Source: Actinoplanes regularis (GTDB lineage: Bacteria > Actinomycetota > Actinomycetes > Mycobacteriales > Micromonosporaceae). Taken from it: 64,000 bases of DNA. The notes beneath the pieces were generated by a model. The model was not told the origin of the DNA. It saw nothing but the letters and a program-made list of their open reading frames with translations, and did no database searches. This document shows, in pieces, positions 1-64,000 of the stretch (the stretch's first letter is position 1; every line of letters begins with the position of its first letter). Position numbers and translations under genes: made by a program. Where the stretch lies: assembly GCF_900188005.1 (NCBI RefSeq), contig NZ_FZNR01000016.1, positions 1 to 64,000 of the forward strand, read 5' to 3'.

Positions 1-220
1 ACACTAGACCGCGAGATCTTGGAAGGATTTCCGTCAGGACGGCCGCTCCGAGCCCCTCACAGGTCTCGTTCGCTCGCCCGTCTCCCTGGCGGCTTCGAAA
101 ACATTACTCGCCGATGCCCGCAACTCCAAACCGACACGCCTGAGACGGCCATCACACCGAAATATCGACTCTATTGCTCAGATTTCGGCGGACGTCCGGC
201 CCACAACGGGAGCGCGGAGG
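1..220. other. Intergenic region at window edge
   Basis: I see no convincing gene here. The stretch is less GC-rich than its surroundings near positions 150-190, and short reading frames crossing it have no recognisable composition or ribosome site. It may hold the promoter of the gene at 221; GGGAG at 208-212 is the likely ribosome binding site of that gene. Confidence 0.4.
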
Positions 221-892
221 GTGCGCACCTGGCGTATAACGAGCAGCATGCGCACTAACGAGCTGGCCGAGATGTTGCGAGAGGTGCCGGGCACCGAGGT
301 GACCGTCGGCCCAGGCCTCGTCACGGTGCACATCCCGGCGATCGGTGACACCTTCCAGATCGCCTTCCGCAACGTCCTGGACGCCGACTGGGTGCACGTG
401 CCGACCGGAGAGCCGGCGGTGCAGGTGGACCTCCGGCGCAAGCACGAGTCACTCCCCCTGATCGTCACCGTCGACGACGTCGTCTTCACCCCGGCGTACG
501 CGGATGATCTGATCGAGCCCGAGGACGGGGTGCTGGTCCCGGCGATGCCCAATCTGATCGCCTACTCCGAGATGCACCGCGACGTCCGAGCCCTCGGACA
601 GGCTCTCGACGACCCGGATTTCACGCTCGACGACGAGGTTCTCGCCGCGACCCTCACCGCGCACCGCTGTTTCCTGGCCGGGGCGATGCGGATCGGCCTC
701 TGGCCGGTACGGGTGGCGGCCTGGTGGGAGTACACGTCGGCGCGCTCCGCGGGACGGGTCACGATGGCCCGATTCCGCAGCGACCCCCAGTGGGATCAAC
801 TGATGGACGGCGTCCGGGAAGCCCGCCAGCACACCCGGCAAAGGGAGCCCGGCCAGCACGCCGAGCAGAACGGCATCCGGGCGATCCGCTGA
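221..892 (+). CDS. Hypothetical soluble protein
   Basis: I do not recognise this 223-residue protein. It is acidic and soluble-looking, with no signal peptide or membrane segment, and codon use is typical of the genome. The GTG at 221 has GGGAG eight bases upstream; an in-frame ATG at 248 (MRTNELAEM) is the alternative and lacks a good ribosome site. The middle holds beta-like segments (EVTVGPGLVTVHIPAIGDTF) and the C-terminal third is helical and basic. It stands alone and converges on the sulfur operon, sharing the hairpin at 903-935. Confidence 0.6.
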   Translation: MRTWRITSSMRTNELAEMLREVPGTEVTVGPGLVTVHIPAIGDTFQIAFRNVLDADWVHVPTGEPAVQVDLRRKHESLPLIVTVDDVVFTPAYADDLIEPEDGVLVPAMPNLIAYSEMHRDVRALGQALDDPDFTLDDEVLAATLTAHRCFLAGAMRIGLWPVRVAAWWEYTSARSAGRVTMARFRSDPQWDQLMDGVREARQHTRQREPGQHAEQNGIRAIR

Positions 893-902
893 AGCCGCAC
901 AC

Positions 903-935
903 TGCCGCCCGGCACCGCAGAGGCACCGGGCGGCA
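903..935. terminator. Bidirectional hairpin terminator
   Basis: TGCCGCCCGG at 903-912 pairs perfectly with CCGGGCGGCA at 926-935, leaving a 13-base loop. It sits between the convergent stop codons at 892 and 945 and so can end both transcripts. There is no clear T-run, as is common in high-GC actinobacteria. Confidence 0.6.
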
Positions 936-944
936 ACGTACGGA

Positions 945-2285
945 TCAGACGGGAATCGGCGTCGACGCCCGCCGGTTCGCCGGACGCGGCAGACCGTAGT
1001 GCTCGCGCAGCGTCCGCCCGGTGTATTCGGTCCGGAACAGACCCCGCTCCTGAAGGATCGGCACCACCAGGTCCACGAATTCGGTCAGGCCGGACGGCAA
1101 CACCGGCGGCATGATGTTGAACCCGTCCGCCGCACCGGCCTCGAACCATTCCTGGATCGCGTCCGCGACCTGGACCGGCGTACCGGCGAAGGTGAGATGC
1201 CCACGCCCGCCACCGAACCGGGCGATGATCTCCCGAACCGTCAGGTTCTCCCGGCGACCGAGTTTGACCAGCAGGGTGCGCCGACTCTTGTGCCCCTCCA
1301 GCTCATCCTCCTCCGGCAGGTTCGCGGGAAGCTGCTCGTCCAGCCGCAGTTCCTCCGGAGCGACCCCGAGCAGGTCGGCGAGCTGCGGCAACGCGTACTC
1401 GGGCCGGATCAGCCCGTTCAGGACGGCTTCCTTCTCCCGCGCCTCCGCCTCCGTCGAGCCGATGACCGGAACGATGCCCGGCAGGATCTTGACGTGGTCC
1501 GGATCCCGGCCGTGTTCGGCGGCGCGCCGCTTCAGGTCGTCGTAGAACTCCTGCGCGTCCGCGAGCGTCTGGTGCGCGGTGAACACGGCCTCCGCGTAGC
1601 GGGCGGCGAAGTTCCGTCCGTTCTCGGAGGAGCCGGCCTGGACCAGGACCGGGTGGCCCTGCGCGGAGCGCGGAACATTGAGCGCCCCGGCGACCCGGTA
1701 GAACCGGCCCTCGTGCTCCGGCGGGTAGATCTTGTCGGAGTCGCCCCAGACGCCGTTCTCCTTGTCGGCGAGCACGGCGTCGTCGGCCCAGGAGTCCCAG
1801 AGCTTGAGCGAGACGTCGACGAACTCGGCGGCGCGCTCGTAGCGCTCCTTGTGGGCGGGCAGGTGGTCGAGGTTGAAGTTGCGGGCCGCGTCCAGGCCCG
1901 CGGTGGTGACGATGTTCCAGCCGGCCCGGCCGCCGCTGACGATGTCCAGCGACGCGAAGCGCCGGGCCAGGTTGTACGGCTCGTTGTAGGTGGTGGAGGC
2001 GGTGGCGATCAGGCCGATCCGCTCGGTCGCCCCGGCCAGCGCGGTGAGCACGACGGTCGGTTCGAGGACGCCGGCGGGGCGGCGTCCGACCTGGTTCCAG
2101 AGCACCGGGCCGTCGGCGAGGAAGACCGAGTCGAGCTTTCCGCGTTCGGCGGTCCGGGCGAGGTTCTTGAAGTGCTCGACGTCGAGGTCGGCGTACGGGT
2201 CGGTCTCCGGGAGGCGCCAGGCGGCCTCGTGGTGCCCGACGCTCATCAGGAACGCGTTGAGGTGCAGTTGCCGCTTCGTGGTCAT
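945..2285 (-). CDS. NtaA/SnaA/DszA-type flavin monooxygenase (LLM class)
   Basis: This 446-residue protein matches the luciferase-like monooxygenases of the NtaA/SnaA/DszA/SfnG group, which use FMNH2 from a partner reductase to oxidise sulfur- or nitrogen-containing organics. Visible hallmarks are the start QLHLNAFLMSVGHHEAAWR, then SVFLADGP, SGGRAGWNIVTT and PVLVQAGSSENGR, and the length is normal for the group. It is the last gene of the sulfur operon, one base after the TauD-type gene, so translation is probably coupled. The context suggests C-S bond cleavage to free sulfite. The exact substrate is unknown, and no flavin reductase gene lies alongside. Confidence 0.88.
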   Translation of the reverse strand: MTTKRQLHLNAFLMSVGHHEAAWRLPETDPYADLDVEHFKNLARTAERGKLDSVFLADGPVLWNQVGRRPAGVLEPTVVLTALAGATERIGLIATASTTYNEPYNLARRFASLDIVSGGRAGWNIVTTAGLDAARNFNLDHLPAHKERYERAAEFVDVSLKLWDSWADDAVLADKENGVWGDSDKIYPPEHEGRFYRVAGALNVPRSAQGHPVLVQAGSSENGRNFAARYAEAVFTAHQTLADAQEFYDDLKRRAAEHGRDPDHVKILPGIVPVIGSTEAEAREKEAVLNGLIRPEYALPQLADLLGVAPEELRLDEQLPANLPEEDELEGHKSRRTLLVKLGRRENLTVREIIARFGGGRGHLTFAGTPVQVADAIQEWFEAGAADGFNIMPPVLPSGLTEFVDLVVPILQERGLFRTEYTGRTLREHYGLPRPANRRASTPIPV

Positions 2286-2286
2286 G

Positions 2287-3183
2287 TCACTGCACCCGCG
2301 GGGTGTAGTGGGTGGCCTCGTCGCCTTCGAGGATGTAGCTCTTCGTCCCGTCGACGCCGACCGGGATGTCGCCGGCCACGGTCACCCGGTGCAGCTTGCG
2401 GGCCAGGTCGCCGTAGTCGTCGGCGGCGTAGTGCTGGGTCGTGCGGTTGTCCCAGACCACCAGGTCGCCGACCTGCCACTTGTGCCGCAGGGTGTTCTCC
2501 GGGCGGGTGACGTAGTGCTGGAGCAGGCGCAGGATGTCCCGGGACTCGGTCCTGGAGAGACCGATGACGCCGGTCACGAAGTTGCCGATGAACAGGTTCG
2601 GCTCGCCGGAGTCCGGGTTGACCCGGACGACCGGGTGCGCGGTGCGGTACCGGGTGGAGACGAAGACCTTGTGGTACTCCTCGACCTCGGCGGAGCGGAA
2701 CTGCGGGTGCTCGGCGTAGTCGTACGCGTTGGAGTGCTCGGCCCACAGCCGGTCGGCCAGGACGCGCAGGTGTTCGGGCAGGTCCCGGTACGCGGCGGCG
2801 GTGTTGGCGAAGAGCGTGTCGCCGCCGTACTCCGGGATGACCAGGCTGCGCAGCGTGGTGGCCTTGGGCGGGGCGACCACGAAGGTGACGTCGGTGTGCC
2901 ACGCGTTGGCCCGGGCCCCCTCGGCGCCGGCCACCTCGAGCACGTTGGCCTGGCCGTCGACGGACGGGACGGTCGGGTGCGCGAGGGTCAGCTCGCCGAA
3001 GATCGAGGCGAAGCGCTGGTGCTGCTCGTCGTCCAGGTGTTGGTCGCGGAAGACCAGCACCTTGTGTTCGACCAGGGCGTCGTGGATCGCCTTCGCGTCC
3101 GTCTCGTCGACGGGAAGCTTGAGGTCGACGCCGGAGACCGTCGCTCCGATCCGCCCACCGAGGCGCTTGATGTCGATGCTCAT
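2287..3183 (-). CDS. TauD/AtsK-type Fe(II)/2-oxoglutarate dioxygenase
   Basis: A 298-residue taurine dioxygenase or alkylsulfatase family enzyme. The iron triad is visible: His96 and Asp98 in NAWHTDVTF and His251 in NRTTQHYA, with Arg266 in KLHRVTV to bind 2-oxoglutarate; spacing matches E. coli TauD (99, 101, 255, 270). Such enzymes hydroxylate the carbon next to a sulfonate or sulfate ester, releasing sulfite or sulfate. It sits between the transporter permease and the flavin monooxygenase in one transcription unit. Whether the substrate is taurine, another sulfonate or an alkyl sulfate cannot be told from sequence. Confidence 0.92.
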   Translation of the reverse strand: MSIDIKRLGGRIGATVSGVDLKLPVDETDAKAIHDALVEHKVLVFRDQHLDDEQHQRFASIFGELTLAHPTVPSVDGQANVLEVAGAEGARANAWHTDVTFVVAPPKATTLRSLVIPEYGGDTLFANTAAAYRDLPEHLRVLADRLWAEHSNAYDYAEHPQFRSAEVEEYHKVFVSTRYRTAHPVVRVNPDSGEPNLFIGNFVTGVIGLSRTESRDILRLLQHYVTRPENTLRHKWQVGDLVVWDNRTTQHYAADDYGDLARKLHRVTVAGDIPVGVDGTKSYILEGDEATHYTPRVQ

Positions 3184-3198
3184 GGGGTGTAGCCCTTC

Positions 3199-3996
3199 TT
3201 AGTTGGTGCGCCAGGTCGAGAAGTGGCGCTCGGTGAGGATCAGGAGCTGGTTCACGATCAGGCCGATGCCGGAGATGGTGATGATTCCGGCGTACATCTC
3301 GGGGACCGCGAAGTTGAACTGCGCGTAGTTGATGAGGTAGCCCAGGCCGGCCTTGGCGCCGACCATCTCGGCGGCGATCAGGATCAGGATCGAGTACGCC
3401 CCGGCCAGGCGGATGCCGGTGAAGATGGTGGGCACCGCGGCGGGCAGGATCACCTTCTGGAACAGGCGCAGGGAGCCGAGGCCGAGCGAGCGCGCCGACT
3501 TGATCAGCAGCGGGTCGACGGTGCGGACGCCGCTGACCGTGTTGAGCAGGATGGGCCAGGCGCAGGCGTACAGGATGATCGCGATCTTGGAGGTTTCGCC
3601 GAGGCCCAGGATCAGCACGAAGACCGGCAGGATGGCCAGTGCGGCGGTGTTGCGGAAGACCTCGAGCAGCGGGCTGAGCAGGTTGGCGACCGGTTGGTAC
3701 CAGCCGATCAGCAGGCCGAGCGGGATGGCGACGGCGATCGCGAGACCGAAGCCGGCCAGCGAGCGGGTCAGGCTGGCCTGGGTGTGTTCGAGCAGTTCAC
3801 CCGAGCGCAGCAGGTCCCACCAGGCCACCAGGACCTCGGAGAGCGGCGGCAGGAAGGTCGAGTCGACCACGCCGAGCCGGGGGAGGGTCTCCCAGACGGC
3901 GGCGAGCAGCAGGATCCCGGCCGACTTGGTGATCGCGGACCGGAAGAACCGCCCCACCCGGATCGCCGGTACGGCCGGCAGGGAGATGCTAACCAC
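3199..3996 (-). CDS. ABC transporter permease, SsuC/TauC type
   Basis: A 265-residue inner-membrane permease with about six transmembrane helices and the binding-protein-dependent signature near EVFRNTAALAILPVFVLILG and the coupling loop around KSARSLGLGSLRLFQKVILP. It would pair with the ATPase encoded just upstream in the operon, whose 3' end it overlaps by eight bases. The GTG start at 3996 follows GGAGG. Family membership indicates sulfonate, taurine or nitrate import; the TauD and flavin monooxygenase neighbours favour organosulfur. Confidence 0.9.
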   Translation of the reverse strand: MVSISLPAVPAIRVGRFFRSAITKSAGILLLAAVWETLPRLGVVDSTFLPPLSEVLVAWWDLLRSGELLEHTQASLTRSLAGFGLAIAVAIPLGLLIGWYQPVANLLSPLLEVFRNTAALAILPVFVLILGLGETSKIAIILYACAWPILLNTVSGVRTVDPLLIKSARSLGLGSLRLFQKVILPAAVPTIFTGIRLAGAYSILILIAAEMVGAKAGLGYLINYAQFNFAVPEMYAGIITISGIGLIVNQLLILTERHFSTWRTN

Positions 3997-4777
3997 GGGA
4001 GGCCTCCAGTTCCTGGTTGCGGGCCCGGCTGACCTCGTCGCGCAGCAGGCTCCAGATCTCGTGCCGGTAGTGCGCGAACTCCGGGTCGGAGCGCAGGTCC
4101 TCGGTGGCCGACCGGGCGTCGATCGGCACGTCCACGACCTGCTTGATCCGTCCGGGGCGGGACGTCATCACGGCGACCCGCTGTCCCAGGTAGACGGCCT
4201 CCTCGATGCCGTGGGTGATGAAGACGACGGTCTTGCCGGTCTTCTCCCAGATCTTCAGCAGCTCGTCCTGCAGCCCGTCGCGGGTCTGCGCGTCGAGGGC
4301 GGCGAACGGCTCGTCCATGAGCAGCACGTCCGGGTCGAAGGCGAGGCTGCGGGCGATGGCGACGCGCTGTTTCATGCCGCCGGAGAGCTCGTGCGGGTAG
4401 CGGTCGTGGAAGCCGGCGAGGCCGACCAGATCCAGGTATTCGCGGGCCCGTTCGGCGCGCTCGCGGCGGGGCACCCGCTTGGCTTCCAGGCCGAACTCGA
4501 CGTTGCCCTGGGCGGTGCGCCACGGGAGGAGGGCGTACTGCTGGAAGACCACGCCGCGGTCCAGGCCGGGGCCGGTGACCGGCTCCCCGTCGACCAGGAT
4601 CCGGCCGCTGGTCGGTTCGGCGAGGCCGCCGAGCAGGTCGAGCAGGGTGGACTTGCCGCAGCCGCTGGGCCCGACGATGACCAGGAACTCGCCCTCCTGC
4701 ACCGACAGGTCGACACCCTGGAGAGCGGTCACGCCGCGGAACTTCTTACCGACGTTGTCGAAGACGATCTTCATCAT
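3989..4777 (-). CDS. ABC transporter ATP-binding protein, SsuB/TauB type
   Basis: A 262-residue ATPase with all motifs: Walker A GPSGCGKST, signature LSGGMKQR, Walker B VLLMDEPFAALD and switch histidine FITHGIEEA. It energises the permease downstream. Two adjacent ATG codons (4777 and 4774) are possible starts; the first overlaps the stop of the binding-protein gene, so the three transporter genes form a translationally coupled chain. Confidence 0.92.
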   Translation of the reverse strand: MMKIVFDNVGKKFRGVTALQGVDLSVQEGEFLVIVGPSGCGKSTLLDLLGGLAEPTSGRILVDGEPVTGPGLDRGVVFQQYALLPWRTAQGNVEFGLEAKRVPRRERAERAREYLDLVGLAGFHDRYPHELSGGMKQRVAIARSLAFDPDVLLMDEPFAALDAQTRDGLQDELLKIWEKTGKTVVFITHGIEEAVYLGQRVAVMTSRPGRIKQVVDVPIDARSATEDLRSDPEFAHYRHEIWSLLRDEVSRARNQELEASRG

Positions 4778-5796
4778 GCCGCACCGCCGGCGGCCGCGTT
4801 GTACTGGTTGGTGAAGAGGTCAGTGGCCTTGACGTCCTTGCCCTTGAGCTCGCCGGTCCCGTTCAGCCACTCGATCCAGGTGCTGAACTCCTTCTCGGCG
4901 ATCACGCCGCCCTTGCCGTTGACCCCGTAGCTCTTCCAGTACTGCAGCTGGCTGTCGTCCTCGTTGCGGGCCCGCTTCTTGAGGATCTCCCGGAACCGCT
5001 CGATGACCTGCTCCCGCGGCGTGCTGCGGGACCAGTCGAGGGCCTTGCCGACGCCGGTGACGAAGGTCTTGACGGTGTCCGGGTTCTTCTTGATGAAGTC
5101 GTCGCGCAGCACGTAGCTGCCGGCGGTGAACGGTCCGAGCAGCTCGAAGTCGGTGTAGAGCGGGTGGATGCCGCCGTGATCGAGGGCCTTGTCGCGCAGG
5201 GTGCCGCTGAGCGCGGCCACGTCGATCTGCTTCTGCCGCAGCGACTGCTCGGTGTTCACCGGCGGCACCACGACCAGCTCGACCTGGGCGATCTCGTCGG
5301 GGGTGAGGCCGGCCCGGGTCAGGTAGGTCTTGGTGATCGCCTCGGAGTGCGCCCCCAGAGTGTTGACGCCGATCTTCTTGCCGATCAGGTCCCGGGCGGT
5401 CTTGATCGGGCTGCCGTCGAGCACGAAGTAGCCGATGTAGCTGTCCTTGTCGACGCCGTAGTAGCCGACCACCGCCGTGATCGGCGCCCGGTTCGCGGAG
5501 AGCTTGACGATCGCGCCGTTGAACGCGCCGCCGAAGTCGATGTCGCCGGTGGTGGCAGCCTGGATGTCCTGTGGGCCGGAGATCGTGTTGCCGATCCACT
5601 TGAGCTTCACGTCGCCGAGGTAGCCGAGGTCCTCGGCGAGCTCGGCCGGCGTCACGGTGCCCACGCTGCCCTGATATCGCAGCTCGGTGGCCTGCTTGCC
5701 GGAGGCTGCGGCGTCACCGTCGCCGCATGCGGAGAGTCCGGCGGCGGTGAGGACCGCGGCGCCGAAGAGGGCGAGGGCGGATCGGCGGGTGGTCAT
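4774..5796 (-). CDS. Sulfonate/taurine-type ABC substrate-binding lipoprotein (SsuA-like)
   Basis: A 340-residue extracytoplasmic binding protein of the SsuA/TauA/NMT1 fold. The N-terminus is a lipoprotein signal (RRSALALFGAAVLTAAG then lipobox LSAC, Cys24), with the mature protein starting at a low-complexity GDGDAAASG linker. The ATG at 5796 is preferred over an upstream in-frame ATG at 5817 because GAGGAG lies six bases before it. It captures the substrate for the neighbouring permease and ATPase. It is the first enzyme-sized gene after the cysteine leader peptide, 161 bases downstream of the leader's stop. Confidence 0.9.
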   Translation of the reverse strand: MTTRRSALALFGAAVLTAAGLSACGDGDAAASGKQATELRYQGSVGTVTPAELAEDLGYLGDVKLKWIGNTISGPQDIQAATTGDIDFGGAFNGAIVKLSANRAPITAVVGYYGVDKDSYIGYFVLDGSPIKTARDLIGKKIGVNTLGAHSEAITKTYLTRAGLTPDEIAQVELVVVPPVNTEQSLRQKQIDVAALSGTLRDKALDHGGIHPLYTDFELLGPFTAGSYVLRDDFIKKNPDTVKTFVTGVGKALDWSRSTPREQVIERFREILKKRARNEDDSQLQYWKSYGVNGKGGVIAEKEFSTWIEWLNGTGELKGKDVKATDLFTNQYNAAAGGAA

Positions 5797-5802
5797 GGTG
5801 AG

Positions 5803-5848
5803 CTCCTCAGGGGTCATCGGACGGCCGCCAGCGGCGGTCGCCGAGAAG
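5803..5848 (-). promoter_or_regulatory. Possible Shine-Dalgarno sequestering helix before the binding-protein gene
   Basis: On the minus-strand transcript CUUCUC (5843-5848) can pair completely, with one G-U, with the GAGGAG ribosome site (5803-5808) of the binding-protein gene. A small CCGCC/GGCGG hairpin lies between them. This would allow the translation state of the upstream leader peptide to control access to the ribosome site. It is a paper fold only. Confidence 0.3.
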
Positions 5849-5957
5849 AAAGATCGGAAAATGCGGATTTGTGTACGGCCACAGCGAGGTAGACGCGGCT
5901 GGGGCTGTACGGAGGTGTCCAGGGCGGCGGGGGGCGGAGCGCTTCGCCGTCAGACGC

Positions 5958-6029
5958 TCAACAGGCGCAGGTGCACACCCGGAGGTAGTCGACGAAGCGG
6001 CGGCGCGTGAGGCGCTTGTCTCGCTTCAT
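5958..6029 (-). CDS. Cysteine-rich leader peptide (attenuator uORF)
   Basis: A 23-codon ORF starting ATG at 6029 and ending TGA at 5958. It carries the conserved core LTRRRFVDYLR followed by CTCAC at the C-terminus, so three of the last five codons are cysteine. Actinobacterial leader peptides of this pattern precede sulfur-assimilation genes, where ribosome stalling at Cys codons signals cysteine shortage. The -10 hexamer TACGTT ends seven bases before the ATG, so the message is predicted to be leaderless, with transcription starting at or next to the A. It lies 161 bases upstream of the binding-protein gene of the organosulfur operon. Confidence 0.85.
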   Translation of the reverse strand: MKRDKRLTRRRFVDYLRVCTCAC

Positions 6030-6036
6030 GCCTAGA

Positions 6037-6065
6037 AACGTAAACGGCCTACGACGTCACGTCAG
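6037..6065 (-). promoter_or_regulatory. Promoter of the sulfur operon
   Basis: On the minus strand CTGACG (-35, 6060-6065) and TACGTT (-10, 6037-6042) are separated by 17 bases, an acceptable actinobacterial housekeeping promoter. The start point predicted seven to eight bases downstream coincides with the ATG of the leader peptide. Confidence 0.6.
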
Positions 6066-6071
6066 TACCTT

Positions 6072-6087
6072 TGTGACCCAGGTCACA
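6072..6087. promoter_or_regulatory. CRP/FNR-family operator TGTGA-N6-TCACA
   Basis: TGTGACCCAGGTCACA is a perfect 7-bp inverted repeat with a two-base centre and matches the CRP/GlxR consensus exactly. Its centre is about 50 bases upstream of the predicted transcription start, immediately before the -35, which suits an activator. No CRP-family gene is in the window. Confidence 0.65.
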
Positions 6088-6150
6088 TACATTTCCCATA
6101 GGGTGAGTGGGATATGGCGCACGGATCGGCTATGACCTGCGAAAACACGA

Positions 6151-6182
6151 AAGGGCGGGAGCGCACGTGCGCTCCCGCCCTT
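6151..6182 (-). terminator. Strong hairpin terminator of the Spo0M-like gene
   Basis: A 32-base perfect palindrome: AAGGGCGGGAGCGCAC at 6151-6166 followed by its exact complement to 6182. On the minus strand it is followed by TTTCGTGTTTTC, a T-rich tract. It lies 15 bases after the Spo0M-like stop codon. Confidence 0.85.
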
Positions 6183-6197
6183 GTCAGCTTTTTACCG

Positions 6198-7223
6198 TCA
6201 GTCGTCGCCGAAGTCCTCGAAGACCTCTTCCATCGCCTCGCCGATCACGTAGCCGGCCGCCAGGCCACCCACCGCGCCGAGAACCGCGCCGCCCATGCCG
6301 CTGCCGTGCCCACCGCGGTAGTGGCCGTGGTGGCCATACCCGTGACCGCCGTGGTGGCCGCCGTGGCCGTAACCGGGCGGGGGCGGCGGCGGGTAGCCGG
6401 GAGCGCCGTACGCACCGTGGCCGGGAGCGCCGTAGCCCGGGCGGGACTTGTGCCGGTCGACCGCCTGGCGGACCCAGCCGTCGACCACGGAACGCCAGTC
6501 GGTGGTCTCCGCGTCCTGGTGCGCGACCGTGTAGCGCCCGTAGGTGTCGTGGCCGCTGTGCAGCAGGCCGCCGCGCTTGTCGAACTCCAGCACCACCTCG
6601 ACCTGGTGCGGGCTGGTCACGAACGTCAGCTCGACCTCGTTGACGGAGTGCGCGTACTGCGGGGCGGGCCAGTACTCGATCTCCTGGTAGAACGGGAGGG
6701 TCTGGTGGACGCCGTAGATCTGCCCGTGCTCCAGGTCGGCCGACTTGAAGCGGAACCCGAGCTGGCCGAACGCGTCCATGATCTTCTGCTGGATCGGCAG
6801 CGGGTGGACGTAGACCGGGTCGAGGTCGCCCTTGTCCAGCGCCCGGGCGATGGAGACCTCGGTGCGCACACCCATCACCATGCCGCGCAGCGGCTGCCCG
6901 TACGCCGTGGTGATCGGGGTCTCCCACGGCATGTCGATGCGGAACGGGATGGACATCTGCTGACCCGGGTGGATCCGCGTCGGCCCGGCCACGGTGATCC
7001 GGTAGAAGTCGCCGGTGGCCGAGTAGTCACCGCCGCCGCCCTCCACCTCCATCCGGGTGACCAGGGCGAGCGTGATGTGCTCGATGTCCGCTTCCTGCGT
7101 GCCGCCGGTCAGGTTGACCTGGCCGGTCAGCGGTGCGCCCGGATAGGTGCTCGGGTTGGCCAGCACGGTATCGACGCTCGGACCGCCGACTCCGAGGGCG
7201 CCCAGCAACTTCTTGAAGACCAC
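6198..7223 (-). CDS. spo0M: Spo0M-like arrestin-fold sporulation protein
   Basis: A 341-residue protein with a SpoOM domain over roughly residues 1-235, recognisable from FKKLLGALGVGGPSVDTVL, PGQQMSIPFRIDMPWETPI and QKIMDAFGQLGFRFKSADLE. The last 90 residues are a Gly/Tyr/Pro/His-rich tail with repeated GHHG and GHGG units and a small hydrophobic Gly-rich end. Spo0M proteins are arrestin-like scaffold proteins linked to sporulation and cell division; the exact job is unsettled. The GTG start at 7223 follows GGAGAGG. It stands as a single transcription unit with its own terminator. The His-rich tail could bind metal. Confidence 0.88.
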   Translation of the reverse strand: MVFKKLLGALGVGGPSVDTVLANPSTYPGAPLTGQVNLTGGTQEADIEHITLALVTRMEVEGGGGDYSATGDFYRITVAGPTRIHPGQQMSIPFRIDMPWETPITTAYGQPLRGMVMGVRTEVSIARALDKGDLDPVYVHPLPIQQKIMDAFGQLGFRFKSADLEHGQIYGVHQTLPFYQEIEYWPAPQYAHSVNEVELTFVTSPHQVEVVLEFDKRGGLLHSGHDTYGRYTVAHQDAETTDWRSVVDGWVRQAVDRHKSRPGYGAPGHGAYGAPGYPPPPPPGYGHGGHHGGHGYGHHGHYRGGHGSGMGGAVLGAVGGLAAGYVIGEAMEEVFEDFGDD

Positions 7224-7438
7224 TATGCCTCTCCTGTGCTCCTGCTAACCCGGCTTCCCCGGCAATCTAACAACGGCGGCTGAACAGAGGCTGGGAACAC
7301 CTCTCAGCAGCCGGACGTGCACGGCAGCGTAGGACCGTCGTGCAAGCTCACGGGCCAGTCTCGATCCATCGCCGCGCCGATGTCACGGCTGTCCACGGAT
7401 CAAGTCACCCGGACGGGGTCGTTGAAAACCTTGAAAAG

Positions 7439-7480
7439 CGAAAGGGCGGCTTATTCCGTACGAAATAAGCCGCCCTTTCG
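7439..7480 (-). terminator. Strong hairpin terminator of mdh
   Basis: CGAAAGGGCGGCTTATT (7439-7455) pairs perfectly with AATAAGCCGCCCTTTCG (7464-7480) around an eight-base loop. On the minus strand a CTTTTC tract follows. It begins four bases after the mdh stop and resembles the terminator at 6151-6182 in its AAAGGGCGG foot. Confidence 0.9.
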
Positions 7481-7484
7481 ATGA

Positions 7485-9245
<1,761 letters not shown>

Positions 9246-9262
9246 TCAGGGGTGGCCGGCCG

Positions 9263-9985
9263 CTACTCGAAGGGCGGAGTGGGCCGGTCGACGAGGGTGG
9301 GTGTCGAGTCGACGAGCTGCGCGAAGAGGTCGAGGTACGCCGGGTCGTACGGCTCGTCGACGTGGTTGACGTTCCACAGGCCGGAGGTTCTGACCCTTTC
9401 GGCCGCGGCGTGACGGCCCAGCCACAGCGGGGACGGGGAGTCGATCCCGCCGGTGCGGTGAGACAGCAGGGCGATGCTGTTGCGCTCCACCCTGCCCCGA
9501 TCGGCGGCGGTCGGCACGGGGAGCCAGAGCAGTGGCATAGCGACGAGGCGGGCGCTGACCGCACGTTCCAGCGAGTACTCGATGGCGCGGGCCGCGGCGC
9601 CGGCCCGGTGGGCGGTCCAGGATGCCGCGACGGCCGGTTCCCAATTGCCGCTGGCGAGCAGAGCTGTGCCGATGTGGCGCCGGAAGATGCTGCCACGATG
9701 GTTGCCGCCGCCCGGGAAACGGCCGCCGATGATGCCGCGGTGCTGGGCCAGCCGGCCCCGAAGCGTGGCGCGGCTCGTGGCGGTCAGGGCGTGGGTGCCG
9801 ACGCGCACGACGCGAGGCGAGCCGTCGGCGCGGGTCTCCGCCGGCTCGAAGAAGAAGTAGACACCGTGGCTCGGGAGGCCGCTGGTCGTCGTGGGGAGGT
9901 GCCGGGTGCCGCCGAGGCGTGCCGCCAGGTCACCCAGGAGGGCGTACAGCCGGTCGGTGTCGGCCGCGCGTCGGTCGGTCATCAC
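9263..9985 (-). CDS. GIY-YIG-like nuclease domain protein
   Basis: A 240-residue protein whose N-terminal half resembles a GIY-YIG nuclease: GVYFFFE (residues 41-47) in the GIY position, VRVGTHAL (60-67) in the YIG position, a TLRGRLAQH helix (74-82) and FRRHIGTALL (101-110). The C-terminal half is helical with no recognised domain. The ATG of this gene overlaps the stop of the upstream DUF6884-like gene by four bases, so the two proteins are made together. Function is unproven: GIY-YIG folds cut DNA or RNA, which suggests nucleic-acid processing or defence. Confidence 0.6.
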   Translation of the reverse strand: MMTDRRAADTDRLYALLGDLAARLGGTRHLPTTTSGLPSHGVYFFFEPAETRADGSPRVVRVGTHALTATSRATLRGRLAQHRGIIGGRFPGGGNHRGSIFRRHIGTALLASGNWEPAVAASWTAHRAGAAARAIEYSLERAVSARLVAMPLLWLPVPTAADRGRVERNSIALLSHRTGGIDSPSPLWLGRHAAAERVRTSGLWNVNHVDEPYDPAYLDLFAQLVDSTPTLVDRPTPPFE

Positions 9986-10944
9986 AGAGACTCCACAGAG
10001 ATCCCGTCCGGAAGCAGGTCGGGCGAGCGGTACCAGAAAGCCCGAAATGCCGAACCTAGCGCGCGTGGCACGGTGACCATGGCACCGCCACCGGCGGATG
10101 CGACGCTGACCAGTGCCGCCTCAGTGATACCGGCGCTCCTCCAGGGTGTGCGTCGTACGAGGCGGGCATACTCGGTGCTCGCGGCCAGAAACGCCACCAT
10201 CGAGCGGGCGCCGGTCCGGCGGGCGTGCTCACACAGCAGGTCCTCGAGCAAGCCCGGTGGCCAGTCCGCGTGACGGAAGACGCGGTTGTATGTGCCGATC
10301 GGTTCGTCGGCGCTGAGAACGCCGTACCCGCCGCTGATGATCACAATGTTGGCTCGCCGGGCGGTGGCATCGGTAAGAGCGTCGGCGGCCGACGTGTAGA
10401 AGAATCCGGTGTAACGCTGCCAGGCCGGCATCAGCAGGCGGTCGTCGATGGCGGTCGTCGTGGCCAGGACGGCTCTGGCCGCCACCAGATCCGGTGACCA
10501 CCGGGCAGGACGCGGGCGGGCGTCACCGCCGATTGCCTTGCTCGCGGAGCATGCGATGACGATCAGGGCCCGCTCCGGATCGGTACGGACCAACCATCCT
10601 GGCTGTTCCCGTGCCGCAGCCGGCCCGGCGAGGTGAGCGATGGGCCGCCCCGTGGGGGCCGCGGTCTTGGCCGAGGCGATGCCGGATGCCGCGGTCGGTG
10701 CACCAGTCCGCTGGAAGGTCACTACTTCGCCCGGCCTGATCTGTTTGGGTTCGAAACCGGCGGCCCGCCAGGCACGCGTGTTGGGCCGATCGCCGTGCCA
10801 CCACTGGGGATAGTGCCGGATCGACGAGGCGGGCATCCCGCCGACGATCCGGTCCAGTTGCGCCCAGCTCACCACAACAAGATCGACCGATCGACTGCGC
10901 AGCCAGGCCGTCAGTTGGGACCAGTCAGCGCGGGAATCGGCCAC
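9982..10944 (-). CDS. DUF7662-like plus DUF6884 (YaaA-like) two-domain protein
   Basis: A roughly 320-residue protein of two parts. The N-terminal part (WSQLTAWLRSRSVDLVVVSW, then SSIRHYPQWWHGD and a conserved VTFQR end) resembles the DUF7662 DNA-binding-like domain. The C-terminal part has ALIVIACSASKAIGG, YTGFFYTSA and IISGGYGVLSADEPIGTYN, the pattern of DUF6884 proteins related to YaaA. YaaA relatives bind DNA; some homologues act near base-modification enzymes. Start is uncertain: GTG at 10944 or 10980, neither with a good ribosome site. It is the first gene of a two-gene unit with the GIY-YIG-like gene. Confidence 0.62.
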   Translation of the reverse strand: MADSRADWSQLTAWLRSRSVDLVVVSWAQLDRIVGGMPASSIRHYPQWWHGDRPNTRAWRAAGFEPKQIRPGEVVTFQRTGAPTAASGIASAKTAAPTGRPIAHLAGPAAAREQPGWLVRTDPERALIVIACSASKAIGGDARPRPARWSPDLVAARAVLATTTAIDDRLLMPAWQRYTGFFYTSAADALTDATARRANIVIISGGYGVLSADEPIGTYNRVFRHADWPPGLLEDLLCEHARRTGARSMVAFLAASTEYARLVRRTPWRSAGITEAALVSVASAGGGAMVTVPRALGSAFRAFWYRSPDLLPDGISVESL

Positions 10945-11091
10945 GGCGCCACGGTACGGGACGCGCGGCACCCAGCACACCGGCCGTTCACAGACCTTCC
11001 GTCGGTTCCACCGCGTAAGCCGGCTCCTAGCCCCGTTCTTGAAGATCGCTAATGGTCATGCCAGGGAGCGGATCGCGGCGTAAGAGTGGAC

Positions 11092-11109
11092 GTGTCAAGT
11101 ACATGACAC
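11092..11109. promoter_or_regulatory. 18-bp near-perfect palindromic operator candidate
   Basis: GTGTCAAGTACATGACAC: six-base arms GTGTCA/TGACAC flank a GTAC core, 16 of 18 positions symmetric. It lies in the divergent interval between the DUF6884-like gene and the low-GC membrane protein, 55 bases before the latter's ATG. The cognate regulator is unknown. Confidence 0.45.
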
Positions 11110-11164
11110 TTCACGCCGACAAATCAAGGTATTAGCCTTGCTGCAGTTTCAACCCTAGTTGAGA

Positions 11165-12280
11165 ATGTCGGTGCGCCGTATGACTGAGGATTCCGCGCCT
11201 TCCGGTTCCAACGGCGGTGGCAAACTTGACGCCGAGACCGGCTCCAGCAATTCGGGCTTGCTGGATCTATCTATCGAGCTATCGTCGCCCCAAGTTTTCT
11301 CGGGTTCAAAATTTGCACTCTACCTGCATATAAAGAATCCATTCTCGAAACCGATCTGGATTCGAAAGGTTACCACCAACCTTCCATCGGCCGTGCATTC
11401 CGTGGAAGACGAAGCCCAGACACAGGAAAATGAAGGGGCTCGCGTCGCCGCGGCGCAGAATTACCTCAACGAAGCCATGGATAGGCTTATTCGCATAGAA
11501 CGCCGCCTCGGCGAACTCGATTCCCAACCCGTAAGTGACGAGCGGGAAAAGGAAGCGGAACGCTTGAAGGCGTCCGCGCACGACATCAACGCACGGCTCT
11601 CCGCCAGTCGAGACCTATTGTTGACGCAGCAGGGGTATGGAATCGTGACCTTGGCGAACAAGGCCCATGTCCGCATCGAGAACGCCCGGCTACGCAACTA
11701 CGCGTGGTATGTAAATGATCAGGCTATGCTCCACGTCGAAGATATGCTGGCACTTGACGACGTCGTGGCGCTTCGTGGATCATTGCCGATGGATGTCGCA
11801 CTGCAGGCGGGAAGCAGCAACGTCTGGACCATCACGCTTTCAACGAAAAAGAATCCTTTCTTCCTGCCGGCCGCATACCGCCTTAATATCACAGTGCTGT
11901 ATTCGTTTGACCCGCCATCGGATCAGGTTGAGCAAGCGACCAGCCGGATTCATTCGAACGTCGCGCCGGCGACGGTCAACATCAGGTCTTCACTCTGGTC
12001 GGTAATGGGCGGATCTGTCTGCGGAGGACTTCTCGGCGCGACCGCGAGGTTGCTCCAGCAGATCGGGTCGACGGCCGGATCGCACGACGCATCCTCGATA
12101 CTTTCCCCACTCCTCCTTGCCGCCGTGCTGAGTATTGCCGCATCAATTTTCGCGGCAAGAAAATCTGAAACGCAGTCTTTTGTCTCAGTTGAGGATTTTT
12201 GGGGTGGCGCACTCGTCGGCTTCTTGATCGGCTACTCCGGTACAGCCGCATTTGAGAGCTTGACTCGGATAAGCAGGTAG
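11165..12280 (+). CDS. Low-GC membrane-anchored protein of unknown function
   Basis: A 371-residue protein I do not recognise. Residues about 28-75 look like an immunoglobulin-like beta domain (LSIELSSPQVFSGSKFALYL), then a long charged coiled coil (about 90-165), a second beta-rich region, and three C-terminal membrane helices (about 275-295, 308-330, 343-365). Base composition is clearly lower in GC than the neighbours, with many A/T-ending codons, so recent transfer is likely. Start is uncertain: ATG 11165 is chosen; TTG 11159 and ATG 11180 are alternatives. A palindrome lies upstream. The coiled coil plus membrane anchor recalls effector or sensor proteins of accessory islands, which is inference only. 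Confidence 0.6.
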   Translation: MSVRRMTEDSAPSGSNGGGKLDAETGSSNSGLLDLSIELSSPQVFSGSKFALYLHIKNPFSKPIWIRKVTTNLPSAVHSVEDEAQTQENEGARVAAAQNYLNEAMDRLIRIERRLGELDSQPVSDEREKEAERLKASAHDINARLSASRDLLLTQQGYGIVTLANKAHVRIENARLRNYAWYVNDQAMLHVEDMLALDDVVALRGSLPMDVALQAGSSNVWTITLSTKKNPFFLPAAYRLNITVLYSFDPPSDQVEQATSRIHSNVAPATVNIRSSLWSVMGGSVCGGLLGATARLLQQIGSTAGSHDASSILSPLLLAAVLSIAASIFAARKSETQSFVSVEDFWGGALVGFLIGYSGTAAFESLTRISR

Positions 12281-12422
12281 CGTATTCATTTCGGCCGACC
12301 AGCGCCCGTGATCTTGTAACCAGCGCACAAGGCAGCGGTGCCGCCGCACCCCGGCGGTCCGATGACAGGCGGGCGGGGTGCGAGGACCACGCCGAGGGGC
12401 GGCCGCTGGACGGGTCAGCGGG

Positions 12423-12857
12423 TCAGTCGAGGCAGAACTCGTTGCCCTCGATGTCCTGCATGTTCAGGCAGGACTCGTTGTACTCGTCGGCGAGCAGCAG
12501 GGTTCCGCGGACCGCGCCGAGTGGGATCAGGCGGGCGCACTCGGCCTCGAGGGCGGCAAGCCGTTCCTCGCCCACAAGGCCGGTGCCGACGCGCACGTCG
12601 AGGTGCACGCGGTTCTTGACGACCTTGCCCTCGGGTACGCGCTGGAAGTACAGCCGCGGGCCCTCCCCCGAGGGGTCCATGCAGGCGAACCCCGCGCCCC
12701 GCCGCTCGGGCGGCAGCGTGCGCTCGTAGTCTTCCCAGGTCGCGAACCCCTTCGGGGGCGGCGGTACGACGTACCCCAGCACCTCGCACCAGAACCGGGC
12801 CACCCGCTCGGGATCAGCACAGTCGAAGGTGATCTGAACCTTCTTGATCGACACCAT
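12423..12857 (-). CDS. VOC family (glyoxalase-like) protein
   Basis: A 144-residue vicinal-oxygen-chelate protein with two beta-alpha-beta-beta-beta units: VQITFDCADPERVARFWCEVLGY at the start and NMQDIEGNEFCLD at the end, the latter holding the usual metal-position Glu. Members include glyoxalases, dioxygenases and bleomycin-type resistance proteins; this one cannot be assigned. ATG at 12857 is chosen because homology begins there, although the frame is open far upstream. Confidence 0.85.
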   Translation of the reverse strand: MVSIKKVQITFDCADPERVARFWCEVLGYVVPPPPKGFATWEDYERTLPPERRGAGFACMDPSGEGPRLYFQRVPEGKVVKNRVHLDVRVGTGLVGEERLAALEAECARLIPLGAVRGTLLLADEYNESCLNMQDIEGNEFCLD

Positions 12858-12933
12858 CGACCCACGATAGATGGGGATCTTCGCCGTCCCACCCTGGGGC
12901 GTGACCGCCGACCCGAGTTGATCAAATAGGCGG

Positions 12934-14070
12934 ATGACCGACGAGGAGATCGCCGAGCGGATCCGCCAGGTGCGGCGACGTGAGCAGAGGCCGAGCGTGA
13001 TCGGCGGGCATCCGGTGCTCATCGAGACGGTCCGGCTGCCCACCGGGGCGGTCACGACCGTCCACCGGGTGCTCGACGGGCGGATCACGGTGCTGCGCGC
13101 GGGCGCGGACTCGTTCAGCGACGACGTGGCGCGGGCGCTGCTGGACGTCCCGGCGGTCTCGACCGGCAAGATCGAGCCCTTCGCTGTCGACGTGCCCGGC
13201 CTGCGGCTGGACCGTGCCGTCGCGCTCGGGCCCGACCTCGGCTCGGGGCCCGATCGCGAGCTGGACGAGCGGACGGTGACGGTCGTGGCCGTGCATCACA
13301 GCGAGATCCTGCCGGGCGAGGCGGAGGCGGACTTCCACCGGGCGATCTCGTCGCGCGGCACCGGTCTCGTCCATCGGCTCAACGAATGGAACCGCCACCC
13401 GGTGCCGCGCGCCGACGCCCGCCTGCTCGACGACTGGCCGGGCGGCCTGATGCGCCGTTCGACGAGGTTCCACCCCTGGCCGGCCGAGCGGATGCTGACC
13501 CTGGTCGCGCCGGACGGGCCCGCCGGCGTACGCGTCGAGATCCAGGGCATGGACGGCCACGTCCTCACCCTGCAACGCCGGTGGGACCGGGCTGTCGGCA
13601 CGCTCACCTCCCCCGGCGGCGCGTCGGCGGCGGTCGACCTGCCCCGGCACGACCTGTGGGCGAGGCTCGGCCCGGTCTTCCTGGGGGCGGACCCGGCCGG
13701 GCTGGTCACCGCCGCCGAGGGTGTGCCGGAGAGCGACGTGCTGGAGCTGCGGTACCAGACGGAGGACCACGGCAGCGCGGCACTGCCGCGGCTGGAGAGT
13801 CTGGACAGCTGCGTGGCGCGGCTCGACCGGCAGATCCTGCGTACGCCGGGCAACTGGGCCGTCTTCACCTCCCGTTCGGACGCCGTGATCCAGGTGGAGT
13901 GCACCGACGACGGCCGGCTCTGGCTGGAGACCCCCGAGCCCGACACGAAGCAGTCCCTCGGGCGGCTGGTGACCGTCCGGGAGGCCACCGCTCTCCTGGA
14001 GGTTCTGGCCCGGGAGGACCGCAGCGCCGTGGCCGGGCTTCCCGGCGTCGAAGCCGTCCCCTGGGACTGA
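12934..14070 (+). CDS. Hypothetical protein
   Basis: A 378-residue protein of unknown function without signal peptide or membrane segments. The N-terminus is a short charged helix (MTDEEIAERIRQVRRREQR) followed by an alpha/beta region; the middle (SEILPGEAEADFHRAISSRG) and the end (REATALLEVLAREDRS) are helical. Codon use is native. AGGCGG precedes the ATG. It is 83 bases upstream of a dehydrogenase gene on the same strand and could be cotranscribed with it. Confidence 0.65.
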   Translation: MTDEEIAERIRQVRRREQRPSVIGGHPVLIETVRLPTGAVTTVHRVLDGRITVLRAGADSFSDDVARALLDVPAVSTGKIEPFAVDVPGLRLDRAVALGPDLGSGPDRELDERTVTVVAVHHSEILPGEAEADFHRAISSRGTGLVHRLNEWNRHPVPRADARLLDDWPGGLMRRSTRFHPWPAERMLTLVAPDGPAGVRVEIQGMDGHVLTLQRRWDRAVGTLTSPGGASAAVDLPRHDLWARLGPVFLGADPAGLVTAAEGVPESDVLELRYQTEDHGSAALPRLESLDSCVARLDRQILRTPGNWAVFTSRSDAVIQVECTDDGRLWLETPEPDTKQSLGRLVTVREATALLEVLAREDRSAVAGLPGVEAVPWD

Positions 14071-14153
14071 CCCTTGCGCAGTGGCGGGCCTCACGTGGAT
14101 TCACGCGCGTCGCTCCGCCACGGGATCGCGGGAGACACCGCACGATTGTCGCC

Positions 14154-15053
14154 GTGCGCTATTTGATCTCGAACGCCGAGGCGCTGGCCGAGCTCGGCGA
14201 CCTGGACGCCGGCCTCTACGACGGCACCCGGCCCGTGCCCGAGGACCTGGACGATGTCGAGTTCTACGCGATGCCGTACGGAGTGATCGATCCGCGCTTC
14301 TGCGAGCCGATCGGGCGGATGCCCCGGCTTCGAGTGGTGCAGACCGTCACCGCCGGCTACGACCATGTCCTGCCCTACCTGCGGCCCGGCCTGACCCTGG
14401 CCAACGGCCGGGGCGTGCACGACGCGGCCACCGCCGAGCTGGCCGTGGCGCTCACCCTCGCCGCGCGGCGCCGTCTGCCGGAGTTCGTCCGGGCCGGCGA
14501 CGGGGGCCGCTGGGCCCCGGTATGGGCGACCGGGCTCGCCGACACCCGGGTGCTGATCGTCGGCTACGGCTCGATCGGCGCCGCGATCGAGCGCCGGCTG
14601 GCCGGTTTCGAGGTGGAGATCAGCCGGGTGGCCCGGAGCGCCCGTTCCGGCGTACAACCGATCTCGGAGCTTTCGCGGCTCCTGCCGGAGGCGGACGTCG
14701 TCATCCTGACCACCTCGCTGACCCCGGAGACCGAGGGTCTGGTGGACCGGGAGTTCCTCGCCGCGATGGCCGACGGCGCCCTGTTGGTGAACGTGTCCCG
14801 GGGGCGGGTGGTGGACACCGGGGCGCTGCTCGCCGAGCTGGGGTCAGGCCGGCTGCACGCCGCCCTGGACGTCACCGACCCCGAGCCGCTGCCCGCCGGC
14901 CACCCGCTGTGGTCCGCGCCGAATGTCCTGATCACCCCGCATGCGGGCGGCCTGACCGCCGCGCTGGCTCCCCGGGCCCGGCGGCTGCTGATCGACCAGG
15001 TCCGGCGGTATGCGGCGGGCGAGCCGCTCGCGAACGTCGTCGTCGCGCCGTAG
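14154..15053 (+). CDS. D-isomer-specific 2-hydroxyacid dehydrogenase
   Basis: A 299-residue NAD-dependent dehydrogenase. The Rossmann motif is VLIVGYGSIGAAIERRL, the substrate Arg lies in NVSRGRVVDTGALL, a Glu in ALDVTDPEPLP and the catalytic His in LITPHAGG. Family members reduce 2-keto acids such as glyoxylate, hydroxypyruvate or pyruvate; the substrate is not predictable. The GTG start at 14154 opens at the domain boundary (VRYLISNAEAL). No obvious pathway partner is adjacent. Confidence 0.9.
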   Translation: MRYLISNAEALAELGDLDAGLYDGTRPVPEDLDDVEFYAMPYGVIDPRFCEPIGRMPRLRVVQTVTAGYDHVLPYLRPGLTLANGRGVHDAATAELAVALTLAARRRLPEFVRAGDGGRWAPVWATGLADTRVLIVGYGSIGAAIERRLAGFEVEISRVARSARSGVQPISELSRLLPEADVVILTTSLTPETEGLVDREFLAAMADGALLVNVSRGRVVDTGALLAELGSGRLHAALDVTDPEPLPAGHPLWSAPNVLITPHAGGLTAALAPRARRLLIDQVRRYAAGEPLANVVVAP

Positions 15054-15067
15054 CGCCCGCCCCGGTC

Positions 15068-15117
15068 TTGAGCGGTCGCTCAAATCCGCGTATCCTGAGT
15101 TTTGAGCGACCGCTCAA
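15068..15117. promoter_or_regulatory. Twin TetR-type operators around a -10 element
   Basis: Two perfect palindromes of one design, TTGAGCGGTCGCTCAA (15068-15083) and TTGAGCGACCGCTCAA (15102-15117), have centres 34 bp apart. TATCCT at 15091-15096 lies between them and fits a -10 box for the epimerase transcript. TTGAGCG-N2-CGCTCAA is typical of TetR-family operators. No TetR gene is adjacent; the only TetR-type gene in the window is at 42.4-43.6 kb. Confidence 0.75.
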
Positions 15118-15142
15118 CACTGCCGGGACGGGAAGCAACCAG

Positions 15143-15217
15143 ATGAGAGCTCAGATCACGCTGTCGCCGAGAGCGGTTCGGCCCATCGGCGACGCGGTCG
15201 CCACCCACGGCCGATGA
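15143..15217 (+). CDS. 24-codon ORF translationally coupled to the epimerase gene
   Basis: ATG at 15143 opens a 24-residue peptide (MRAQITLSPRAVRPIGDAVA and four more residues). GGGAAG lies upstream at a reasonable distance. Its TGA at 15215-15217 overlaps the ATG of the epimerase at 15214 in an ATGA junction. The epimerase has no separate ribosome site of its own, so translation of this small ORF probably delivers ribosomes to it. It may be a pure coupling device rather than a functional peptide. Confidence 0.45.
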   Translation: MRAQITLSPRAVRPIGDAVATHGR

Positions 15218-16125
15218 AGGTCGTCATCGCCGGCGGTTCCGGCGCCCTCGGGCAGCGGATCGCCCGTGACCTGATCGATCGGGGCGACGACGTGGTCGTC
15301 CTGAGCCGTTCGGCCACCCGGGTCCGGTGGGGCCGGCAGGTGTCCTGGGACGGCCGGACCGTCGGGCCCTGGGCGTCCGAACTGTCCGGCGCCGCGTTGA
15401 TCAACCTCTGCGGCGAGCTGGTATTCCGGCGGCCGACCCCGGCCAACATCGCGCTGCTGACCCGGTCCCGGACGGAGCCCACCCTGACGCTCGCCCGGGC
15501 CTGCGCGAGCCTGGACCGGCCGGTGCCGGTGCTCCTGCAGATGAGCACGCTGGCGATCTACGGCGACGCCGGCGAGGAGGCTCTCGACGAGTCCGCCCCG
15601 CCGGCCGAGGGTCCGCCGCAGATGGCCGGTGTCGCCCGGGCCTGGGAGGAGGCCGCGGCGGAGCTGCCCGCTGCGCGCCGGGTAACCCTGCGGACCAGCA
15701 TCGTGTTCGATCGGGGCGCCCCGGCCTTCGACCGGCTGACCGACTTCGTCCGCTGGGGCCTCGGCGGCCGGATGGGCAACGGCCGGCAGTGGATCAGCTG
15801 GCTGCACATCGACGACCTGTGCGCGATCGTGCGCCATTGCCTGGAGGACACGAGGCTGTCGGGCATCGTGCACGCGGCCTCCCCCAGCCCGGTGCGCAAC
15901 AGCGAACTCATGGCCACGCTCCGCCGGGCGACGGGTCACGCCGTCGGCCTGCCCACCCCCGCGCCTCTGGTCCGCCTCGGATCGGTGCTCCTGCGCGCCG
16001 ATCCACTGCTGGTGCTGACCGGCCGCCGGTGTGTCCCGAAGCGACTGTGCGAGGCCGGCTTCGAGTTCACCTATCCGGAGCTGGAACCCGCGGTCGCCGA
16101 CCTGCTCGGCGTGCGGGCCGGATGA
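15214..16125 (+). CDS. TIGR01777-type NAD(P)-dependent epimerase/SDR
   Basis: A 303-residue extended short-chain dehydrogenase of the TIGR01777 (SDR39U1, YfcH-like) family. The cofactor loop is VVIAGGSGALGQRIARDL, followed by LINLCGE and LQMSTLAIYGD; the C-terminal DUF1731 part contains GRRCVPKRLCEAGFEFTYPE. The physiological reaction is unknown for most members. It is controlled by the twin operators at 15068-15117 and coupled to the small ORF before it, which suggests induction by a small-molecule ligand. Confidence 0.88.
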   Translation: MKVVIAGGSGALGQRIARDLIDRGDDVVVLSRSATRVRWGRQVSWDGRTVGPWASELSGAALINLCGELVFRRPTPANIALLTRSRTEPTLTLARACASLDRPVPVLLQMSTLAIYGDAGEEALDESAPPAEGPPQMAGVARAWEEAAAELPAARRVTLRTSIVFDRGAPAFDRLTDFVRWGLGGRMGNGRQWISWLHIDDLCAIVRHCLEDTRLSGIVHAASPSPVRNSELMATLRRATGHAVGLPTPAPLVRLGSVLLRADPLLVLTGRRCVPKRLCEAGFEFTYPELEPAVADLLGVRAG

Positions 16126-16140
16126 AACGCCGACCGGAGG

Positions 16141-18447
16141 TCAGGGCTTGGCGTGCAGCTCGTCGTGCAGGGCGCGCATCAGCTCGGCACCGGTGAACGG
16201 CTTCTCCAGCAGGTGCACGTCGGCGGAGAGGGTCCCGTGGTCGGTCAGCACCGGCTGGGCGTATCCGGACATGAACAGCACCTTCGTCCGTGGATAGCGG
16301 GTCACGATCGCGTCGGCCAGGTCCTTGCCCAGCATCCCCGGCATGATGACATCGGTGAGCAGGACGTCGATCGGGTGCTCGGCGGCCAGCCGGAGCGCCT
16401 CCTCACCACCGTTCGCGGCCAGCACGGTGTACCCGCCGCGGTTGAGGATGCGGGAGGTCACCTCGCGCAGCGCGTCCTCGTCCTCGGCCACCAGGACGGT
16501 CACCCCGTCCCCGGGCATCAGGTCCGCGGAGTCCTCCCCGTTCGTCTCCTGCGCCTGCATGTCGGTGACCGGCAGCAGGATGATGAACGTGGTGCCCATG
16601 CCCGGCTCGGAGTAGATCTGCACGGTGCCACCGGCCTGGGTGATGATGCCGTAGACGGTGGCCAGGCCGAGGCCGGTCCCCTGCCCGCTGGGCTTGGTGG
16701 TGAAGAACGGCTCGAACGCCTTGTCGATCACCTCCTTGGGCATGCCGGTGCCGGTGTCCGAGACACGTAGCCGCAGGTAGCTGCCGGGCTTGAGGCCCGC
16801 GCGAGCGGCCGAGTGCTCCTCGTCGACCTGGACCTCGGCGGTGTCGATGGTGAGCCGGCCACCGGTCGGCATCGCGTCCCGGGCGTTCACCGCGAGATTG
16901 ACCAGGACCTGCTCCAGCTGGCCGGGGTCGGCCATCACGGCGGGCAGCGGCGTGGTCGTCCGTACCGTCAGCTTGATGTGCTCGCCCAGCGAGCGTTCCA
17001 GCATCTTCTGGACCTCGGTGACCACCGCGTTCAGGTCGAGCGGCCGTGGCCGGATCACCTCACGCCGGGCGAAGGCGAGCAACTGGTGGGTGAGGTCGCT
17101 GCCGCGCTGGGCGGCGCGGGCGATCTGTTCGGCGTCGGCGGCCGCGGGGCTGCCGGCCACGTCCTCGATGATGAACGCCGCGTAGTTGACGATCACCGCG
17201 AGCAGGTTGTTGAAGTCGTGCGCGATGCCGCCGGCCAGCTGACCGAGGCTCTCCAGCCGCTGGGCCTGCTGCATCCGGGCCTCCAGCCGCTGCCGGTCGG
17301 TCTCCTCCCGCAGCCGGCGCCGTTCGGCCTCGACGGCCAGCCGCTCGGTGATGTCCCGGACCGCAACCACGGTGATCACCCCCGTGTCGGTGTACATCGC
17401 GCTGACGGCGATGTCGACCGGCAGTTCGGCACCGTCGCTGCGGATCGCCCGCCGTTTGGCCCAGCGCTGTTCGTCGCCGCCGGTCCGCTCGCTGTCCAGC
17501 GGGGTGGAGTCGCCACCGGTGCGCAGGACCGCCGAGACCGGCGGCAGGCCGTCCGGCAGCAGCCGGTCCACGGACATGTGGATCAGGTCGTGCCGGGGAT
17601 GCCCGAACAGCCGCTCGGCCTCGGCGTTCACCAGCACCATCCGGCCGGACTCGGCGACGCCGAGCAACGCGTCCGGCGCGGCGTCGAGGATCGCCTGGAC
17701 CCGGGCCTCGGCGCGTTCACGCTCGGTGACGTCCCGGGCCGTGCCCGTGGTGCCGATCAGCATGTCGTGCTCGTCGAGCAGCGGCGAGATCAGCATGGAG
17801 ACCGCCACAGGCCGGCCGGAGGCGGTGATCCGGGAGCAGCGGTAGCGGTCCACCCGGCCGCCGAGGCGCACGAGGTGGCGGATCTGTTCCTCGTCGCCGC
17901 GGCGATCCGGCGGAATGATCTTTTCGATCGAGGCGCCGATCATCTCCTCGGCCGGGTAGCCGTAGAGCAGTTCAGCGCCCGGGTTCCAGGAGAGGATCCG
18001 GCCGTCCTGGGCGGTGGTGACGATCGCGTCGTGCGAGGACTGGACGATCGAGGCGAACAGCTTGAGGGTGGCGGCGGCCCGCCGTTGGACGGTGTCGTCC
18101 CGGAGGATCGAGGTCACGTACGTCTCCCCGTCCGGCGCGGTGACCGTGGCGAGGGAGATCTCTACCGGGAAGGTCGAGCCGTTGTAGCACCGGCCGCGCA
18201 CCGGCCGCCGGCGTAGCGGAGGATGCTCGCCGGCGAGGTACTCGGCTCGCAGCGTCGCGTGTTTCGAACGCGCCGGCTCCGGTATCAGATCGTCGATGGA
18301 TATGCCGATCAACCGGCCGGGCGGGTAGCTGAACATCTCGTGCGCACGGCGGTTGGCGACCGTGATGACGCCATCCGAGCGGCTGACGATGATCGCGTCC
18401 GGCGCAGTGTCGATCATGAGCCCCGGCAGCTCGTTGCCTGACTCCAC
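16141..18447 (-). CDS. Triple-PAS hybrid sensor histidine kinase
   Basis: A 768-residue soluble hybrid kinase. Three PAS domains are visible, beginning near [24 protein letters not shown] and [12 protein letters not shown], then a coiled linker, the HisKA box [16 protein letters not shown] with the phospho-accepting His, an ATPase domain ([30 protein letters not shown]) and a C-terminal receiver domain with the phospho-Asp in [10 protein letters not shown]. No membrane helices, so it senses an internal cue through PAS ligands. The GTG at 18447 follows a run of GGGAGGG. It is divergent from the DUF574 methyltransferase, and no separate response regulator is adjacent. Confidence 0.92.
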
Positions 18448-18528
18448 GCCCTCCCCCTCCCTTATCAAACTACCAATTTTCCGGTATTTCGGGCACCAGT
18501 TCATGCGAACCAGTGCATCTTCAGGGTT

Positions 18529-19308
18529 GTGAGCATCGATCCCAACCGGCCGAACTCCGCCCGGGTGTACAACACCCTCCTCGGCGGCACGCACAACTTC
18601 GCCGTGGACCGGGAGGTCGCCTCACGAATGATGGAGATCATCCCGGATCTTGGCGATGTCGCCCGGGCCAACCGGGCCGTCATGCGCCGGGTCGTGCGCT
18701 ACGCGGTGGCCCACGGTGTGCACCAGTTCATCGACCTCGGCTCCGGCATCCCGGCCGAGGGCAACGTGCACGAGATCGCCCAGGCCCTTGATCCGCGAGC
18801 CCGGGTCGCGTACGTCGACCACGACCCGACCGCCGTCCTCTACACCCGCGACCTGCTCGGCGCCGACCCCCGGGCCATCGTGTTGCAGGCCGACCTGTGC
18901 GACACGGAGTCGGTCCTCGGCGATCCCGGCCTGCGCTCATTGCTCGATCTCAGCCGGCCGACCATGATCCTGATGTTCGCGGTGCTGCACTTCGTGCCGG
19001 ACGGGCCGGCGCTGGACGCGGCACTGCACCGGTATCGCAAGGCCGTCGCGCCGGGAAGCCTGCTGGCACTCTCGCACTTCACCGCCGGGCTGGACCCGGA
19101 AGCCTCGAGCCGGGTCGCCGACCTGCTCAGCCGCACCGGGACGCCCCTCGTACCGCGGGACAAGCGACAGATCACCGCGCTGTTGGACGGGTGGGAGCTG
19201 GTCGAGCCAGGGGTGGTGCGTGGGGCGGACTGGCATCCGGACCCCACGGACGAGCCGCTCACCGATCGGGTGGCGTCGCAGGGCCTGGTCGCCGTCGGCC
19301 GCCGGTGA
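18529..19308 (+). CDS. SAM-dependent methyltransferase, DUF574 family
   Basis: A 259-residue protein of the actinobacterial DUF574 (S-adenosyl methyltransferase) family: NRPNSARVYNTLLGGTHNFA at the start, the SAM motif FIDLGSGIPAEGNVHEIAQ, then VAYVDHDPTAVLY and LMFAVLHFVPD. These proteins are abundant in actinobacteria, often with no known substrate. GTG at 18529 follows AGGG. Its last 50 bases overlap a convergent small gene. Confidence 0.9.
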   Translation: MSIDPNRPNSARVYNTLLGGTHNFAVDREVASRMMEIIPDLGDVARANRAVMRRVVRYAVAHGVHQFIDLGSGIPAEGNVHEIAQALDPRARVAYVDHDPTAVLYTRDLLGADPRAIVLQADLCDTESVLGDPGLRSLLDLSRPTMILMFAVLHFVPDGPALDAALHRYRKAVAPGSLLALSHFTAGLDPEASSRVADLLSRTGTPLVPRDKRQITALLDGWELVEPGVVRGADWHPDPTDEPLTDRVASQGLVAVGRR

Positions 19309-19531
19309 GGTCGCTGTCGGCGGGCCGGTCCCAGCCGTCGCAGCAGTCCTCCGGCTCCAACTCGAGCAGGTCGAGCAGGTCAGGACCGAGGTGACCGGTG
19401 TCGACCGTGGCACCGGTCAGGCCGAGCAGGGCCGCGCAGTTGCGCCCGTAGCCCTGCACCATGCGGTCGACCCGGGTCGGGTGACCGCAGCGGCGGCACG
19501 GCCGCATCCGCTCCACCGGACGGTCACCCAC
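19259..19531 (-). CDS. Small DUF6011-like zinc-ribbon protein
   Basis: A roughly 90-residue protein with the motif CRRCGHPTRVDRMVQGYG then RNC, resembling DUF6011-type zinc-binding modules found in actinobacterial and phage small proteins. A second Cys pair (EDCCDGWD) follows. The start is uncertain: GTG 19531, ATG 19507 or an earlier in-frame codon at 19579 that would overlap the LuxR gene. The 3' end overlaps the convergent methyltransferase gene. It probably shares a transcript with the LuxR-type gene upstream. Confidence 0.5.
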   Translation of the reverse strand: MGDRPVERMRPCRRCGHPTRVDRMVQGYGRNCAALLGLTGATVDTGHLGPDLLDLLELEPEDCCDGWDRPADSDLTGGRRRPGPATPPDR

Positions 19532-19538
19532 CGGTTCA

Positions 19539-20069
19539 TTATCGCGCGGACGACGGCTCGGCGCCGGGCCCATCCGCACCGAATCCGGCTTCGGCCGCGA
19601 TCTGCGCGATCCGGGCCAGGGCGTCGTGTGGATCGTCGTGCGGACGGCTGGCCAGCTCCCCCACCTGCCGGAGCAGGTCGGGCAGGTGGCCGACGTCCGG
19701 GTGCCGGACCCGCTCCACCATGCGCAGCAGGGCGGTGAGTTCGGCGATCGTGTCCCGGAGACTGCCCGGGTCGAGGGTGCCGATCATGACTGGCTGCCGG
19801 TCGAGGCCGGGTTCGGCCTCGCCTGCCGTCCGGAGGACGCCGATCCGGAAACCGATGGCCACGGCATGTGCCTGGTCACGGGCGCCGAGCTGTTGGTACA
19901 GCGTCCTCAGCCGGGATTTGACGGTATTTGGCGAGATGTACAGGCGGGCCGCCATCTCGCGAGCTGTCTCCCCGGCGGCAAGAGACTCGATGGTCTCCTG
20001 CAGGTGCGGCGCCAGCACCGGCCGTTGCGCAACGGCCGCGGTGTGGCTTCGATGCGTTTGCAGCGACAT
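19539..20069 (-). CDS. LuxR-type helix-turn-helix regulator without receiver domain
   Basis: A 176-residue protein with a GerE/LuxR DNA-binding domain at its N-terminal end: HLQETIESLAAGETAREMAA followed by RLYISPNTVKSRLRTLYQQL. No receiver or ligand domain precedes it; the C-terminal half is a long charged helix pair (TIAELTALLRMVERV, LPDLLRQVGELA). The inverted order, HTH first, is unusual for LuxR proteins. ATG 20069 is preferred because the domain begins just after it. Target genes are unknown. Confidence 0.78.
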   Translation of the reverse strand: MSLQTHRSHTAAVAQRPVLAPHLQETIESLAAGETAREMAARLYISPNTVKSRLRTLYQQLGARDQAHAVAIGFRIGVLRTAGEAEPGLDRQPVMIGTLDPGSLRDTIAELTALLRMVERVRHPDVGHLPDLLRQVGELASRPHDDPHDALARIAQIAAEAGFGADGPGAEPSSAR

Positions 20070-20125
20070 GCCCGAGAATGTAGATCTTGTTGAACGGAGT
20101 GTGATCCACACCTCCCCGGGCGATT

Positions 20126-20683
20126 TCACCCCTCGCTGACCGCCTGCGCCAGCTCCTCCTTCGTCATCCTGGAACGGCCGGGAATATCCTGTTCCTTGGC
20201 CCTCTCGTAGAGCTCACGCCGGGTGTCCCCGCCGGCGGAACGGCCGGACCCGGGCAGCTCGCCGGTCGTCGCCTCGGCGAAGCGCCGCCCCATCGCCTCG
20301 CGGTCGGCGTCGCTGAGCCGCTCCGTCAGGATCGGCAGCAGGTCCTCCTCTTCCTCGCGCACGTGGTGCCGCAGCTCGCCGATGATCGCGGCGAGCGTGC
20401 CGTCGTAGCCGGGATCGTCCGGGCTGCCGTCGAGCAGGTTCGTCAGCATCTCCTCGATCTGGTGGTGCTCCACGACGCCGTCACGTACCTCCTCGCCGCT
20501 CTCCGCGGCCTTCTTGCGGATGGCCGGATAGACGAAGTCCTCCTCGGCCGCGGAGTGCGGCAGCAACATCCGGGCCGCCTCCCGCACCAGCCCGGCCCGG
20601 TCGGAATCGTCTTTCTCGGCTCGGCTGAGCAGGTCGTCGACCTGACGGTGCTGCTCCTTGATGATCTCCACGATGTCAGGCAC
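20126..20683 (-). CDS. Hemerythrin HHE-domain protein
   Basis: A 185-residue protein with a hemerythrin-type four-helix bundle: EIIKEQHRQVDDLL, LLPHSAAEEDFVYP, VEHHQIEEML and ELRHHVREEEEDLLP supply the His/Glu iron ligands. The end (DTRRELYERAKEQDIPGRSR then MTKEELAQAVSEG) resembles a Rho_N-like or ChaB-like helical motif. Hemerythrins bind a di-iron centre and are linked to oxygen, nitric oxide or iron handling. The GTG at 20683 follows a run of GAGGGGGG. Confidence 0.88.
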   Translation of the reverse strand: MPDIVEIIKEQHRQVDDLLSRAEKDDSDRAGLVREAARMLLPHSAAEEDFVYPAIRKKAAESGEEVRDGVVEHHQIEEMLTNLLDGSPDDPGYDGTLAAIIGELRHHVREEEEDLLPILTERLSDADREAMGRRFAEATTGELPGSGRSAGGDTRRELYERAKEQDIPGRSRMTKEELAQAVSEG

Positions 20684-20861
20684 CGGAACCCCCCTCGGTT
20701 CGACGTAGCTGACGGTGCGAGCCCGGAATACCCCGTTCAGGGGGAGTAATCCGCCGGCCTCCTGAAAACACCCGACCGGGGGACATCCGGTCACTTGACG
20801 GTGATCGGGAGCGGGGCGCCGAGGTCCCAGATCTCCCCAGGAACAGCCCGGAGCGACGGGG

Positions 20862-21419
20862 TCAGGCCACGTAGACCCGGCCGGCGCCGTAAGAGGTGCC
20901 GGCCCGGTCGCGCTCCATCCAGCCGGTCTCGACGAGCATGCGACGGACGGCGGCCACGTCGTCGGTGACCGCCGCGAGACGCCGGTTCACCTCGTCCTCG
21001 GTGAGCACGCCCTCGATCGCCAGGAACCGGGCGAGCAGTTCCGCGATCTGCTGGTAACGGTCGCTCAGCGTCGGCGGCAGACTCGTCAGGCGGCCGTGCG
21101 CGAAGAAGCTCTTGAGCTGCGGGTACTCCTTGAGCAGTGGCGCCAGCGGCAGGGTCGCGACGAGCGCCTGGGCCGCCTCGCGCAGCACCTCCGGCTTGGC
21201 CCGGTAATACCCGTCGCCGCTGCCGTCGGCCAGCCCCAGCCCGGCCAGGCGGCCCAGGGCCTCACCCGCCTCCGGCTTGGAGATGTCCAGGTGGAAGGCC
21301 ATCTCGGCGAGCGACGACCCCTCCTTGCCGCGGCGGACCAGCTCGGCGAAGGCGCGCAGGCGAGCGGGGTTGGACAGCTGGGTGAGGAGATCGGCGGCGC
21401 GGGCTGCTTCAGCGGACAT
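20862..21419 (-). CDS. ArsR-like HTH regulator with DUF2087 domain
   Basis: A 185-residue regulator. The N-terminal winged helix (LLTQLSNPARLRAFAELVRR, MAFHLDISKPEAGEALGRLA) is ArsR-like; the C-terminal part (FFAHGRLTSLPP then EGVLTEDEVNRRLAAVTDDV, RRMLVETGWMERDRAG) is DUF2087. ATG at 21419 is chosen over the GTG two codons upstream. It is divergent from the LPMO gene, with the A/T-rich symmetric element at 21473-21490 between them, which may be its own operator. Confidence 0.82.
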   Translation of the reverse strand: MSAEAARAADLLTQLSNPARLRAFAELVRRGKEGSSLAEMAFHLDISKPEAGEALGRLAGLGLADGSGDGYYRAKPEVLREAAQALVATLPLAPLLKEYPQLKSFFAHGRLTSLPPTLSDRYQQIAELLARFLAIEGVLTEDEVNRRLAAVTDDVAAVRRMLVETGWMERDRAGTSYGAGRVYVA

Positions 21420-21472
21420 CCCCACAACCTATGGGCGGCGGGTGGACGCGGCATCCGATTTCTTCAGACGCA

Positions 21473-21490
21473 TTGACTTGACTCAATCAA
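21473..21490. promoter_or_regulatory. Symmetric TTGA element, possible ArsR operator or promoter
   Basis: TTGACTTGACTCAATCAA contains the small palindrome TTGACTCAA and outer TTGA/TCAA ends; TTGACT can also serve as a -35. It sits 53 bases before the start of the DUF2087 regulator and 130 bases before the LPMO ATG. Autoregulation is inferred. Confidence 0.4.
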
Positions 21491-21620
21491 AAAGGCAGGC
21501 TGGGCGCCACAGCACTGCCGCCGGAGTCGCGCGGCACACGGAAGCCCGGGCAGCTTCCGCCGTCCTCACAGCCGGCCGTCGCCACGCGCGCGGCCCTGAG
21601 CTCAGGAGTGCTGAGTTCGC

Positions 21621-22694
21621 ATGCAAACCGTCGTACGCAAAAGGCTCCTACTCTCTGCCCTGATGGCGGCCCTGGCCGCCGTCCTCGCCGTCATCGTCGC
21701 GCCGAGCGGGCCCGCCCAGGCACACGGGAACGTCGTCAGTCCCGCCTCGCGCAACTACGGCTGCTTCCAGCGCTGGGGTGACAAATTCCAGGCACCGGAG
21801 ATGGCCACCGAGGATCCGATGTGTTACCAGGCCTGGCAGGCCGACCCGCAGGCGATGTGGAACTGGAACGGCCTGTACCGCGAGGGCGTCGCCGGCAACC
21901 ACCAGGCCGCAATCCCGGACGGGCAACTGTGCAGCGCCGGGAAGACCCAGAACGGCCGGTACGCCGCGATGGACACGATCGGCGACTGGAAGGCGACCAA
22001 CCTCGCCAACTCGTTCACCCTCCAACTCTTCGACGGAGCGCGGCACGGGGCCGACTACATCCGGGTGTACGTCACCAAGCCGTCCTACAACCCGATCACG
22101 ACCGCGTTGAAGTGGTCGGACCTGACCCTGGTCAAGGAAGTGCCGAACACGCCCGCGGCACAGTGGACCCAGCAGCTGAGCAACGGTGTGCAGATGGACA
22201 TCCCGGTGAGCGTGTCCGGGCGATCCGGGCGCGCCATGGTCTACACGATCTGGCAGGCCAGCCACCTGGACCAGTCCTACTACTTCTGCAGTGACGTGAA
22301 CTTCGGCGGCGCGACGTCCTCGCCCACGGTCTCACCGACCTCGTCGCCGACGTCCTCGCCGACCGTCTCCCCGACCACTTCGCCCACCACCGCCCCGTCG
22401 GGCGCGTGCTCGGCGTCGGTGTCGGTGGCGTCGCAGTGGTCGGGCGCCTACCAGGCGACCGTCACGGTCACGGCGGGCAGCGCGGCGGTCAAGGGCTGGG
22501 CGGTGACGCTCACCTATCCAGCGGCGCAGACCGTCCAGCAGTCGTGGAGCGCCACGGTGCTGACCAGCGGAAACCAGATCCAGGCGTCGAATGCCACGTA
22601 CAACGGGGCGTTGTCGGCCGGAGGCTCCACCACCTTCGGCTTCATCGCAGCCGGGACACCGAGTACGCCGACGGTGGCCTGCTCGGCCGTCTGA
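21621..22694 (+). CDS. Secreted AA10 lytic polysaccharide monooxygenase with CBM2
   Basis: A 357-residue secreted copper monooxygenase. The signal peptide ends at PAQA, leaving His35 (HGNVVSPASRNYGC) as the mature N-terminus; His142 in GARHGADYIRVYVTK is the second copper ligand, and YYFCSDVNF ends the domain. A Ser/Thr/Pro linker (about residues 231-258) leads to a C-terminal CBM2 (CSASVSVASQWSGAYQATVT, YNGALSAGGSTTFGF). The sequence is closest to the cellulose-active C1/C4 AA10 group, so oxidative cleavage of cellulose is likely, chitin less so. No CebR-type box lies upstream; one lies downstream of it at 22737. Confidence 0.94.
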   Translation: MQTVVRKRLLLSALMAALAAVLAVIVAPSGPAQAHGNVVSPASRNYGCFQRWGDKFQAPEMATEDPMCYQAWQADPQAMWNWNGLYREGVAGNHQAAIPDGQLCSAGKTQNGRYAAMDTIGDWKATNLANSFTLQLFDGARHGADYIRVYVTKPSYNPITTALKWSDLTLVKEVPNTPAAQWTQQLSNGVQMDIPVSVSGRSGRAMVYTIWQASHLDQSYYFCSDVNFGGATSSPTVSPTSSPTSSPTVSPTTSPTTAPSGACSASVSVASQWSGAYQATVTVTAGSAAVKGWAVTLTYPAAQTVQQSWSATVLTSGNQIQASNATYNGALSAGGSTTFGFIAAGTPSTPTVACSAV

Positions 22695-22736
22695 CCCCTC
22701 GCCGGGGCGCGCAACAGTTGCTACAGTTCGGTTAAC

Positions 22737-22750
22737 TGGGAGCGCTCCCA
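22737..22750. promoter_or_regulatory. CebR-type operator TGGGAGCGCTCCCA
   Basis: A perfect 14-bp palindrome identical to the CebR consensus used by Streptomyces to repress cellulose and cello-oligosaccharide genes. It lies 43 bases after the LPMO stop and would act on something downstream, yet only a decayed gene start follows (22784-22882). It may be a relic, or might act on the DUF3159 gene at a distance. Confidence 0.8.
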
Positions 22751-22783
22751 GTCATCCCCGAAGACCGAACGGAGGCGCAGCTC

Positions 22784-22882
22784 ATCCCCCGCGTGAACCG
22801 CACGCAGTGCTGCCGCACCATGGACGGGGAACGAGGCCGCCCCACCTCGCTCCCCGTCACCCACTCACCCGCCGCGCCCTGA
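22784..22882 (+). pseudogene. Decayed 5' end of a CebR-controlled gene
   Basis: GGAGG at 22771-22775 is followed after eight bases by ATC, in frame with GTG 22793 and a short reading frame that begins RVNRTQCCRTM and stops at 22882. The ATC stands exactly where a start codon is expected, so a mutated ATG followed by truncation is the simplest reading. The lost gene was probably a secreted glycoside hydrolase, judging only from the operator; nothing downstream is recognisable. Confidence 0.35.
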
Positions 22883-22953
22883 CCGCCCGCCTACGCCCCT
22901 GACCAGTGGGCCATAGATTAGGCTGCCCTAATTCACGAAACGGGCGGGTGGAG

Positions 22954-23586
22954 ATGGCGCAGCCGGAATCGCTGTCGGAGTTGCTCAACGGGCGGCGTGC
23001 CGCCCTCGACGCGTCGTTGCCGGCCGTCGGCTTCCTGGCCGGCTGGCTCCCGTTCCACTCCCTCTGGGCCGGCACGGCCGGCGCGCTGATCTGCGCCCTC
23101 GGCGTCGTCGGCTGGCGCCTGCACCGCGGCGACCGGCCCCGCGCCGTACTGATCGGCCTGCTCGCCGTCTGCGTCGCCGCGCTGATCGCCCTGCACACCG
23201 GCAAGGCCGAGGACTTCTTCCTGCTCCAACTGCTCAGCAACGGCGCTAGCGTGCTGGCCTGGACGATCAGCATCGTGATCCGCTGGCCCCTGCTCGGCCT
23301 GATCGTCGGTGCCGTCCTCGGCCAGCGCACCCGCTGGCGCCGCGACCCCGACCTGCTGAAGGCCTATTCCCGGGCGAGCTGGGTCTGGGTCCTCCAGTAC
23401 GTCATCCGCCTCGCGATCTTCTTCCCGCTCTACGCCGCCAACCTGGTCGGCGTCCTGGCCGCCGCGAGGATCCTGCTGACCTGGCCGTTGATCGCCGGAT
23501 GTCTCGCGGTGAGCTGGTGGGTCATCCAGCGCACCCTGCCCGCCGGCCACCCCGGCCTCCGCCACCCGGTCGACCGGCCCGCCTGA
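22954..23586 (+). CDS. DUF3159 family membrane protein
   Basis: A 210-residue integral membrane protein of the actinobacterial DUF3159 family, with about five or six helices: VGFLAGWLPFHSLWAGTAGA, AVLIGLLAVCVAALIAL, WPLLGLIVGAVLG, YVIRLAIFFPLYAANLVGVL and LTWPLIAGCLAVSWWVI. The conserved FFLLQLLSNGASVLAWTIS and RASWVWVLQYVIRL segments define the family. Function is unknown; homologues elsewhere sit near TrkA or OB-fold genes, not seen here. ATG 22954 or GTG 22948 could be the start. Confidence 0.85.
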   Translation: MAQPESLSELLNGRRAALDASLPAVGFLAGWLPFHSLWAGTAGALICALGVVGWRLHRGDRPRAVLIGLLAVCVAALIALHTGKAEDFFLLQLLSNGASVLAWTISIVIRWPLLGLIVGAVLGQRTRWRRDPDLLKAYSRASWVWVLQYVIRLAIFFPLYAANLVGVLAAARILLTWPLIAGCLAVSWWVIQRTLPAGHPGLRHPVDRPA

Positions 23587-23597
23587 CCCGGCCGGCG

Positions 23598-24719
23598 TCA
23601 GCGGCTGTCGACGTCGGCGAGGACGTGCTGGGCGATGCGGAAGGCGGCGTTGGCGGCCGGCACCCCGCAGTAGATCGCGGTCTGCAGCAGCACCTCCTTG
23701 ATCTCCTCGGTGGTGAGGCCGTTGGTACGGGCGGCCCGCACGTGCATGGCCAGCTCCTCGTGATGTCCGAGAGCGACCAGCGCGGTGAGCGTGACGATCG
23801 ACCGGCCACGGCGGTCCAGTCCGGGCCGGGTCCAGATCTCGCCCCAGGCGTACCGGGTGATCAGATCCTGGAAGTCGCGGGTGAACGGCGTGGTCGCGGC
23901 GGTCGTCCGGTCGACGTGGGCCGCGCCCAGCACCTCACGGCGGACGGCGGTGCCGGCCGCCCGCAGCTCCTCGAAGTGCTGGTCGAGCAGGAACGCGACG
24001 ACCTCCGGGGATTCCGCCGGAGCGAGGTGCGCGACCTCGTCGAGGACGACGAGACGGCCGTGCAGGACGCTCTCCGCGATCAGTCTCAGCCCCTCCGGCG
24101 GCGTCGGCTTGTCCTGCCCGCCGGCGACGGCGAGGACCGGGGTGACGATCTCGGCGAGCCGCTCCCGTACATCGAATCCGGCCAGCGCCTCGCAGCACCG
24201 GGCGTAGCTCTCGTCGTCGGTCGCGCGCAGCGCGTCGAGCAGCGGCTCACGTTCGGACTCCGGGAAGCCCGCGGTGAACCAGCGCTCCGCCGAGCCGGCG
24301 ACCACCGCCCCGGTGCCCTCCGCCCGGACCAGCGCGGCCCGTTCCGCCCACAGCTCCGGCTCGCCGATCTTGGCGCCGGTGCAGAGCAGGGCCGCGGCGG
24401 CGATCCGCTCGGGCGCCGCGAGCAGCAGCTCCAGCCCGATCGCGCCGCCGATCGAGTCGCCGGCGTAGAGGAAGCGTTCGCCGGGTCGCAGTCGGTCGGC
24501 GAGTTCCAGCAGTGCGGCGGCGAGGTCGGCGATGCTGAACGGGCCGGGCGCCGGGGTGCTGCGGCCGTGCCCGGGCAGGTCGAAGCCGACCACGTGGTAG
24601 CGGCCGTGCAGCCGCGCCGCGCAGCGTGCCCAGAGGCTCTCGGCCGAGGTGCCGACGGACGATCCGAGCAGCAGCAGCGGGCGCTCAGGGGCATCGGTGA
24701 AGACGGTCGCGGTCAGCAC
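23598..24719 (-). CDS. pcaL: Fused 3-oxoadipate enol-lactonase/4-carboxymuconolactone decarboxylase
   Basis: A 373-residue fusion. Residues 1 to about 240 are an alpha/beta hydrolase (oxyanion GSSVGT, nucleophile Ser in YAGDSIGG, Asp in GGQDKPTPP, His in EVAHLAPAESPE) hydrolysing 3-oxoadipate enol-lactone. The remainder is a carboxymuconolactone decarboxylase domain (GRSIVTLTALVALGHHEELA, AIYCGVPAANAAF). The two halves catalyse successive steps of protocatechuate breakdown, and this PcaL fusion is typical of actinobacteria. The GTG at 24719 follows AAGGAG. It is the last gene of pcaHGBL. Confidence 0.95.
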   Translation of the reverse strand: MLTATVFTDAPERPLLLLGSSVGTSAESLWARCAARLHGRYHVVGFDLPGHGRSTPAPGPFSIADLAAALLELADRLRPGERFLYAGDSIGGAIGLELLLAAPERIAAAALLCTGAKIGEPELWAERAALVRAEGTGAVVAGSAERWFTAGFPESEREPLLDALRATDDESYARCCEALAGFDVRERLAEIVTPVLAVAGGQDKPTPPEGLRLIAESVLHGRLVVLDEVAHLAPAESPEVVAFLLDQHFEELRAAGTAVRREVLGAAHVDRTTAATTPFTRDFQDLITRYAWGEIWTRPGLDRRGRSIVTLTALVALGHHEELAMHVRAARTNGLTTEEIKEVLLQTAIYCGVPAANAAFRIAQHVLADVDSR

Positions 24720-24780
24720 AGGGCTCCTTCCGGAAGCGTTTCTTCCACATTGAAGACCGATTCTCATCCGGTACGGACGA

Positions 24781-25986
24781 TCAGACCGTCCCCTTCGCCC
24801 GGGCGAGCACCGCGTCGATGATCTCGTCGGTCGCCCCGAGATAGGGCTGGTCCGGTGCCACACCCGGGGTGATCGACTGCTGCTCGGCGTCGATGCCGGG
24901 GCGCGCCTCGTGCAGCGTGGCCAGCATCTTCCCGGTCTCCACCCGCAGGCCGGCCAGCAGCTCGGCGGTCTGCGCCCCGGCCACCACCGTGCGCCGCGCG
25001 AGGGTGCGCAGCGTGGCCCACTCGACGTGCCAGCCGCCGTCCGGGCGTTCGTCGACCGCCGCGGCCGCCCCGGCGTGCACCAGCGCGGCGAAGGGCGGGG
25101 CCGCCAGCGCGGCACGTTTGATCAGGACGGCGTGGACCGGGTTCTGTTTGTTGGGCATGGCGGACGAACCGCCCCTGCCCGCGGCGGTGCTCTCGATCAG
25201 CTCGTGCACCTCGGGGCGGGCGCCGACGAGGACGTCGTTGGCGATCTTCCCCCAGGCGTCGGTGCAGGTCACGAACGCGTCGGCGACCCGGGTCAGCGGA
25301 GCGCGGCTGGTGTGCCAGGGTTCGCGCGCCGGGAGTCCCAGGTGCCGCGCGGTGACGGCGACCAGCTCACGGGCCCGGGCCGGGCCGCCGGCCAGGGCGG
25401 CCGGGGCGGCGAGGCTGCCGGCCGCTCCACCGATCTGGATCGGCGGCTTCCCGGCCACGGCGAGCTGGTCACGGGCGTCGAGGATGCCGGTGAGCCAACC
25501 GGCCGCCTTCAGGCCGAAAGTGATCGGGATGGCGTGCTGGGTCAGGGTGCGCCCGGCCATCCGGGTCTCGCGATGCTCCTCGGCGAGCCGGCTGAGCGCG
25601 CCGACCTGGGCGAGCAGGTCGGCGCGGATCCGGGCGATCGCGTCACGCAGGCACAGCACCAGGGCGGTGTCGACGACGTCCTGGCTGGTCAGTCCCTTGT
25701 GCAGCCACCCGGCGGCGGCCGTGTTGCGGCCACGCAGCCGGGAGCGGAGCAGCTTGAGCAGCGGGATCAGCGGGTTGCCGCCGGACTCCGCGCCGACTGC
25801 CAGGGCGGGCAGGTCGTCCGGGCCGACCAGCTCGGCCAGGTCGTCCGGCACGGTGATGCCGGCGACGCCGAGCTCGGCCAGCGCGGTGAGCCAGGCGTGC
25901 TCGACACGGATCATGGCGGCGACCACCGAGGCGTCGGTGAACAGGTCACCGGCTCGGTGGTCGCCGGGCCACAGGAGATCGCTCAC
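24781..25986 (-). CDS. pcaB: 3-carboxy-cis,cis-muconate cycloisomerase
   Basis: A 401-residue fumarase/aspartase-superfamily enzyme that lactonises 3-carboxymuconate to 4-carboxymuconolactone. The superfamily signature GGSSAMPNKQNPVHAVL is complete, with TSQDVVDTALVL and AGRTLTQHAIPITFGLKAAG upstream. It is slightly shorter than many PcaB proteins of about 450 residues. It lies 19 bases after pcaG and 61 bases before pcaL, in the pathway order. Confidence 0.94.
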   Translation of the reverse strand: MSDLLWPGDHRAGDLFTDASVVAAMIRVEHAWLTALAELGVAGITVPDDLAELVGPDDLPALAVGAESGGNPLIPLLKLLRSRLRGRNTAAAGWLHKGLTSQDVVDTALVLCLRDAIARIRADLLAQVGALSRLAEEHRETRMAGRTLTQHAIPITFGLKAAGWLTGILDARDQLAVAGKPPIQIGGAAGSLAAPAALAGGPARARELVAVTARHLGLPAREPWHTSRAPLTRVADAFVTCTDAWGKIANDVLVGARPEVHELIESTAAGRGGSSAMPNKQNPVHAVLIKRAALAAPPFAALVHAGAAAAVDERPDGGWHVEWATLRTLARRTVVAGAQTAELLAGLRVETGKMLATLHEARPGIDAEQQSITPGVAPDQPYLGATDEIIDAVLARAKGTV

Positions 25987-26005
25987 GCCGTACCCCCGAG
26001 GGTTT

Positions 26006-26569
26006 TCAGGCCCACGCGTCTCGGAGCCGGGGGTAGGACAGGAACACCGTCTCGCCGGTGCCCTGCAGGCGGAGGTCGAAGACCAGTCCCTGGTCGACGC
26101 GCTTGGTGATCAGCGTGTCGCGGCGCGCCGGGTCGACGGCCGACAGCAGCGGGTCGGCGGCGAGCGCCGCCGCGTCGTCCGGCAGGTAGGCCCGGGTGAA
26201 GAGCCGGTCGAGGAGGCCCCGGGCAAAAACGGTCACCGCGAAGAACGCCGGCTTCCCCGGTTCGGCCGGGCCGGGCTCCAGGGTGGCGAACGAGTAGAGC
26301 CCGTCGGGGTCGGTGGCGGCGCGGCCCCAACCGGTGAACGTCCAGCCGTCGCGGCGCAGCGACCCGGGCCGGCGGACGACGCGCCCCAGCGGGTCGGCCT
26401 GCCAGATCTCGATCACCGCGTCCGGCACCGGGTTGCCCTCACCGTCGGTGACGCGGCCGTGCAGCCGTACCGCCCGCGGATTGGCCGGCGGCACCAGCTC
26501 ATTCATCTGCGGATACGCGAGACCGAGGTGGAAGAAGGGGCCGACTGTCTGCCCCGGAGCCGCGCTCAT
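26006..26569 (-). CDS. pcaG: Protocatechuate 3,4-dioxygenase alpha subunit
   Basis: A 187-residue subunit of the intradiol ring-cleavage enzyme. It shows TVGPFFHLGL at the start, GEGNPVPDAVIEIWQADPLG, and a C-terminal barrel end FDLRLQGTGETVFL. The alpha chain pairs with the iron-binding beta chain encoded just upstream; the ATG overlaps the pcaH stop by four bases, so the chains are made in balance. Confidence 0.95.
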   Translation of the reverse strand: MSAAPGQTVGPFFHLGLAYPQMNELVPPANPRAVRLHGRVTDGEGNPVPDAVIEIWQADPLGRVVRRPGSLRRDGWTFTGWGRAATDPDGLYSFATLEPGPAEPGKPAFFAVTVFARGLLDRLFTRAYLPDDAAALAADPLLSAVDPARRDTLITKRVDQGLVFDLRLQGTGETVFLSYPRLRDAWA

Positions 26570-27312
26570 GCTGTCTCCTCCAGGTCGAGCGGAGTGCGGT
26601 GGCTCCCCGTGAGCACGATGTCCCAACGGTATCCGGTGTTCCACTCCGGGGTGGTGAGGTCGTGGTCGTACTGGGCGATCAGCAGCTCCCGGGATTTCGG
26701 GTCGGTGATCGACTGGAAGATCGGGTCGTACCGGAAGAGCGGGTCGCCCGGGAAGTACATCTGGGTGATCAGGCGCTGGGTGAAATCGGTCCCGAAGATC
26801 GAGAAGTGGATGTGCGCCGGGCGCCAGGCGTTGAGGTGGTTACGCCACGGGTACGGGCCGGGCTTGATCGTCTGGAAGCGGTACGTCCCGTCCGCCCCGG
26901 TGAGGACCCGGCCGACGCCGGTGAAGTTCGGGTCATGCGGGGCGGGGTGCTGATCGCGCTGGTGCCGGTACCGGCCGGCGGAGTTGGCCTGCCACACCTC
27001 GATCAGCTGGTTCGCCACCGGACGCCCGTCACCGTCGAGGACCCGGCCGGTGACCACGATCCGCTCGCCGAGCGGGGTGCCGGCGTGCTGGATGGTCAGG
27101 TCGGCCTCGTCGTCGGCGACGTCCCGGTGACCGAAGGCGGGCGCCCACAGCTCGACCGACTCCGGGTCGACCAGTTGGAGTGGCTGCTTGGGGTGGCGCA
27201 GGACGCTGCTGCGGTACGCGGCGTAGTCGATCTTCGGTTGCGGGCCGCCCGGCTGCTGCGCCGCCGCCTCGATCTCCTGGTTGATGTCAGCTTGTGACGA
27301 CTGAGGGTTCAC
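26566..27312 (-). CDS. pcaH: Protocatechuate 3,4-dioxygenase beta subunit
   Basis: A 248-residue catalytic chain that opens protocatechuate to 3-carboxymuconate using non-heme Fe(III). All iron ligands can be placed by spacing against the Pseudomonas putida enzyme: Tyr in AGRYRHQRD (Y408), Tyr in GPYPWRN (Y447, exactly 39 residues on), and the two His of WRPAHIHF (H460, H462), with the conserved Arg (R457) before them. The GTG at 27312 is chosen since the family N-terminus begins nearby; a longer in-frame ATG exists at 27363 but would run through the operator. Confidence 0.95.
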   Translation of the reverse strand: MNPQSSQADINQEIEAAAQQPGGPQPKIDYAAYRSSVLRHPKQPLQLVDPESVELWAPAFGHRDVADDEADLTIQHAGTPLGERIVVTGRVLDGDGRPVANQLIEVWQANSAGRYRHQRDQHPAPHDPNFTGVGRVLTGADGTYRFQTIKPGPYPWRNHLNAWRPAHIHFSIFGTDFTQRLITQMYFPGDPLFRYDPIFQSITDPKSRELLIAQYDHDLTTPEWNTGYRWDIVLTGSHRTPLDLEETA

Positions 27313-27357
27313 CCGTCGGACGCTAGGCGCTCCGGCGCTCCCTCGGCGATACTCGGC

Positions 27358-27373
27358 TTCCACTCAGCGGAAA
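27358..27373. promoter_or_regulatory. IclR-type operator between pcaH and the regulator gene
   Basis: Read towards pcaH, the site is TTTCCGCTGAGTGGAA, an inverted TTCC/GGAA pair. It matches the site at 28105-28120 before pobA at 12 of 15 core positions (TTCCG-N3-AGTGGAA). It sits 46 bp before the pcaH start and overlaps the ribosome site of the regulator gene, so it could serve both control of pcaH and autorepression. Confidence 0.65.
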
Positions 27374-27382
27374 GGGCGCCCG

Positions 27383-28141
27383 ATGACGAAGAGCGTGACC
27401 GCTCGCGCGCTGGGCCTGCTCGGGGTCTTCGACGCGGAACATCGCAGCCTGACGCTGAGTGAGCTGGCCCGCCGCTCCGGCACCCCGCTGGCCACCACCC
27501 ACCGGCTCGTCGCCGAGCTGCGCGCCTGGGGTGCGCTGGCCCGCGAGCCGAACGGCGACTACGTGATCGGCCGCCGGATCTGGCAGCTCGGCCTGCTCGC
27601 CCCGGTGCAGAGCGAGCTGCGGACCGCGGCCAGCCCGTTCCTGCACGACCTGTACGGCGCCACCCTCGCCACCGTGCACCTCGCGGTCCGGGACGGCCTC
27701 GAGGTGCTCTACATCGACCGGCTGGCCGGGCACGTCTCGGTACCGGTGGTCAGCAAGGTCGGCTCCCGGCTGCCGCTGCACGCGACCGGGGTCGGCAAGG
27801 TGCTGCTCGCGTACGCCCCGGACGAGGTCCGGACGGCCGCGCTGGGCCGGCTGACCAGGGTCACCGCCTACACCGTCACCCAGCCGGCCCGGCTGCTGGA
27901 ACAGCTGCGCCGGGCGCGGGCCGAGGGCTACGCGACCACCGGCGAGGAGATGAGCCTGGGCGCCTGCTCGGTGGCGGTGCCGGTGCGCAACGGGGACACG
28001 GTGGTGGCCGCGCTCGGTCTGGTCGTCCCCGACCTGCGGCGGCAGCTGCCCCGGATGGTGTCGGCATTGCAGGTCGCGGCGCACGGGATCGGACGGACGC
28101 TGGCTTCCGTCCAGTGGAAACAGGGTCTTGCCCAGCGATAG
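27383..28141 (+). CDS. IclR-family regulator of the pca/pob genes
   Basis: A 252-residue IclR regulator: N-terminal winged helix (ARALGLLGVFDAEHRSLTLS, RRSGTPLATTHRLVAELRAW) and a GAF-like effector domain (HLAVRDGLEVLYIDRL, LPLHATGVGKVLLAYA, CSVAVPVRNGDTVVAALGL). Relatives PcaR, PcaU and PobR respond to 3-oxoadipate, protocatechuate or 4-hydroxybenzoate. Its place between divergent pcaH and downstream pobA, with matching sites before each, supports local control of both. GGAAAGGG precedes the ATG. Confidence 0.88.
   Translation: MTKSVTARALGLLGVFDAEHRSLTLSELARRSGTPLATTHRLVAELRAWGALAREPNGDYVIGRRIWQLGLLAPVQSELRTAASPFLHDLYGATLATVHLAVRDGLEVLYIDRLAGHVSVPVVSKVGSRLPLHATGVGKVLLAYAPDEVRTAALGRLTRVTAYTVTQPARLLEQLRRARAEGYATTGEEMSLGACSVAVPVRNGDTVVAALGLVVPDLRRQLPRMVSALQVAAHGIGRTLASVQWKQGLAQR
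28105..28120. promoter_or_regulatory. IclR-type operator before pobA, inside the regulator gene end
   Basis: TTCCGTCCAGTGGAAA lies in the last codons of the IclR gene and ends 44 bp before the pobA ATG. It shares TTCCG-N3-AGTGGAA with the pcaH site in the same orientation relative to the controlled gene, at nearly the same distance (44 versus 46 bp). Confidence 0.6.
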
Positions 28142-28163
28142 CCGGTCGCTGAAGGCTGAGGGC

Positions 28164-29333
28164 ATGCGTACCCAGGTCGCCATCATCGGCGCGGGCCCGG
28201 CGGGCCTGCTTCTCTCCCACCTGCTCGCCCTGGGCGGCGTCGACTCCGTGGTCCTGGAGACCCGCTCGCAGGAGTACGTGGCCGCCCGGATCCGGGCCGG
28301 CATCCTCGAGCACTCCAGCGTCGAGCTGCTCGAGTCGGCCGGGCTCGGCGCCCGGCTGCGCGCCGAGGGCGACGAGCACCGCGGCATCCACCTGCAGTGG
28401 CCGCACGAGCGGCACCACCTCGACTTCGTCGGCCTGACCGGCCGCAGCGTCTGGGTCTACGGCCAGACCGAGGTGCAGAAGGACCTGATCGCCGCGCGGC
28501 GCGCCGCCGGTCAGGAGGTCCACTACGAAGTCTCCGAGGTCGAGTTGCACGACGTGGAATCGGACCGCCCGTTCGTGACGTTCGTCGACGCGTCCGGCGC
28601 GAGGCGACGGCTGGAGGCGGACGTCATCGCCGGCTGTGACGGCTCCTTCGGCCCCAGCCGGCAGGCGGTCCCGGCGGCGAAGACCTTCGAACGCGTCTAC
28701 CCCTACTCCTGGTTCGGCGTCCTCGCCGACGTCGCGCCCTCCACCGACGAGCTGATCTACGCCTGGCACCCGGACGGGTTCGCCCTGCACTCGATGCGCT
28801 CGGCCACGGTCAGCCGCCTCTACCTGCAGGTTCCCAACGGGACCGATCCCGCGTCCTGGTCCGACGATCGGATCTGGGACGCGCTCGCGACCCGGCTCGG
28901 GCACGGGCAGAACGGGTGGAAGCTCACGCCCGGGCCGATCACCGACAAGAGCGTGCTGCCGATGCGCAGCTACGTGCAGACCCCGATGCGGCACGGGAAC
29001 CTGTTCCTGGCCGGCGACGCGGCGCACATCGTGCCGCCGACCGGCGCGAAGGGCCTCAACCTGGCGATCGCGGACGTCGCCCTGCTCAGCAAGGCGCTCG
29101 TCGCCCGGCTCGTCGAGGGGGACGACCGGCTCGCCGACGGGTACTCGGACGCGGCGCAGCGGCGGGTCTGGCGGTGCACCCACTTCTCCTGGTGGATGAC
29201 CACGATGCTGCACGCCTCGGGTGACCCGTTCGACGCCGAGTTGCAGCTCTCCCAGTTGCGGTGGGTGGCGTCGAGCGAGGCCGGTGCGACCGGCCTCGCG
29301 GAGAACTACGCCGGCCTGCCGATCAGCTACTGA
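28164..29333 (+). CDS. pobA: 4-hydroxybenzoate 3-monooxygenase
   Basis: A 389-residue FAD monooxygenase turning 4-hydroxybenzoate into protocatechuate, which feeds the divergent pca genes. The FAD motif VAIIGAGPAGLLLSHLLALG, the DG motif region CDGSFGPSRQAVP and the second FAD motif GDAAHIVPPTGAKGLNLAI are all present; length matches PobA. GAGGGC precedes the ATG, only 22 bases after the regulator stop. Confidence 0.95.
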   Translation: MRTQVAIIGAGPAGLLLSHLLALGGVDSVVLETRSQEYVAARIRAGILEHSSVELLESAGLGARLRAEGDEHRGIHLQWPHERHHLDFVGLTGRSVWVYGQTEVQKDLIAARRAAGQEVHYEVSEVELHDVESDRPFVTFVDASGARRRLEADVIAGCDGSFGPSRQAVPAAKTFERVYPYSWFGVLADVAPSTDELIYAWHPDGFALHSMRSATVSRLYLQVPNGTDPASWSDDRIWDALATRLGHGQNGWKLTPGPITDKSVLPMRSYVQTPMRHGNLFLAGDAAHIVPPTGAKGLNLAIADVALLSKALVARLVEGDDRLADGYSDAAQRRVWRCTHFSWWMTTMLHASGDPFDAELQLSQLRWVASSEAGATGLAENYAGLPISY

Positions 29334-30075
29334 GCAGATCCTCGATCGCCGCGCCGATCGGCGCCGGGATCGGGTAGCGGGCGCTCAGCCAGTCCAGGAC
29401 GACCCGCGCCGCCGCGGCGTTGCCGCGATAGCCCGGGACCATCCGCTCCAGCGGCAGGACCCGCGGCGAATAGGTCCGCTCCACCCGCCGGCTCGCGTCG
29501 AAGACATCACGGTACGGCGGTTCGCCCTCGCCCAGCCGCAGCAGCGCGACCACCCGGTCGACGGCATGGCCCTGGATGAACCGGGCGGCGCTCAGGTGCT
29601 CGCCGCGCAGCTCCCGGTGCAGGCCGACGTAGAGGTTGGCGAGCGCCTCGTTGAGGTGGAACTCGACGGTGTCGAACGGCGGCCGGGGCACCGGCGCGTC
29701 GGACTCGGTCAGGCCCGGCGGGGCGTCCGCGCGGCGCCACACCACCCGGGCCCCGCGGAACGGGACGCGGCGCAGCTCGGGGACGGTGAAGACGGCGTAC
29801 TCCACGAAGACCCCGTCGGCGTAGAGCGCCTTCCGGCCGTGCCGCTCGTGCGCGAAGCTCCAGACCACCGGGCAGGGCACGGTCAGCCAGTCGGTCCGGG
29901 TCGTGTACCGGCTCACCGCACCCTCCTCGACGACCACGAAGAAGTCCAGGTCGGAGTGGTCGTCGAGGCGACCCCGCTGGGCGCCGGCCGAGCCGAGGCC
30001 GAGCACCGCGATGGTGTCGTCACGGGTGGCGAGGTGGGCGGCGAGGTCGTCCAGGCGCTGCAGCATCGGATGCAT
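29323..30075 (-). CDS. Nucleotidyltransferase-fold protein
   Basis: A 250-residue protein with a pol-beta-type nucleotidyltransferase core: AVLGLGSAGAQRG then HSDLDFFVVVEEGAV, giving the GS and DxD elements. The rest is helical, including a HEPN-like helix set (EFHLNEALANLYVGLHRELR). Such proteins include aminoglycoside nucleotidyltransferases and toxin-system nucleotidyltransferases; neither is proven. ATG 30075 follows GGAGGGA. The 3' end overlaps pobA by 11 bases in convergent orientation. Confidence 0.75.
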   Translation of the reverse strand: MHPMLQRLDDLAAHLATRDDTIAVLGLGSAGAQRGRLDDHSDLDFFVVVEEGAVSRYTTRTDWLTVPCPVVWSFAHERHGRKALYADGVFVEYAVFTVPELRRVPFRGARVVWRRADAPPGLTESDAPVPRPPFDTVEFHLNEALANLYVGLHRELRGEHLSAARFIQGHAVDRVVALLRLGEGEPPYRDVFDASRRVERTYSPRVLPLERMVPGYRGNAAAARVVLDWLSARYPIPAPIGAAIEDLLSS

Positions 30076-30186
30076 ACGGGTCCCTCCGGGAGAGATCGGT
30101 GGATCCCTAAGGAGCATCACGGATTCGGCCGCCCAGCCCAAGCCCTAACGTCCGAGAGGTAAGGCGCGACGAACGGGGGAACACCG

Positions 30187-31611
30187 GTGGGGTGGCTCGA
30201 CGATCTGCTCGGCGGGCTCCCGCCGGTGTTGGTCTACCTGGTGGTCGCGGTCCTGGTCACGGCCGAGACGGCGTTCGTCGCGGGCGTGCTCCTGCCGTCC
30301 GCGACCGCCCTGGTCGCGTTGGGGCTGCTGGCCAACGCCGGGGTGGTCCCGGTGACGCCGGCCCTGCTGGTCGCCGTCGCGGCGGCCCTGCTCGGCGGCA
30401 ACCTCGCCTACCGGCGGGCCGCTTCCCCGGCACGGGCCGGCTCGCGGTGGGCGCGGTCGGCGACGGGCCGGTACGGGGCACGCGCTGAGCGGCTCTTCGC
30501 CCGGCACGGAGGCCGGGCGATCTTTCTCGGCCAGTGGGTCGTGGGTGCCCGGACGCTCATGCCACGGCTGGCCGGGCGTAACGGCGTACCGCCTAAGCGG
30601 TTTACTCTTTGGCACACGCCGGCCGCGACGCTCTGGGCTCTCTGGATGGTCGGCGCCAGCTATCTCGCCGGCGCCGGCTACGACGTCCTCGCGGCGCGCG
30701 CCGGGCGCGCCGCCGGCGCGCTGGCCGCCCTCACCCTGATCATTCTCGGCCTCATTCTCACGGGCCGCTGGCTGGGCCAAAACCCTTTCCCGGTACGGAC
30801 GATGAGTCGTTCCCTGCGACACCTGGCGCCGCCCCGGTTCCGGCGGGGCCCGGCCAACCTCCGCGCCCAGGCGGTCCAGTGGCATCCGATCGTGGCCGTG
30901 GCGTTCAGCCTCGGACTGCTCACCGTCCTCGCCGTGCTGCTGGTCGAGGTCATCCCGCCGGTCGTCCGGTTCAGCGGGCTGGCCGGCGCGGACGAGTCGA
31001 TCGGCGAGTGGGCGCGGTCGCAGTGGACCTCGGACGGTTACCTCTTCGCGTTCAGCACCGTCACCACCCTGACCCCCGAGGTGCTGCTCGCGCTGACCCT
31101 GCCGATCGCCCTGCTGCGCTGGTGGTGGCGGCGCCGCACCGGAGCCGCACTCTCCGAGTCGCTCGGACCGCTGCTGCCGATGCTCGTGCTCGCGGCGGTC
31201 CTGTCCGCGGTCGCGACACCGGGCTGGCGCGCCGCCGAGCTGGTGTTCCCCGCGCCGTCCGAGTTCGACGGACCGCTCCCGCCGGACGCCTTCGCGACCG
31301 TGCTGGCGGGCCTCTCCGCCGGCGCGACCGCTCAGGTGGCCGCGGCCGCCGGCCTGCTCGCCTGGCTGCTCGCCGAGGATCTGTCCTGGAGATGGCGGGT
31401 GACCGTGTGGACGACGGCGGCGGTGCTGGTCGCGGTCTGCGCCGGTTCCTGGATCTACCTGGGCTGGAGCCGCACGAGTGAGACGGTGGCCGCGATCGTG
31501 CTCGGGGTGTCCTGGGCCGCCCTCAACGCGGCGATCTGGTCCGCCCGTGCCCGCACCCGCCCGGCACCACCCGCCGAACCGGTCCGCGAACTGGTCGCCG
31601 CCGCCCGCTGA
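30187..31611 (+). CDS. DedA-family membrane protein fused to a degenerate PAP2-like domain
   Basis: A 474-residue membrane protein. Residues 1 to about 200 form a DedA/SNARE-associated domain (TAETAFVAGVLLPSATALVA, RHGGRAIFLGQWVVGARTLM, PRLAGRNGVP). From about 235 a second membrane domain has the layout of a PAP2 phosphatase, but key residues are lost: the SGH position reads PPDAF, and the usual RVYLGxHWxSD reads WIYLGWSRTSE, so Arg, His and Asp are all replaced. DedA proteins flip or transport lipids such as undecaprenyl phosphate, which PAP2 enzymes dephosphorylate. The PAP2 half is predicted inactive. Confidence 0.82.
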   Translation: MGWLDDLLGGLPPVLVYLVVAVLVTAETAFVAGVLLPSATALVALGLLANAGVVPVTPALLVAVAAALLGGNLAYRRAASPARAGSRWARSATGRYGARAERLFARHGGRAIFLGQWVVGARTLMPRLAGRNGVPPKRFTLWHTPAATLWALWMVGASYLAGAGYDVLAARAGRAAGALAALTLIILGLILTGRWLGQNPFPVRTMSRSLRHLAPPRFRRGPANLRAQAVQWHPIVAVAFSLGLLTVLAVLLVEVIPPVVRFSGLAGADESIGEWARSQWTSDGYLFAFSTVTTLTPEVLLALTLPIALLRWWWRRRTGAALSESLGPLLPMLVLAAVLSAVATPGWRAAELVFPAPSEFDGPLPPDAFATVLAGLSAGATAQVAAAAGLLAWLLAEDLSWRWRVTVWTTAAVLVAVCAGSWIYLGWSRTSETVAAIVLGVSWAALNAAIWSARARTRPAPPAEPVRELVAAAR

Positions 31612-31622
31612 ATCCCCCGCGA

Positions 31623-32414
31623 TCATGCCGGACCGTCGGCCCAGTCCACCCGAATGTCCCACTCATAACGGGTGGCCAGAGTGGGAACGTCGGCGGTCCA
31701 GAGAATCGATCTCCCGCCGTGCTCCCCCCGTTCCAGATAACTGGTTGTGCCGCGACGATTACGCTCCTGTACCGAGACGGCGTCGACGTTCGCCGCGAAC
31801 ATGAACAGAATGGAGAACCGTCCGATCGGGAAAGTGCGAACGTCGTATCTAAATACGTCCAGACCGACTGAGCGCAGTGGATTCCACAGGCCCCCGGGAA
31901 TCGTGTAGTCGAGCTCCCACTCCAGCGTCTCGCGCGTCACCGCGGGTACGAAATGGACGATCCCCCGGCCGGCGGTGTCGATCGGCATCCAGCTCGCCTC
32001 GACCGGCGCGTTCTTCACCCGCAGCGTCGGGGTGATCGACACCTTGTCGGTGTCCGTGGCGACGTACGGGGAGATCGGGCTCAGTTTCCGCTGTGCGAGG
32101 CGATGTGCGGGCCGGGTCCGCCGCCGCTCCAGAATGCGGTCACCCTTGGGTGTGGCACCGATCCAGACGGTGAGCTCCAGGTCTTCGGTGAAACTGCCCG
32201 GCGGGTCCGGTGGCTCCGGCAGCGGAGCCGTTCCCCTGGGCCGGCGCAGAAGCGCCGCGCTGAAGGCGACCGCCAGCACACCGACCACGGCGAGCGCCAC
32301 CCGGGTGCCGGCGCTGACCGCGACCACCAGCAGGACATTGACCAGCGTCACCGCCGCCGGTATCAGCCACGAGGCCGTTCCTCCGGCCTTCGACAGCCGT
32401 GGGTACGCCATCAT
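31623..32414 (-). CDS. Membrane-anchored hypothetical protein, pair partner 1
   Basis: A 263-residue protein with two close N-terminal helices (WLIPAAVTLVNVLLVVAV and ALAVVGVLAVAFSAALL) and a soluble beta-rich region from about residue 75 onward. No domain recognised. It overlaps the upstream gene by four bases and has the same plan (two helices then a beta-rich domain), so the two are likely paralogous or complex partners. The later RYEWDIRVDW and WELDYTIPGGLWNPLRSVGL resemble segments of its partner (NYRSPSFWDPLRRD). Confidence 0.6.
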   Translation of the reverse strand: MMAYPRLSKAGGTASWLIPAAVTLVNVLLVVAVSAGTRVALAVVGVLAVAFSAALLRRPRGTAPLPEPPDPPGSFTEDLELTVWIGATPKGDRILERRRTRPAHRLAQRKLSPISPYVATDTDKVSITPTLRVKNAPVEASWMPIDTAGRGIVHFVPAVTRETLEWELDYTIPGGLWNPLRSVGLDVFRYDVRTFPIGRFSILFMFAANVDAVSVQERNRRGTTSYLERGEHGGRSILWTADVPTLATRYEWDIRVDWADGPA

Positions 32415-33325
32415 GTCTCGCCCTCCCGCCTGATGAGTCTCAAAGGCCAGCTGATCGGATTGACCGTGGAGCCCTCACCGCCGGGCAGCTCGGCGACGTT
32501 GTGAATGGTGTACTCGTGCACGCCCGTGGAGTCGCGACGGAAGGTGACACCCTTCGGCGGCGGCCCGGGGTCGGCCAGCATGCCGAGCGACGGTGGGACA
32601 CGGAACTCGAAGGTGATGGACCGGACCGGGCTGCGCCGCTTCGACATCTCGTCCAGACCGAGCGCCGGCGGGATCCACTCGAACTGCTGCGAGTAGTCGC
32701 GTCGCAGCGGGTCCCAGAACGACGGCGACCGGTAGTTCGCCATCCATTCCACGGTGGCCGACGGCGGCGCGAAGAAGATCAGGACGGGGGCGGAGGTGCC
32801 GTGCAACCTGATCGGGACCGCCCGCTGCGCCTGCCCGGACGAGATCGCCCGCCGGTTCACCAGGAGCTTGAGGAGGTTCCACTCCAGGCTCTGGCTCGGG
32901 CCCCGGGTGACCGGTTCGAGATGGCACCAGTGGACGGCGGAGTCGTCCTGCAGAGCCGTGGTGACGTGGTGCTCCTCGACGACGTCGCCGGTGGACCCCT
33001 CACCGATGTTGAAGACGATCGTCAGCTCGTCCTGGTAGGGCCGGTAGGCGGCGAACGTGGAGGCGAGAGCGCTGCGGACGACGTTCAGCTCACCCACGGC
33101 CGCGTCGTCCACCTTCCGGCGGCGCTTGAAGTTGTAGCCGACGAGCACCACGGTCGCGGTCACGACGAAACCGAAAGCCACCAGGCCCTCGGTGGTGACT
33201 CGACCCACCGTGACGATCTGGATGATGTTGGCGATGACCCCGGCGATCGCGATGAACGAGGGCCCGGCGTCGAGCAGGAAATTCCGCGGCACTGGGAGCA
33301 ACCGGTCGGCGCTGACATCGATCAC
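32411..33325 (-). CDS. Membrane-anchored hypothetical protein, pair partner 2, start region probably frameshifted
   Basis: A protein of about 304 residues from the GTG at 33325: two helices (FIAIAGVIANIIQIVTVG, GLVAFGFVVTATVVLVGY) and a soluble C-terminal region. No ribosome site fits 33325 well. By contrast an ATG at 33368 in a different frame has a perfect GGAGG nine bases upstream and reads MSEKLTVPQVWGRP; a one-base slip near the CCCC/GGGG runs at about 33326-33335 would join it to VIDVSADRLLPVPRNF. Function unknown. Confidence 0.55.
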   Translation of the reverse strand: MIDVSADRLLPVPRNFLLDAGPSFIAIAGVIANIIQIVTVGRVTTEGLVAFGFVVTATVVLVGYNFKRRRKVDDAAVGELNVVRSALASTFAAYRPYQDELTIVFNIGEGSTGDVVEEHHVTTALQDDSAVHWCHLEPVTRGPSQSLEWNLLKLLVNRRAISSGQAQRAVPIRLHGTSAPVLIFFAPPSATVEWMANYRSPSFWDPLRRDYSQQFEWIPPALGLDEMSKRRSPVRSITFEFRVPPSLGMLADPGPPPKGVTFRRDSTGVHEYTIHNVAELPGGEGSTVNPISWPLRLIRREGET

Positions 33326-33483
33326 CGGGGCGACCCCAGACCTGCGGGACGGTGAGCTTCTCGGACATCGCCCGGCCCTCCGAGGATCACGGCGCGAAGC
33401 GAAACACATTCAGAACGAGACATCAGTATGAAGTCTATGAAGATACGGAACCAGGCGCATATGTCGGAAATGCTTCAGAGCGG

Positions 33484-33503
33484 CGATGTGGGCGCCCACA
33501 TCG
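33484..33503. repeat. Perfect 20-bp palindrome
   Basis: CGATGTGGGC followed directly by its reverse complement GCCCACATCG. It lies 116 bases upstream of the likely true start of the membrane-protein pair. It could be an operator for a dimeric regulator; no loop makes it a poor terminator. Confidence 0.6.
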
Positions 33504-33717
33504 GACCGACAAATGATCTCGAGTCGAGCGACTCATCCTGGTCACCGCGCGTTCTATCCAACGCGTCAGGAGCGGCGCGGAAATTGGGGTCACCCCTGTG
33601 GGGGATTACGCCCGGCCGCGAATACCACTCCACCGAGAAGATCAATTTGCGCGGCCCGGCCACGCGCTTCCCGTGGGACACGATTGTGTTCTACCGACAT
33701 TTCCTCCCCACGCCCGC

Positions 33718-33723
33718 TATTGT
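33718..33723 (+). promoter_or_regulatory. Candidate -10 box for the small peptide ORF
   Basis: TATTGT with CCGACA 18 bases upstream (33694-33699) resembles a housekeeping promoter; the distance to the GTG at 33729 fits leaderless expression. Confidence 0.35.
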
Positions 33724-33728
33724 TGCCG

Positions 33729-33860
33729 GTGGAAAAGAACTGGATCATTCCGAATACGGAAGACCGCGGGCCGTTTGAGGGCCGCTGTTTTGTGGGGGCG
33801 AACATGACGAAGACGTCGAAACATCACCTGGGTCGCGGCGGAGAAGGTTCCGCGGGCTGA
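33729..33860 (+). CDS. Candidate leaderless 43-aa peptide
   Basis: GTG at 33729 opens a frame starting VEKNWIIPNTEDRGPFEG, continuing CFVGAN and ending HHLGRGGEGSAG. TATTGT (33718-33723) ends five bases before it and CCGACA (33694-33699) is 18 bases further up, so the predicted start point coincides with the G of GTG. The hairpin at 33875-33907 follows the stop. No family recognised; a single Cys and a Gly-rich tail are notable. It may be a peptide precursor or no gene at all. Confidence 0.35.
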   Translation: MEKNWIIPNTEDRGPFEGRCFVGANMTKTSKHHLGRGGEGSAG

Positions 33861-33874
33861 CCAAGGGTCGACGA

Positions 33875-33907
33875 ACGACGGCGGCGAGGAAACCTCGCCG
33901 CCGTCGT
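33875..33907. terminator. Bidirectional hairpin terminator
   Basis: ACGACGGCGGCGAGG (33875-33889) pairs perfectly with CCTCGCCGCCGTCGT (33893-33907) around AAA. It lies 12 bases before the 3' end of the DUF4153-type gene and just after the small peptide ORF, so it can serve both. Confidence 0.75.
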
Positions 33908-33919
33908 CGTCTCAAGCCC

Positions 33920-35989
33920 TCAGCGGCGCTTCTTGGGCAGGTCGTACTGGTCGGCCGCGCGGCAGTCGGCGGGCTTGCCGATCGCGGCCGGGCCGAGATC
34001 CTCCAGCGCCTGCCGGGCCCGCCACCGGCCGAGGTTCCAGGCGTACCAGGGGTCGGGCTCCTTGAGATCCTCGGCGATCCAGCTCAGCGTGCAGCGGCGG
34101 ACCGGATCGGGCAGCCGGGTCAGCGCCGGAGTCGCGTCGGCGGACAGGGCCCGCAGGTACCAGGCGTCGATCTTGCCGGTCTTCTCGTAGCGGACGGCGT
34201 TCCGGTCGGCCGCGTAGCCCTCGGGGCCCAGCACCGCGAGGCCGAGCAGCATGAGCACGGCGAGTCCGACGGTGGCCTGCGGGATCCACCGGCCCTGCCA
34301 GCGGATCCCCGCCGCCGCGATCAGCACGAAGACGACGCCGAGCAGCATCTCGAACGACATCACGAAGATGCGTTCGCCGGTGAAGCTGTAGACCCGCTGG
34401 TACTCCCACATGCGCGACAGCGCCGACGCCACGATGACGACGCTCAGCCCGCAGACCAGACCGAGCAGGACCCGCAACAGGACCCGCTCGAGCGGTTGAT
34501 CCCGTCGCGCCCAGCGGGCCAGGGCCGCGAGCACGGCCAGGGAGAGCAGCGTGACGGCGACCAACTGCCAGAAGCCGCTGCGGGCGTACTCCGCGTAGCC
34601 GAGCCCGGCGGTCTTCAACACGTGCCGTCGGCCACCGAACAGCACGGTGAACTGCACCGCCACGAACCCGGCGAAGAGCAGCACCAGCGCGGAGCAGGCC
34701 GGCGCCCACTCGACCAGGCCGAACCGGCCCTTACCCGGAGTGTCCAGGCTGGAGGTCGTGGGCGGCGCCGACAGCGTGTAGACGCCGGCCACCGCGATCA
34801 GGCCACCGAGCGTGGCCAGGAAGATCCAGCGGAACAGCGTTCCGCCGCTGAAGTCGAAGTCGGGCACGATCCGGTCGAGCAGCGTCGAGAACGCGACGTC
34901 GGCCGAGGTGAGCAGCGCGCCGAAGACGAGCAGGACCGCGACCGTGAGTCCGATCGAGAAGACGACCCGCCGGGCGATTCCCGGGTTGCGGCCGGGCTGC
35001 AGGTGGCTACGCACCCACGGCAGGCCGCGCAGCGCCGCTATCGGGACGGCCACCAGGCTGAACAGGATCGACCGGATCTGCCGGCCGCCCACGATGGCCA
35101 GTGCCGCGCAGCCGAGCGCGCCGAACACGCTGAAGGTCACCAGCCACCAGGCGTTGCGGAAGGCCGGCACCAGCAGCAGGGCGAGCGCCGCCACGGCCCA
35201 CCCGGAGCGGATCCACCGCTCGGAGTGCGACAGGTCCGCGGAGCGCCGGACCGCGTTCACGACGCCCGCGATCAGCGCCACCGCGGCGAGGAACCAGCCG
35301 ATGCCGGTCCGGTCCAGCGGGAGGAAGACGAGGAAGCCGAGCGCGCCGGCGAGCACGCCGGCCGGGACGGCCCGGCCTCCGGAACGCACCGGGCCGGGCC
35401 AGTGCTTCTCACGGAACCGCTGCCAGGACGACTCCCGCGGTTGGTACACGGGGAACGGCCGGACCGGCGGCTGAGGCACGCCCCACGGGTGGATCGGCGG
35501 TGCGGGAGGGATCGAGGTGTCCGGGGCGGGCCGTTTCGGCCCAGGCGTTCCGGCACCGACCCCCGCTTCGGCCGGGACGGAATCCTCGTCGTCCTCGTCC
35601 TCCTCGTCGCCGTCCTCGTCCTCTTCGTCCTCGTCCTCGTCCTCGTCCTCTTTCTCGTCCTCTTCGTCTTCGTCGTCCTCGTCCACGTCGGACTTGGCGG
35701 GGTCCGGGACGGCGGCTTCCGGACCGGCTTCCGGCGCGGACGCCTTTTCCTCGACGGAATCAGCGTCGGGCGCCTGCACCGGAACCATGGGAACGAACAG
35801 TGCGTAACCGCGCGTGCCGGCCGGGATCTGGACCGGGATCGCCCAGGCCGGCTTGTCGTCCGACCCCGGCCAGACCATCGACGGGATCGCGTCGGTCGGC
35901 GGCATGACCAGCAGTTGGGGCACCTGCCCGGGGGCCACGGGTGGTGCCGGGTCCGTGGGTTTTCGCTGCTCGGGTGGCGACTCGGCCAT
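33920..35989 (-). CDS. DUF4153/DUF4173-type polytopic membrane protein with acidic N-terminal tract
   Basis: A 689-residue protein. Residues 1-95 are Pro-rich and cytoplasmic; about residues 98-135 are an almost unbroken run of Asp and Glu; then a Pro-rich linker (about 140-185) leads to some twelve membrane helices in a DUF4153/DUF4173 domain (ALLTSADVAFSTLLDRIVPD, SFEMLLGVVFVLIAAAG, YAADRNAVRYEKTGKIDAWY). The C-terminal 100 residues are soluble. Function of the family is unknown. ATG 35989 follows GAGGAGGG, which decides the start against an ATG ten codons upstream. Confidence 0.82.
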   Translation of the reverse strand: MAESPPEQRKPTDPAPPVAPGQVPQLLVMPPTDAIPSMVWPGSDDKPAWAIPVQIPAGTRGYALFVPMVPVQAPDADSVEEKASAPEAGPEAAVPDPAKSDVDEDDEDEEDEKEDEDEDEDEEDEDGDEEDEDDEDSVPAEAGVGAGTPGPKRPAPDTSIPPAPPIHPWGVPQPPVRPFPVYQPRESSWQRFREKHWPGPVRSGGRAVPAGVLAGALGFLVFLPLDRTGIGWFLAAVALIAGVVNAVRRSADLSHSERWIRSGWAVAALALLLVPAFRNAWWLVTFSVFGALGCAALAIVGGRQIRSILFSLVAVPIAALRGLPWVRSHLQPGRNPGIARRVVFSIGLTVAVLLVFGALLTSADVAFSTLLDRIVPDFDFSGGTLFRWIFLATLGGLIAVAGVYTLSAPPTTSSLDTPGKGRFGLVEWAPACSALVLLFAGFVAVQFTVLFGGRRHVLKTAGLGYAEYARSGFWQLVAVTLLSLAVLAALARWARRDQPLERVLLRVLLGLVCGLSVVIVASALSRMWEYQRVYSFTGERIFVMSFEMLLGVVFVLIAAAGIRWQGRWIPQATVGLAVLMLLGLAVLGPEGYAADRNAVRYEKTGKIDAWYLRALSADATPALTRLPDPVRRCTLSWIAEDLKEPDPWYAWNLGRWRARQALEDLGPAAIGKPADCRAADQYDLPKKRR

Positions 35990-36108
35990 GAGCCCTCCTC
36001 GATTGATGGGTTCGCACACTGTAGGGCGTTCGCGGCCGTACGTCTACGTTGCGACGGTTCCGTACCGCCGTGACGACGGAGCGTGCAACTGATCGTTAGG
36101 CTTCGCTC

Positions 36109-38118
36109 GTGTTCAACGGGCTGGATGACCTCGACTGGGGATCGCTGGAGCACGCCTACGGCTCGGCGGAAGAGGTGCCGGAGTGGGTGCGCGGCCTGGT
36201 CGATCCCGATCCGGCGGTCCGTGAGGAGTCCCTCGACGCCATGTACGGCGCGGTCCACCACCAGGGCGACGTCTACGACTCCACGGTCGCCGCGGTGCCG
36301 TACCTGATCGAGGCTCTGACCCGGCCGGGCCTGCCCGGCCGGACGGGGATCGCGGAACTGCTCGCCAGCATCACCGACCTCAGCGAATGGCCGGACGAGG
36401 ACGATTTGGACGAGGACGACGCCGAGATGCGCCGGCAGGCCGCGCGGGCCGAAGCGCTCGCCGTGGCCGCCGCGCCGGCTCTGCTCCGTCTCCTCGACGA
36501 CCCCGACCCGGCGGTGCGGGCCGCGGTGCCGAAGCTGCTCGTCGCCGTGGCCACGGCGCTGCCCGATCTCGCCGGCCTGCTCCTCGGCCTGCTCGGCACC
36601 GAGGAGGACGCCGAGGTCCGAAGGGGACTGTTCGAAGCCGTGGGCAGTCTGGAACTGAACGACAACGCGATCGGCCACCTGCTCAGGCTCGCCCGGTCCG
36701 CGCCCGCGTCCACCGCGCTGGCCGCCCTGATCGCGGTGGCTCAGAGCGACCCGAGCCGGGTTCCGCTCGACGGTGTGCCGGAGCTCATCGACCGTGCGTA
36801 CGCCGAGGAGGGTCCCGTCGCCGAACCGGCCGACCTCCAGACGGACCCCCTGATCGGCCCGATCCGGGTACTGGGGGACGAGATGACGCAGGGGCGCCGG
36901 GCGCCGCACTGCATGCACCTGATCGGGGAACTGACCGATTCGCTCGGCCCGCGCGTGGCGGAGCGGATCGCGATCGTCACCCCACTGCTCGCCTCACCCC
37001 ACGATGATCTCGCCGGTGACGCACTGTCCGCCGCGAACAGGCTGGTCGAGAGTCGGCGTGGCGACTACCACGAGGTGGTGATCCGGATCGCCGGGCTGCT
37101 CGACCGGTCACAGCAGCTGGCCGAAAGCGCCGCGAGGATGCTGAAGTGGTGGGGCCCGATCGCCGCACCGGCTGCGGAGACGGTCGCCGGACGTCTGGCC
37201 GCCATCGACGCCCGGCCCTGGCGGCACGGACGGCCGGAGTGGACCGATCGGTACTCGTCGCAGGATCTGCCACGGCTACATCCGTACGTCGAGGTCCTCG
37301 CCGGGCTCGGCGACGAACGGGCCCTACCGCTGCTGCTGACCGCGCTGCGGCTCCCGCAACGCCCGGAGAACACGGGGTACAGCCTCGCCCGGTACACCGG
37401 GTACGCCGACCGGATCACCGCCGAGATCGTGCCCCGTATTCCAGTCCTCGCAGCCGGCGACCGGGCGCCCACCGAGTGGTACGCGTTCCAGTTCGCGTTG
37501 CGGGCCTTCGGTCCGGCCGCGGCCCCGGCCGTGCCCCGGCTGCTCGCCTCGCCGCTGCGGGACTGGAACGCGGCCACACTCGGCCGGATCGGCCCGGCGG
37601 CGCAGGACGCGCTGCCCGCCCTCCGGGCGGCCGCGGCCAGCGACGATCCGGGGCTCGCCGTCGCGGCGGCCGGAGCACTGTGGCGGATCGACCGGTCACC
37701 GGAGGTCTTGGCGCTGCTGACCGCTCGTCTGGACGGTCTGGCCGCCACGGCGGCGCTCGAGGAGATCGCCGCGATGGGCTCCGCCGCAGCCTCGGCCGCA
37801 CCGCTGGTGGCGAAGTACCTCGACGCTCCGCCGGAGCCGGACTGGTGGACAGCCACGCGTGCCGCTCTCACGCTGTGGCGCCTCACCGGGGACGCCGAAC
37901 GGGTGGCGCCGGTCCTGGCCGCCGCTTGGCACGGGAACCCGTATACCCGGCTGGAGATCGCCGAGACGGCCACCGGTTCGCTGGCGACCGCGCTGCAGCC
38001 GCTGCTCCGTGCCGAGATCGAGGCGAGTGAGAGGTTCAACGTCTCCCCCGACTCGTCGTCGGACGACCAGGTCGCCGACGACGAGCGCCTGCTGGAGCTG
38101 TGCCGGGCCGCCACCTGA
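36109..38118 (+). CDS. HEAT-repeat protein
   Basis: A 669-residue protein built from alpha-helical HEAT-like repeats, seen in DPAVREESLDAMYGAVHHQG, DPDPAVRAAVPKLLVAVATA, SDDPGLAVAAAGALWRIDRS and DGLAATAALEEIAAMG. No signal peptide or membrane helices, so a cytoplasmic scaffold or binding protein is likely. The GTG start has only a weak AGG before it. Large HEAT proteins with a HQGDVYDSTVAAVPYLIEAL-type start are common in Streptomyces relatives and have no agreed function. It is divergent from the DUF4153-type gene. Confidence 0.8.
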   Translation: MFNGLDDLDWGSLEHAYGSAEEVPEWVRGLVDPDPAVREESLDAMYGAVHHQGDVYDSTVAAVPYLIEALTRPGLPGRTGIAELLASITDLSEWPDEDDLDEDDAEMRRQAARAEALAVAAAPALLRLLDDPDPAVRAAVPKLLVAVATALPDLAGLLLGLLGTEEDAEVRRGLFEAVGSLELNDNAIGHLLRLARSAPASTALAALIAVAQSDPSRVPLDGVPELIDRAYAEEGPVAEPADLQTDPLIGPIRVLGDEMTQGRRAPHCMHLIGELTDSLGPRVAERIAIVTPLLASPHDDLAGDALSAANRLVESRRGDYHEVVIRIAGLLDRSQQLAESAARMLKWWGPIAAPAAETVAGRLAAIDARPWRHGRPEWTDRYSSQDLPRLHPYVEVLAGLGDERALPLLLTALRLPQRPENTGYSLARYTGYADRITAEIVPRIPVLAAGDRAPTEWYAFQFALRAFGPAAAPAVPRLLASPLRDWNAATLGRIGPAAQDALPALRAAAASDDPGLAVAAAGALWRIDRSPEVLALLTARLDGLAATAALEEIAAMGSAAASAAPLVAKYLDAPPEPDWWTATRAALTLWRLTGDAERVAPVLAAAWHGNPYTRLEIAETATGSLATALQPLLRAEIEASERFNVSPDSSSDDQVADDERLLELCRAAT

Positions 38119-38204
38119 CGTCGGCAGGACACGCCGGCCCCGGGCTGGTGCGCACGGCCGCCACAACAGCCTCGGGCTGCCCCGGGCCCGGCCTGGCACG
38201 GATG

Positions 38205-40928
38205 TCACGGGGTGCCGTTCTCCGCCGACGCGGCACCGCTCGCGGAACTCACCGGGCTGGACGGCGACGCCGAGGCCGACGGTGACGCGGAGAGCGACGG
38301 TGACGGGGAGGACGACGGCGCCGATGACGGCGCGGTCGTCGGGGCGGTGGTTTCGGGCTCCGGGCCGGGCAGCGGCTCGGCGATCACCGTCGTCTCGGGC
38401 TGGTCGAAGGTCCACCCGTCGGCGAGCAGCCCCGGGATGAGCTTGCGCAGGGCTTCGATGGTCTGCGTCCGGTCGCCGCCGCCGTCGTGGACGAGGACGA
38501 CCGCCCGCGGCGTCAACTGCTGCCGGATCCGCGACACGATGGTGTCGGCGCCGGGCAGCAGCCAGTCGTCCGGGTCGACGACCCAGCCCAGCGGGGTGTG
38601 CCCGGCTTTCGCGCCCGCCCTCGCCGAGGGGCCGAAGTCGCCGTACGGCGCGCGGTAGTAGGTGACCGTCGCACCGGGCACGGCCTCGGCGATGGCCGCG
38701 TCGGCCGCCTCGATGTCCGCACGACTGGTCGCCTCCGGCACGATGCCGAGGTCGTCGTGGTGCATCGAGTGGTTGCACAGCAGGTGACCCTCGGCGACGA
38801 TGCGCCGCATGATCTGCGGGTACCAGCCGGCGTTCTCGCCGACCACGCAGAAGGTGGCCTTGATGTGGTACTTGGCGAGCAGGTCCAGGACCGCGGGGGT
38901 GTATTCGGACGGACCGTCGTCGAAGGTCAGCGCGAGCCGCTTGCCGGTGTGCTCGGTGTGCACCACGGGTTCGTAACCGGTCGGGGCGGCGTGCCGGTCG
39001 GCGACCGTGTCCGGGCTCTCGGTGTCGTGGCCGGTCTTTCCGGCGTCGCCCGCGTCGGCGCGTCCGACGTGGGCCGGTGCGGGCAGCGGCGTGACGGGCC
39101 GTCCCAGCAGCGCCGACCGGGTGAAGTCGCGCCAGATCCGGGCCGGGATCGTCTCACCCTCGACGGGTTTGCCGGCCGCGTCGCGCAGCGGCCCGGGGGT
39201 CGCCTTGCCCAGCCAGACGACGGTGGCCAGTTCGGGCGTGTAGCCGGCCATCCAGGCGTCCTGGTTGTCGGCGGTGTCGCGCCACTGCTGGCTGCCCGTC
39301 TTGGCGGCCGCCGGGCGGCCCGGGGTGAAGCCGTTCTCGTTCACCACGGCGCGCAGCACCGTGGAGACGTCGGCGGCGATCTGTGGGGTCAGCGCGACCG
39401 TGCCACTGTCCGGTTCGGAATATCCGGATCCGTCCGCCCCGGCCACCGACTGGACGAAGTGGCGCTGGTGGCGTACGCCGTTACCGGCCAAGGTCGCGTA
39501 CACGGTGGCCAGGTCGCCCGGGACGACCGGGTAACGGCCCATCGCGATGTCGCCACGGGTGTGGCCCGGTGTCGGCTCGCCCTTGAGGTCGACGAGGGAC
39601 TTGTGCCCGTCGTACTTCTCCGGGACGCCCAGGCGTACGGCCATCTCCCGCACCCGCTCCGGGCCGAGCTGCGCGGTCACCGCGTAGAACGGGGTGTTCA
39701 GCGAGTCGACCATGGCGTGCTGCAACGTACAGTCGGCGCACTGCAGGTCGTCGGGGTTGCGCAGCGGCACACCGCGGTCCGGGAACAGCCGCGGGGAACT
39801 GCCGTCCCAGCGGGACCGGTAGGCGATGCCGTCGCGCAGCGCGGCGGCGAGCACGATCGGCTTGAACGTCGAGGCGGCCGGGTGGGCGGCCGTCGCGTCG
39901 TCGAAGTAGCCGCTGCCGTGGTCGCCCCCGTAGTAGGCGCGCACGCCGCCGGTCGCCGGGTCGACCGAGACCAGGGCCGCCCGCAGGGCGGCCGGCTGGC
40001 CGTGCAGCTGTGCCGCCACGGTGTTCATCGCGGCCTGCTGCGCCGCCGAATCGAGGGTGGTGACCACCTTCAGGCCCTGGGTGTGCAGCTCCTGGGAGGT
40101 GATGCCGTGTCCGGACAGCTCCCGCTCGACCTGGTCGACGACGAGGCCGAGCGGTCCGCCGATCGCCGAGCCGGCCGGTCGCACAGGCGGGTACCGCAGG
40201 GCCGGGTCCACCCAGCCGTTGGCGCGGCCGGCCGCCACGACCCAGTCCCAGCGCTGCCGGGCGGCAGTGGCGTCGTGGCCCGGGTCGAAGCCCCACGGAT
40301 CCTTGATCACGGCGGCGAGCACGGCACTCTGGGCGAAGTCCAGCCGGTCCGGCGTGATGCCGAAGTAGGCGTTCGCCGCGGCGGCGATCCCGTACGCGCC
40401 ACGACCGTAATAGATCGTGTTGAGGTACCGCTCGAGGATGTCGTCCTTGCTGTACTGACGCTCCAGGTTGACCGCGAGGGCGAGTTCCCGCACCTTGCGG
40501 TCGACGGTGACCCGCTGGCTGAGGAAGGCGTTGCGGGCGTACTGCTGGGTGATCGTGGAGGCACCCTGGCGCCCGCCGCGCGCGTCGGCCACCATCGCCC
40601 GGGCCACGCCGCGCAGCGACACCCCGGCATGGTCGTAGTAGTCGCGGTCCTCGGCGAGCAGCACGGCCCGGCGCAGCGCCGGCGAGATCGCGGAGAGCGG
40701 CACGTCATTGTGGTCGGTGGCGCCGACCCGGGCCAGGATGGTCCGGCCGTCCCGGTAGTACAGCACCGACGCCTGCGGTTGCGGCATCGCGCCGGGCACC
40801 GGCACGGATTCGACGTACGCCTCGGCCGCGCCGATCCCGGCGCAGGACCAGAACGTCAGCACGGCGGCGGAGGTGGCCACCAACCGGCGCCAGCTGACGG
40901 TTCGCTTCTCGGTGGATTCCTGGGGCAC
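38205..40928 (-). CDS. Class A penicillin-binding protein fused to a NodB polysaccharide deacetylase
   Basis: A 907-residue three-enzyme protein. After an N-terminal helix (about 14-36) comes a GT51 glycosyltransferase with Glu93 in LLAEDRDYYDHAGVSL and QGASTITQQYARN. A transpeptidase follows with SxxK at Ser353-Lys356 (ASTFKP), SLN at 409-411 and KTGS at 543-546. A linker (about 612-660) leads to a NodB domain: LALTFDDGPS (Asp670/671), His720 and His724 in NHSMHHDD, YRAPYGDF and VLVHDGGGDR. The tail is Ser/Pro/Thr-rich. It would polymerise and crosslink peptidoglycan and deacetylate a nearby glycan, outside the membrane. GTG at 40928. Confidence 0.93.
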   Translation of the reverse strand: MPQESTEKRTVSWRRLVATSAAVLTFWSCAGIGAAEAYVESVPVPGAMPQPQASVLYYRDGRTILARVGATDHNDVPLSAISPALRRAVLLAEDRDYYDHAGVSLRGVARAMVADARGGRQGASTITQQYARNAFLSQRVTVDRKVRELALAVNLERQYSKDDILERYLNTIYYGRGAYGIAAAANAYFGITPDRLDFAQSAVLAAVIKDPWGFDPGHDATAARQRWDWVVAAGRANGWVDPALRYPPVRPAGSAIGGPLGLVVDQVERELSGHGITSQELHTQGLKVVTTLDSAAQQAAMNTVAAQLHGQPAALRAALVSVDPATGGVRAYYGGDHGSGYFDDATAAHPAASTFKPIVLAAALRDGIAYRSRWDGSSPRLFPDRGVPLRNPDDLQCADCTLQHAMVDSLNTPFYAVTAQLGPERVREMAVRLGVPEKYDGHKSLVDLKGEPTPGHTRGDIAMGRYPVVPGDLATVYATLAGNGVRHQRHFVQSVAGADGSGYSEPDSGTVALTPQIAADVSTVLRAVVNENGFTPGRPAAAKTGSQQWRDTADNQDAWMAGYTPELATVVWLGKATPGPLRDAAGKPVEGETIPARIWRDFTRSALLGRPVTPLPAPAHVGRADAGDAGKTGHDTESPDTVADRHAAPTGYEPVVHTEHTGKRLALTFDDGPSEYTPAVLDLLAKYHIKATFCVVGENAGWYPQIMRRIVAEGHLLCNHSMHHDDLGIVPEATSRADIEAADAAIAEAVPGATVTYYRAPYGDFGPSARAGAKAGHTPLGWVVDPDDWLLPGADTIVSRIRQQLTPRAVVLVHDGGGDRTQTIEALRKLIPGLLADGWTFDQPETTVIAEPLPGPEPETTAPTTAPSSAPSSSPSPSLSASPSASASPSSPVSSASGAASAENGTP

Positions 40929-41229
40929 GCCACCTAGACGGGGCCCGGGCGGTCAAACGTTGATCATAATCTTGGGTGACCGCGCGATCACTCCGGTTTC
41001 CGGCCTGTTGACCTGCGGTTTCGCTGATGTTGCACGCACACGCCGTGAGATACGTCGCAAAATCTCGACCATCCTCGATGCCCCGCGGGCGGATCGGGCA
41101 CGGAAAACCTGGACATCCAACCTTGCCGATGGCTTCGGACCTCGCTATGTTAATGAAAAATCACATACTGAAGAACCTGGAAACCAGCCTGTATCAGTGA
41201 TGTCTTGCCGCTCGGGAAGAGGTAAGCGA
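40929..41229. other. Divergent control region of the PBP-deacetylase and lcp genes
   Basis: About 300 bases between divergent genes. Apart from the lcp promoter at 41123-41151 I see no clear operator or gene. The first 60 bases are lower in GC and probably hold the promoter for the penicillin-binding protein gene. Confidence 0.4.
41123..41151 (+). promoter_or_regulatory. Promoter of the rubber oxygenase gene
   Basis: TTGCCG (41123-41128), a 17-base spacer and TATGTT (41146-41151) give a good housekeeping-type promoter. The ATG at 41230 lies about 70 bases beyond the expected start point. Confidence 0.55.
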
Positions 41230-42438
41230 ATGCAAAATCTCAGCAGAAGGCGCGTCCTGACCCTCGGTGCCGCACTGGGCCTGGTGGGCGTGGCTGACCC
41301 GGGCAAGGCGTGGGCGTGGTCGTCCGCCGACTCGATCGCCGCGACCGACACGGTCACCGACCCCTGGAGCGTCTGGGACGACGCCACCGACCCGCTCGTC
41401 GCCTCGCTCCTGGAGAACGGGCAGATCCCGGCCGTCAACACCGCGTTCGAGTCGTGGGTGAACAACGGCGACCCGCTGCCCGCCGGCCTGCCCGCGAACC
41501 TCGTCAGCTACCTCCAGCAGGTCAACACCCTGCCGTCCTGGGCCGACCGGACCAAGCTGGCCCGGGCCGCCCAGTTCAACAAGCGCATGAGCATGTACCT
41601 GTTCCTGCTCTACGGCCTGGGCAGCGGAATCATGAGCACGGTGATCCCGCGCGAGGCCCGCAACGTCTACTACTCCGCGGGCGGCGCCGACATGCAGTCC
41701 CGCGCGGCCAAGACCTTCACCTACGGCTACGACCTGAGCGCGCTCGACGCCTTCCAGCCCACCGGCCACTTCGTGGTCACCTCGAACAAGACCCGCTTGA
41801 CCCACGCCGCCGTGCGACACCTGCTGCCGCGGTCACCGGCGTGGCGGGCGGTCACCGACGACCAGGACTTCATCCCGATCAGCAACGGCGACATCCTGAT
41901 CACCTTCCACAGCCTCGGCACGTACGTGTACGGGAAGCTCAAGTCCTGGGGCATCCGGATGTCGGCCGCGGAGGAGGACGCCTACCTGCACCAGTGGCAG
42001 GTAGCGCTGCACCTGCTCGGCGTGCGGGACGACTTCATCCCGGCGAGCTGGGCCGCCGCGAAACAGCAGTCGGCCTACGCGCTGACGCCGTTGCTCGCCC
42101 CGACCCCCGAGGGCATCGACCTCGCCGACGTCCTGCTCGGGCTGGTCTCGCAGGTCGATCTGGGTGTCACCCAGGGATTCCAGCGCGAGTTCGCGCGCTA
42201 CGTGCTCAGCGACAAGATCGGCGACTGGCTCCGGCTCCCCCGGGACCTCGTGTCCCGCGGTCTGATCGAGGTCGGCTGGCCGGCGTACGTCGCGTTCCGC
42301 GAGGGGCTCTCGCCGATCATGCCGACCGGGTTCTCCATGTTCGACCAGTTCGTCCGGGGCCTGGCGATGCTGTTCCTCAACAACGGCACCTCGACGAGCT
42401 ACACCCCGATCACCATCCCGACCGGCAACCGGCCCTGA
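41230..42438 (+). CDS. lcp: Latex clearing protein, Lcp-type rubber oxygenase (DUF2236)
   Basis: A 402-residue secreted heme enzyme that cleaves cis-1,4-polyisoprene. A Tat signal is present (NLSRRRVLTLGAALGL, cleavage near AWA). Relative to LcpK30 the functional residues line up by exact spacing: RAAKT (R164, K167, T168), then THAAVRHLLP supplying H198, 31 residues after that Lys, with R195 and R202 also present. Length equals that of Streptomyces Lcp. The TetR-type regulator downstream is convergent. Lcp genes are known from Actinoplanes, which supports the taxonomic guess. Confidence 0.93.
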   Translation: MQNLSRRRVLTLGAALGLVGVADPGKAWAWSSADSIAATDTVTDPWSVWDDATDPLVASLLENGQIPAVNTAFESWVNNGDPLPAGLPANLVSYLQQVNTLPSWADRTKLARAAQFNKRMSMYLFLLYGLGSGIMSTVIPREARNVYYSAGGADMQSRAAKTFTYGYDLSALDAFQPTGHFVVTSNKTRLTHAAVRHLLPRSPAWRAVTDDQDFIPISNGDILITFHSLGTYVYGKLKSWGIRMSAAEEDAYLHQWQVALHLLGVRDDFIPASWAAAKQQSAYALTPLLAPTPEGIDLADVLLGLVSQVDLGVTQGFQREFARYVLSDKIGDWLRLPRDLVSRGLIEVGWPAYVAFREGLSPIMPTGFSMFDQFVRGLAMLFLNNGTSTSYTPITIPTGNRP

Positions 42439-42444
42439 TCCTTC

Positions 42445-43608
42445 TCAGCTCATCAAGGCGCCGCTCACCAGCGCCGTCACGGCCTCCCGATGGCCGGGAA
42501 CGTCCTGCCAGCGCAGCGCGCGCCCGGCCTCGACCACCACCCCGAACCCCGCGTGCACCAGCAGCCGGGCCGCTCGCGGGTCGAGCTCCGGACGGGCTGC
42601 CCGCAACTGCTGCTCCCAGACCGCGATGTGCTCGCGCTGCGCGACGATCAGCGGCCGCTGCAGATGTGCCGGCAGCCCGGCGAGCTCGGCCTCCGCGACG
42701 CTGGTGAGCGCGTTGTGCTCGAAGCTGTAGGCGACGTACGCCGCGGTCAGCGCGACCACTGCCTGACGCGGATCGGTCGCTCGCTCCAGGCTCCGCTCCA
42801 CCGCCTGGGCCAGCAGCCCCGCCGCCTGCAGGCACGCCGCCACCAGGATGTCGACCTTGCCGGGATAGTGCCGGTAGATCGCCGACGGGGCGAGCCCCAC
42901 CGCCTGGGCGATCTGCCCGTTGGTGACGGTGGCGAACCCGTCCCGCGCGAAGAGCGGAACGGCCGCCGCCAGGATCTCCGCGCGCCGGGTGCGCGGGACC
43001 GGCTGGGCGGGCAGCTCGACCAGGTCCGCACTCCCCGCGGCGGCCGCCGGATCGGTGGCGGCCACCCGCAGCGCGGAGCCCAGCAGCAGCTCCTCGAGCC
43101 GGCGCGGCGCGATCGAGGTGTGGTGCATCGTGACGGACCCGATCGCACCGAGGGCCGCCACCGCCCGCAGACGCCCCTCCGGCAGCGGGTGCTCACGGCG
43201 CACCGCCTCGGCCACCCGCTCCACGACCTGCGCGAACTTCGCCCGGAGCAGCCGGCGGTCGGTGCTCTCCAGGTAGCGGGCCTCCCATCGGTACAGACCG
43301 CCCGACGCGCGGTGGGCGATCGTGACCCGGGTGAGGGCGGCGAGCATCTCCGCCAGATCCGCCTCGGGCGGCGCCTCGTCGAGCACCCCGACGAGCCGGT
43401 CCACCATGACATTCGCACACTCGGCGAAGAGCGCGTACTTGTTCGGGAAGTGCCGGTACAGCGCCGCCGCGCTGATGCCCACGCCGGCGGCGATCTCCTC
43501 CATGGAGGCCGCGTGGTAGCCACGCCCGCTGAACACCTGGCCGGCCGCCTCGACGATGAGCTGCTTGCGGTTGCGCGGCCGGGTCGCCGCCGTCGGCCCG
43601 GCGGTCAC
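42445..43608 (-). CDS. Tandem TetR-family regulator (two DNA-binding domains)
   Basis: A 387-residue protein made of two complete TetR units. The first HTH is in MEEIAAGVGISAAALYRHF, the second in NGQIAQAVGLAPSAIYRHYP about 190 residues later; each is followed by an all-helical ligand and dimerisation part. Double-TetR proteins are uncommon; in actinobacteria several control lipid or steroid genes. It converges on lcp with six bases between stops, and LcpR-type repressors of lcp are TetR proteins, so control of lcp is plausible. GTG 43608 is preferred over a TTG at 43659. Confidence 0.85.
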   Translation of the reverse strand: MTAGPTAATRPRNRKQLIVEAAGQVFSGRGYHAASMEEIAAGVGISAAALYRHFPNKYALFAECANVMVDRLVGVLDEAPPEADLAEMLAALTRVTIAHRASGGLYRWEARYLESTDRRLLRAKFAQVVERVAEAVRREHPLPEGRLRAVAALGAIGSVTMHHTSIAPRRLEELLLGSALRVAATDPAAAAGSADLVELPAQPVPRTRRAEILAAAVPLFARDGFATVTNGQIAQAVGLAPSAIYRHYPGKVDILVAACLQAAGLLAQAVERSLERATDPRQAVVALTAAYVAYSFEHNALTSVAEAELAGLPAHLQRPLIVAQREHIAVWEQQLRAARPELDPRAARLLVHAGFGVVVEAGRALRWQDVPGHREAVTALVSGALMS

Positions 43609-43785
43609 CGGATCACCCGAGCGGGCGTGGGCGGGCTCAAGACCATACGTGCCAGTCAATCACAGCGCCGTCGAAGCCCGGCGCCTCGTCGAGACCCTGC
43701 CGACCGGCGCCAGGCCCGCTTCGCTCATCGCCAAACCCCGCGTCGGTGCGATCACGGCAAGTTTAAGCTTCGCAGCAGTTCATCC

Positions 43786-43809
43786 GTTTAAGTGGCTTTT
43801 GGCGGGATA
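43786..43809 (+). promoter_or_regulatory. SigB-type stress promoter of the receiver/KaiC pair
   Basis: GTTTAA (43786-43791), 12 bases, then GGGATA (43804-43809) closely matches the stress sigma factor consensus of GTTT followed by GGGTA. A second GTTTAA lies at 43761-43766. It is 52 bases upstream of the receiver gene. Confidence 0.5.
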
Positions 43810-43835
43810 AAATATCAGCGATCGGAGGCCGCGCG

Positions 43836-44012
43836 ATGGCCCTGATGAACGGGTTGGTTCGATGGGCCGGATTCTGGTGGTCGATGATGAGCCGGATCTG
43901 CGGTTCGTGCTGCACCGGATCTTCACGCGCGCCGGTCATGAGGTCACCGAGGCCGGTGACGGTGCCGCCGCGCTGGCCCAGGTCCACCGATCGTCGCCGG
44001 ATCTGGTCGTGA
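43836..44012 (+). CDS. Out-of-frame ORF with a strong ribosome site before the receiver gene
   Basis: ATG at 43836 has a perfect GGAGG eight bases upstream, whereas the receiver gene's own ATG at 43862, in another frame, has no clear ribosome site. The frame (MALMNGLVRWAGFWWS...) runs 58 codons inside the receiver gene and looks non-coding by composition. It is best read as a ribosome-loading uORF, or as a sign of a one- or two-base indel in the start region. Confidence 0.25.
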   Translation: MALMNGLVRWAGFWWSMMSRICGSCCTGSSRAPVMRSPRPVTVPPRWPRSTDRRRIWS

Positions 44013-44221
44013 CCGACATCATGATGCCGGTGATGGGCGGCGTTGAACTCATCCGCCGGCTGCGCATCGACCCGGTGACCGCGGCGATTCCGATCCTGGC
44101 GGTCAGCGGGGACTGGCAGTTGGCGGTCGAGGCCGACGCGGCGCTGGCCAAGCCCTACCGATTTACCGAGGTGCTCGCGATGGCTGAACGCCTGCTCCAG
44201 GAAGGACGGGGTGCGAAGTGA
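43862..44221 (+). CDS. Stand-alone receiver domain protein (CheY-like)
   Basis: A 119-residue single receiver domain: acidic pocket VVDDEPDLRF, phospho-Asp in LVVTDIMMPVMGG, conserved Ser in AVSGDW and Lys in ALAKPYRF. With no output domain it must act by protein contact, most simply on the KaiC-like ATPase whose GTG overlaps its stop by four bases. The phosphodonor kinase is not adjacent. Confidence 0.88.
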   Translation: MGRILVVDDEPDLRFVLHRIFTRAGHEVTEAGDGAAALAQVHRSSPDLVVTDIMMPVMGGVELIRRLRIDPVTAAIPILAVSGDWQLAVEADAALAKPYRFTEVLAMAERLLQEGRGAK

Positions 44222-45696
44222 AGCGGCTGTCGACCGGCCTGGCGGACCTGGACCTGATCCTCGGCGGCGGACTGCAGGTGGGTTCGGTGGTCGTCCTGGC
44301 CGGGCCCCCCGGGGCGGGAAAGACGATCCTGGCCCAGCAGATCTGCTTCACCAACGCCACCGCCGAGCACAAGGCCATCTACTACACGACCCTGTCGGAG
44401 CCACACTCCAAGATGGTCGAACACCTGCGCGGATTCACGTTCTTCGACCCGGCGGCCCTGGGGCCGAAGATCGAATATGTGCATCTGGGCGACCTGCTGC
44501 GCGACTCCAGTGCGAAAGACCTCAACTTGCTGATCGACGAGGTGGTCCGCAGGGCCTTCGATGACGAGCCGGTGCTGGTTGTGATCGACAGCAGCAAGAT
44601 GCTCCGGGACTTCGTCAGCGGCCCCACCCTGCGGAGGGCGTTCTACGACCTGAGCAGCCGTGTCGCGCACACCGGGGCGGTACTGCTGCTGCTGGGTGAG
44701 TACACCGCCGAGGAGATGCAGTCCGGAGTGGAGTTCTCCCTGGCCGACGGCATCATCCAACTGTCGCACCTGGCTCGCGAGCCGATCGACCGGCGCGGCC
44801 TACGGGTGGTCAAGATGCGGGCCGCCACCCACCTCAGCGGCACTCACACGGTGTACATCACCACCGACGGCGTCCAGGTATACCCCCGGGTCGAATCGTT
44901 CCTGCCCGAGGAGACGACACCCCTGAACGAGCGGATCCCCTCCGGGCTTCGCGGCCTCGATGCGCTGATGGGCGGCGGGATACCACGTGGGGACGCCACC
45001 CTCGTGCTTGGGCCCTCCGGCGCGGGTAAGACCATCGGCTGTCTCAACTTCATCGCGGAAGGTCTCACCCGAGGCGAGCGTTGCCTCTACATCAGCTTCC
45101 AGGACACCGCGAATCAGTTGGTCGAAGTGGCGAGCGCGTTCGGAACCGACTTCGCCGCCGCCCGGGACAGGGACCAGTTGATGATCTCCCACGTCCCCAT
45201 GGGCAGCCTCGACCTAGATGTCCTGGCGTCCGTGATGCGCCATCGCCTCGCCGACCGTACGACCTCGCGGGTCGTGATCGACAGCCTGGCCGAGATGGCC
45301 TACGCCGCTCGGGAGTCCGAACGGTTCCCGGCCTATCTGCGTAGCCTCGTCGCCGTGGTCCGCGCCGCCGGCGCGTCCCTCTGGGTCACCAGCGAGACGA
45401 CGACGTTCGGACCGATGAAAGACCCGGTGGTCGGACTGATGTTTCTGTTCCACAACGTGGTTCACATCCGCTACATCGAGCACTGCGCCGAGATCGGCCG
45501 GACCATCAACGTCCTCAAGATGCGTGGCAGCCGCCACGACCAGGGCATATATGAATGCGACATCACCGGCGGCATCAGCGTCGGCGGCAGACTCCAGCGA
45601 ACCACCGGGATGCTTGGCTGGAGCGCCCTACGCGACTGCCCGTTCACCGGCCACGAGGCGACCGAGGCCGTGGGCAGCGACGCGGACCACGGCTGA
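44218..45696 (+). CDS. Double-domain KaiC-like RecA-superfamily ATPase
   Basis: A 492-residue protein with two KaiC repeats. Walker A motifs are GPPGAGKT (29-36) and GPSGAGKT (265-272); Walker B strands are LVVIDSS (120-126) and RVVIDSLAEM. True KaiC has paired catalytic Glu after each ATP site; here the first site has only SEPHSKM and the second ISFQDTANQ, so the second lacks the Glu pair, and KaiC's Ser-Thr phosphosites are not evident. KaiC homologues outside cyanobacteria act in signalling. Overlap with the receiver gene and the SigB-type promoter suggest a stress-signalling module. Confidence 0.87.
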   Translation: MKRLSTGLADLDLILGGGLQVGSVVVLAGPPGAGKTILAQQICFTNATAEHKAIYYTTLSEPHSKMVEHLRGFTFFDPAALGPKIEYVHLGDLLRDSSAKDLNLLIDEVVRRAFDDEPVLVVIDSSKMLRDFVSGPTLRRAFYDLSSRVAHTGAVLLLLGEYTAEEMQSGVEFSLADGIIQLSHLAREPIDRRGLRVVKMRAATHLSGTHTVYITTDGVQVYPRVESFLPEETTPLNERIPSGLRGLDALMGGGIPRGDATLVLGPSGAGKTIGCLNFIAEGLTRGERCLYISFQDTANQLVEVASAFGTDFAAARDRDQLMISHVPMGSLDLDVLASVMRHRLADRTTSRVVIDSLAEMAYAARESERFPAYLRSLVAVVRAAGASLWVTSETTTFGPMKDPVVGLMFLFHNVVHIRYIEHCAEIGRTINVLKMRGSRHDQGIYECDITGGISVGGRLQRTTGMLGWSALRDCPFTGHEATEAVGSDADHG

Positions 45697-45714
45697 GCGC
45701 ATCGTGATGCCTGC

Positions 45715-45813
45715 TCAGCTCAGTAGTTTGGCGGCGGTTATCAGGGTCTGGACGATGCCGTAGCCCAGGAGGACGGCGACCAAAAGCCAGGAGAGAGCAA
45801 GGCGTACGTTCAT
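45715..45813 (-). CDS. MFS transporter small subunit
   Basis: A 32-residue peptide that is almost entirely one membrane helix: NVRLALSWLLVAVLLGYGIV and a short amphipathic end. Its ATG (45811-45813) overlaps the stop of the MFS gene by four bases, so the two are translated together. Small single-helix partners of this kind accompany OFA-type MFS transporters in many actinobacteria. The role is presumed to be stabilisation of the transporter. Confidence 0.75.
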   Translation of the reverse strand: MNVRLALSWLLVAVLLGYGIVQTLITAAKLLS

Positions 45814-47213
45814 GCGGCGGCCTCCTTCTCGAGTGGGGACCGATCGGCGGCCGGCTCGTGGTGTGCCGGCGGGACCGGGCGGATCAGCAGGTTGGCCAGG
45901 AAGCCGATGGCCAGGACGCCGACCATGGTCAGCAGGGCCGGCTGATAGGCGGAAGCGGTCAGCGTGCCGGGCTTGCCCTGGGCGTCGAGGAAGCCGTTGA
46001 TGATCAGCGGACCGGCGATACCGGCGGCCGACCAGGCGGTCAGCAGGCGGCCGTGGATCGCGCCGACCTGGTAGGTGCCGAACAGGTCCCGCAGATAGGC
46101 CGGAACCGTGGCGAACCCGCCGCCGTAGAAGGACAGGATCACCCCGGCCAGCACGACGAACAGTGGGATCGCGGAGTCGCCGACGGTGGCCAGCAGCAGG
46201 TACAGCACCATGCCGACGCCCAGGTACATCATGTAGGCGGGTTTGCGGCCGATCAGGTCCGACGTCGAGGACCAGGCGAAGCGGCCGGCCATGTTGAACA
46301 GGGACAGGACGCCGACGAAGCCACCGGCGGCGGCGACCGCCACGGCGGACGTCCCATTCGTACGGAAGAAGTCCTGGATCATCGGGCTGGCCTGCTCGAG
46401 GATGCCGATGCCGGCCGTCACGTTGCAGAACAGCACGATCCAGAGCAACCAGAACGAGCGGGTCCTGATCGCGTTCGCGGCGGACACGCTGGCCGTGGTC
46501 ACCAGCGGCTTGGCGGTGACCTCGGACGGGTCCCAGCCGGCGGGGCGCCAGCCGGGCGCGGGCACCCGGATGTTGGCGACGCCGAACATCATGATCAAGA
46601 AGTAGCCGACACCCAGAGTGACGAAGAGCAGGACCAGCGCGTGACCGTCGGCGACCGAACCGGACACGCTCGGGTCGTAGCCGGAGTCGTAGTAGGACAG
46701 CAACTGCCGGGACGCCGGGCTGGCGATCAGCGCGCCGCCACCGAAGCCCATGATCGCCAGGCCGGTGGCCAGGCCGGGACGGTCCGGGAACCATTTGATC
46801 AGGGTGGAGACCGGCGAGATGTAACCGATGCCGAGGCCGATGCCGCCGAGCACGCCGTACCCCAGATAGACCAGCCAGAGCTGGCCGGTGCCGATGCCGA
46901 GCGCGCTGACCAGGAAGCCGGCGGCCCAGAAGCAGGCGGAGACGAACATCGCCTTGCGCGGGCCGTTCCGCTCCACCCAGGTGCCGCAGACCGCGGCGGA
47001 GAGCCCTAGCATCACGATCGCGATGCTGAAGATGACGCCGATCGCGGTCTGACCGGTGTCGAAGTGCGCGATGAACGAGTTCTTGTAGACGCTGGTCGCG
47101 TAGGCCTGGCCGATACAGAGGTGCACAGCGAGCGCGGCGGGCGGGATCAACCACCGGCTGTAACCTTCCGGCGCCACGGTGTGTTTGTGATCGAGCGCGG
47201 ATAGTAGAGACAT
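45810..47213 (-). CDS. OFA-family MFS transporter (oxalate/formate antiporter-like)
   Basis: A 467-residue twelve-helix transporter of the oxalate:formate antiporter branch: WLIPPAALAVHLCIGQAYAT in helix 1, ERNGPRKAM between helices 2 and 3, GYISPVSTLIKWFPDRPGLA after helix 5, and VGVLSLFNMAGRFAWSSTSD in the second half. Monocarboxylates or oxalate are typical substrates, but this branch also includes uncharacterised carriers. ATG 47213 follows GGGGAGG. The 187-base interval upstream to the IclR stop must carry its promoter. Confidence 0.88.
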   Translation of the reverse strand: MSLLSALDHKHTVAPEGYSRWLIPPAALAVHLCIGQAYATSVYKNSFIAHFDTGQTAIGVIFSIAIVMLGLSAAVCGTWVERNGPRKAMFVSACFWAAGFLVSALGIGTGQLWLVYLGYGVLGGIGLGIGYISPVSTLIKWFPDRPGLATGLAIMGFGGGALIASPASRQLLSYYDSGYDPSVSGSVADGHALVLLFVTLGVGYFLIMMFGVANIRVPAPGWRPAGWDPSEVTAKPLVTTASVSAANAIRTRSFWLLWIVLFCNVTAGIGILEQASPMIQDFFRTNGTSAVAVAAAGGFVGVLSLFNMAGRFAWSSTSDLIGRKPAYMMYLGVGMVLYLLLATVGDSAIPLFVVLAGVILSFYGGGFATVPAYLRDLFGTYQVGAIHGRLLTAWSAAGIAGPLIINGFLDAQGKPGTLTASAYQPALLTMVGVLAIGFLANLLIRPVPPAHHEPAADRSPLEKEAAA

Positions 47214-47400
47214 GTCAACGCCTCCCCTCAGGCGCCCATCATCGAACCCTTTCGATCCCATTCGCAACTATCCACGGCGCAAACTTCAAACCGGGATCCA
47301 CCGTCCAGACGAGAGTGGCGAAAACCACACCTGTGAATATCTTCAGGCCGAGGACGTACGCGAGAGCGCCGTTTCGCCTTTCATGATCGTCTCTGGATCG

Positions 47401-48186
47401 TCAAGCGCGCGTGCGTCCCGGGGCCGCGATCCGCAGGTCGTTCTCGATCGCCGTGGTGGCGGCCAGCAGGGGCGGGAGCAGGCGTTCCCGAATCGTGTCG
47501 ACGGTGGCACGGGCCGCGTGGACGGAGACGTTCAGCGCTCCGGTCGTGGCGCCGGAGCGGTCCCGGATCGGCGCGGCGATGGCGCGCAGGCCCTCCTCCA
47601 GCTCCTGGTCGACGATCGAGTGGCCGCTCTCGCGGACCCGGTCCAGCTCGGCGCGGAGCTCGCCGGGTGAGCAGACGGTGCGGTCGGTGAGCGGCTCCAG
47701 CTTCGCCCGGGCGAGGTAGGCCTCCAGCTCCGGGCCGGGCAGCGCGGCGAGCAGCACCCGGCCCATCGAGGTCGCGTACGCCGGGAAGCGGGTGCCCACG
47801 TTGATCGCCACGCGCATGATCCGACTGGTCGGCACCCGGCTCACGTAGACGATGTCGTCACCGTCCAGGACGGAGAGCGAGCAAGACTCGCGCACCTCGG
47901 CGACCAGGTGTTCCATGTGCGGTTCGGCCGCCTCGGGCAGGGTCAGGCCGCCGAGGAACGCGTAGCCCAGCTCGAGGACCCGGGGGGTCAGCGAGAAGAG
48001 CCGGCCGTCGCTGCGGACATAGCCGAGATCGGTCAAGGTGAGCAGGAACCGGCGGGCGGCGGCGCGGGTCAGTCCACATAGGCGGGCCACCTCGCTGAGG
48101 GTCAGTTCGCGGTGTTCGGCGTCAAATGCACGGATCACCGCGAGCCCTCGCTCCAGCGACTGCACGTAGTACGGTTCCCGCGTCAT
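47401..48186 (-). CDS. IclR-family regulator (PcaR/PobR-like)
   Basis: A 261-residue IclR regulator close to the PcaR/PobR branch: YVQSLERGLAVIRAFDAEHR, ARLCGLTRAAARRFLLTLTD, then the effector domain with RVAINVGTRFPAYATSMGRV and SIVDQELEEGLRAIAAPIRD. It lies between the OFA transporter and the divergent ABC importer and could control either; the inverted repeat at 48234-48248 in the divergent gap favours the importer. ATG 48186 has no strong ribosome site but begins the domain. Confidence 0.9.
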   Translation of the reverse strand: MTREPYYVQSLERGLAVIRAFDAEHRELTLSEVARLCGLTRAAARRFLLTLTDLGYVRSDGRLFSLTPRVLELGYAFLGGLTLPEAAEPHMEHLVAEVRESCSLSVLDGDDIVYVSRVPTSRIMRVAINVGTRFPAYATSMGRVLLAALPGPELEAYLARAKLEPLTDRTVCSPGELRAELDRVRESGHSIVDQELEEGLRAIAAPIRDRSGATTGALNVSVHAARATVDTIRERLLPPLLAATTAIENDLRIAAPGRTRA

Positions 48187-48233
48187 CGGATGATCGACCC
48201 CGATCGTTGACGTGACACGAGCCACATCATAGC

Positions 48234-48248
48234 GTTCTCTCTGAGAAC
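48234..48248. promoter_or_regulatory. Inverted repeat GTTCTC-N3-GAGAAC
   Basis: Perfect six-base arms with a three-base centre, in the 102-bp gap between the IclR gene and the binding-protein gene, 41 bases before the latter's ATG. It is a good candidate for an IclR operator. Confidence 0.5.
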
Positions 48249-48288
48249 TTCCGTTCGTTCTGCGCACAGATTCTACGGAGGAATAGAT

Positions 48289-49254
48289 ATGCGTCGGCGT
48301 TTGATCGCAGGCCTGGCACTGGCGCTGGTGGCCAGCACGGTCACGGCCTGCGGTTCCGATAAGGACTCAAGTGGTGGCGATTCGACCGGGTCCGTGGACA
48401 ACGTGACGGTCGGGGTCATCCCGATCATCGACGTCGCCCCGATCTACCTGGGCCAGTCGAAGGGCTTCTTCAAGTCCCGCAACATCGAGCTCAAGCTAGA
48501 GTCCGGCCAGGGCGGCGCGGCCATCGTGCCCGGTGTGGTCAGCAACCAGTTCCAGTTCGGCTTCTCCAACGTGACCTCGCTGATGATCGCCCAGACCAAG
48601 AGCGTGCCGATCAAGGCGGTCGCGGCCGGTGTCGCCTCCACCGGTGCGCAGGGCAAGGACTTCGGCGCCGTGGTCGTCAAGGGCAACAGCCCGATCAAGA
48701 CGGCCAAGGACCTGTCCGGCAAGAAGGTCTCGGTGAACACCCTGAAGAACATCGGTGACACCGTTACCCGTAACTCGGTGCGCAAGGCCGGCGGCGACGA
48801 CAAGACCGTCAACTTCGTCGAGATGCCGTTCCCGAACATGCAGGCCGCGCTCGAGGGCGGGCAGATCGACGCCGCCTGGGTCGTCGAGCCGCAGCTCTCC
48901 TCGATCAAGGCGGCCGGTGGCCGCGAGGTGGCCTCGACGTTCGTGGACGCGGCCCCGAACCTGACCGTAGCGACGTACTTCACCTCGCAGAAGCTGCTTG
49001 CCGACAAGCCCGACCTGGTGAAGCGCTTCACCGAGGCGATCAACGAGTCGCTGACCTACGCGGACGCCCACCCGGACGAGGTGCGGCAGATCCTGACCAC
49101 CTACACCAAGATCGACGACAAGACGCGCGCCGCGGTGGTCCTGCCCAAGTGGCCCATCGAGATCAACAAGGCGTCCGTCCAGACGATCGCGGACCTGGGC
49201 ACCCAGGACGGCATCTTCGCCAGCGCCCCGGACCTGAGCAAGCTCCTGCCGTGA
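48289..49254 (+). CDS. NMT1/SsuA-type ABC substrate-binding lipoprotein
   Basis: A 321-residue lipoprotein: MRRRLIAGLALALVASTV then lipobox VTAC with Cys21, followed by NVTVGVIPIIDVAPIYLGQS and KGFFKSRNIELKLESGQGG, the pattern of the NMT1/SsuA/TauA group. NIGDTVTRNSVRKAG and GGQIDAAWVVEPQ are also typical. Substrates of the group include sulfonates, nitrate, thiamine precursors and aromatic acids; here the adjacent IclR regulator hints at an organic acid. TACGGAGGAAT gives a strong ribosome site. Confidence 0.88.
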   Translation: MRRRLIAGLALALVASTVTACGSDKDSSGGDSTGSVDNVTVGVIPIIDVAPIYLGQSKGFFKSRNIELKLESGQGGAAIVPGVVSNQFQFGFSNVTSLMIAQTKSVPIKAVAAGVASTGAQGKDFGAVVVKGNSPIKTAKDLSGKKVSVNTLKNIGDTVTRNSVRKAGGDDKTVNFVEMPFPNMQAALEGGQIDAAWVVEPQLSSIKAAGGREVASTFVDAAPNLTVATYFTSQKLLADKPDLVKRFTEAINESLTYADAHPDEVRQILTTYTKIDDKTRAAVVLPKWPIEINKASVQTIADLGTQDGIFASAPDLSKLLP

Positions 49255-50036
49255 CCTCAGCACGTCGTGGCAACCCGGTCCTGCTCGGCCTCGCCGGGCT
49301 GGCCGGGTTGCTTCTCATTGTCGAACTGCTGCCGCGGCTCGGCCTGGTGAACGAGCGGTTCCTGCCGCCCACCAGCCGGATCGTGGCCGCGCTCGCCGAC
49401 GAGGTGAGCACCGCCGCGTTCTGGCGGTCACTCGGCGACACGCTGTACGCCTGGGCGCTCGGGCTGGTCCTCGCGGTGCTCGCCGGGGTGCTGGCCGGCC
49501 TGGTGATCGGCTCGGTGCCGGTGCTGCGCGAGCTCACCGCGTCGACCGTGGAGTTCCTGCGACCGATCCCGTCGGTGGCGCTGATCCCGCTCGCCGTCCT
49601 CCTCTACGGCACCGAGCTGGGCTCGACCCTGCTGCTGATCTGCTACGCCGCGTTCTGGCAGGTCCTGATCCAGGTCCTGTACGGGGTGGCGGACGTCGAC
49701 CCGGTCGCCGAGGAGACCGCGCGCAGCTTCCGGTTCTCCAGCTGGGGCCGGGTGCGGCACGTCCTCTGGCCGACCGCGCTGCCGTACGTCTTCACCGGCG
49801 TGCGCCTGGCCGCCTCGGTCGCCCTGGTCCTGGCGATCACCGCGGAGCTGGTGATCGGCGCGCCCGGGCTGGGCAAGGAGATCGCGACCGCGCAGAACTC
49901 GGACGCGGTGGCGACCATGTACGCGCTGATCGTGGTGACCGGCGCCCTGGGTGTGGTGATCAACCTGCTGACTCGTACCGGCGAGCGCCGCCTGCTCGCC
50001 TGGCACCAGTCCGTCCGGGGCGAGGTGGCGACATGA
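49251..50036 (+). CDS. ABC transporter permease 1 of the four-gene importer
   Basis: A 261-residue permease with about six helices (LLLIVELLPRLG, WALGLVLAVLAGVLAGLVIG) and the coupling segment EETARSFRFSSWGRVRHVLWP. The GTG at 49251 overlaps the stop of the binding-protein gene by four bases, which fixes the start against a longer upstream frame. With the second permease it likely forms a heterodimer, unusual for this family, which mostly uses homodimers. Confidence 0.88.
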   Translation: MTSARRGNPVLLGLAGLAGLLLIVELLPRLGLVNERFLPPTSRIVAALADEVSTAAFWRSLGDTLYAWALGLVLAVLAGVLAGLVIGSVPVLRELTASTVEFLRPIPSVALIPLAVLLYGTELGSTLLLICYAAFWQVLIQVLYGVADVDPVAEETARSFRFSSWGRVRHVLWPTALPYVFTGVRLAASVALVLAITAELVIGAPGLGKEIATAQNSDAVATMYALIVVTGALGVVINLLTRTGERRLLAWHQSVRGEVAT

Positions 50037-50109
50037 GCGAGCTCGCGAGCGAGTCAATGGGCCCGGTACTCAAGTCATGCCGACGCCGGAGCGAAGCGGA
50101 GGTGCCGCT
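50033..50109. repeat. Intergenic repeat-like insert between the two permease genes
   Basis: The only gap in an otherwise overlapping operon. It contains GAGCGAGCTCGCGAGCGAGTC (in part self-complementary around GAGCTCGCGAGC) and GGAGCGAAGCGGAGG, which also supplies the ribosome site of the next gene. Elements of this wording are scattered through Micromonosporaceae genomes as far as I recall, which a search would settle. Confidence 0.35.
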
Positions 50110-50886
50110 ATGACCGTACTGCGGAAGGTTCTTTTCGCTCTTGCTCTTCCGGTCGTTCTGTTCGCGGGCTGGTTCTGGCTCAGCGACGGCAGCGAGAGCT
50201 TCTACTCGCCGCCGCTGCGCACGATCCTCACGGCCTTCGCCGACACCTGGCAGCCGGAGCGGCTGCGCGCCGACGTGGCGCCCAGCCTGCTCCGGCTCCT
50301 CGCCGGCTACCTGCTGGCCGTGGTGATCGGTATCGGCCTGGGCATGGCGGTCGGCCTGAACCGGCGGCTGCGCGCGGTGCTGGAGCCGGTCCTGGAGTTC
50401 TTCCGGGCCATCCCGCCGCCGGTACTGGTACCGGTGATCATGCTGTTCGCCGGGATCGGCGACGGCATGAAGGTGATCGTGATCGTGTTCGGCTGCGTCT
50501 GGCCGATCCTGCTCAACACGGTGGAGGGGGTGCGGGCGACCGACAGCGTGGTGCTGGACACCGCCCGCGCCTACGGCGTGACCGGCCCGGCCCGGCTCAC
50601 CCGGGTGATCCTGCCGTCGGCCTCCCCGCAGATCGCGGCCGGCCTGCGCCAGGCGCTCTCCATCGCGATCATCCTGATGGTGATCAGCGAGATGTTCGCG
50701 TCCAGCAACGGTCTGGGCTTCACCATCGTGCAGTTCCAGCGCAGCTTCGCGATCCCGGAGATGTGGAGCGGGATCATCCTGCTCGGCCTCCTCGGTTTCA
50801 CGCTCTCGCTGTTGTTCCGGCTCGCCGAGCGGCGGGCGCTGCGGTGGTACGAGGGGCTGCGCGCGGCGCGGCGCCGGGCCGGTTAG
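50110..50886 (+). CDS. ABC transporter permease 2 of the four-gene importer
   Basis: A 258-residue permease: ALPVVLFAGWFWLSDGS, LLRLLAGYLLAVVIGIGLGM, EFFRAIPPPVLVPVIMLFAG and the coupling loop DTARAYGVTGPARLTRVILP. ATG 50110 follows CGGAGG at seven bases. It resembles permease 1 in layout but not closely in sequence. Confidence 0.9.
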   Translation: MTVLRKVLFALALPVVLFAGWFWLSDGSESFYSPPLRTILTAFADTWQPERLRADVAPSLLRLLAGYLLAVVIGIGLGMAVGLNRRLRAVLEPVLEFFRAIPPPVLVPVIMLFAGIGDGMKVIVIVFGCVWPILLNTVEGVRATDSVVLDTARAYGVTGPARLTRVILPSASPQIAAGLRQALSIAIILMVISEMFASSNGLGFTIVQFQRSFAIPEMWSGIILLGLLGFTLSLLFRLAERRALRWYEGLRAARRRAG

Positions 50887-50896
50887 GAGAGTCACG

Positions 50897-51673
50897 ATGC
50901 TCGAAGTGAAGGGCCTGCGGAAGGTCTACAGCTCCGGAAGCCGTGAAGTCGAAGCGCTTCGCGACCTCACGTTCACCGTCGACAACGGCGACCTGGTCTG
51001 CCTCGTCGGCCCGTCCGGCTGCGGCAAGACCACGCTGCTGCGCTGCGTCTCCGGCCTGCTCACGCCGACCTCCGGGGAGGTCAGGCTGGGCGGTAGCCCG
51101 GTCACCGGTCCGCCGCCGGGCATGGCGGTCGTCTTCCAGGAGTACGGCCGCAGCCTGTTCCCGTGGATGAGCGTGCGGGCCAACGTGGAGCTGCCGCTCA
51201 AGCAGAAGAAGGTGGCCCGGGCCCGCCGCAAGGAGCTGGTCGAGTCATCGCTCGACGCGGTCGGGCTCACCGGTACCGCCGACGCGTACCCGTGGCAGCT
51301 CTCCGGCGGCATGCAGCAGCGGGTGGCGATCGCCCGGGCGGTCGCCTACGAACCGGAGACGCTGCTGATGGACGAGCCGTTCGCGGCCGTCGACGCGCAG
51401 ACCCGGGCCGACCTGGAGGACCTGGTCCGGGCGCTGTGGCAGCGGCTTAAGGTGACCGTGCTGTTCGTGACGCACGACATCGACGAGGCGGTCTACCTGG
51501 GCCGGCGCGTCGTGATGCTGTCGTCGTCGCCGACGGTGGTGCAGGACGAGCTGGTGGTGGACCTGCCGGCCGAGCGGGACCAGCTGCACACCCGGGCGGA
51601 TCCTAAGTTCATCGAGCTGCGGACCCGGGTCTACGAACAGATCCAGCTGGCGAAGAAGACCGTACAGAAGTAG
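50897..51673 (+). CDS. ABC transporter ATP-binding protein of the four-gene importer
   Basis: A 258-residue ATPase: Walker A GPSGCGKTTLLR, signature LSGGMQQRVAIARAVA, Walker B LLMDEPFAAVDAQ and switch His FVTHDIDEA. TTAGGAG precedes the ATG, ten bases after permease 2. It completes a binding protein, two permeases and ATPase set. Confidence 0.92.
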   Translation: MLEVKGLRKVYSSGSREVEALRDLTFTVDNGDLVCLVGPSGCGKTTLLRCVSGLLTPTSGEVRLGGSPVTGPPPGMAVVFQEYGRSLFPWMSVRANVELPLKQKKVARARRKELVESSLDAVGLTGTADAYPWQLSGGMQQRVAIARAVAYEPETLLMDEPFAAVDAQTRADLEDLVRALWQRLKVTVLFVTHDIDEAVYLGRRVVMLSSSPTVVQDELVVDLPAERDQLHTRADPKFIELRTRVYEQIQLAKKTVQK

Positions 51674-51690
51674 GTCGGTCTGCCGGAAAA

Positions 51691-51718
51691 ACGGCCCGGA
51701 CCTCGGTGTCCGGGCCGT
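51691..51718 (+). terminator. Hairpin terminator of the ABC importer operon
   Basis: ACGGCCCGGAC (51691-51701) pairs perfectly with GTCCGGGCCGT (51708-51718) around CTCGGT, 18 bases after the ATPase stop. Confidence 0.8.
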
Positions 51719-51800
51719 CGCTCCGCACCTCGATCGGAGACAGGGAAAGCGCGACGGGGATCTCATCCTCCGGTGCGGGTCGGCGCGGGATGATGAAGGC

Positions 51801-52337
51801 ATGTTTGGTGACCGATGGGGAGTAACCGACAGCGAGACAAAACGCTCCTATCCGTGCGACGAGTTCGTCGTCGCGCCCGCTCTGCAGCTCTGGCGAGGCG
51901 TGCGGGTCGCGGCGCCTCCGACGGCCGTGTGGCCGTGGGTCGCACAGATCCGGCTCGCGCCGTACTCCTATGACTGGATCGACAATCTCGGCCGCCGGTC
52001 GCCGCAGCGGCTGGCCGGCCTTCCCGAGCCGCAGGTCGGAGAGCCTTTCACCACCGCGGCCGGCCGGAAGCAGGGCAGAATTCTCTCGATCGACCCGGGA
52101 AGACAGCTGACGGCGACCATCATGGGCGCCTTCATGTCCTATGTGCTCGTGCTGCACGACCGGGACGACACCCGCCTGCTGCTGAAAGTGACCATGCGGG
52201 TCAACCCCTGGATCGGCCTCGCGTTATCCGTCGGCGACCTCGTCATGGCTCGACGGCAGCTGCTGAATCTGAAGCATCTCGCCGAGCGTGAGCACCGTCA
52301 GGGACTTGACGAGTCGGCGCTCGAGCCGCCCCGCTGA
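51801..52337 (+). CDS. SRPBCC-fold protein
   Basis: A 178-residue protein with a START/SRPBCC ligand-binding fold: WRGVRVAAPPTAVWPWVAQI, the aromatic YSYDWIDNLGRRSP, and RILSIDPGRQLTATI. These proteins bind hydrophobic small molecules. GAAGGC precedes the ATG. Its last 114 bases overlap the end of the convergent GNAT gene. Confidence 0.72.
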   Translation: MFGDRWGVTDSETKRSYPCDEFVVAPALQLWRGVRVAAPPTAVWPWVAQIRLAPYSYDWIDNLGRRSPQRLAGLPEPQVGEPFTTAAGRKQGRILSIDPGRQLTATIMGAFMSYVLVLHDRDDTRLLLKVTMRVNPWIGLALSVGDLVMARRQLLNLKHLAEREHRQGLDESALEPPR

Positions 52338-52769
52338 GATCTTGAGGTCTTCGGTGGGCATCCAGCCGGATCGTTCGTACACCTGAACGGCCCGCTCGTT
52401 GTCATCGATGACCCAGAGTTCCAGGCTACCGACGCCGGCCAGGCGTGCCAGATCGTCCACGTGTGTGAGCAGGCGGCGGCCGACCCCGGCTCCCCAGGCC
52501 TCGGGGGCGACGGCGAGGTAGACGAGTTCGAGCACGGCTTCACCGGTCACGACGAGCACGAATCCGACGGCCTCACCCCGCAGGTGGGCGACGTGCAGAG
52601 AACTGCCTGCGGTCGAGAGTCGATGCTGGATGCCGGGCAGTTTCTCCTCGACGGGAGCCGGCGCGAGCAGGTTGTCCCGCTCGGCCGTCGCACGGGCCCA
52701 GATGCTTGCGGCGGCGCGTTGGCTCTCGACGCCGCCATCCCGGACGATCTTGATAGCTGAGGTATCCAC
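52224..52769 (-). CDS. GNAT-family N-acetyltransferase
   Basis: A 181-residue acetyltransferase: LVYLAVAPEAWGAGVGRRLL holds the acetyl-CoA loop (motif A), followed by LELWVIDDNERAVQVYERSG (motif B). Substrate unknown. The GTG start at 52769 lies 12 bases after the VOC gene stop, forming a two-gene unit. About 25 C-terminal residues beyond the domain are encoded in the overlap with the SRPBCC gene. Confidence 0.85.
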   Translation of the reverse strand: MDTSAIKIVRDGGVESQRAAASIWARATAERDNLLAPAPVEEKLPGIQHRLSTAGSSLHVAHLRGEAVGFVLVVTGEAVLELVYLAVAPEAWGAGVGRRLLTHVDDLARLAGVGSLELWVIDDNERAVQVYERSGWMPTEDLKISAGRLERRLVKSLTVLTLGEMLQIQQLPSSHDEVADG

Positions 52770-52781
52770 GACGAAACAGCC

Positions 52782-53174
52782 TCAGGCGGTTCCGAGCAGG
52801 TCCCACCGGTTGCCGGCGATGTCGAGGAAGACCGCGACGCGACCGTACGGTTCGGTGCGGGGCTCGCGGACGAACTCGACGCCGGCCTCCGTCATCCTTC
52901 GGTACGCCGCGTCGAAGTCGTCGACCCGAAGGAAGAAGCCGACCCGGCCGGCCGCCTGGTCACCGACGACCGCGGCCTGGCGTTCGCCGTCCGCGCGGGC
53001 GAGCAGCAGAGCCGTCTGCGCGCCGGGCGGGCGGACGACCACCCAGCGCTTGGGCCGCCCATCGTTGGTCAGCGACGGCGAGTCCTCGACGAGGTCGAAT
53101 CCGAGTACGCCGGTGAAGAACGCGATGGCCGGGTCGTACTCGTCGACGATCAGGGCAACAAGATCGATCTGCAC
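52782..53174 (-). CDS. VOC family (glyoxalase-like) protein
   Basis: A 130-residue single VOC module pair: VALIVDEYDPAIAFFTGVLG at the start and GRVAVFLDIAGNRWDLLG at the end. The GTG at 53174 follows AGG. Cotranscribed with the GNAT gene; substrate unknown. Confidence 0.87.
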   Translation of the reverse strand: MQIDLVALIVDEYDPAIAFFTGVLGFDLVEDSPSLTNDGRPKRWVVVRPPGAQTALLLARADGERQAAVVGDQAAGRVGFFLRVDDFDAAYRRMTEAGVEFVREPRTEPYGRVAVFLDIAGNRWDLLGTA

Positions 53175-53328
53175 CCCGGCAGCCTATCCGCGGCCGGCGG
53201 CCCAGCCGGCTGTCGAACCGATATGAGGCGCGGAGTTCCCCATTCCCACCCTCACCGTCATGGATCTGCACTCGGTAGTGTGCCGTGCTCCGTACACCAT
53301 CACTTGTGCTCCGTGCTGGGCATGCAGT

Positions 53329-53400
53329 GTCAAAAGGGGAATCGAACCCCAACGCCTGCCCGCGGCGCGCCAAGGGAGGAGCCGATTTACCCGCCGGCTC
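53329..53400 (-). other. tRNA-like fragment (T-arm only)
   Basis: On the minus strand GGGGTTCGATTCCCC (53336-53350) is a perfect T-arm with the universal GTTCGATTC, followed by an acceptor-like TTTTGACAC. Upstream bases do not supply a matching 5' acceptor strand or a proper anticodon stem. It is a tRNA relic or mimic, not an intact tRNA. Such 3' fragments often mark attachment sites of integrative elements, though no integrase is near. Confidence 0.35.
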
Positions 53401-53444
53401 TCGGGTCTGTGCACGCCTCCATGTCGGCTACCTGCTCCGCGCTC

Positions 53445-53909
53445 TCAGTCGAGCAGGTCGGCCTCCCAGTTCGTCCGCTGAATCAGCGTGTCGACCTCGC
53501 GGAGCTGCCGGGCGAGCTCGCCCGCCTGGCGCCGCAGGTCGGCCACCGGCAGCGCCGGGATCATCCGCAGCTCGGACCGCAGCTGCCGAAACCCGCGATT
53601 GCCGTCACCGGCCGCGGCGTCGGCCGCCGAGGTGACCAGGCCATGCCGTAGACGCAGGACGTCCCGCCGGGCGAGCGCGTCGGTGAGGGTGCCGCCCTCG
53701 ACCAGGGTGGCGGCGTTGGTGCGGTTGATCCGCCGGATCAGTGACTCGAGCTCGTCGAGCGCCTGACCCGCCTCGGCCAGCAGGGCGGCGGCGTCCTCGG
53801 CCGGCGACTCGCCCTCCTGGTAACGCGAGCTGCTGGTGACCCGGGAACGGAGCTGTTCGGCACGACGCGACGCATCCGCGCGCAGCGCGAGAGCCTCGGC
53901 AAGTTTCAT
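53445..53909 (-). CDS. DIP1984 family protein
   Basis: A 154-residue helical protein matching the DIP1984 family: KLAEALALRADASRRAEQLR, YQEGESPAEDAAALLAEA, LIRRINRTNAATLVEGGTLT and a final TLIQRTNWEADLLD. The family is widespread, helical and uncharacterised, often near septum or antibiotic genes. ATG 53909 begins the family's conserved start. It is divergent from the ribosomal protection gene. Confidence 0.85.
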   Translation of the reverse strand: MKLAEALALRADASRRAEQLRSRVTSSSRYQEGESPAEDAAALLAEAGQALDELESLIRRINRTNAATLVEGGTLTDALARRDVLRLRHGLVTSAADAAAGDGNRGFRQLRSELRMIPALPVADLRRQAGELARQLREVDTLIQRTNWEADLLD

Positions 53910-54071
53910 GGCGAGCAGTATGCCCCGCCAAGATCGGCATCGCACCGCGATTTCGCGGTGGAATTGCAAATTCGGTGGCGGTGGCCGGGACGGTGCGAAA
54001 GCCTGAGGGGCGCGTCGCCGAACGGCGGCGGGCAGGCCACACGGTCGCAACGACCACGACGAGGAGTCACG

Positions 54072-54164
54072 ATGCGCGCTACTTCCACGCTCCGGACCCT
54101 TTTCCGTCCTACCGTGGAGTTCTGCCTTGCCCTTGACGAACCTCGGAATCGTCGCCCATGTTGA
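54072..54164 (+). CDS. Leader ORF overlapping the ribosomal protection gene
   Basis: ATG at 54072 with GAGGAG six bases upstream opens a 30-codon ORF (MRATSTLRTLFRPTVEF, then CLALDEPRNRRPC) that ends at 54164, 38 bases inside the next gene in another frame. The downstream gene begins with a weak TTG. Ribosomal protection genes such as tet(M) are classically controlled by a short leader ORF, so drug-stalled ribosomes here could change access to the TTG. Confidence 0.5.
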   Translation: MRATSTLRTLFRPTVEFCLALDEPRNRRPC

Positions 54165-56082
54165 CGCCGGGAAGACCAGCCTGACGGAGCGCCTGCTGTA
54201 CGAGGCGGGAGCCGTGTCCCAGCCCGGCAGCGTGGACGCCGGCACGACCCGGACCGACTCGATGGAGCTGGAGCGCCGGCGCGGTATCACCATCCGGGCG
54301 GCCGTCACCTCGATCACCCTCGGTGACCTGACCGTCAACCTGCTGGACACGCCCGGTCACCCCGACTTCATCGCGGAGGTCGAGCGCTCCCTGGGTGTGC
54401 TCGACGCCGCCGTGCTCGTGGTGTCCGGTGTGGAAGGCGTTCAGCCGCAGACCGTCGCCATCTGGCGGGCGCTGCGCCGCATCGGCGTCCCGACGGTGTT
54501 CTTCCTCAACAAGGTGGACCGCCGCGGCGCCGACGTCGAGCGGGTATCGGCTCAGATCCGTGAGCGGCTCGGGGCGCGTCCGGTCACCCTCACCACGGTC
54601 ACCGGCCAGGGCGGGCGGGACGCCCGGGTGCGGGCCGTCGACCTCGGCACCGAAGCCGTCGTGGAGGCGGTGGCGGAGGTCGACGACGCGGTGGCCGCCC
54701 GGTGGCTGACGGGTGAGCGGGCCCGCGTCCGTGACGTACGGCTCGCGATCCGGCGCGCGGTACGCCGCGCCGAGCTCAACCCGGTGGCGTGCGGCTCGGC
54801 GATCACCGGAGCCGGCGTGCCGCAGCTCCGCCACCTCCTGGCCCAGCTCCTGCCGCGCTGTGACGAGCGGGACGGCCCGCTGGCGGGCACGGTCTTCGCG
54901 GTCGACCGGGACACCGGCGGCCGGCGGACCTGGCTGCGCCTGTGGTCGGGGCGCCTTCAGGTACGCGATCGGGTGCGACTGTCCGGAGCCCGGCCGCAGA
55001 CGGTGACCCAGATCGCCGTCAGCGAGCCCGCCGGCGTGCTGTCACGCACATCGGCGTCCGCCGGCCAGATCGCGGCGGTACGCGGCCTGTCGGCCCGCAT
55101 CGGCCAGCACGTCGGCGATCCGCCCCGGCGGCACGCCTACCGGTTCCCGCCGCCGACCCGGCAGGCGCTCGTCGAGCCCGTCGACCCGGCGCAGCGGCTG
55201 GCGATGTTCGCCGGGCTGGCCGAGCTGGCGGACGAGGATCCCCTGGTGGACCTGCGGCTCGACGAGCAGCAGGCGCAGGCGGTGATCCGCCTGCACGGCG
55301 AGGTGCAGAAGGAGGTGGTGGCCGCCCTCCTGGAGGACCGGTACGGCGTCCGGGTCCGGTTCTCGGGCACCCTGACAGCCTGCATCGAGCGGATCGCCGG
55401 CACCGGAACGGCCGAGGACCGGGTCAAGGAGCGCGGCAACCCGTACCTGGCGGGGCTGGGGTTGCGCATCGAAGCCGCTCCCGCCGGGCACGGGGTCGAG
55501 TTCCGTCCGGGGATCGAGCCGGGCCGGCTTCCACCGGCGTTCGTCACGGCCACGGAGGAGGGTGTGCGGGCCGCGTTCCGGCAGGGCCGGCACGGCTGGC
55601 CGGTCACCGACGGCACGGTCACCATGACGTTCTCGCAGTACTGGCCGCGGCAGAGCAAGCCGCACCAGAAGTTCGACAAGTCGATCTCGACGGTGGCGGC
55701 GGACTTCCGCAATCTCGCCCAGGTCGTGTCGGCCGCGGCGCTGCGCGCGGCCGGTACCCGGGTGTGCCAGCCGATCGAGCGGTTCGACGTCAACCTTCCG
55801 CACCACACGGTGGACGCGGTGATGGCGCTGCTGGGCCGGCTCGGAGCGGTCGTCCACGACACGGCGGTGACGGGCGGGTACCTCGAGGTGAGCGGTGACC
55901 TGCCGTCGTCGCGGGTGCCGCGGGTCGTCGCCGCCCTGCCCGACCTGACCGGTGGCGAGGCGGTTCTGATCACCCGCTTCGACCACTACGCGCCGATCAC
56001 CGGTGAGGATCCGCCGGCGCTGCCCCGGCGCGGGCCCGACCCGGGTGACCGGGAGGCGTGGTTCCGTGCGGTACCACGGTAG
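54127..56082 (+). CDS. Tet(M)/OtrA-like ribosomal protection GTPase
   Basis: A 651-residue EF-G-like GTPase: G1 AHVDAGKTSL, switch region RRRGITIRAAV, G3 DTPGHPDF, G4 FLNKVD, then EF-G domains II to V. Tet(M)-type proteins eject tetracycline from the ribosome. The tip loop that in Tet(M) reads YSPVSTPADFR reads KSISTVAADFR here, so the drug-displacing Tyr-Ser-Pro is not conserved and resistance to tetracycline itself is uncertain. The start is a TTG at 54127 with GGAG seven bases upstream. Confidence 0.87.
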   Translation: MPLTNLGIVAHVDAGKTSLTERLLYEAGAVSQPGSVDAGTTRTDSMELERRRGITIRAAVTSITLGDLTVNLLDTPGHPDFIAEVERSLGVLDAAVLVVSGVEGVQPQTVAIWRALRRIGVPTVFFLNKVDRRGADVERVSAQIRERLGARPVTLTTVTGQGGRDARVRAVDLGTEAVVEAVAEVDDAVAARWLTGERARVRDVRLAIRRAVRRAELNPVACGSAITGAGVPQLRHLLAQLLPRCDERDGPLAGTVFAVDRDTGGRRTWLRLWSGRLQVRDRVRLSGARPQTVTQIAVSEPAGVLSRTSASAGQIAAVRGLSARIGQHVGDPPRRHAYRFPPPTRQALVEPVDPAQRLAMFAGLAELADEDPLVDLRLDEQQAQAVIRLHGEVQKEVVAALLEDRYGVRVRFSGTLTACIERIAGTGTAEDRVKERGNPYLAGLGLRIEAAPAGHGVEFRPGIEPGRLPPAFVTATEEGVRAAFRQGRHGWPVTDGTVTMTFSQYWPRQSKPHQKFDKSISTVAADFRNLAQVVSAAALRAAGTRVCQPIERFDVNLPHHTVDAVMALLGRLGAVVHDTAVTGGYLEVSGDLPSSRVPRVVAALPDLTGGEAVLITRFDHYAPITGEDPPALPRRGPDPGDREAWFRAVPR

Positions 56083-56089
56083 GCCCGGG

Positions 56090-56446
56090 TCAGCCGAGCT
56101 CGATCTCCACCAGCGGGCTGCCGGCGATCCAGCTCTCCAGGCTCCCGGCCCAGTCCAGGGCCGGGACGATCTCGCCGAACACGCGCGCCCGTTCGTCCGG
56201 GTCGGTCACCGGCCGCCCCCGCACCTGGAGGTCCAGCTCATTCAGGTGCAGGGTGAACTCGGGGTGCGCGAGCACGTTGGCGTACCAGTCGCGCGAGCCG
56301 GGGCTGCCGGTCAGCCAGTAGCGGCCGGCGGCCAGATAACGCCACGTCTCGATCCGCCGCGGCCGCGCGCTCCGCCGCCCGATCGTGGTGATCTCCACGG
56401 TTCGCTGCCGTTCCAGCGCCTGCCGCGCCTCGTCCCCGACCGTCAT
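56090..56446 (-). CDS. Deazaflavin-dependent nitroreductase-like protein (DUF385 type)
   Basis: A 118-residue split-barrel protein: EITTIGRRSARPRRIETWRY, YWLTGSPGSRDWYANVLAHP and FTLHLNELDLQVRGR follow the DUF385/Ddn pattern of actinobacterial F420-binding or flavin proteins. ATG 56446 or TTG 56467 may be the start. Convergent with the ribosomal protection gene, eight bases apart. Confidence 0.78.
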   Translation of the reverse strand: MTVGDEARQALERQRTVEITTIGRRSARPRRIETWRYLAAGRYWLTGSPGSRDWYANVLAHPEFTLHLNELDLQVRGRPVTDPDERARVFGEIVPALDWAGSLESWIAGSPLVEIELG

Positions 56447-56667
56447 GAACCCATGCTGCGACCTCAAGCCGGCTTCAGGTCAAGGACGCAGGCCTGATAA
56501 CCGTCGAATTATGGATCGTTTCGATCTCCGCCGTTGATCGCGGTCCGCGAAGCCAGCGATCCTGACCAGGCCAAGCACCGGGCCGTGGCCGTCAGCCCGA
56601 GATCAAGAGCGTTGCGCCGGTACGAGGCGGTCGCGCGGACAGAACGCTGGACACGAGGAGATTCGTG

Positions 56668-57897
56668 ATGGGACTGGGTAACAGTGGCTTCTCCAAGGCG
56701 GGACTGCAGAGGGTGCGTGACGTGCTCGAGCGGCATGTCGCGTCCGGGCGGATCCCGGGGCTGGTAGCGCTGGTCAGCCGCGGTGACGAGACGCACGTCG
56801 AGACGCTCGGGACGATGCGTCATGAGGGTGGCGCGCCGATGCGCCGGGACACGATCTTCCGGATGGCCTCGACGTCGAAGCCGCTCACGATTGCCGCGGC
56901 GATGGTGCTGCTCGACGAGTGCCGCCTGCGGCTGGACGATCCGGTGCTGCCGTGGCTGCCGGAGCTGGCGGACCGCCGGGTGCTGACCCGGCTCGACGGC
57001 CCGCTGGACGACACGGTGCCGGCGCGGCGGCCGATCACCGTGCGGGACGTACTGACCTCGACGTTCGGACTCGGCATGGACATGACGGTGATCGGCACCC
57101 CGATCATGAACGCGGTCTTCGAGCAGGGCCTCACGCCGAACCTGCCGGAGCCGATGCCGGAGCCGGACGAGTGGATGCGCCGCCTCGGCACGCTCCCGCT
57201 GATGCACCAGCCCGGCGCACGCTGGCAGTACCACATCAGCAACGACCTGCTCGGCGTGCTGGTCGCTCGGGTCACCGGCCAGTCGTTCGGCACGTTCCTG
57301 CGCGAGCGGATCCTCGACCCGCTCGGCATGAAGGACACCGCCTTCCACGTGCCCGCCGACGAGATCGACCGGCTGCCGCCGGCGTACATCCCGAACCCGG
57401 AGACCGGCGAGTTCATCGTCTGGGACGAGGCCGTCGGCGGACGGTGGAGCACCTCCCCGGCGTTCGAGGGCGGTGGCGGTGGACTGGTGTCCACTGTCGA
57501 CGACTACCACGCGTACTTCCGGATGCTGCTCAACGGCGGCGTGCACGAGGGCGAGCGGATCCTGTCCCGGGCCGCTGTCGAACTGATGACCACCAACCAG
57601 CTCACACCCGAGCAGACGGCCGCCCGCACCACGCTGGCCCGCGACAACGTCCACGTCTCGTTCGGCCAGGGTCAGCACGGCGGCTGGGGCTTCGGGATGG
57701 CGGTGCGCACCTACCGCGGCGACTACGCGCCGATCGGCCAGTTCGGCTGGGACGGCGGCAGCGGCACCTCGACCTACGCCGACCCGGAGAACGGGCTCGT
57801 CGGCGTCCTGTGCACCCAGGTCGGGGCGAGCACCCCGGACGCGACGCACGCGTTCCTCGACTTCTGGACCACGATCTACCAGGCGCTCGACGACTGA
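56668..57897 (+). CDS. Serine beta-lactamase-like hydrolase (class C fold)
   Basis: A 409-residue hydrolase: GRIPGLVALVSRGDETHVET, the SxxK motif in FRMASTSKPLT, YHISNDLLGVLVARVTGQSF in the place of the YxN motif, and a late GWDGGSGTSTYADPE for the KTG-like element. No signal peptide, so it is an esterase-like cytoplasmic member rather than a periplasmic beta-lactamase. GAGGAG precedes the ATG (seven bases) and the GTG immediately before it. Confidence 0.88.
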   Translation: MGLGNSGFSKAGLQRVRDVLERHVASGRIPGLVALVSRGDETHVETLGTMRHEGGAPMRRDTIFRMASTSKPLTIAAAMVLLDECRLRLDDPVLPWLPELADRRVLTRLDGPLDDTVPARRPITVRDVLTSTFGLGMDMTVIGTPIMNAVFEQGLTPNLPEPMPEPDEWMRRLGTLPLMHQPGARWQYHISNDLLGVLVARVTGQSFGTFLRERILDPLGMKDTAFHVPADEIDRLPPAYIPNPETGEFIVWDEAVGGRWSTSPAFEGGGGGLVSTVDDYHAYFRMLLNGGVHEGERILSRAAVELMTTNQLTPEQTAARTTLARDNVHVSFGQGQHGGWGFGMAVRTYRGDYAPIGQFGWDGGSGTSTYADPENGLVGVLCTQVGASTPDATHAFLDFWTTIYQALDD

Positions 57898-57939
57898 CCG
57901 CCGAACCGGGTCACCCGCTCGCGACCGATCCGCGCGGCG

Positions 57940-58854
57940 TCACGGATGGGATGGGGGGCTCTCCGGCGCACCGTACAGGGCGAGTGGCCCGGCTTCGGCG
58001 ACGAGTTCGGCGAAGGTACGAATGAGCTGGGTTTCCGCGGCGGTGCGCCAGATCAACGCGAACCGGGCCGGCGGAGCGTCGCGGATCGGCAGGTAGGTGA
58101 TACCCGGCGCGTTGGCGTAGTACCTGCCGTGGGCGTGGGCGGGCGAGACCGCCTCCCCGGAGGCCAGGATCGGCAGCATCTGCTGGCCGTTGGTGACGGA
58201 CGGGCCGATCGGGATGAGCCGGCCGCTGGGTGTGTGGGAGGGCACGAGGGCTTCCCGCCAGTAGTCGGGAGAGCAGCCGCCCATCACGACGCAGTCGGCG
58301 AGATCCTCGTAGGAGACCGTTTCCTGCCTGGTGAGCGGGTGGGTGGCGGAGGTCGCCAGAACTATGGGCTCGGTGTAGACGACCGGGCCCACGCTCAGGT
58401 CGGGTTCTCGAACGGGGAGCCAGAGGATCGCCGCGTCGATGTCGCCGGCGCGCAGCGGGCCGAAGGGGTCGCCGAACTCGACGGAGCGGACCTGGACCGC
58501 ACAGCCGGTGCGCACGACGAGGGCGTCGAAGAACGGCTGGAGGTCCGGATAGTTCCAGCTCACCATGCCGAGACGCAGTGCCCTGGTGCTTCCCTGGGCG
58601 GCGAGCCTGGCTCGCTGGAGGCCCTCGTGCAGGCCGTGAAAGTGCGGGTGGAGATCATCACGTAGCTGCCGGCCGAGCGGGGTCAGCCGCACGTTGCGGC
58701 TGGTCCGCTCGAAGAGGGCGCCACCGATCCGCCGCTCCTGCTGTTTGATGGACTGGCTGACCCGGGCCTGGGACACCCGCAGACGTTCGGCCGTACGTCC
58801 GAAATGGAGCTCTTCCGCCAGAGTCAGGAAGATCTCGATGTCGCGCAGCTCCAC
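57940..58854 (-). CDS. LysR-family transcriptional regulator
   Basis: A 304-residue LysR protein: N-terminal winged helix (LRDIEIFLTLAEELHFGRTA, RLRVSQARVSQSIKQQERRI) and a periplasmic-binding-like effector domain. The GTG at 58854 follows GGAGAGG. Targets are unknown; it converges on the hydrolase gene. Confidence 0.92.
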   Translation of the reverse strand: MELRDIEIFLTLAEELHFGRTAERLRVSQARVSQSIKQQERRIGGALFERTSRNVRLTPLGRQLRDDLHPHFHGLHEGLQRARLAAQGSTRALRLGMVSWNYPDLQPFFDALVVRTGCAVQVRSVEFGDPFGPLRAGDIDAAILWLPVREPDLSVGPVVYTEPIVLATSATHPLTRQETVSYEDLADCVVMGGCSPDYWREALVPSHTPSGRLIPIGPSVTNGQQMLPILASGEAVSPAHAHGRYYANAPGITYLPIRDAPPARFALIWRTAAETQLIRTFAELVAEAGPLALYGAPESPPSHP

Positions 58855-58900
58855 AGGCTGTTCCTCTCCAGCCGGGTGACCACGGCCGGCGTAGACGACG

Positions 58901-58934
58901 CGGCGGGCCGCACCGGGATCGGTACGGCCCGCCG
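58901..58934 (-). terminator. Hairpin terminator of the secreted hydrolase gene
   Basis: CGGCGGGCCG (58901-58910) pairs perfectly with CGGCCCGCCG (58925-58934) across a 14-base loop, eight bases after the hydrolase stop. Confidence 0.6.
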
Positions 58935-58942
58935 GTGTCAGG

Positions 58943-60541
58943 TCAGCGCAGGACCCGCGCGGTCCGGACCGGAGTGCGCGAGGTTCCGCCCGCGGCGTCG
59001 GCGCTGAAGGCGCTGACCGCGGTCGGGTCGGGCTGCGGAACCGGCTGGCACTGCTTGTCGGACCGGTTGCCCTTGACCCGCTTGGGCAGGGCGCCGGTCG
59101 CGAGGTAGTTCGCGATCGTGTCGTCGGTGCAGGCGATGCCGCTGAGCGAGCCGGAGTGCGTGGTGCCGCCGACCCCCTCGATCAGCACCGAGCGCGGGAA
59201 GCGCTTACGCACCTCGATCGCGCCGGTGTACGGCGTCGCGGCGTCGTTGGTCTCGCCGATCAGCAGGAATCCGGGCGCCTTCGCGCCGTTGATCCCGACC
59301 GGCTTGCCGGGCTTGGTGCCCCAGTTGATGCAGGGCGCGTTGTACCAGGCGTTGTTCCAGGTGATGAACGGGTACTTGGAGTGGATCTTCCAGTTGTCCC
59401 GCTGCCACTTGGACCAGTTCGTCGGCCACTGGACGTCGCTGCACTGGGTGGCGAGGTACATCGCGTAGCCGTTGTCCGCGTCGACGCCACCCGGCTCGGC
59501 GTAGTTCGCCAGCAGCAGGGTCGCGTCCTTGTCGTTCACCCAAGCGGCGAACGCGTCGGCGACGTCCTGCCAGCCGTAGACGTAGTAACCGGCGGAGACG
59601 AAGATGTCGTTCCATTCGTCCGGGCCGATCTTGCCGGCCGCCGGAGACTTACGCAGAGCCGCGAGCGTCGAGTAGTACTTGGCCTTCACCGACTTACCGG
59701 TCTTGCCGAGGTGGTAGACCGAGTCGTACTTGGCGATCCAGGCGAAGTAGACGTCCATGTTCTTGTCGAACTGGATGTCCTGGTCGAGGTTGGCGTCGTA
59801 CCAGACGCGCCGCGGGTCGACCACGCCGTCGAAGACCGCCCGGCGGATCTTGTCCGGGTGCAGCGTGGCGTAGACCTGGCCGAGGTACGTCCCGTACGAG
59901 AAGCCGTAGTAGTTGATCTTATTGGCGCCCAGGGCCTTGCGCAGGCTCTCCATGTCGGCCACCGAGTCGGTGGTCTTGACGTGGTCGAGCAGCGCGCCGC
60001 CGGCCTTGTCGCACTTCTTGGAGTAGTCCGTGGCCTTCTTCAGCCAGGTCTTCTCCAGAGACCGGTTGACCGGCACGTAGTACGGCCGGTTGTAGCCGGC
60101 GTAGTTCACGTCGCAGGAGAGAGCCGGCACGCTGGAGCCGACGCCGCGCGGGTCGAAGCCGATCCAGTCGTAGTAGTCGCCGGCGCCGTTCGGCACGGTC
60201 TCGCCGATCACCGGCAGGCCGAGGCCGGAGCCGCCGGGGCCACCCGGGTTGGTGAGCATGACGCCCTGGTACTTGTCGGCGGCGGATTTGTGGTTGATCC
60301 GGGACACCGCGATCTTGATCTTGGTGCCACGCGGCTTCGCGTAGTCCAGCGGGACGACCAGGAAACCGCACTGGGCGTTGCGGGCCTTCAGGCTGGCCCG
60401 GGTGCAGCTTCCCCAGTCAATGGCCGGTGGGGTGTAGCCGCTGTCGTGGCTGCCGCTGGCCGCCGCGGCGACCGGGATCGTGCCGGCACCGATCAGGAGG
60501 CCGGCCGAGGCGGCGATGGTGGCCGCCAGGATTTTCCGCAT
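58943..60541 (-). CDS. Secreted tripeptidyl aminopeptidase-like alpha/beta hydrolase
   Basis: A 532-residue secreted serine hydrolase of the SlpD/SlpE/TAP family, which removes tripeptides from protein N-termini. A Sec signal (AATIAASAGLLIGAGTIPVA) ends near AAA. The oxyanion element is MLTNPGGPGGSG, the nucleophile Ser lies in YYGFSYGTYLGQ, the Asp in LIGETNDAATPY and the His in GGTTHSGSLSG; the TAP-like C-terminal domain includes NAPCINWG. It is divergent from the secreted M28 peptidase, a likely functional partner. Confidence 0.92.
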   Translation of the reverse strand: MRKILAATIAASAGLLIGAGTIPVAAAASGSHDSGYTPPAIDWGSCTRASLKARNAQCGFLVVPLDYAKPRGTKIKIAVSRINHKSAADKYQGVMLTNPGGPGGSGLGLPVIGETVPNGAGDYYDWIGFDPRGVGSSVPALSCDVNYAGYNRPYYVPVNRSLEKTWLKKATDYSKKCDKAGGALLDHVKTTDSVADMESLRKALGANKINYYGFSYGTYLGQVYATLHPDKIRRAVFDGVVDPRRVWYDANLDQDIQFDKNMDVYFAWIAKYDSVYHLGKTGKSVKAKYYSTLAALRKSPAAGKIGPDEWNDIFVSAGYYVYGWQDVADAFAAWVNDKDATLLLANYAEPGGVDADNGYAMYLATQCSDVQWPTNWSKWQRDNWKIHSKYPFITWNNAWYNAPCINWGTKPGKPVGINGAKAPGFLLIGETNDAATPYTGAIEVRKRFPRSVLIEGVGGTTHSGSLSGIACTDDTIANYLATGALPKRVKGNRSDKQCQPVPQPDPTAVSAFSADAAGGTSRTPVRTARVLR

Positions 60542-60744
60542 CCCTTACCTTCCGTTGTCGAGCGCCCGACGGGCCGTGGTGGGCCCGGGCGATCCTCGCA
60601 GACTAGCCATTCAGGCATGGAAATGGCAGGACATATGTCATGGCCAATTCCCGGGTCGATCTGCACGTGTCCGAATAGGAAAGTAGGTATCTATTGGTAT
60701 GAGGGTGAACGCGAAGTGAACTGTCATGCTCGTCGATGAATTAG

Positions 60745-62271
<1,527 letters not shown>

Positions 62272-62289
62272 CCGGGCTCCGACGAAGTC

Positions 62290-62329
62290 AGGGGCGGTCC
62301 GGTGTCCTCGAGGACACCGGACCGCCCCT
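62290..62329. terminator. Strong bidirectional terminator
   Basis: A perfect 40-base palindrome with 20-base arms (AGGGGCGGTCCGGTGTCCTC on the left). It lies between the convergent stops of the M28 peptidase and pflA and can end both transcripts. Confidence 0.88.
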
Positions 62330-62338
62330 GTGTTGCCC

Positions 62339-63163
62339 TCAGGAGGCCGTCACGCGCAGGCCACGATCGCTGAAGCAGGCCGCCGCGGCGGCCAGTTGTT
62401 CCGTGGTCGGTGGGACGGCGTCCGGCAGGGGGTAGGGCAGCCTGAGCTCCTCGTACTTGGCGAGCCCGAGGCGGTGGTAGCCGAGGATGTCGACCTGCTC
62501 GACGACGCCACCGCGTTCGACGCTGCCCCAGCGGGCGGCGAAGTCGGCGACTCCGGCGATGTTGTCCGGGTCGTCGGTGAGCCCGGGCACCAGCACGAAC
62601 CGGATCCGCATCCGGTTGCCCCGGGCGGCGAGCCGGTCGCCGAACACGATCGTCGGCTCCAGCGCGACGCCGGTCAGCCTCCGGTAGGTGCGCGGGTTCG
62701 AGCTCTTGACGTCGAGCAGGACCAGGTCGGTGTCGTCGAGCAGCCGGTCGGTGGCGCGGGCGCCGAGGAACCCGGCCGTGTCCACGGCGGTGTGCAGGCC
62801 CTCCTGCTTGCAGCGGCGCAGATAGGCCTCGACGAAGCGCTCCTGCAGCAGCGGCTCGCCGCCGGAGACCGTCACGCCGCCGCCGGAGGCGTTGATGAAC
62901 GCCTTGAAGGAGAGCATCTTGGCGACCAGGTCGTCGACGGTGACGCGCTGACCGTTCCGGCCCTCCCAGGTGTCCGGGTTGTGGCAGTACAGGCAGCGCA
63001 GGTGGCAGCCGGCGAAGAACGTGACGAACCTGGTGCCGGGGCCGTCGGCGGCGGTGACCACATCCCACGAGTGCACCGACGCGACCAGTTCACCCTCGGG
63101 ACCCGTGTGCGCCCCGACCGGCATGATGGCCAGGTCGGGGCGGTGGAGGACGGTGCGGGTCAC
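62339..63163 (-). CDS. pflA: Pyruvate formate-lyase activating enzyme
   Basis: A 274-residue radical SAM enzyme that installs the glycyl radical on PflB. The [4Fe-4S] motif is [13 protein letters not shown], with SGGEPLLQ and [12 protein letters not shown] following. The N-terminus is longer than in E. coli PflA by about 25 residues. The GTG at 63163 overlaps the pflB stop by four bases, so enzyme and activator are coupled. Presence in an aerobe points to fermentative survival under low oxygen. Confidence 0.94.
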
Positions 63164-64000
63164 AGCGCGCCGTGGAAGGTGCGGGAGATGACGTCGAGCT
63201 GCTGCTCCTTGGTCAGCCGCACGAAGTTGACCGCGTATCCGGAGACCCGGATGGTCAGCTGCGGGTAGTTCTCCGGGTGTGCCATCGCGTCCTGCAGGGT
63301 GGAGCGGTTGAGCACGTTGACGTTCATGTGGAAGCCGCCCGTCGCCGTGTACCCGTCGAGCACCCCGACCAGGTTGGTGACCTGTTCCCCACGGTTGTTG
63401 CCGAGGCCGTTGGGGGTGACCGTGGTGGTCAGCGAGATCCCGTCCTGGGAGTGCTCGTACGGCAGCTTCGCCACCGACAGCGCGGCGGCGACCATGCCGT
63501 GCCGGTCCCGGCCGTTCATCGGGTTGGCGCCCGGGGCGAACGGCTCACCGGAGCGGCGGCCGTCCGGGGTGTTGCCGGTGTGCTTGCCGTAGACGACGTT
63601 CGAGGTGATGGTCAGCACCGACTGGGTGTGCACCGCGCCGCGGTACGTCGGGTGCTTGCGGATCTTGGTCATGAACGACTCGACCAGGTCGACGGCGAGA
63701 CTGTCGGCGCGGTCGTCGTTGTTGCCGTACGTCGGGAAGTCGCCCTCGACGGCGTAGTCGACGACCAGGCCGCGCTCGTCGCGGATCGGCCGCACCTTGG
63801 CGTGCTTGATCGCCGACAGGGAGTCCGCGGCTACCGACAGACCGGCGATGCCGCACGCCAGGGTGCGCAGGATGTCCGTGTCGTGCAGGGCCATCTCGAT
63901 GCGCTCGTAGGCGTACCTGTCGTGCATGTAGTGGATGATGTTCAGCGCGTTGACGTAGGTGGCGGCCAGCCACTCCATCATCGTGTCGAACCGCTGCGCC
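63160..64000 (-). CDS. pflB: Pyruvate formate-lyase, C-terminal part (truncated by window edge)
   Basis: The last 279 or so residues of formate acetyltransferase, which converts pyruvate and CoA to formate and acetyl-CoA without oxygen. The glycyl radical site is [15 protein letters not shown] near the end; [17 protein letters not shown] and [14 protein letters not shown] are typical. The active-site Cys-Cys pair lies beyond position 64000. It continues upstream outside the window. Confidence 0.95.

Follow-up and report, generated by a model that had tools for sequence, protein, structure and literature searches.

Attenuators of the trpL type carry codons of the regulated amino acid in their leaders, and arrest peptides such as TnaC and SecM carry conserved residues before the position of the stall. 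In mycobacteria, cysteine-rich leaderless upstream ORFs (uORFs) are found (Shell 2015, PMC4633059), and mycobacterial uORFs have been cited as cysteine-responsive attenuators (Canestrari 2020, as quoted in PMC9031893 and PMC13236596). The available excerpts of these three papers provide the precedent for the statement, made in an earlier note on the DNA studied here, that cysteine-rich leaders act as attenuators in actinobacteria. As far as the published excerpts describe them, the mycobacterial polycysteine attenuators Ms5788A and Ms4527A share a leaderless start, Cys codons near the stop codon and sulfur genes on the 3' side.

We analysed a 64,000-nucleotide stretch of Actinoplanes regularis DNA (contig NZ_FZNR01000016.1), hereafter referred to as the window, and found a leader with sequence features of this kind on its minus strand (Table 1). 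The 23-codon ORF with the C-terminal residues CTCAC and the -10 box 7 nt before its ATG, both described in the earlier note, were confirmed; the ORF (6029-5958, minus strand) ended in Cys-Thr-Cys-Ala-Cys-stop, and the box was placed for transcription to start at the ATG itself. The ORF is short, its Cys codons are close to the stop, and a sulfur-type gene follows 3' of it on the same strand. Judged from these features of its sequence, the window leader is a member of the known Cys-rich leaderless attenuators of actinobacteria. What is new here is a UGU codon fixed nine codons after the Asp of an RxxVD motif (position D+9), though UGC dominates these genomes. The comparisons strongly support the earlier proposal of a cysteine-sensing leader controlling an organosulfur-type operon. 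The leader very probably measures cysteine supply, and it is likely to be a ribosome-read cysteine sensor that governs the operon by means of the fixed UGU codon and the nascent peptide.

Table 1. Features of the leader region and of the operon in the window.
Feature	Position	Strand	Basis
Conserved upstream block CTATGGGAAATGTATGTG, possible operator	6084..6101	(-)	genus loci
-35-like CTGACG, spacer of 17 nt to the -10 box	6060..6065	(-)	by eye
-10 box TACGTT, 7 nt 5' of ATG	6037..6042	(-)	window sequence and class A leaders
Leader ORF MKRDKRLTRRRFVDYLRVCTCAC, 23 codons plus TGA	5958..6029	(-)	ORF read from window
Codon 19, Cys TGC	5973..5975	(-)	class A leaders
Codon 21, Cys TGC	5967..5969	(-)	class A leaders
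Codon 23, Cys TGT, fixed UGU at D+9	5961..5963	(-)	codon counts (class A, class B, class-wide)
Possible hairpin H1, codons 16-19 with 21-24 plus one base	5957..5984	(-)	91.7% of cells paired
Post-stop GACGGCGAAGC, complementary (one mismatch, by eye) to codons 11-14	5941..5951	(-)	genus conservation
CUUCUC of the earlier note	5843..5848	(-)	window sequence; 2/22 genus spacers
GAGGAG ribosome-binding site of first operon gene	5803..5808	(-)	window sequence
Substrate-binding protein, NMT1/SsuA type, lipoprotein-like	4774..5796	(-)	PF09084 4.6e-19; TIGR01728 2.7e-18, under cut-off
ABC transporter ATPase, taurine/nitrate type	3989..4777	(-)	family matches
ABC transporter permease	3199..3996	(-)	family matches
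TauD-family dioxygenase	2287..3183	(-)	PF02668 5.9e-62
NtaA/DmoA-family FMN monooxygenase	945..2285	(-)	TIGR03860 559.7 bits, above cut-off

All genes of the operon lay on the strand of the leader, with a gap of 161 nt between the leader and the binding-protein gene. Judged by family matches, these genes serve the uptake and cleavage of organosulfur compounds, and the matches bore out the organosulfur-type set of transporter, dioxygenase and monooxygenase that had been placed after the leader. The narrower claim of sulfonate scavenging draws on family matches, of which those of the binding protein fell under the curated cut-offs. Because this protein scored below the cut-offs of the sulfonate/taurine models, the matches reach the organosulfur level and not the exact substrate.

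The proposed leaderless start was strongly supported by sequence comparison. A TANNNT box was present 6-8 nt before the ATG in 53/53 leaders of class A, defined as leaders of 23 aa ending in Cys-stop across the family (6 nt in 26, 7 nt in 23 and 8 nt in 4), and among the 932 ATGs of the window, four had such a box at a spacing of 7 and six at a spacing of 6 or 7. A generic sigma-70 scan, which is tuned to the E. coli consensus, returned no promoter in 5700-6250. By eye, CTGAC was also recognized 5' of the leaders in genus relatives, and the CTGACG of the window leader fits nTGACn, a promoter element of S. lividans according to the available excerpt of PMC8079986. We also observed a strong 14-pair hairpin at 6151-6182 (minus strand), 3' of a Spo0M-like gene (6198-7223, minus strand); it is probably the terminator of that gene and sets the gene apart from the promoter of the leader.

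Upstream of the leader promoter, a block ACTCACyCTATGGGAAATGTATGTG...CTGGGTCACAAA was shared by the window and the loci L005, L008-L011 and L013-L016, and it persisted where the leader was lost. This block is perhaps the binding site of a regulator. A wider regulon was not supported, as the source genome contained one site with up to three mismatches and the reversed control also gave one. A related CTATGGGATAT was located 5' of a cysteine dioxygenase leader (L066).

Within the genus, the binding-protein gene was present in 25 of 67 genomes (E <= 1e-60), and a 23-codon leader of the same kind was located on the same strand 5' of this gene in 22 of the 25, at a distance of 98-201 nt apart from one case of 314 nt. 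Of the 42 genomes lacking the gene, one (G025) carried the leader according to a profile of 13 leader peptides (E < 1e-6), and there it preceded a flavin reductase gene. The association between leader and gene had p=1.8e-13 (Fisher test on hand-entered counts, kinship uncorrected). A comparison of the leader across Actinoplanes genomes had been suggested in the earlier note, and its outcome was that the leader is kept together with the gene. By organism, 16 loci taken from another collection belonged to Actinoplanes, Amorphoplanes, Couchioplanes, Jidongwangia, Micromonospora and two metagenome bins. Three genomes, G046 (L008), G065 (L013) and G041 (L014), had no leader ORF and kept the upstream block, the -10 box, the binding-protein gene and part of the spacer; since promoter and gene were retained in these natural deletions, the leader is a removable part. 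In G056 and G061, the tail contained one Cys codon only, the last, which was UGU, and therefore no run of Cys codons is needed.

The leaders that we read were a part of the family profile matches, the remaining ones being mostly of a second type, class B, which matched at profile positions 7-23. Class A comprised 53 leaders with 50 distinct DNA sequences; L093 (longer C-terminus), L029, L030 and the class B type were left out, and L099 and L106 gave no ORF. In the 53 leaders, L7, R10, R11, D14, V18 and C23 were invariant, R10 was spelled by five synonymous codons, and codon 17 (D+3) encoded Arg in 46. The tails varied among CTCAC, CSCTC, CSSAC, SSSTC and ASGTC, with one to three Cys codons. 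We refer to leaders with RxxVD, usually Arg at D+3, and Cys at D+9 as the RxxVD superfamily, a name coined here, and the window leader belongs to it with R10, V13, D14, R17 and C23. Codons 16-18 were held as CTC CGG GTG (37/40, 38/43 and 47/50, against genome shares of 0.35, 0.46 and 0.41), and this bias suggests a role at the RNA level in this region. The fixed UGU codon, the RxxVD peptide and the sister leaders in the same genome all go beyond the earlier note.

Codon 23 was TGT in 53/53 class A leaders. In contrast, codon 21, when it encoded Cys, was TGC in 27/27, and codon 19 was TGC in 39 and TGT in 9. The equivalent Cys of class B was TGT in 16/16 distinct loci (L063 and L115 are one locus, counted once). 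We also collected a class-wide set from the best-scoring matches of the NCBIfam model NF042934, namely 30 loci and, from the 85 rows that followed, 80 more, and 109 of these 110 were parsed (L132 was not). As evident from these best-scoring leaders, all distinct, the Cys nine codons after the Asp was TGT in 109/109, across about 20 families and 40 genera (hand tally) and including polycysteine leaders from a family of the same order. Cys codons before D+9 were TGC in 113 cases and TGT in 13, those 3' of D+9 were mixed (8 TGT and 5 TGC at the next position), and a separate count of the last Cys of each leader, which is another position than D+9, gave 17 TGT and 12 TGC. Other fixed residues varied in codon among the 109 leaders, with five codons for Arg at D-4, GAC/GAT at 83/26 for Asp and six codons for Arg at D+3. 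These residues are partly imposed by the search, but the UGU is not, because the leaders were found with a protein model, which is blind to codon choice. The TGT share of Cys codons was 15% in the window genes (44 ORFs chosen by composition) and 21% (28/132) in the flanking ORFs of the 30 class loci.

A second entry to these leaders started from the genes behind them. Rhodanese and sulfite reductase genes were searched in 79 class genomes each, and the best 30 loci were taken for each gene; several of the leaders obtained overlap with the 109, so this check is an independent entry and not an independent sample. For the rhodanese genes, 28/30 upstream regions contained an RxxVDxxR ORF whose -10 box was spaced as for a leaderless start. 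D+9 was TGT in 27 of these and TGC in one, the polycysteine leader L237, which has TGT at D+7. For the sulfite reductase genes, 21/30 upstream regions contained the motif ORF, with a -10 box at the start chosen by the script in just one; four of these ORFs were located beyond 700 nt and perhaps belong to other genes. TGT stood at D+9 in 19 of the 21, and the other two had one extra residue and TGT at D+10. In total, TGT was located exactly at D+9 in 46/49 leaders, and the opposite strand of the same 60 stretches, used as a control, showed the motif at 4 loci and a -10 box or a Cys at D+9 at none. Local RNA structure does not account for the UGU, as the third base had a mean pairing of 0.55 and the effect of a U-to-C change was ordinary (-0.41 compared with -0.31 kcal/mol for other U-to-C changes, p=0.07). 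The bases around the UGU differed between leader types, and the following base was C or T in 103/109.

In the excerpts of the literature that were searched, we met no rule of a UGU at a fixed position, and Canestrari 2020 may contain one; according to the available excerpt of PMC9094748, cysteine-rich sORFs may be subject to a constraint on their codon choice. If the UGU occupied the A site, the conserved residues Arg, Asp and Arg would lie about 13, 9 and 6 residues back. Known arrest peptides contact the exit tunnel at such distances behind the A site. Additionally, a single Cys tRNA with the anticodon GCA reads UGC by Watson-Crick pairing and UGU by wobble, and UGU should be the slower of the two. 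These points suggest a single sensor codon that keeps register with the conserved nascent chain. We tentatively consider a stricter reading, which we hold to be possible at somewhat less than even chances, that these leaders are codon-registered arrest peptides and not sensors of a Cys run. The RxxVDxxR chain would prime a stop at the D+9 codon, which would have to be UGU because wobble reading is most sensitive to tRNA charging; the other Cys codons would be optional, with the earlier ones mostly kept as fast UGC. If this reading is true, one peptide-plus-codon device runs sulfur control class-wide, single-Cys leaders included. The UGU rule also offers a sharp test, since a response altered by UGU to UGC alone would mean that the switch is set by the reading of a single codon and not by cysteine content.

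The leader profile matched 74 of 354 family genomes (E <= 1e-5) and 6 of 394 genomes in a class sample, with the source genome among them. The 109 leaders read from the matches of NF042934, a model of a putative cis-regulatory attenuator leader peptide (cis_reg_atten), have the RxxVD motif and the UGU position in common with the window leader. At E <= 0.001, the model matched 171 of 246 class genomes, and none of 14 control genomes was matched; at a loose E of 10, 10 of the 14 control genomes also had matches, none above the cut-off. The window leader scored 13.2 bits with this model (cut-off 27), and in the genome search it reached 10.9 bits (E 7.7), with chance-like matches scoring higher. 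Therefore, the current model misses this branch of leaders. The models named after mycobacterial attenuators also matched the window leader weakly, with 14.4 bits for NF042933 and 17.7 bits for NF042936 (cut-offs 45). The source genome contained a sister leader, MSLLLTKRRAVDLCRMAACLCRPVN, before a rhodanese gene (32.8 bits, above the cut-off), and a second one ending in RRHVDYGRVFSAMCPAS before a sulfite reductase gene (17.1 bits, under the cut-off).

Twenty downstream proteins were tested, 16 of them behind class A leaders; L073, L074, L083 and L087 were excluded, as the chosen downstream genes were doubtful or cut. Class A leaders preceded NMT1-type binding proteins (4), family 5 binding proteins (2), NIL-domain ATPases (2), DUF1684 proteins (2) and, as single cases, a flavin reductase, a cysteine dioxygenase, an FAD-binding protein, an acyl-CoA-dehydrogenase-like protein, a carbonic-anhydrase-like protein and a permease. 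Besides the rhodanese and the sulfite reductase, the remaining four included a family 3 binding protein and an FMN reductase, the latter behind L093 with its longer leader. A sulfur function is plausible for several of the twenty, and others have no evident sulfur role. We also observed leaders before DUF1684 proteins at L071 and L082 (called by Pfam) and at L072, L076, L077 and L081 (called by N-terminal similarity), which hints that the DUF1684 family may have a sulfur role; such leaders may tag genes of unknown role, for example DUF1684 in Micromonosporaceae, as possibly sulfur-linked. Class B leaders LTRRRHVDMMRVCSAAC (L063-L065 and L102-L119 except L106 and L112-L114) stood mostly before family 3 binding proteins (N-terminal similarity; one tested). 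Several of them seem to have a GGAG-like ribosome site of their own, and therefore the class B type may not be leaderless.

We infer the transcription start, the stall, the response to cysteine and the switching step as follows. RNA polymerase would start at or beside the A of the ATG, and ribosomes would bind to the leaderless 5' end, where they begin to translate RRRFVDYLRVCTCAC. With ample Cys-tRNA, they would finish and leave, and the downstream RNA would hold the operon low. When Cys-tRNA is scarce, a ribosome would halt at the Cys codons. The most likely site is the last of these codons, the fixed UGU, which the same tRNA reads by wobble, and the conserved RxxVD peptide in the exit tunnel would help to set the stop. 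The stalled ribosome would then alter the folding of the spacer or the access of Rho. This would allow expression of the whole operon from the binding-protein gene onwards, and sulfur would be drawn from organosulfur compounds.

For the switching step, the earlier note had proposed that CUUCUC pairs with GAGGAG and hides the ribosome-binding site. Both sequences are present in the window, but CTTCTC was found in just 2 of 22 genus spacers (L054, with another downstream gene, was excluded), and this helix was therefore not supported as a conserved element. Single-sequence folding with ribosome masks gave no consistent support for a stalled ribosome unmasking the site, as the mean predicted openness in the 22 genus members was 0.30 in the free state and became 0.32 when the stall was set at codon 19, 0.31 when it was set at codon 23 and 0.27 for a ribosome at the stop codon. 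The corresponding values for the window sequence were 0.20, 0.25, 0.13 and 0.02; the predicted rise at codon 19 is in the expected direction, but it is not general and does not favour codon 23. Since exposure was not consistent and the pairing was not conserved, the switching step is treated here as a proposed one. In the stop state of the window leader, folding paired CCUC of codons 15-16 with GAGG, which makes this a better candidate than CUUCUC; codons 15-19 paired with the ribosome-binding site by more than two pairs in 6 of 22 genus members. In the possible hairpin H1, 91.7% of cells were paired over 41 distinct sequences, compared with 34-58% when the arms were slid. No covariation was detected, as there was no compensatory change and no excess over shuffles; the input consisted of 43 class A leaders out of 53, 41 of them distinct. 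Ten sequences were omitted from this test because codon 16 encoded Gln (nine) or Val (one), and the Gln-16 type, which has a different pairing at the base of H1, was counted only. RNAalifold predicted no structure for all 53 class A leaders with 45 nt downstream and one structure, containing H1, for the genus subset. GACGGC occurred within 18 nt after the stop codon in 22/22 genus members, where it can pair with codons 11-14, and GACGGCGAAG occurred in 16/22 spacers. Rfam gave 0 matches at the gathering score within the window.

The leader could act as proposed and still exert its output through Rho-dependent termination in a C-rich, G-poor spacer, blocked by the stalled ribosome or by refolding of the RNA. 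The genus spacers averaged 0.43 C and 0.29 G, with C above G in 21/22, compared with 0.35 and 0.31 in 44 control upstream stretches, although composition by itself shows no Rho site and the control ORFs were chosen by composition and not by annotation. The C-G difference of the window spacer was reached by 3 of the 44 controls. No intrinsic-terminator-like site was found between the leader and the first gene, the sole match (6182-6151) lying 5' of the leader; a trpL-type attenuator with a GC hairpin and a U run was thereby rejected for this interval. Rho was proposed, as a weak prediction, for mycobacterial cys leaders (Seliverstov 2005, PMC1262725, available excerpt), whereas translation attenuation is cited for the cysteine genes of M. 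smegmatis in the excerpt of a 2026 paper (PMC13236596). The C-rich spacers therefore keep Rho a live rival, which we regard as possible but rather unlikely; between the two candidates for the switching step, we somewhat favour a masked ribosome-binding site.

Two further explanations would remove the sensor itself. If the operon were regulated by the promoter and the upstream operator alone, the leader would be a relic, in line with the persistence of the upstream block in G041, G046 and G065; this is very unlikely given an intact leader in 22/25 genomes and the strong constraint on codons 16-18 and 23. Alternatively, the ORF could encode a small Cys-rich peptide acting in trans on metal or redox, with its position before the operon reflecting plain co-transcription. 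Peptide positions are indeed conserved with synonymous change at R3, L7 and R10, but the number (3 to 1) and position of the tail Cys residues vary, the last Cys is conserved as a single codon beyond residue identity, and such leaders stand before many different genes, which makes a peptide of this kind very improbable. We therefore retain the ribosome-read cysteine sensor as the preferred reading.

Compared with Ms5788A and Ms4527A, as their published excerpts describe them, the window leader has 23 aa and runs as C-x-C-x-C to the stop codon in place of a Cys run, and it precedes an SsuA/TauD/DmoA-type operon, so that cysteine attenuation would extend to an organosulfur-scavenging operon in the Actinoplanes group. 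The cys leaders of Seliverstov 2005 (PMC1262725) are likewise short ORFs with Cys codons near the stop codon and no terminator; they belong to other genera and genes, and no peptide or UGU rule was met in the available excerpt. The window leader differs from the trpL type in having no terminator hairpin. Like TnaC and SecM, it has conserved residues ahead of the codon at which the stall is proposed, at a distance of about 6-13 positions, whereas the arrest itself is proposed here from sequence.
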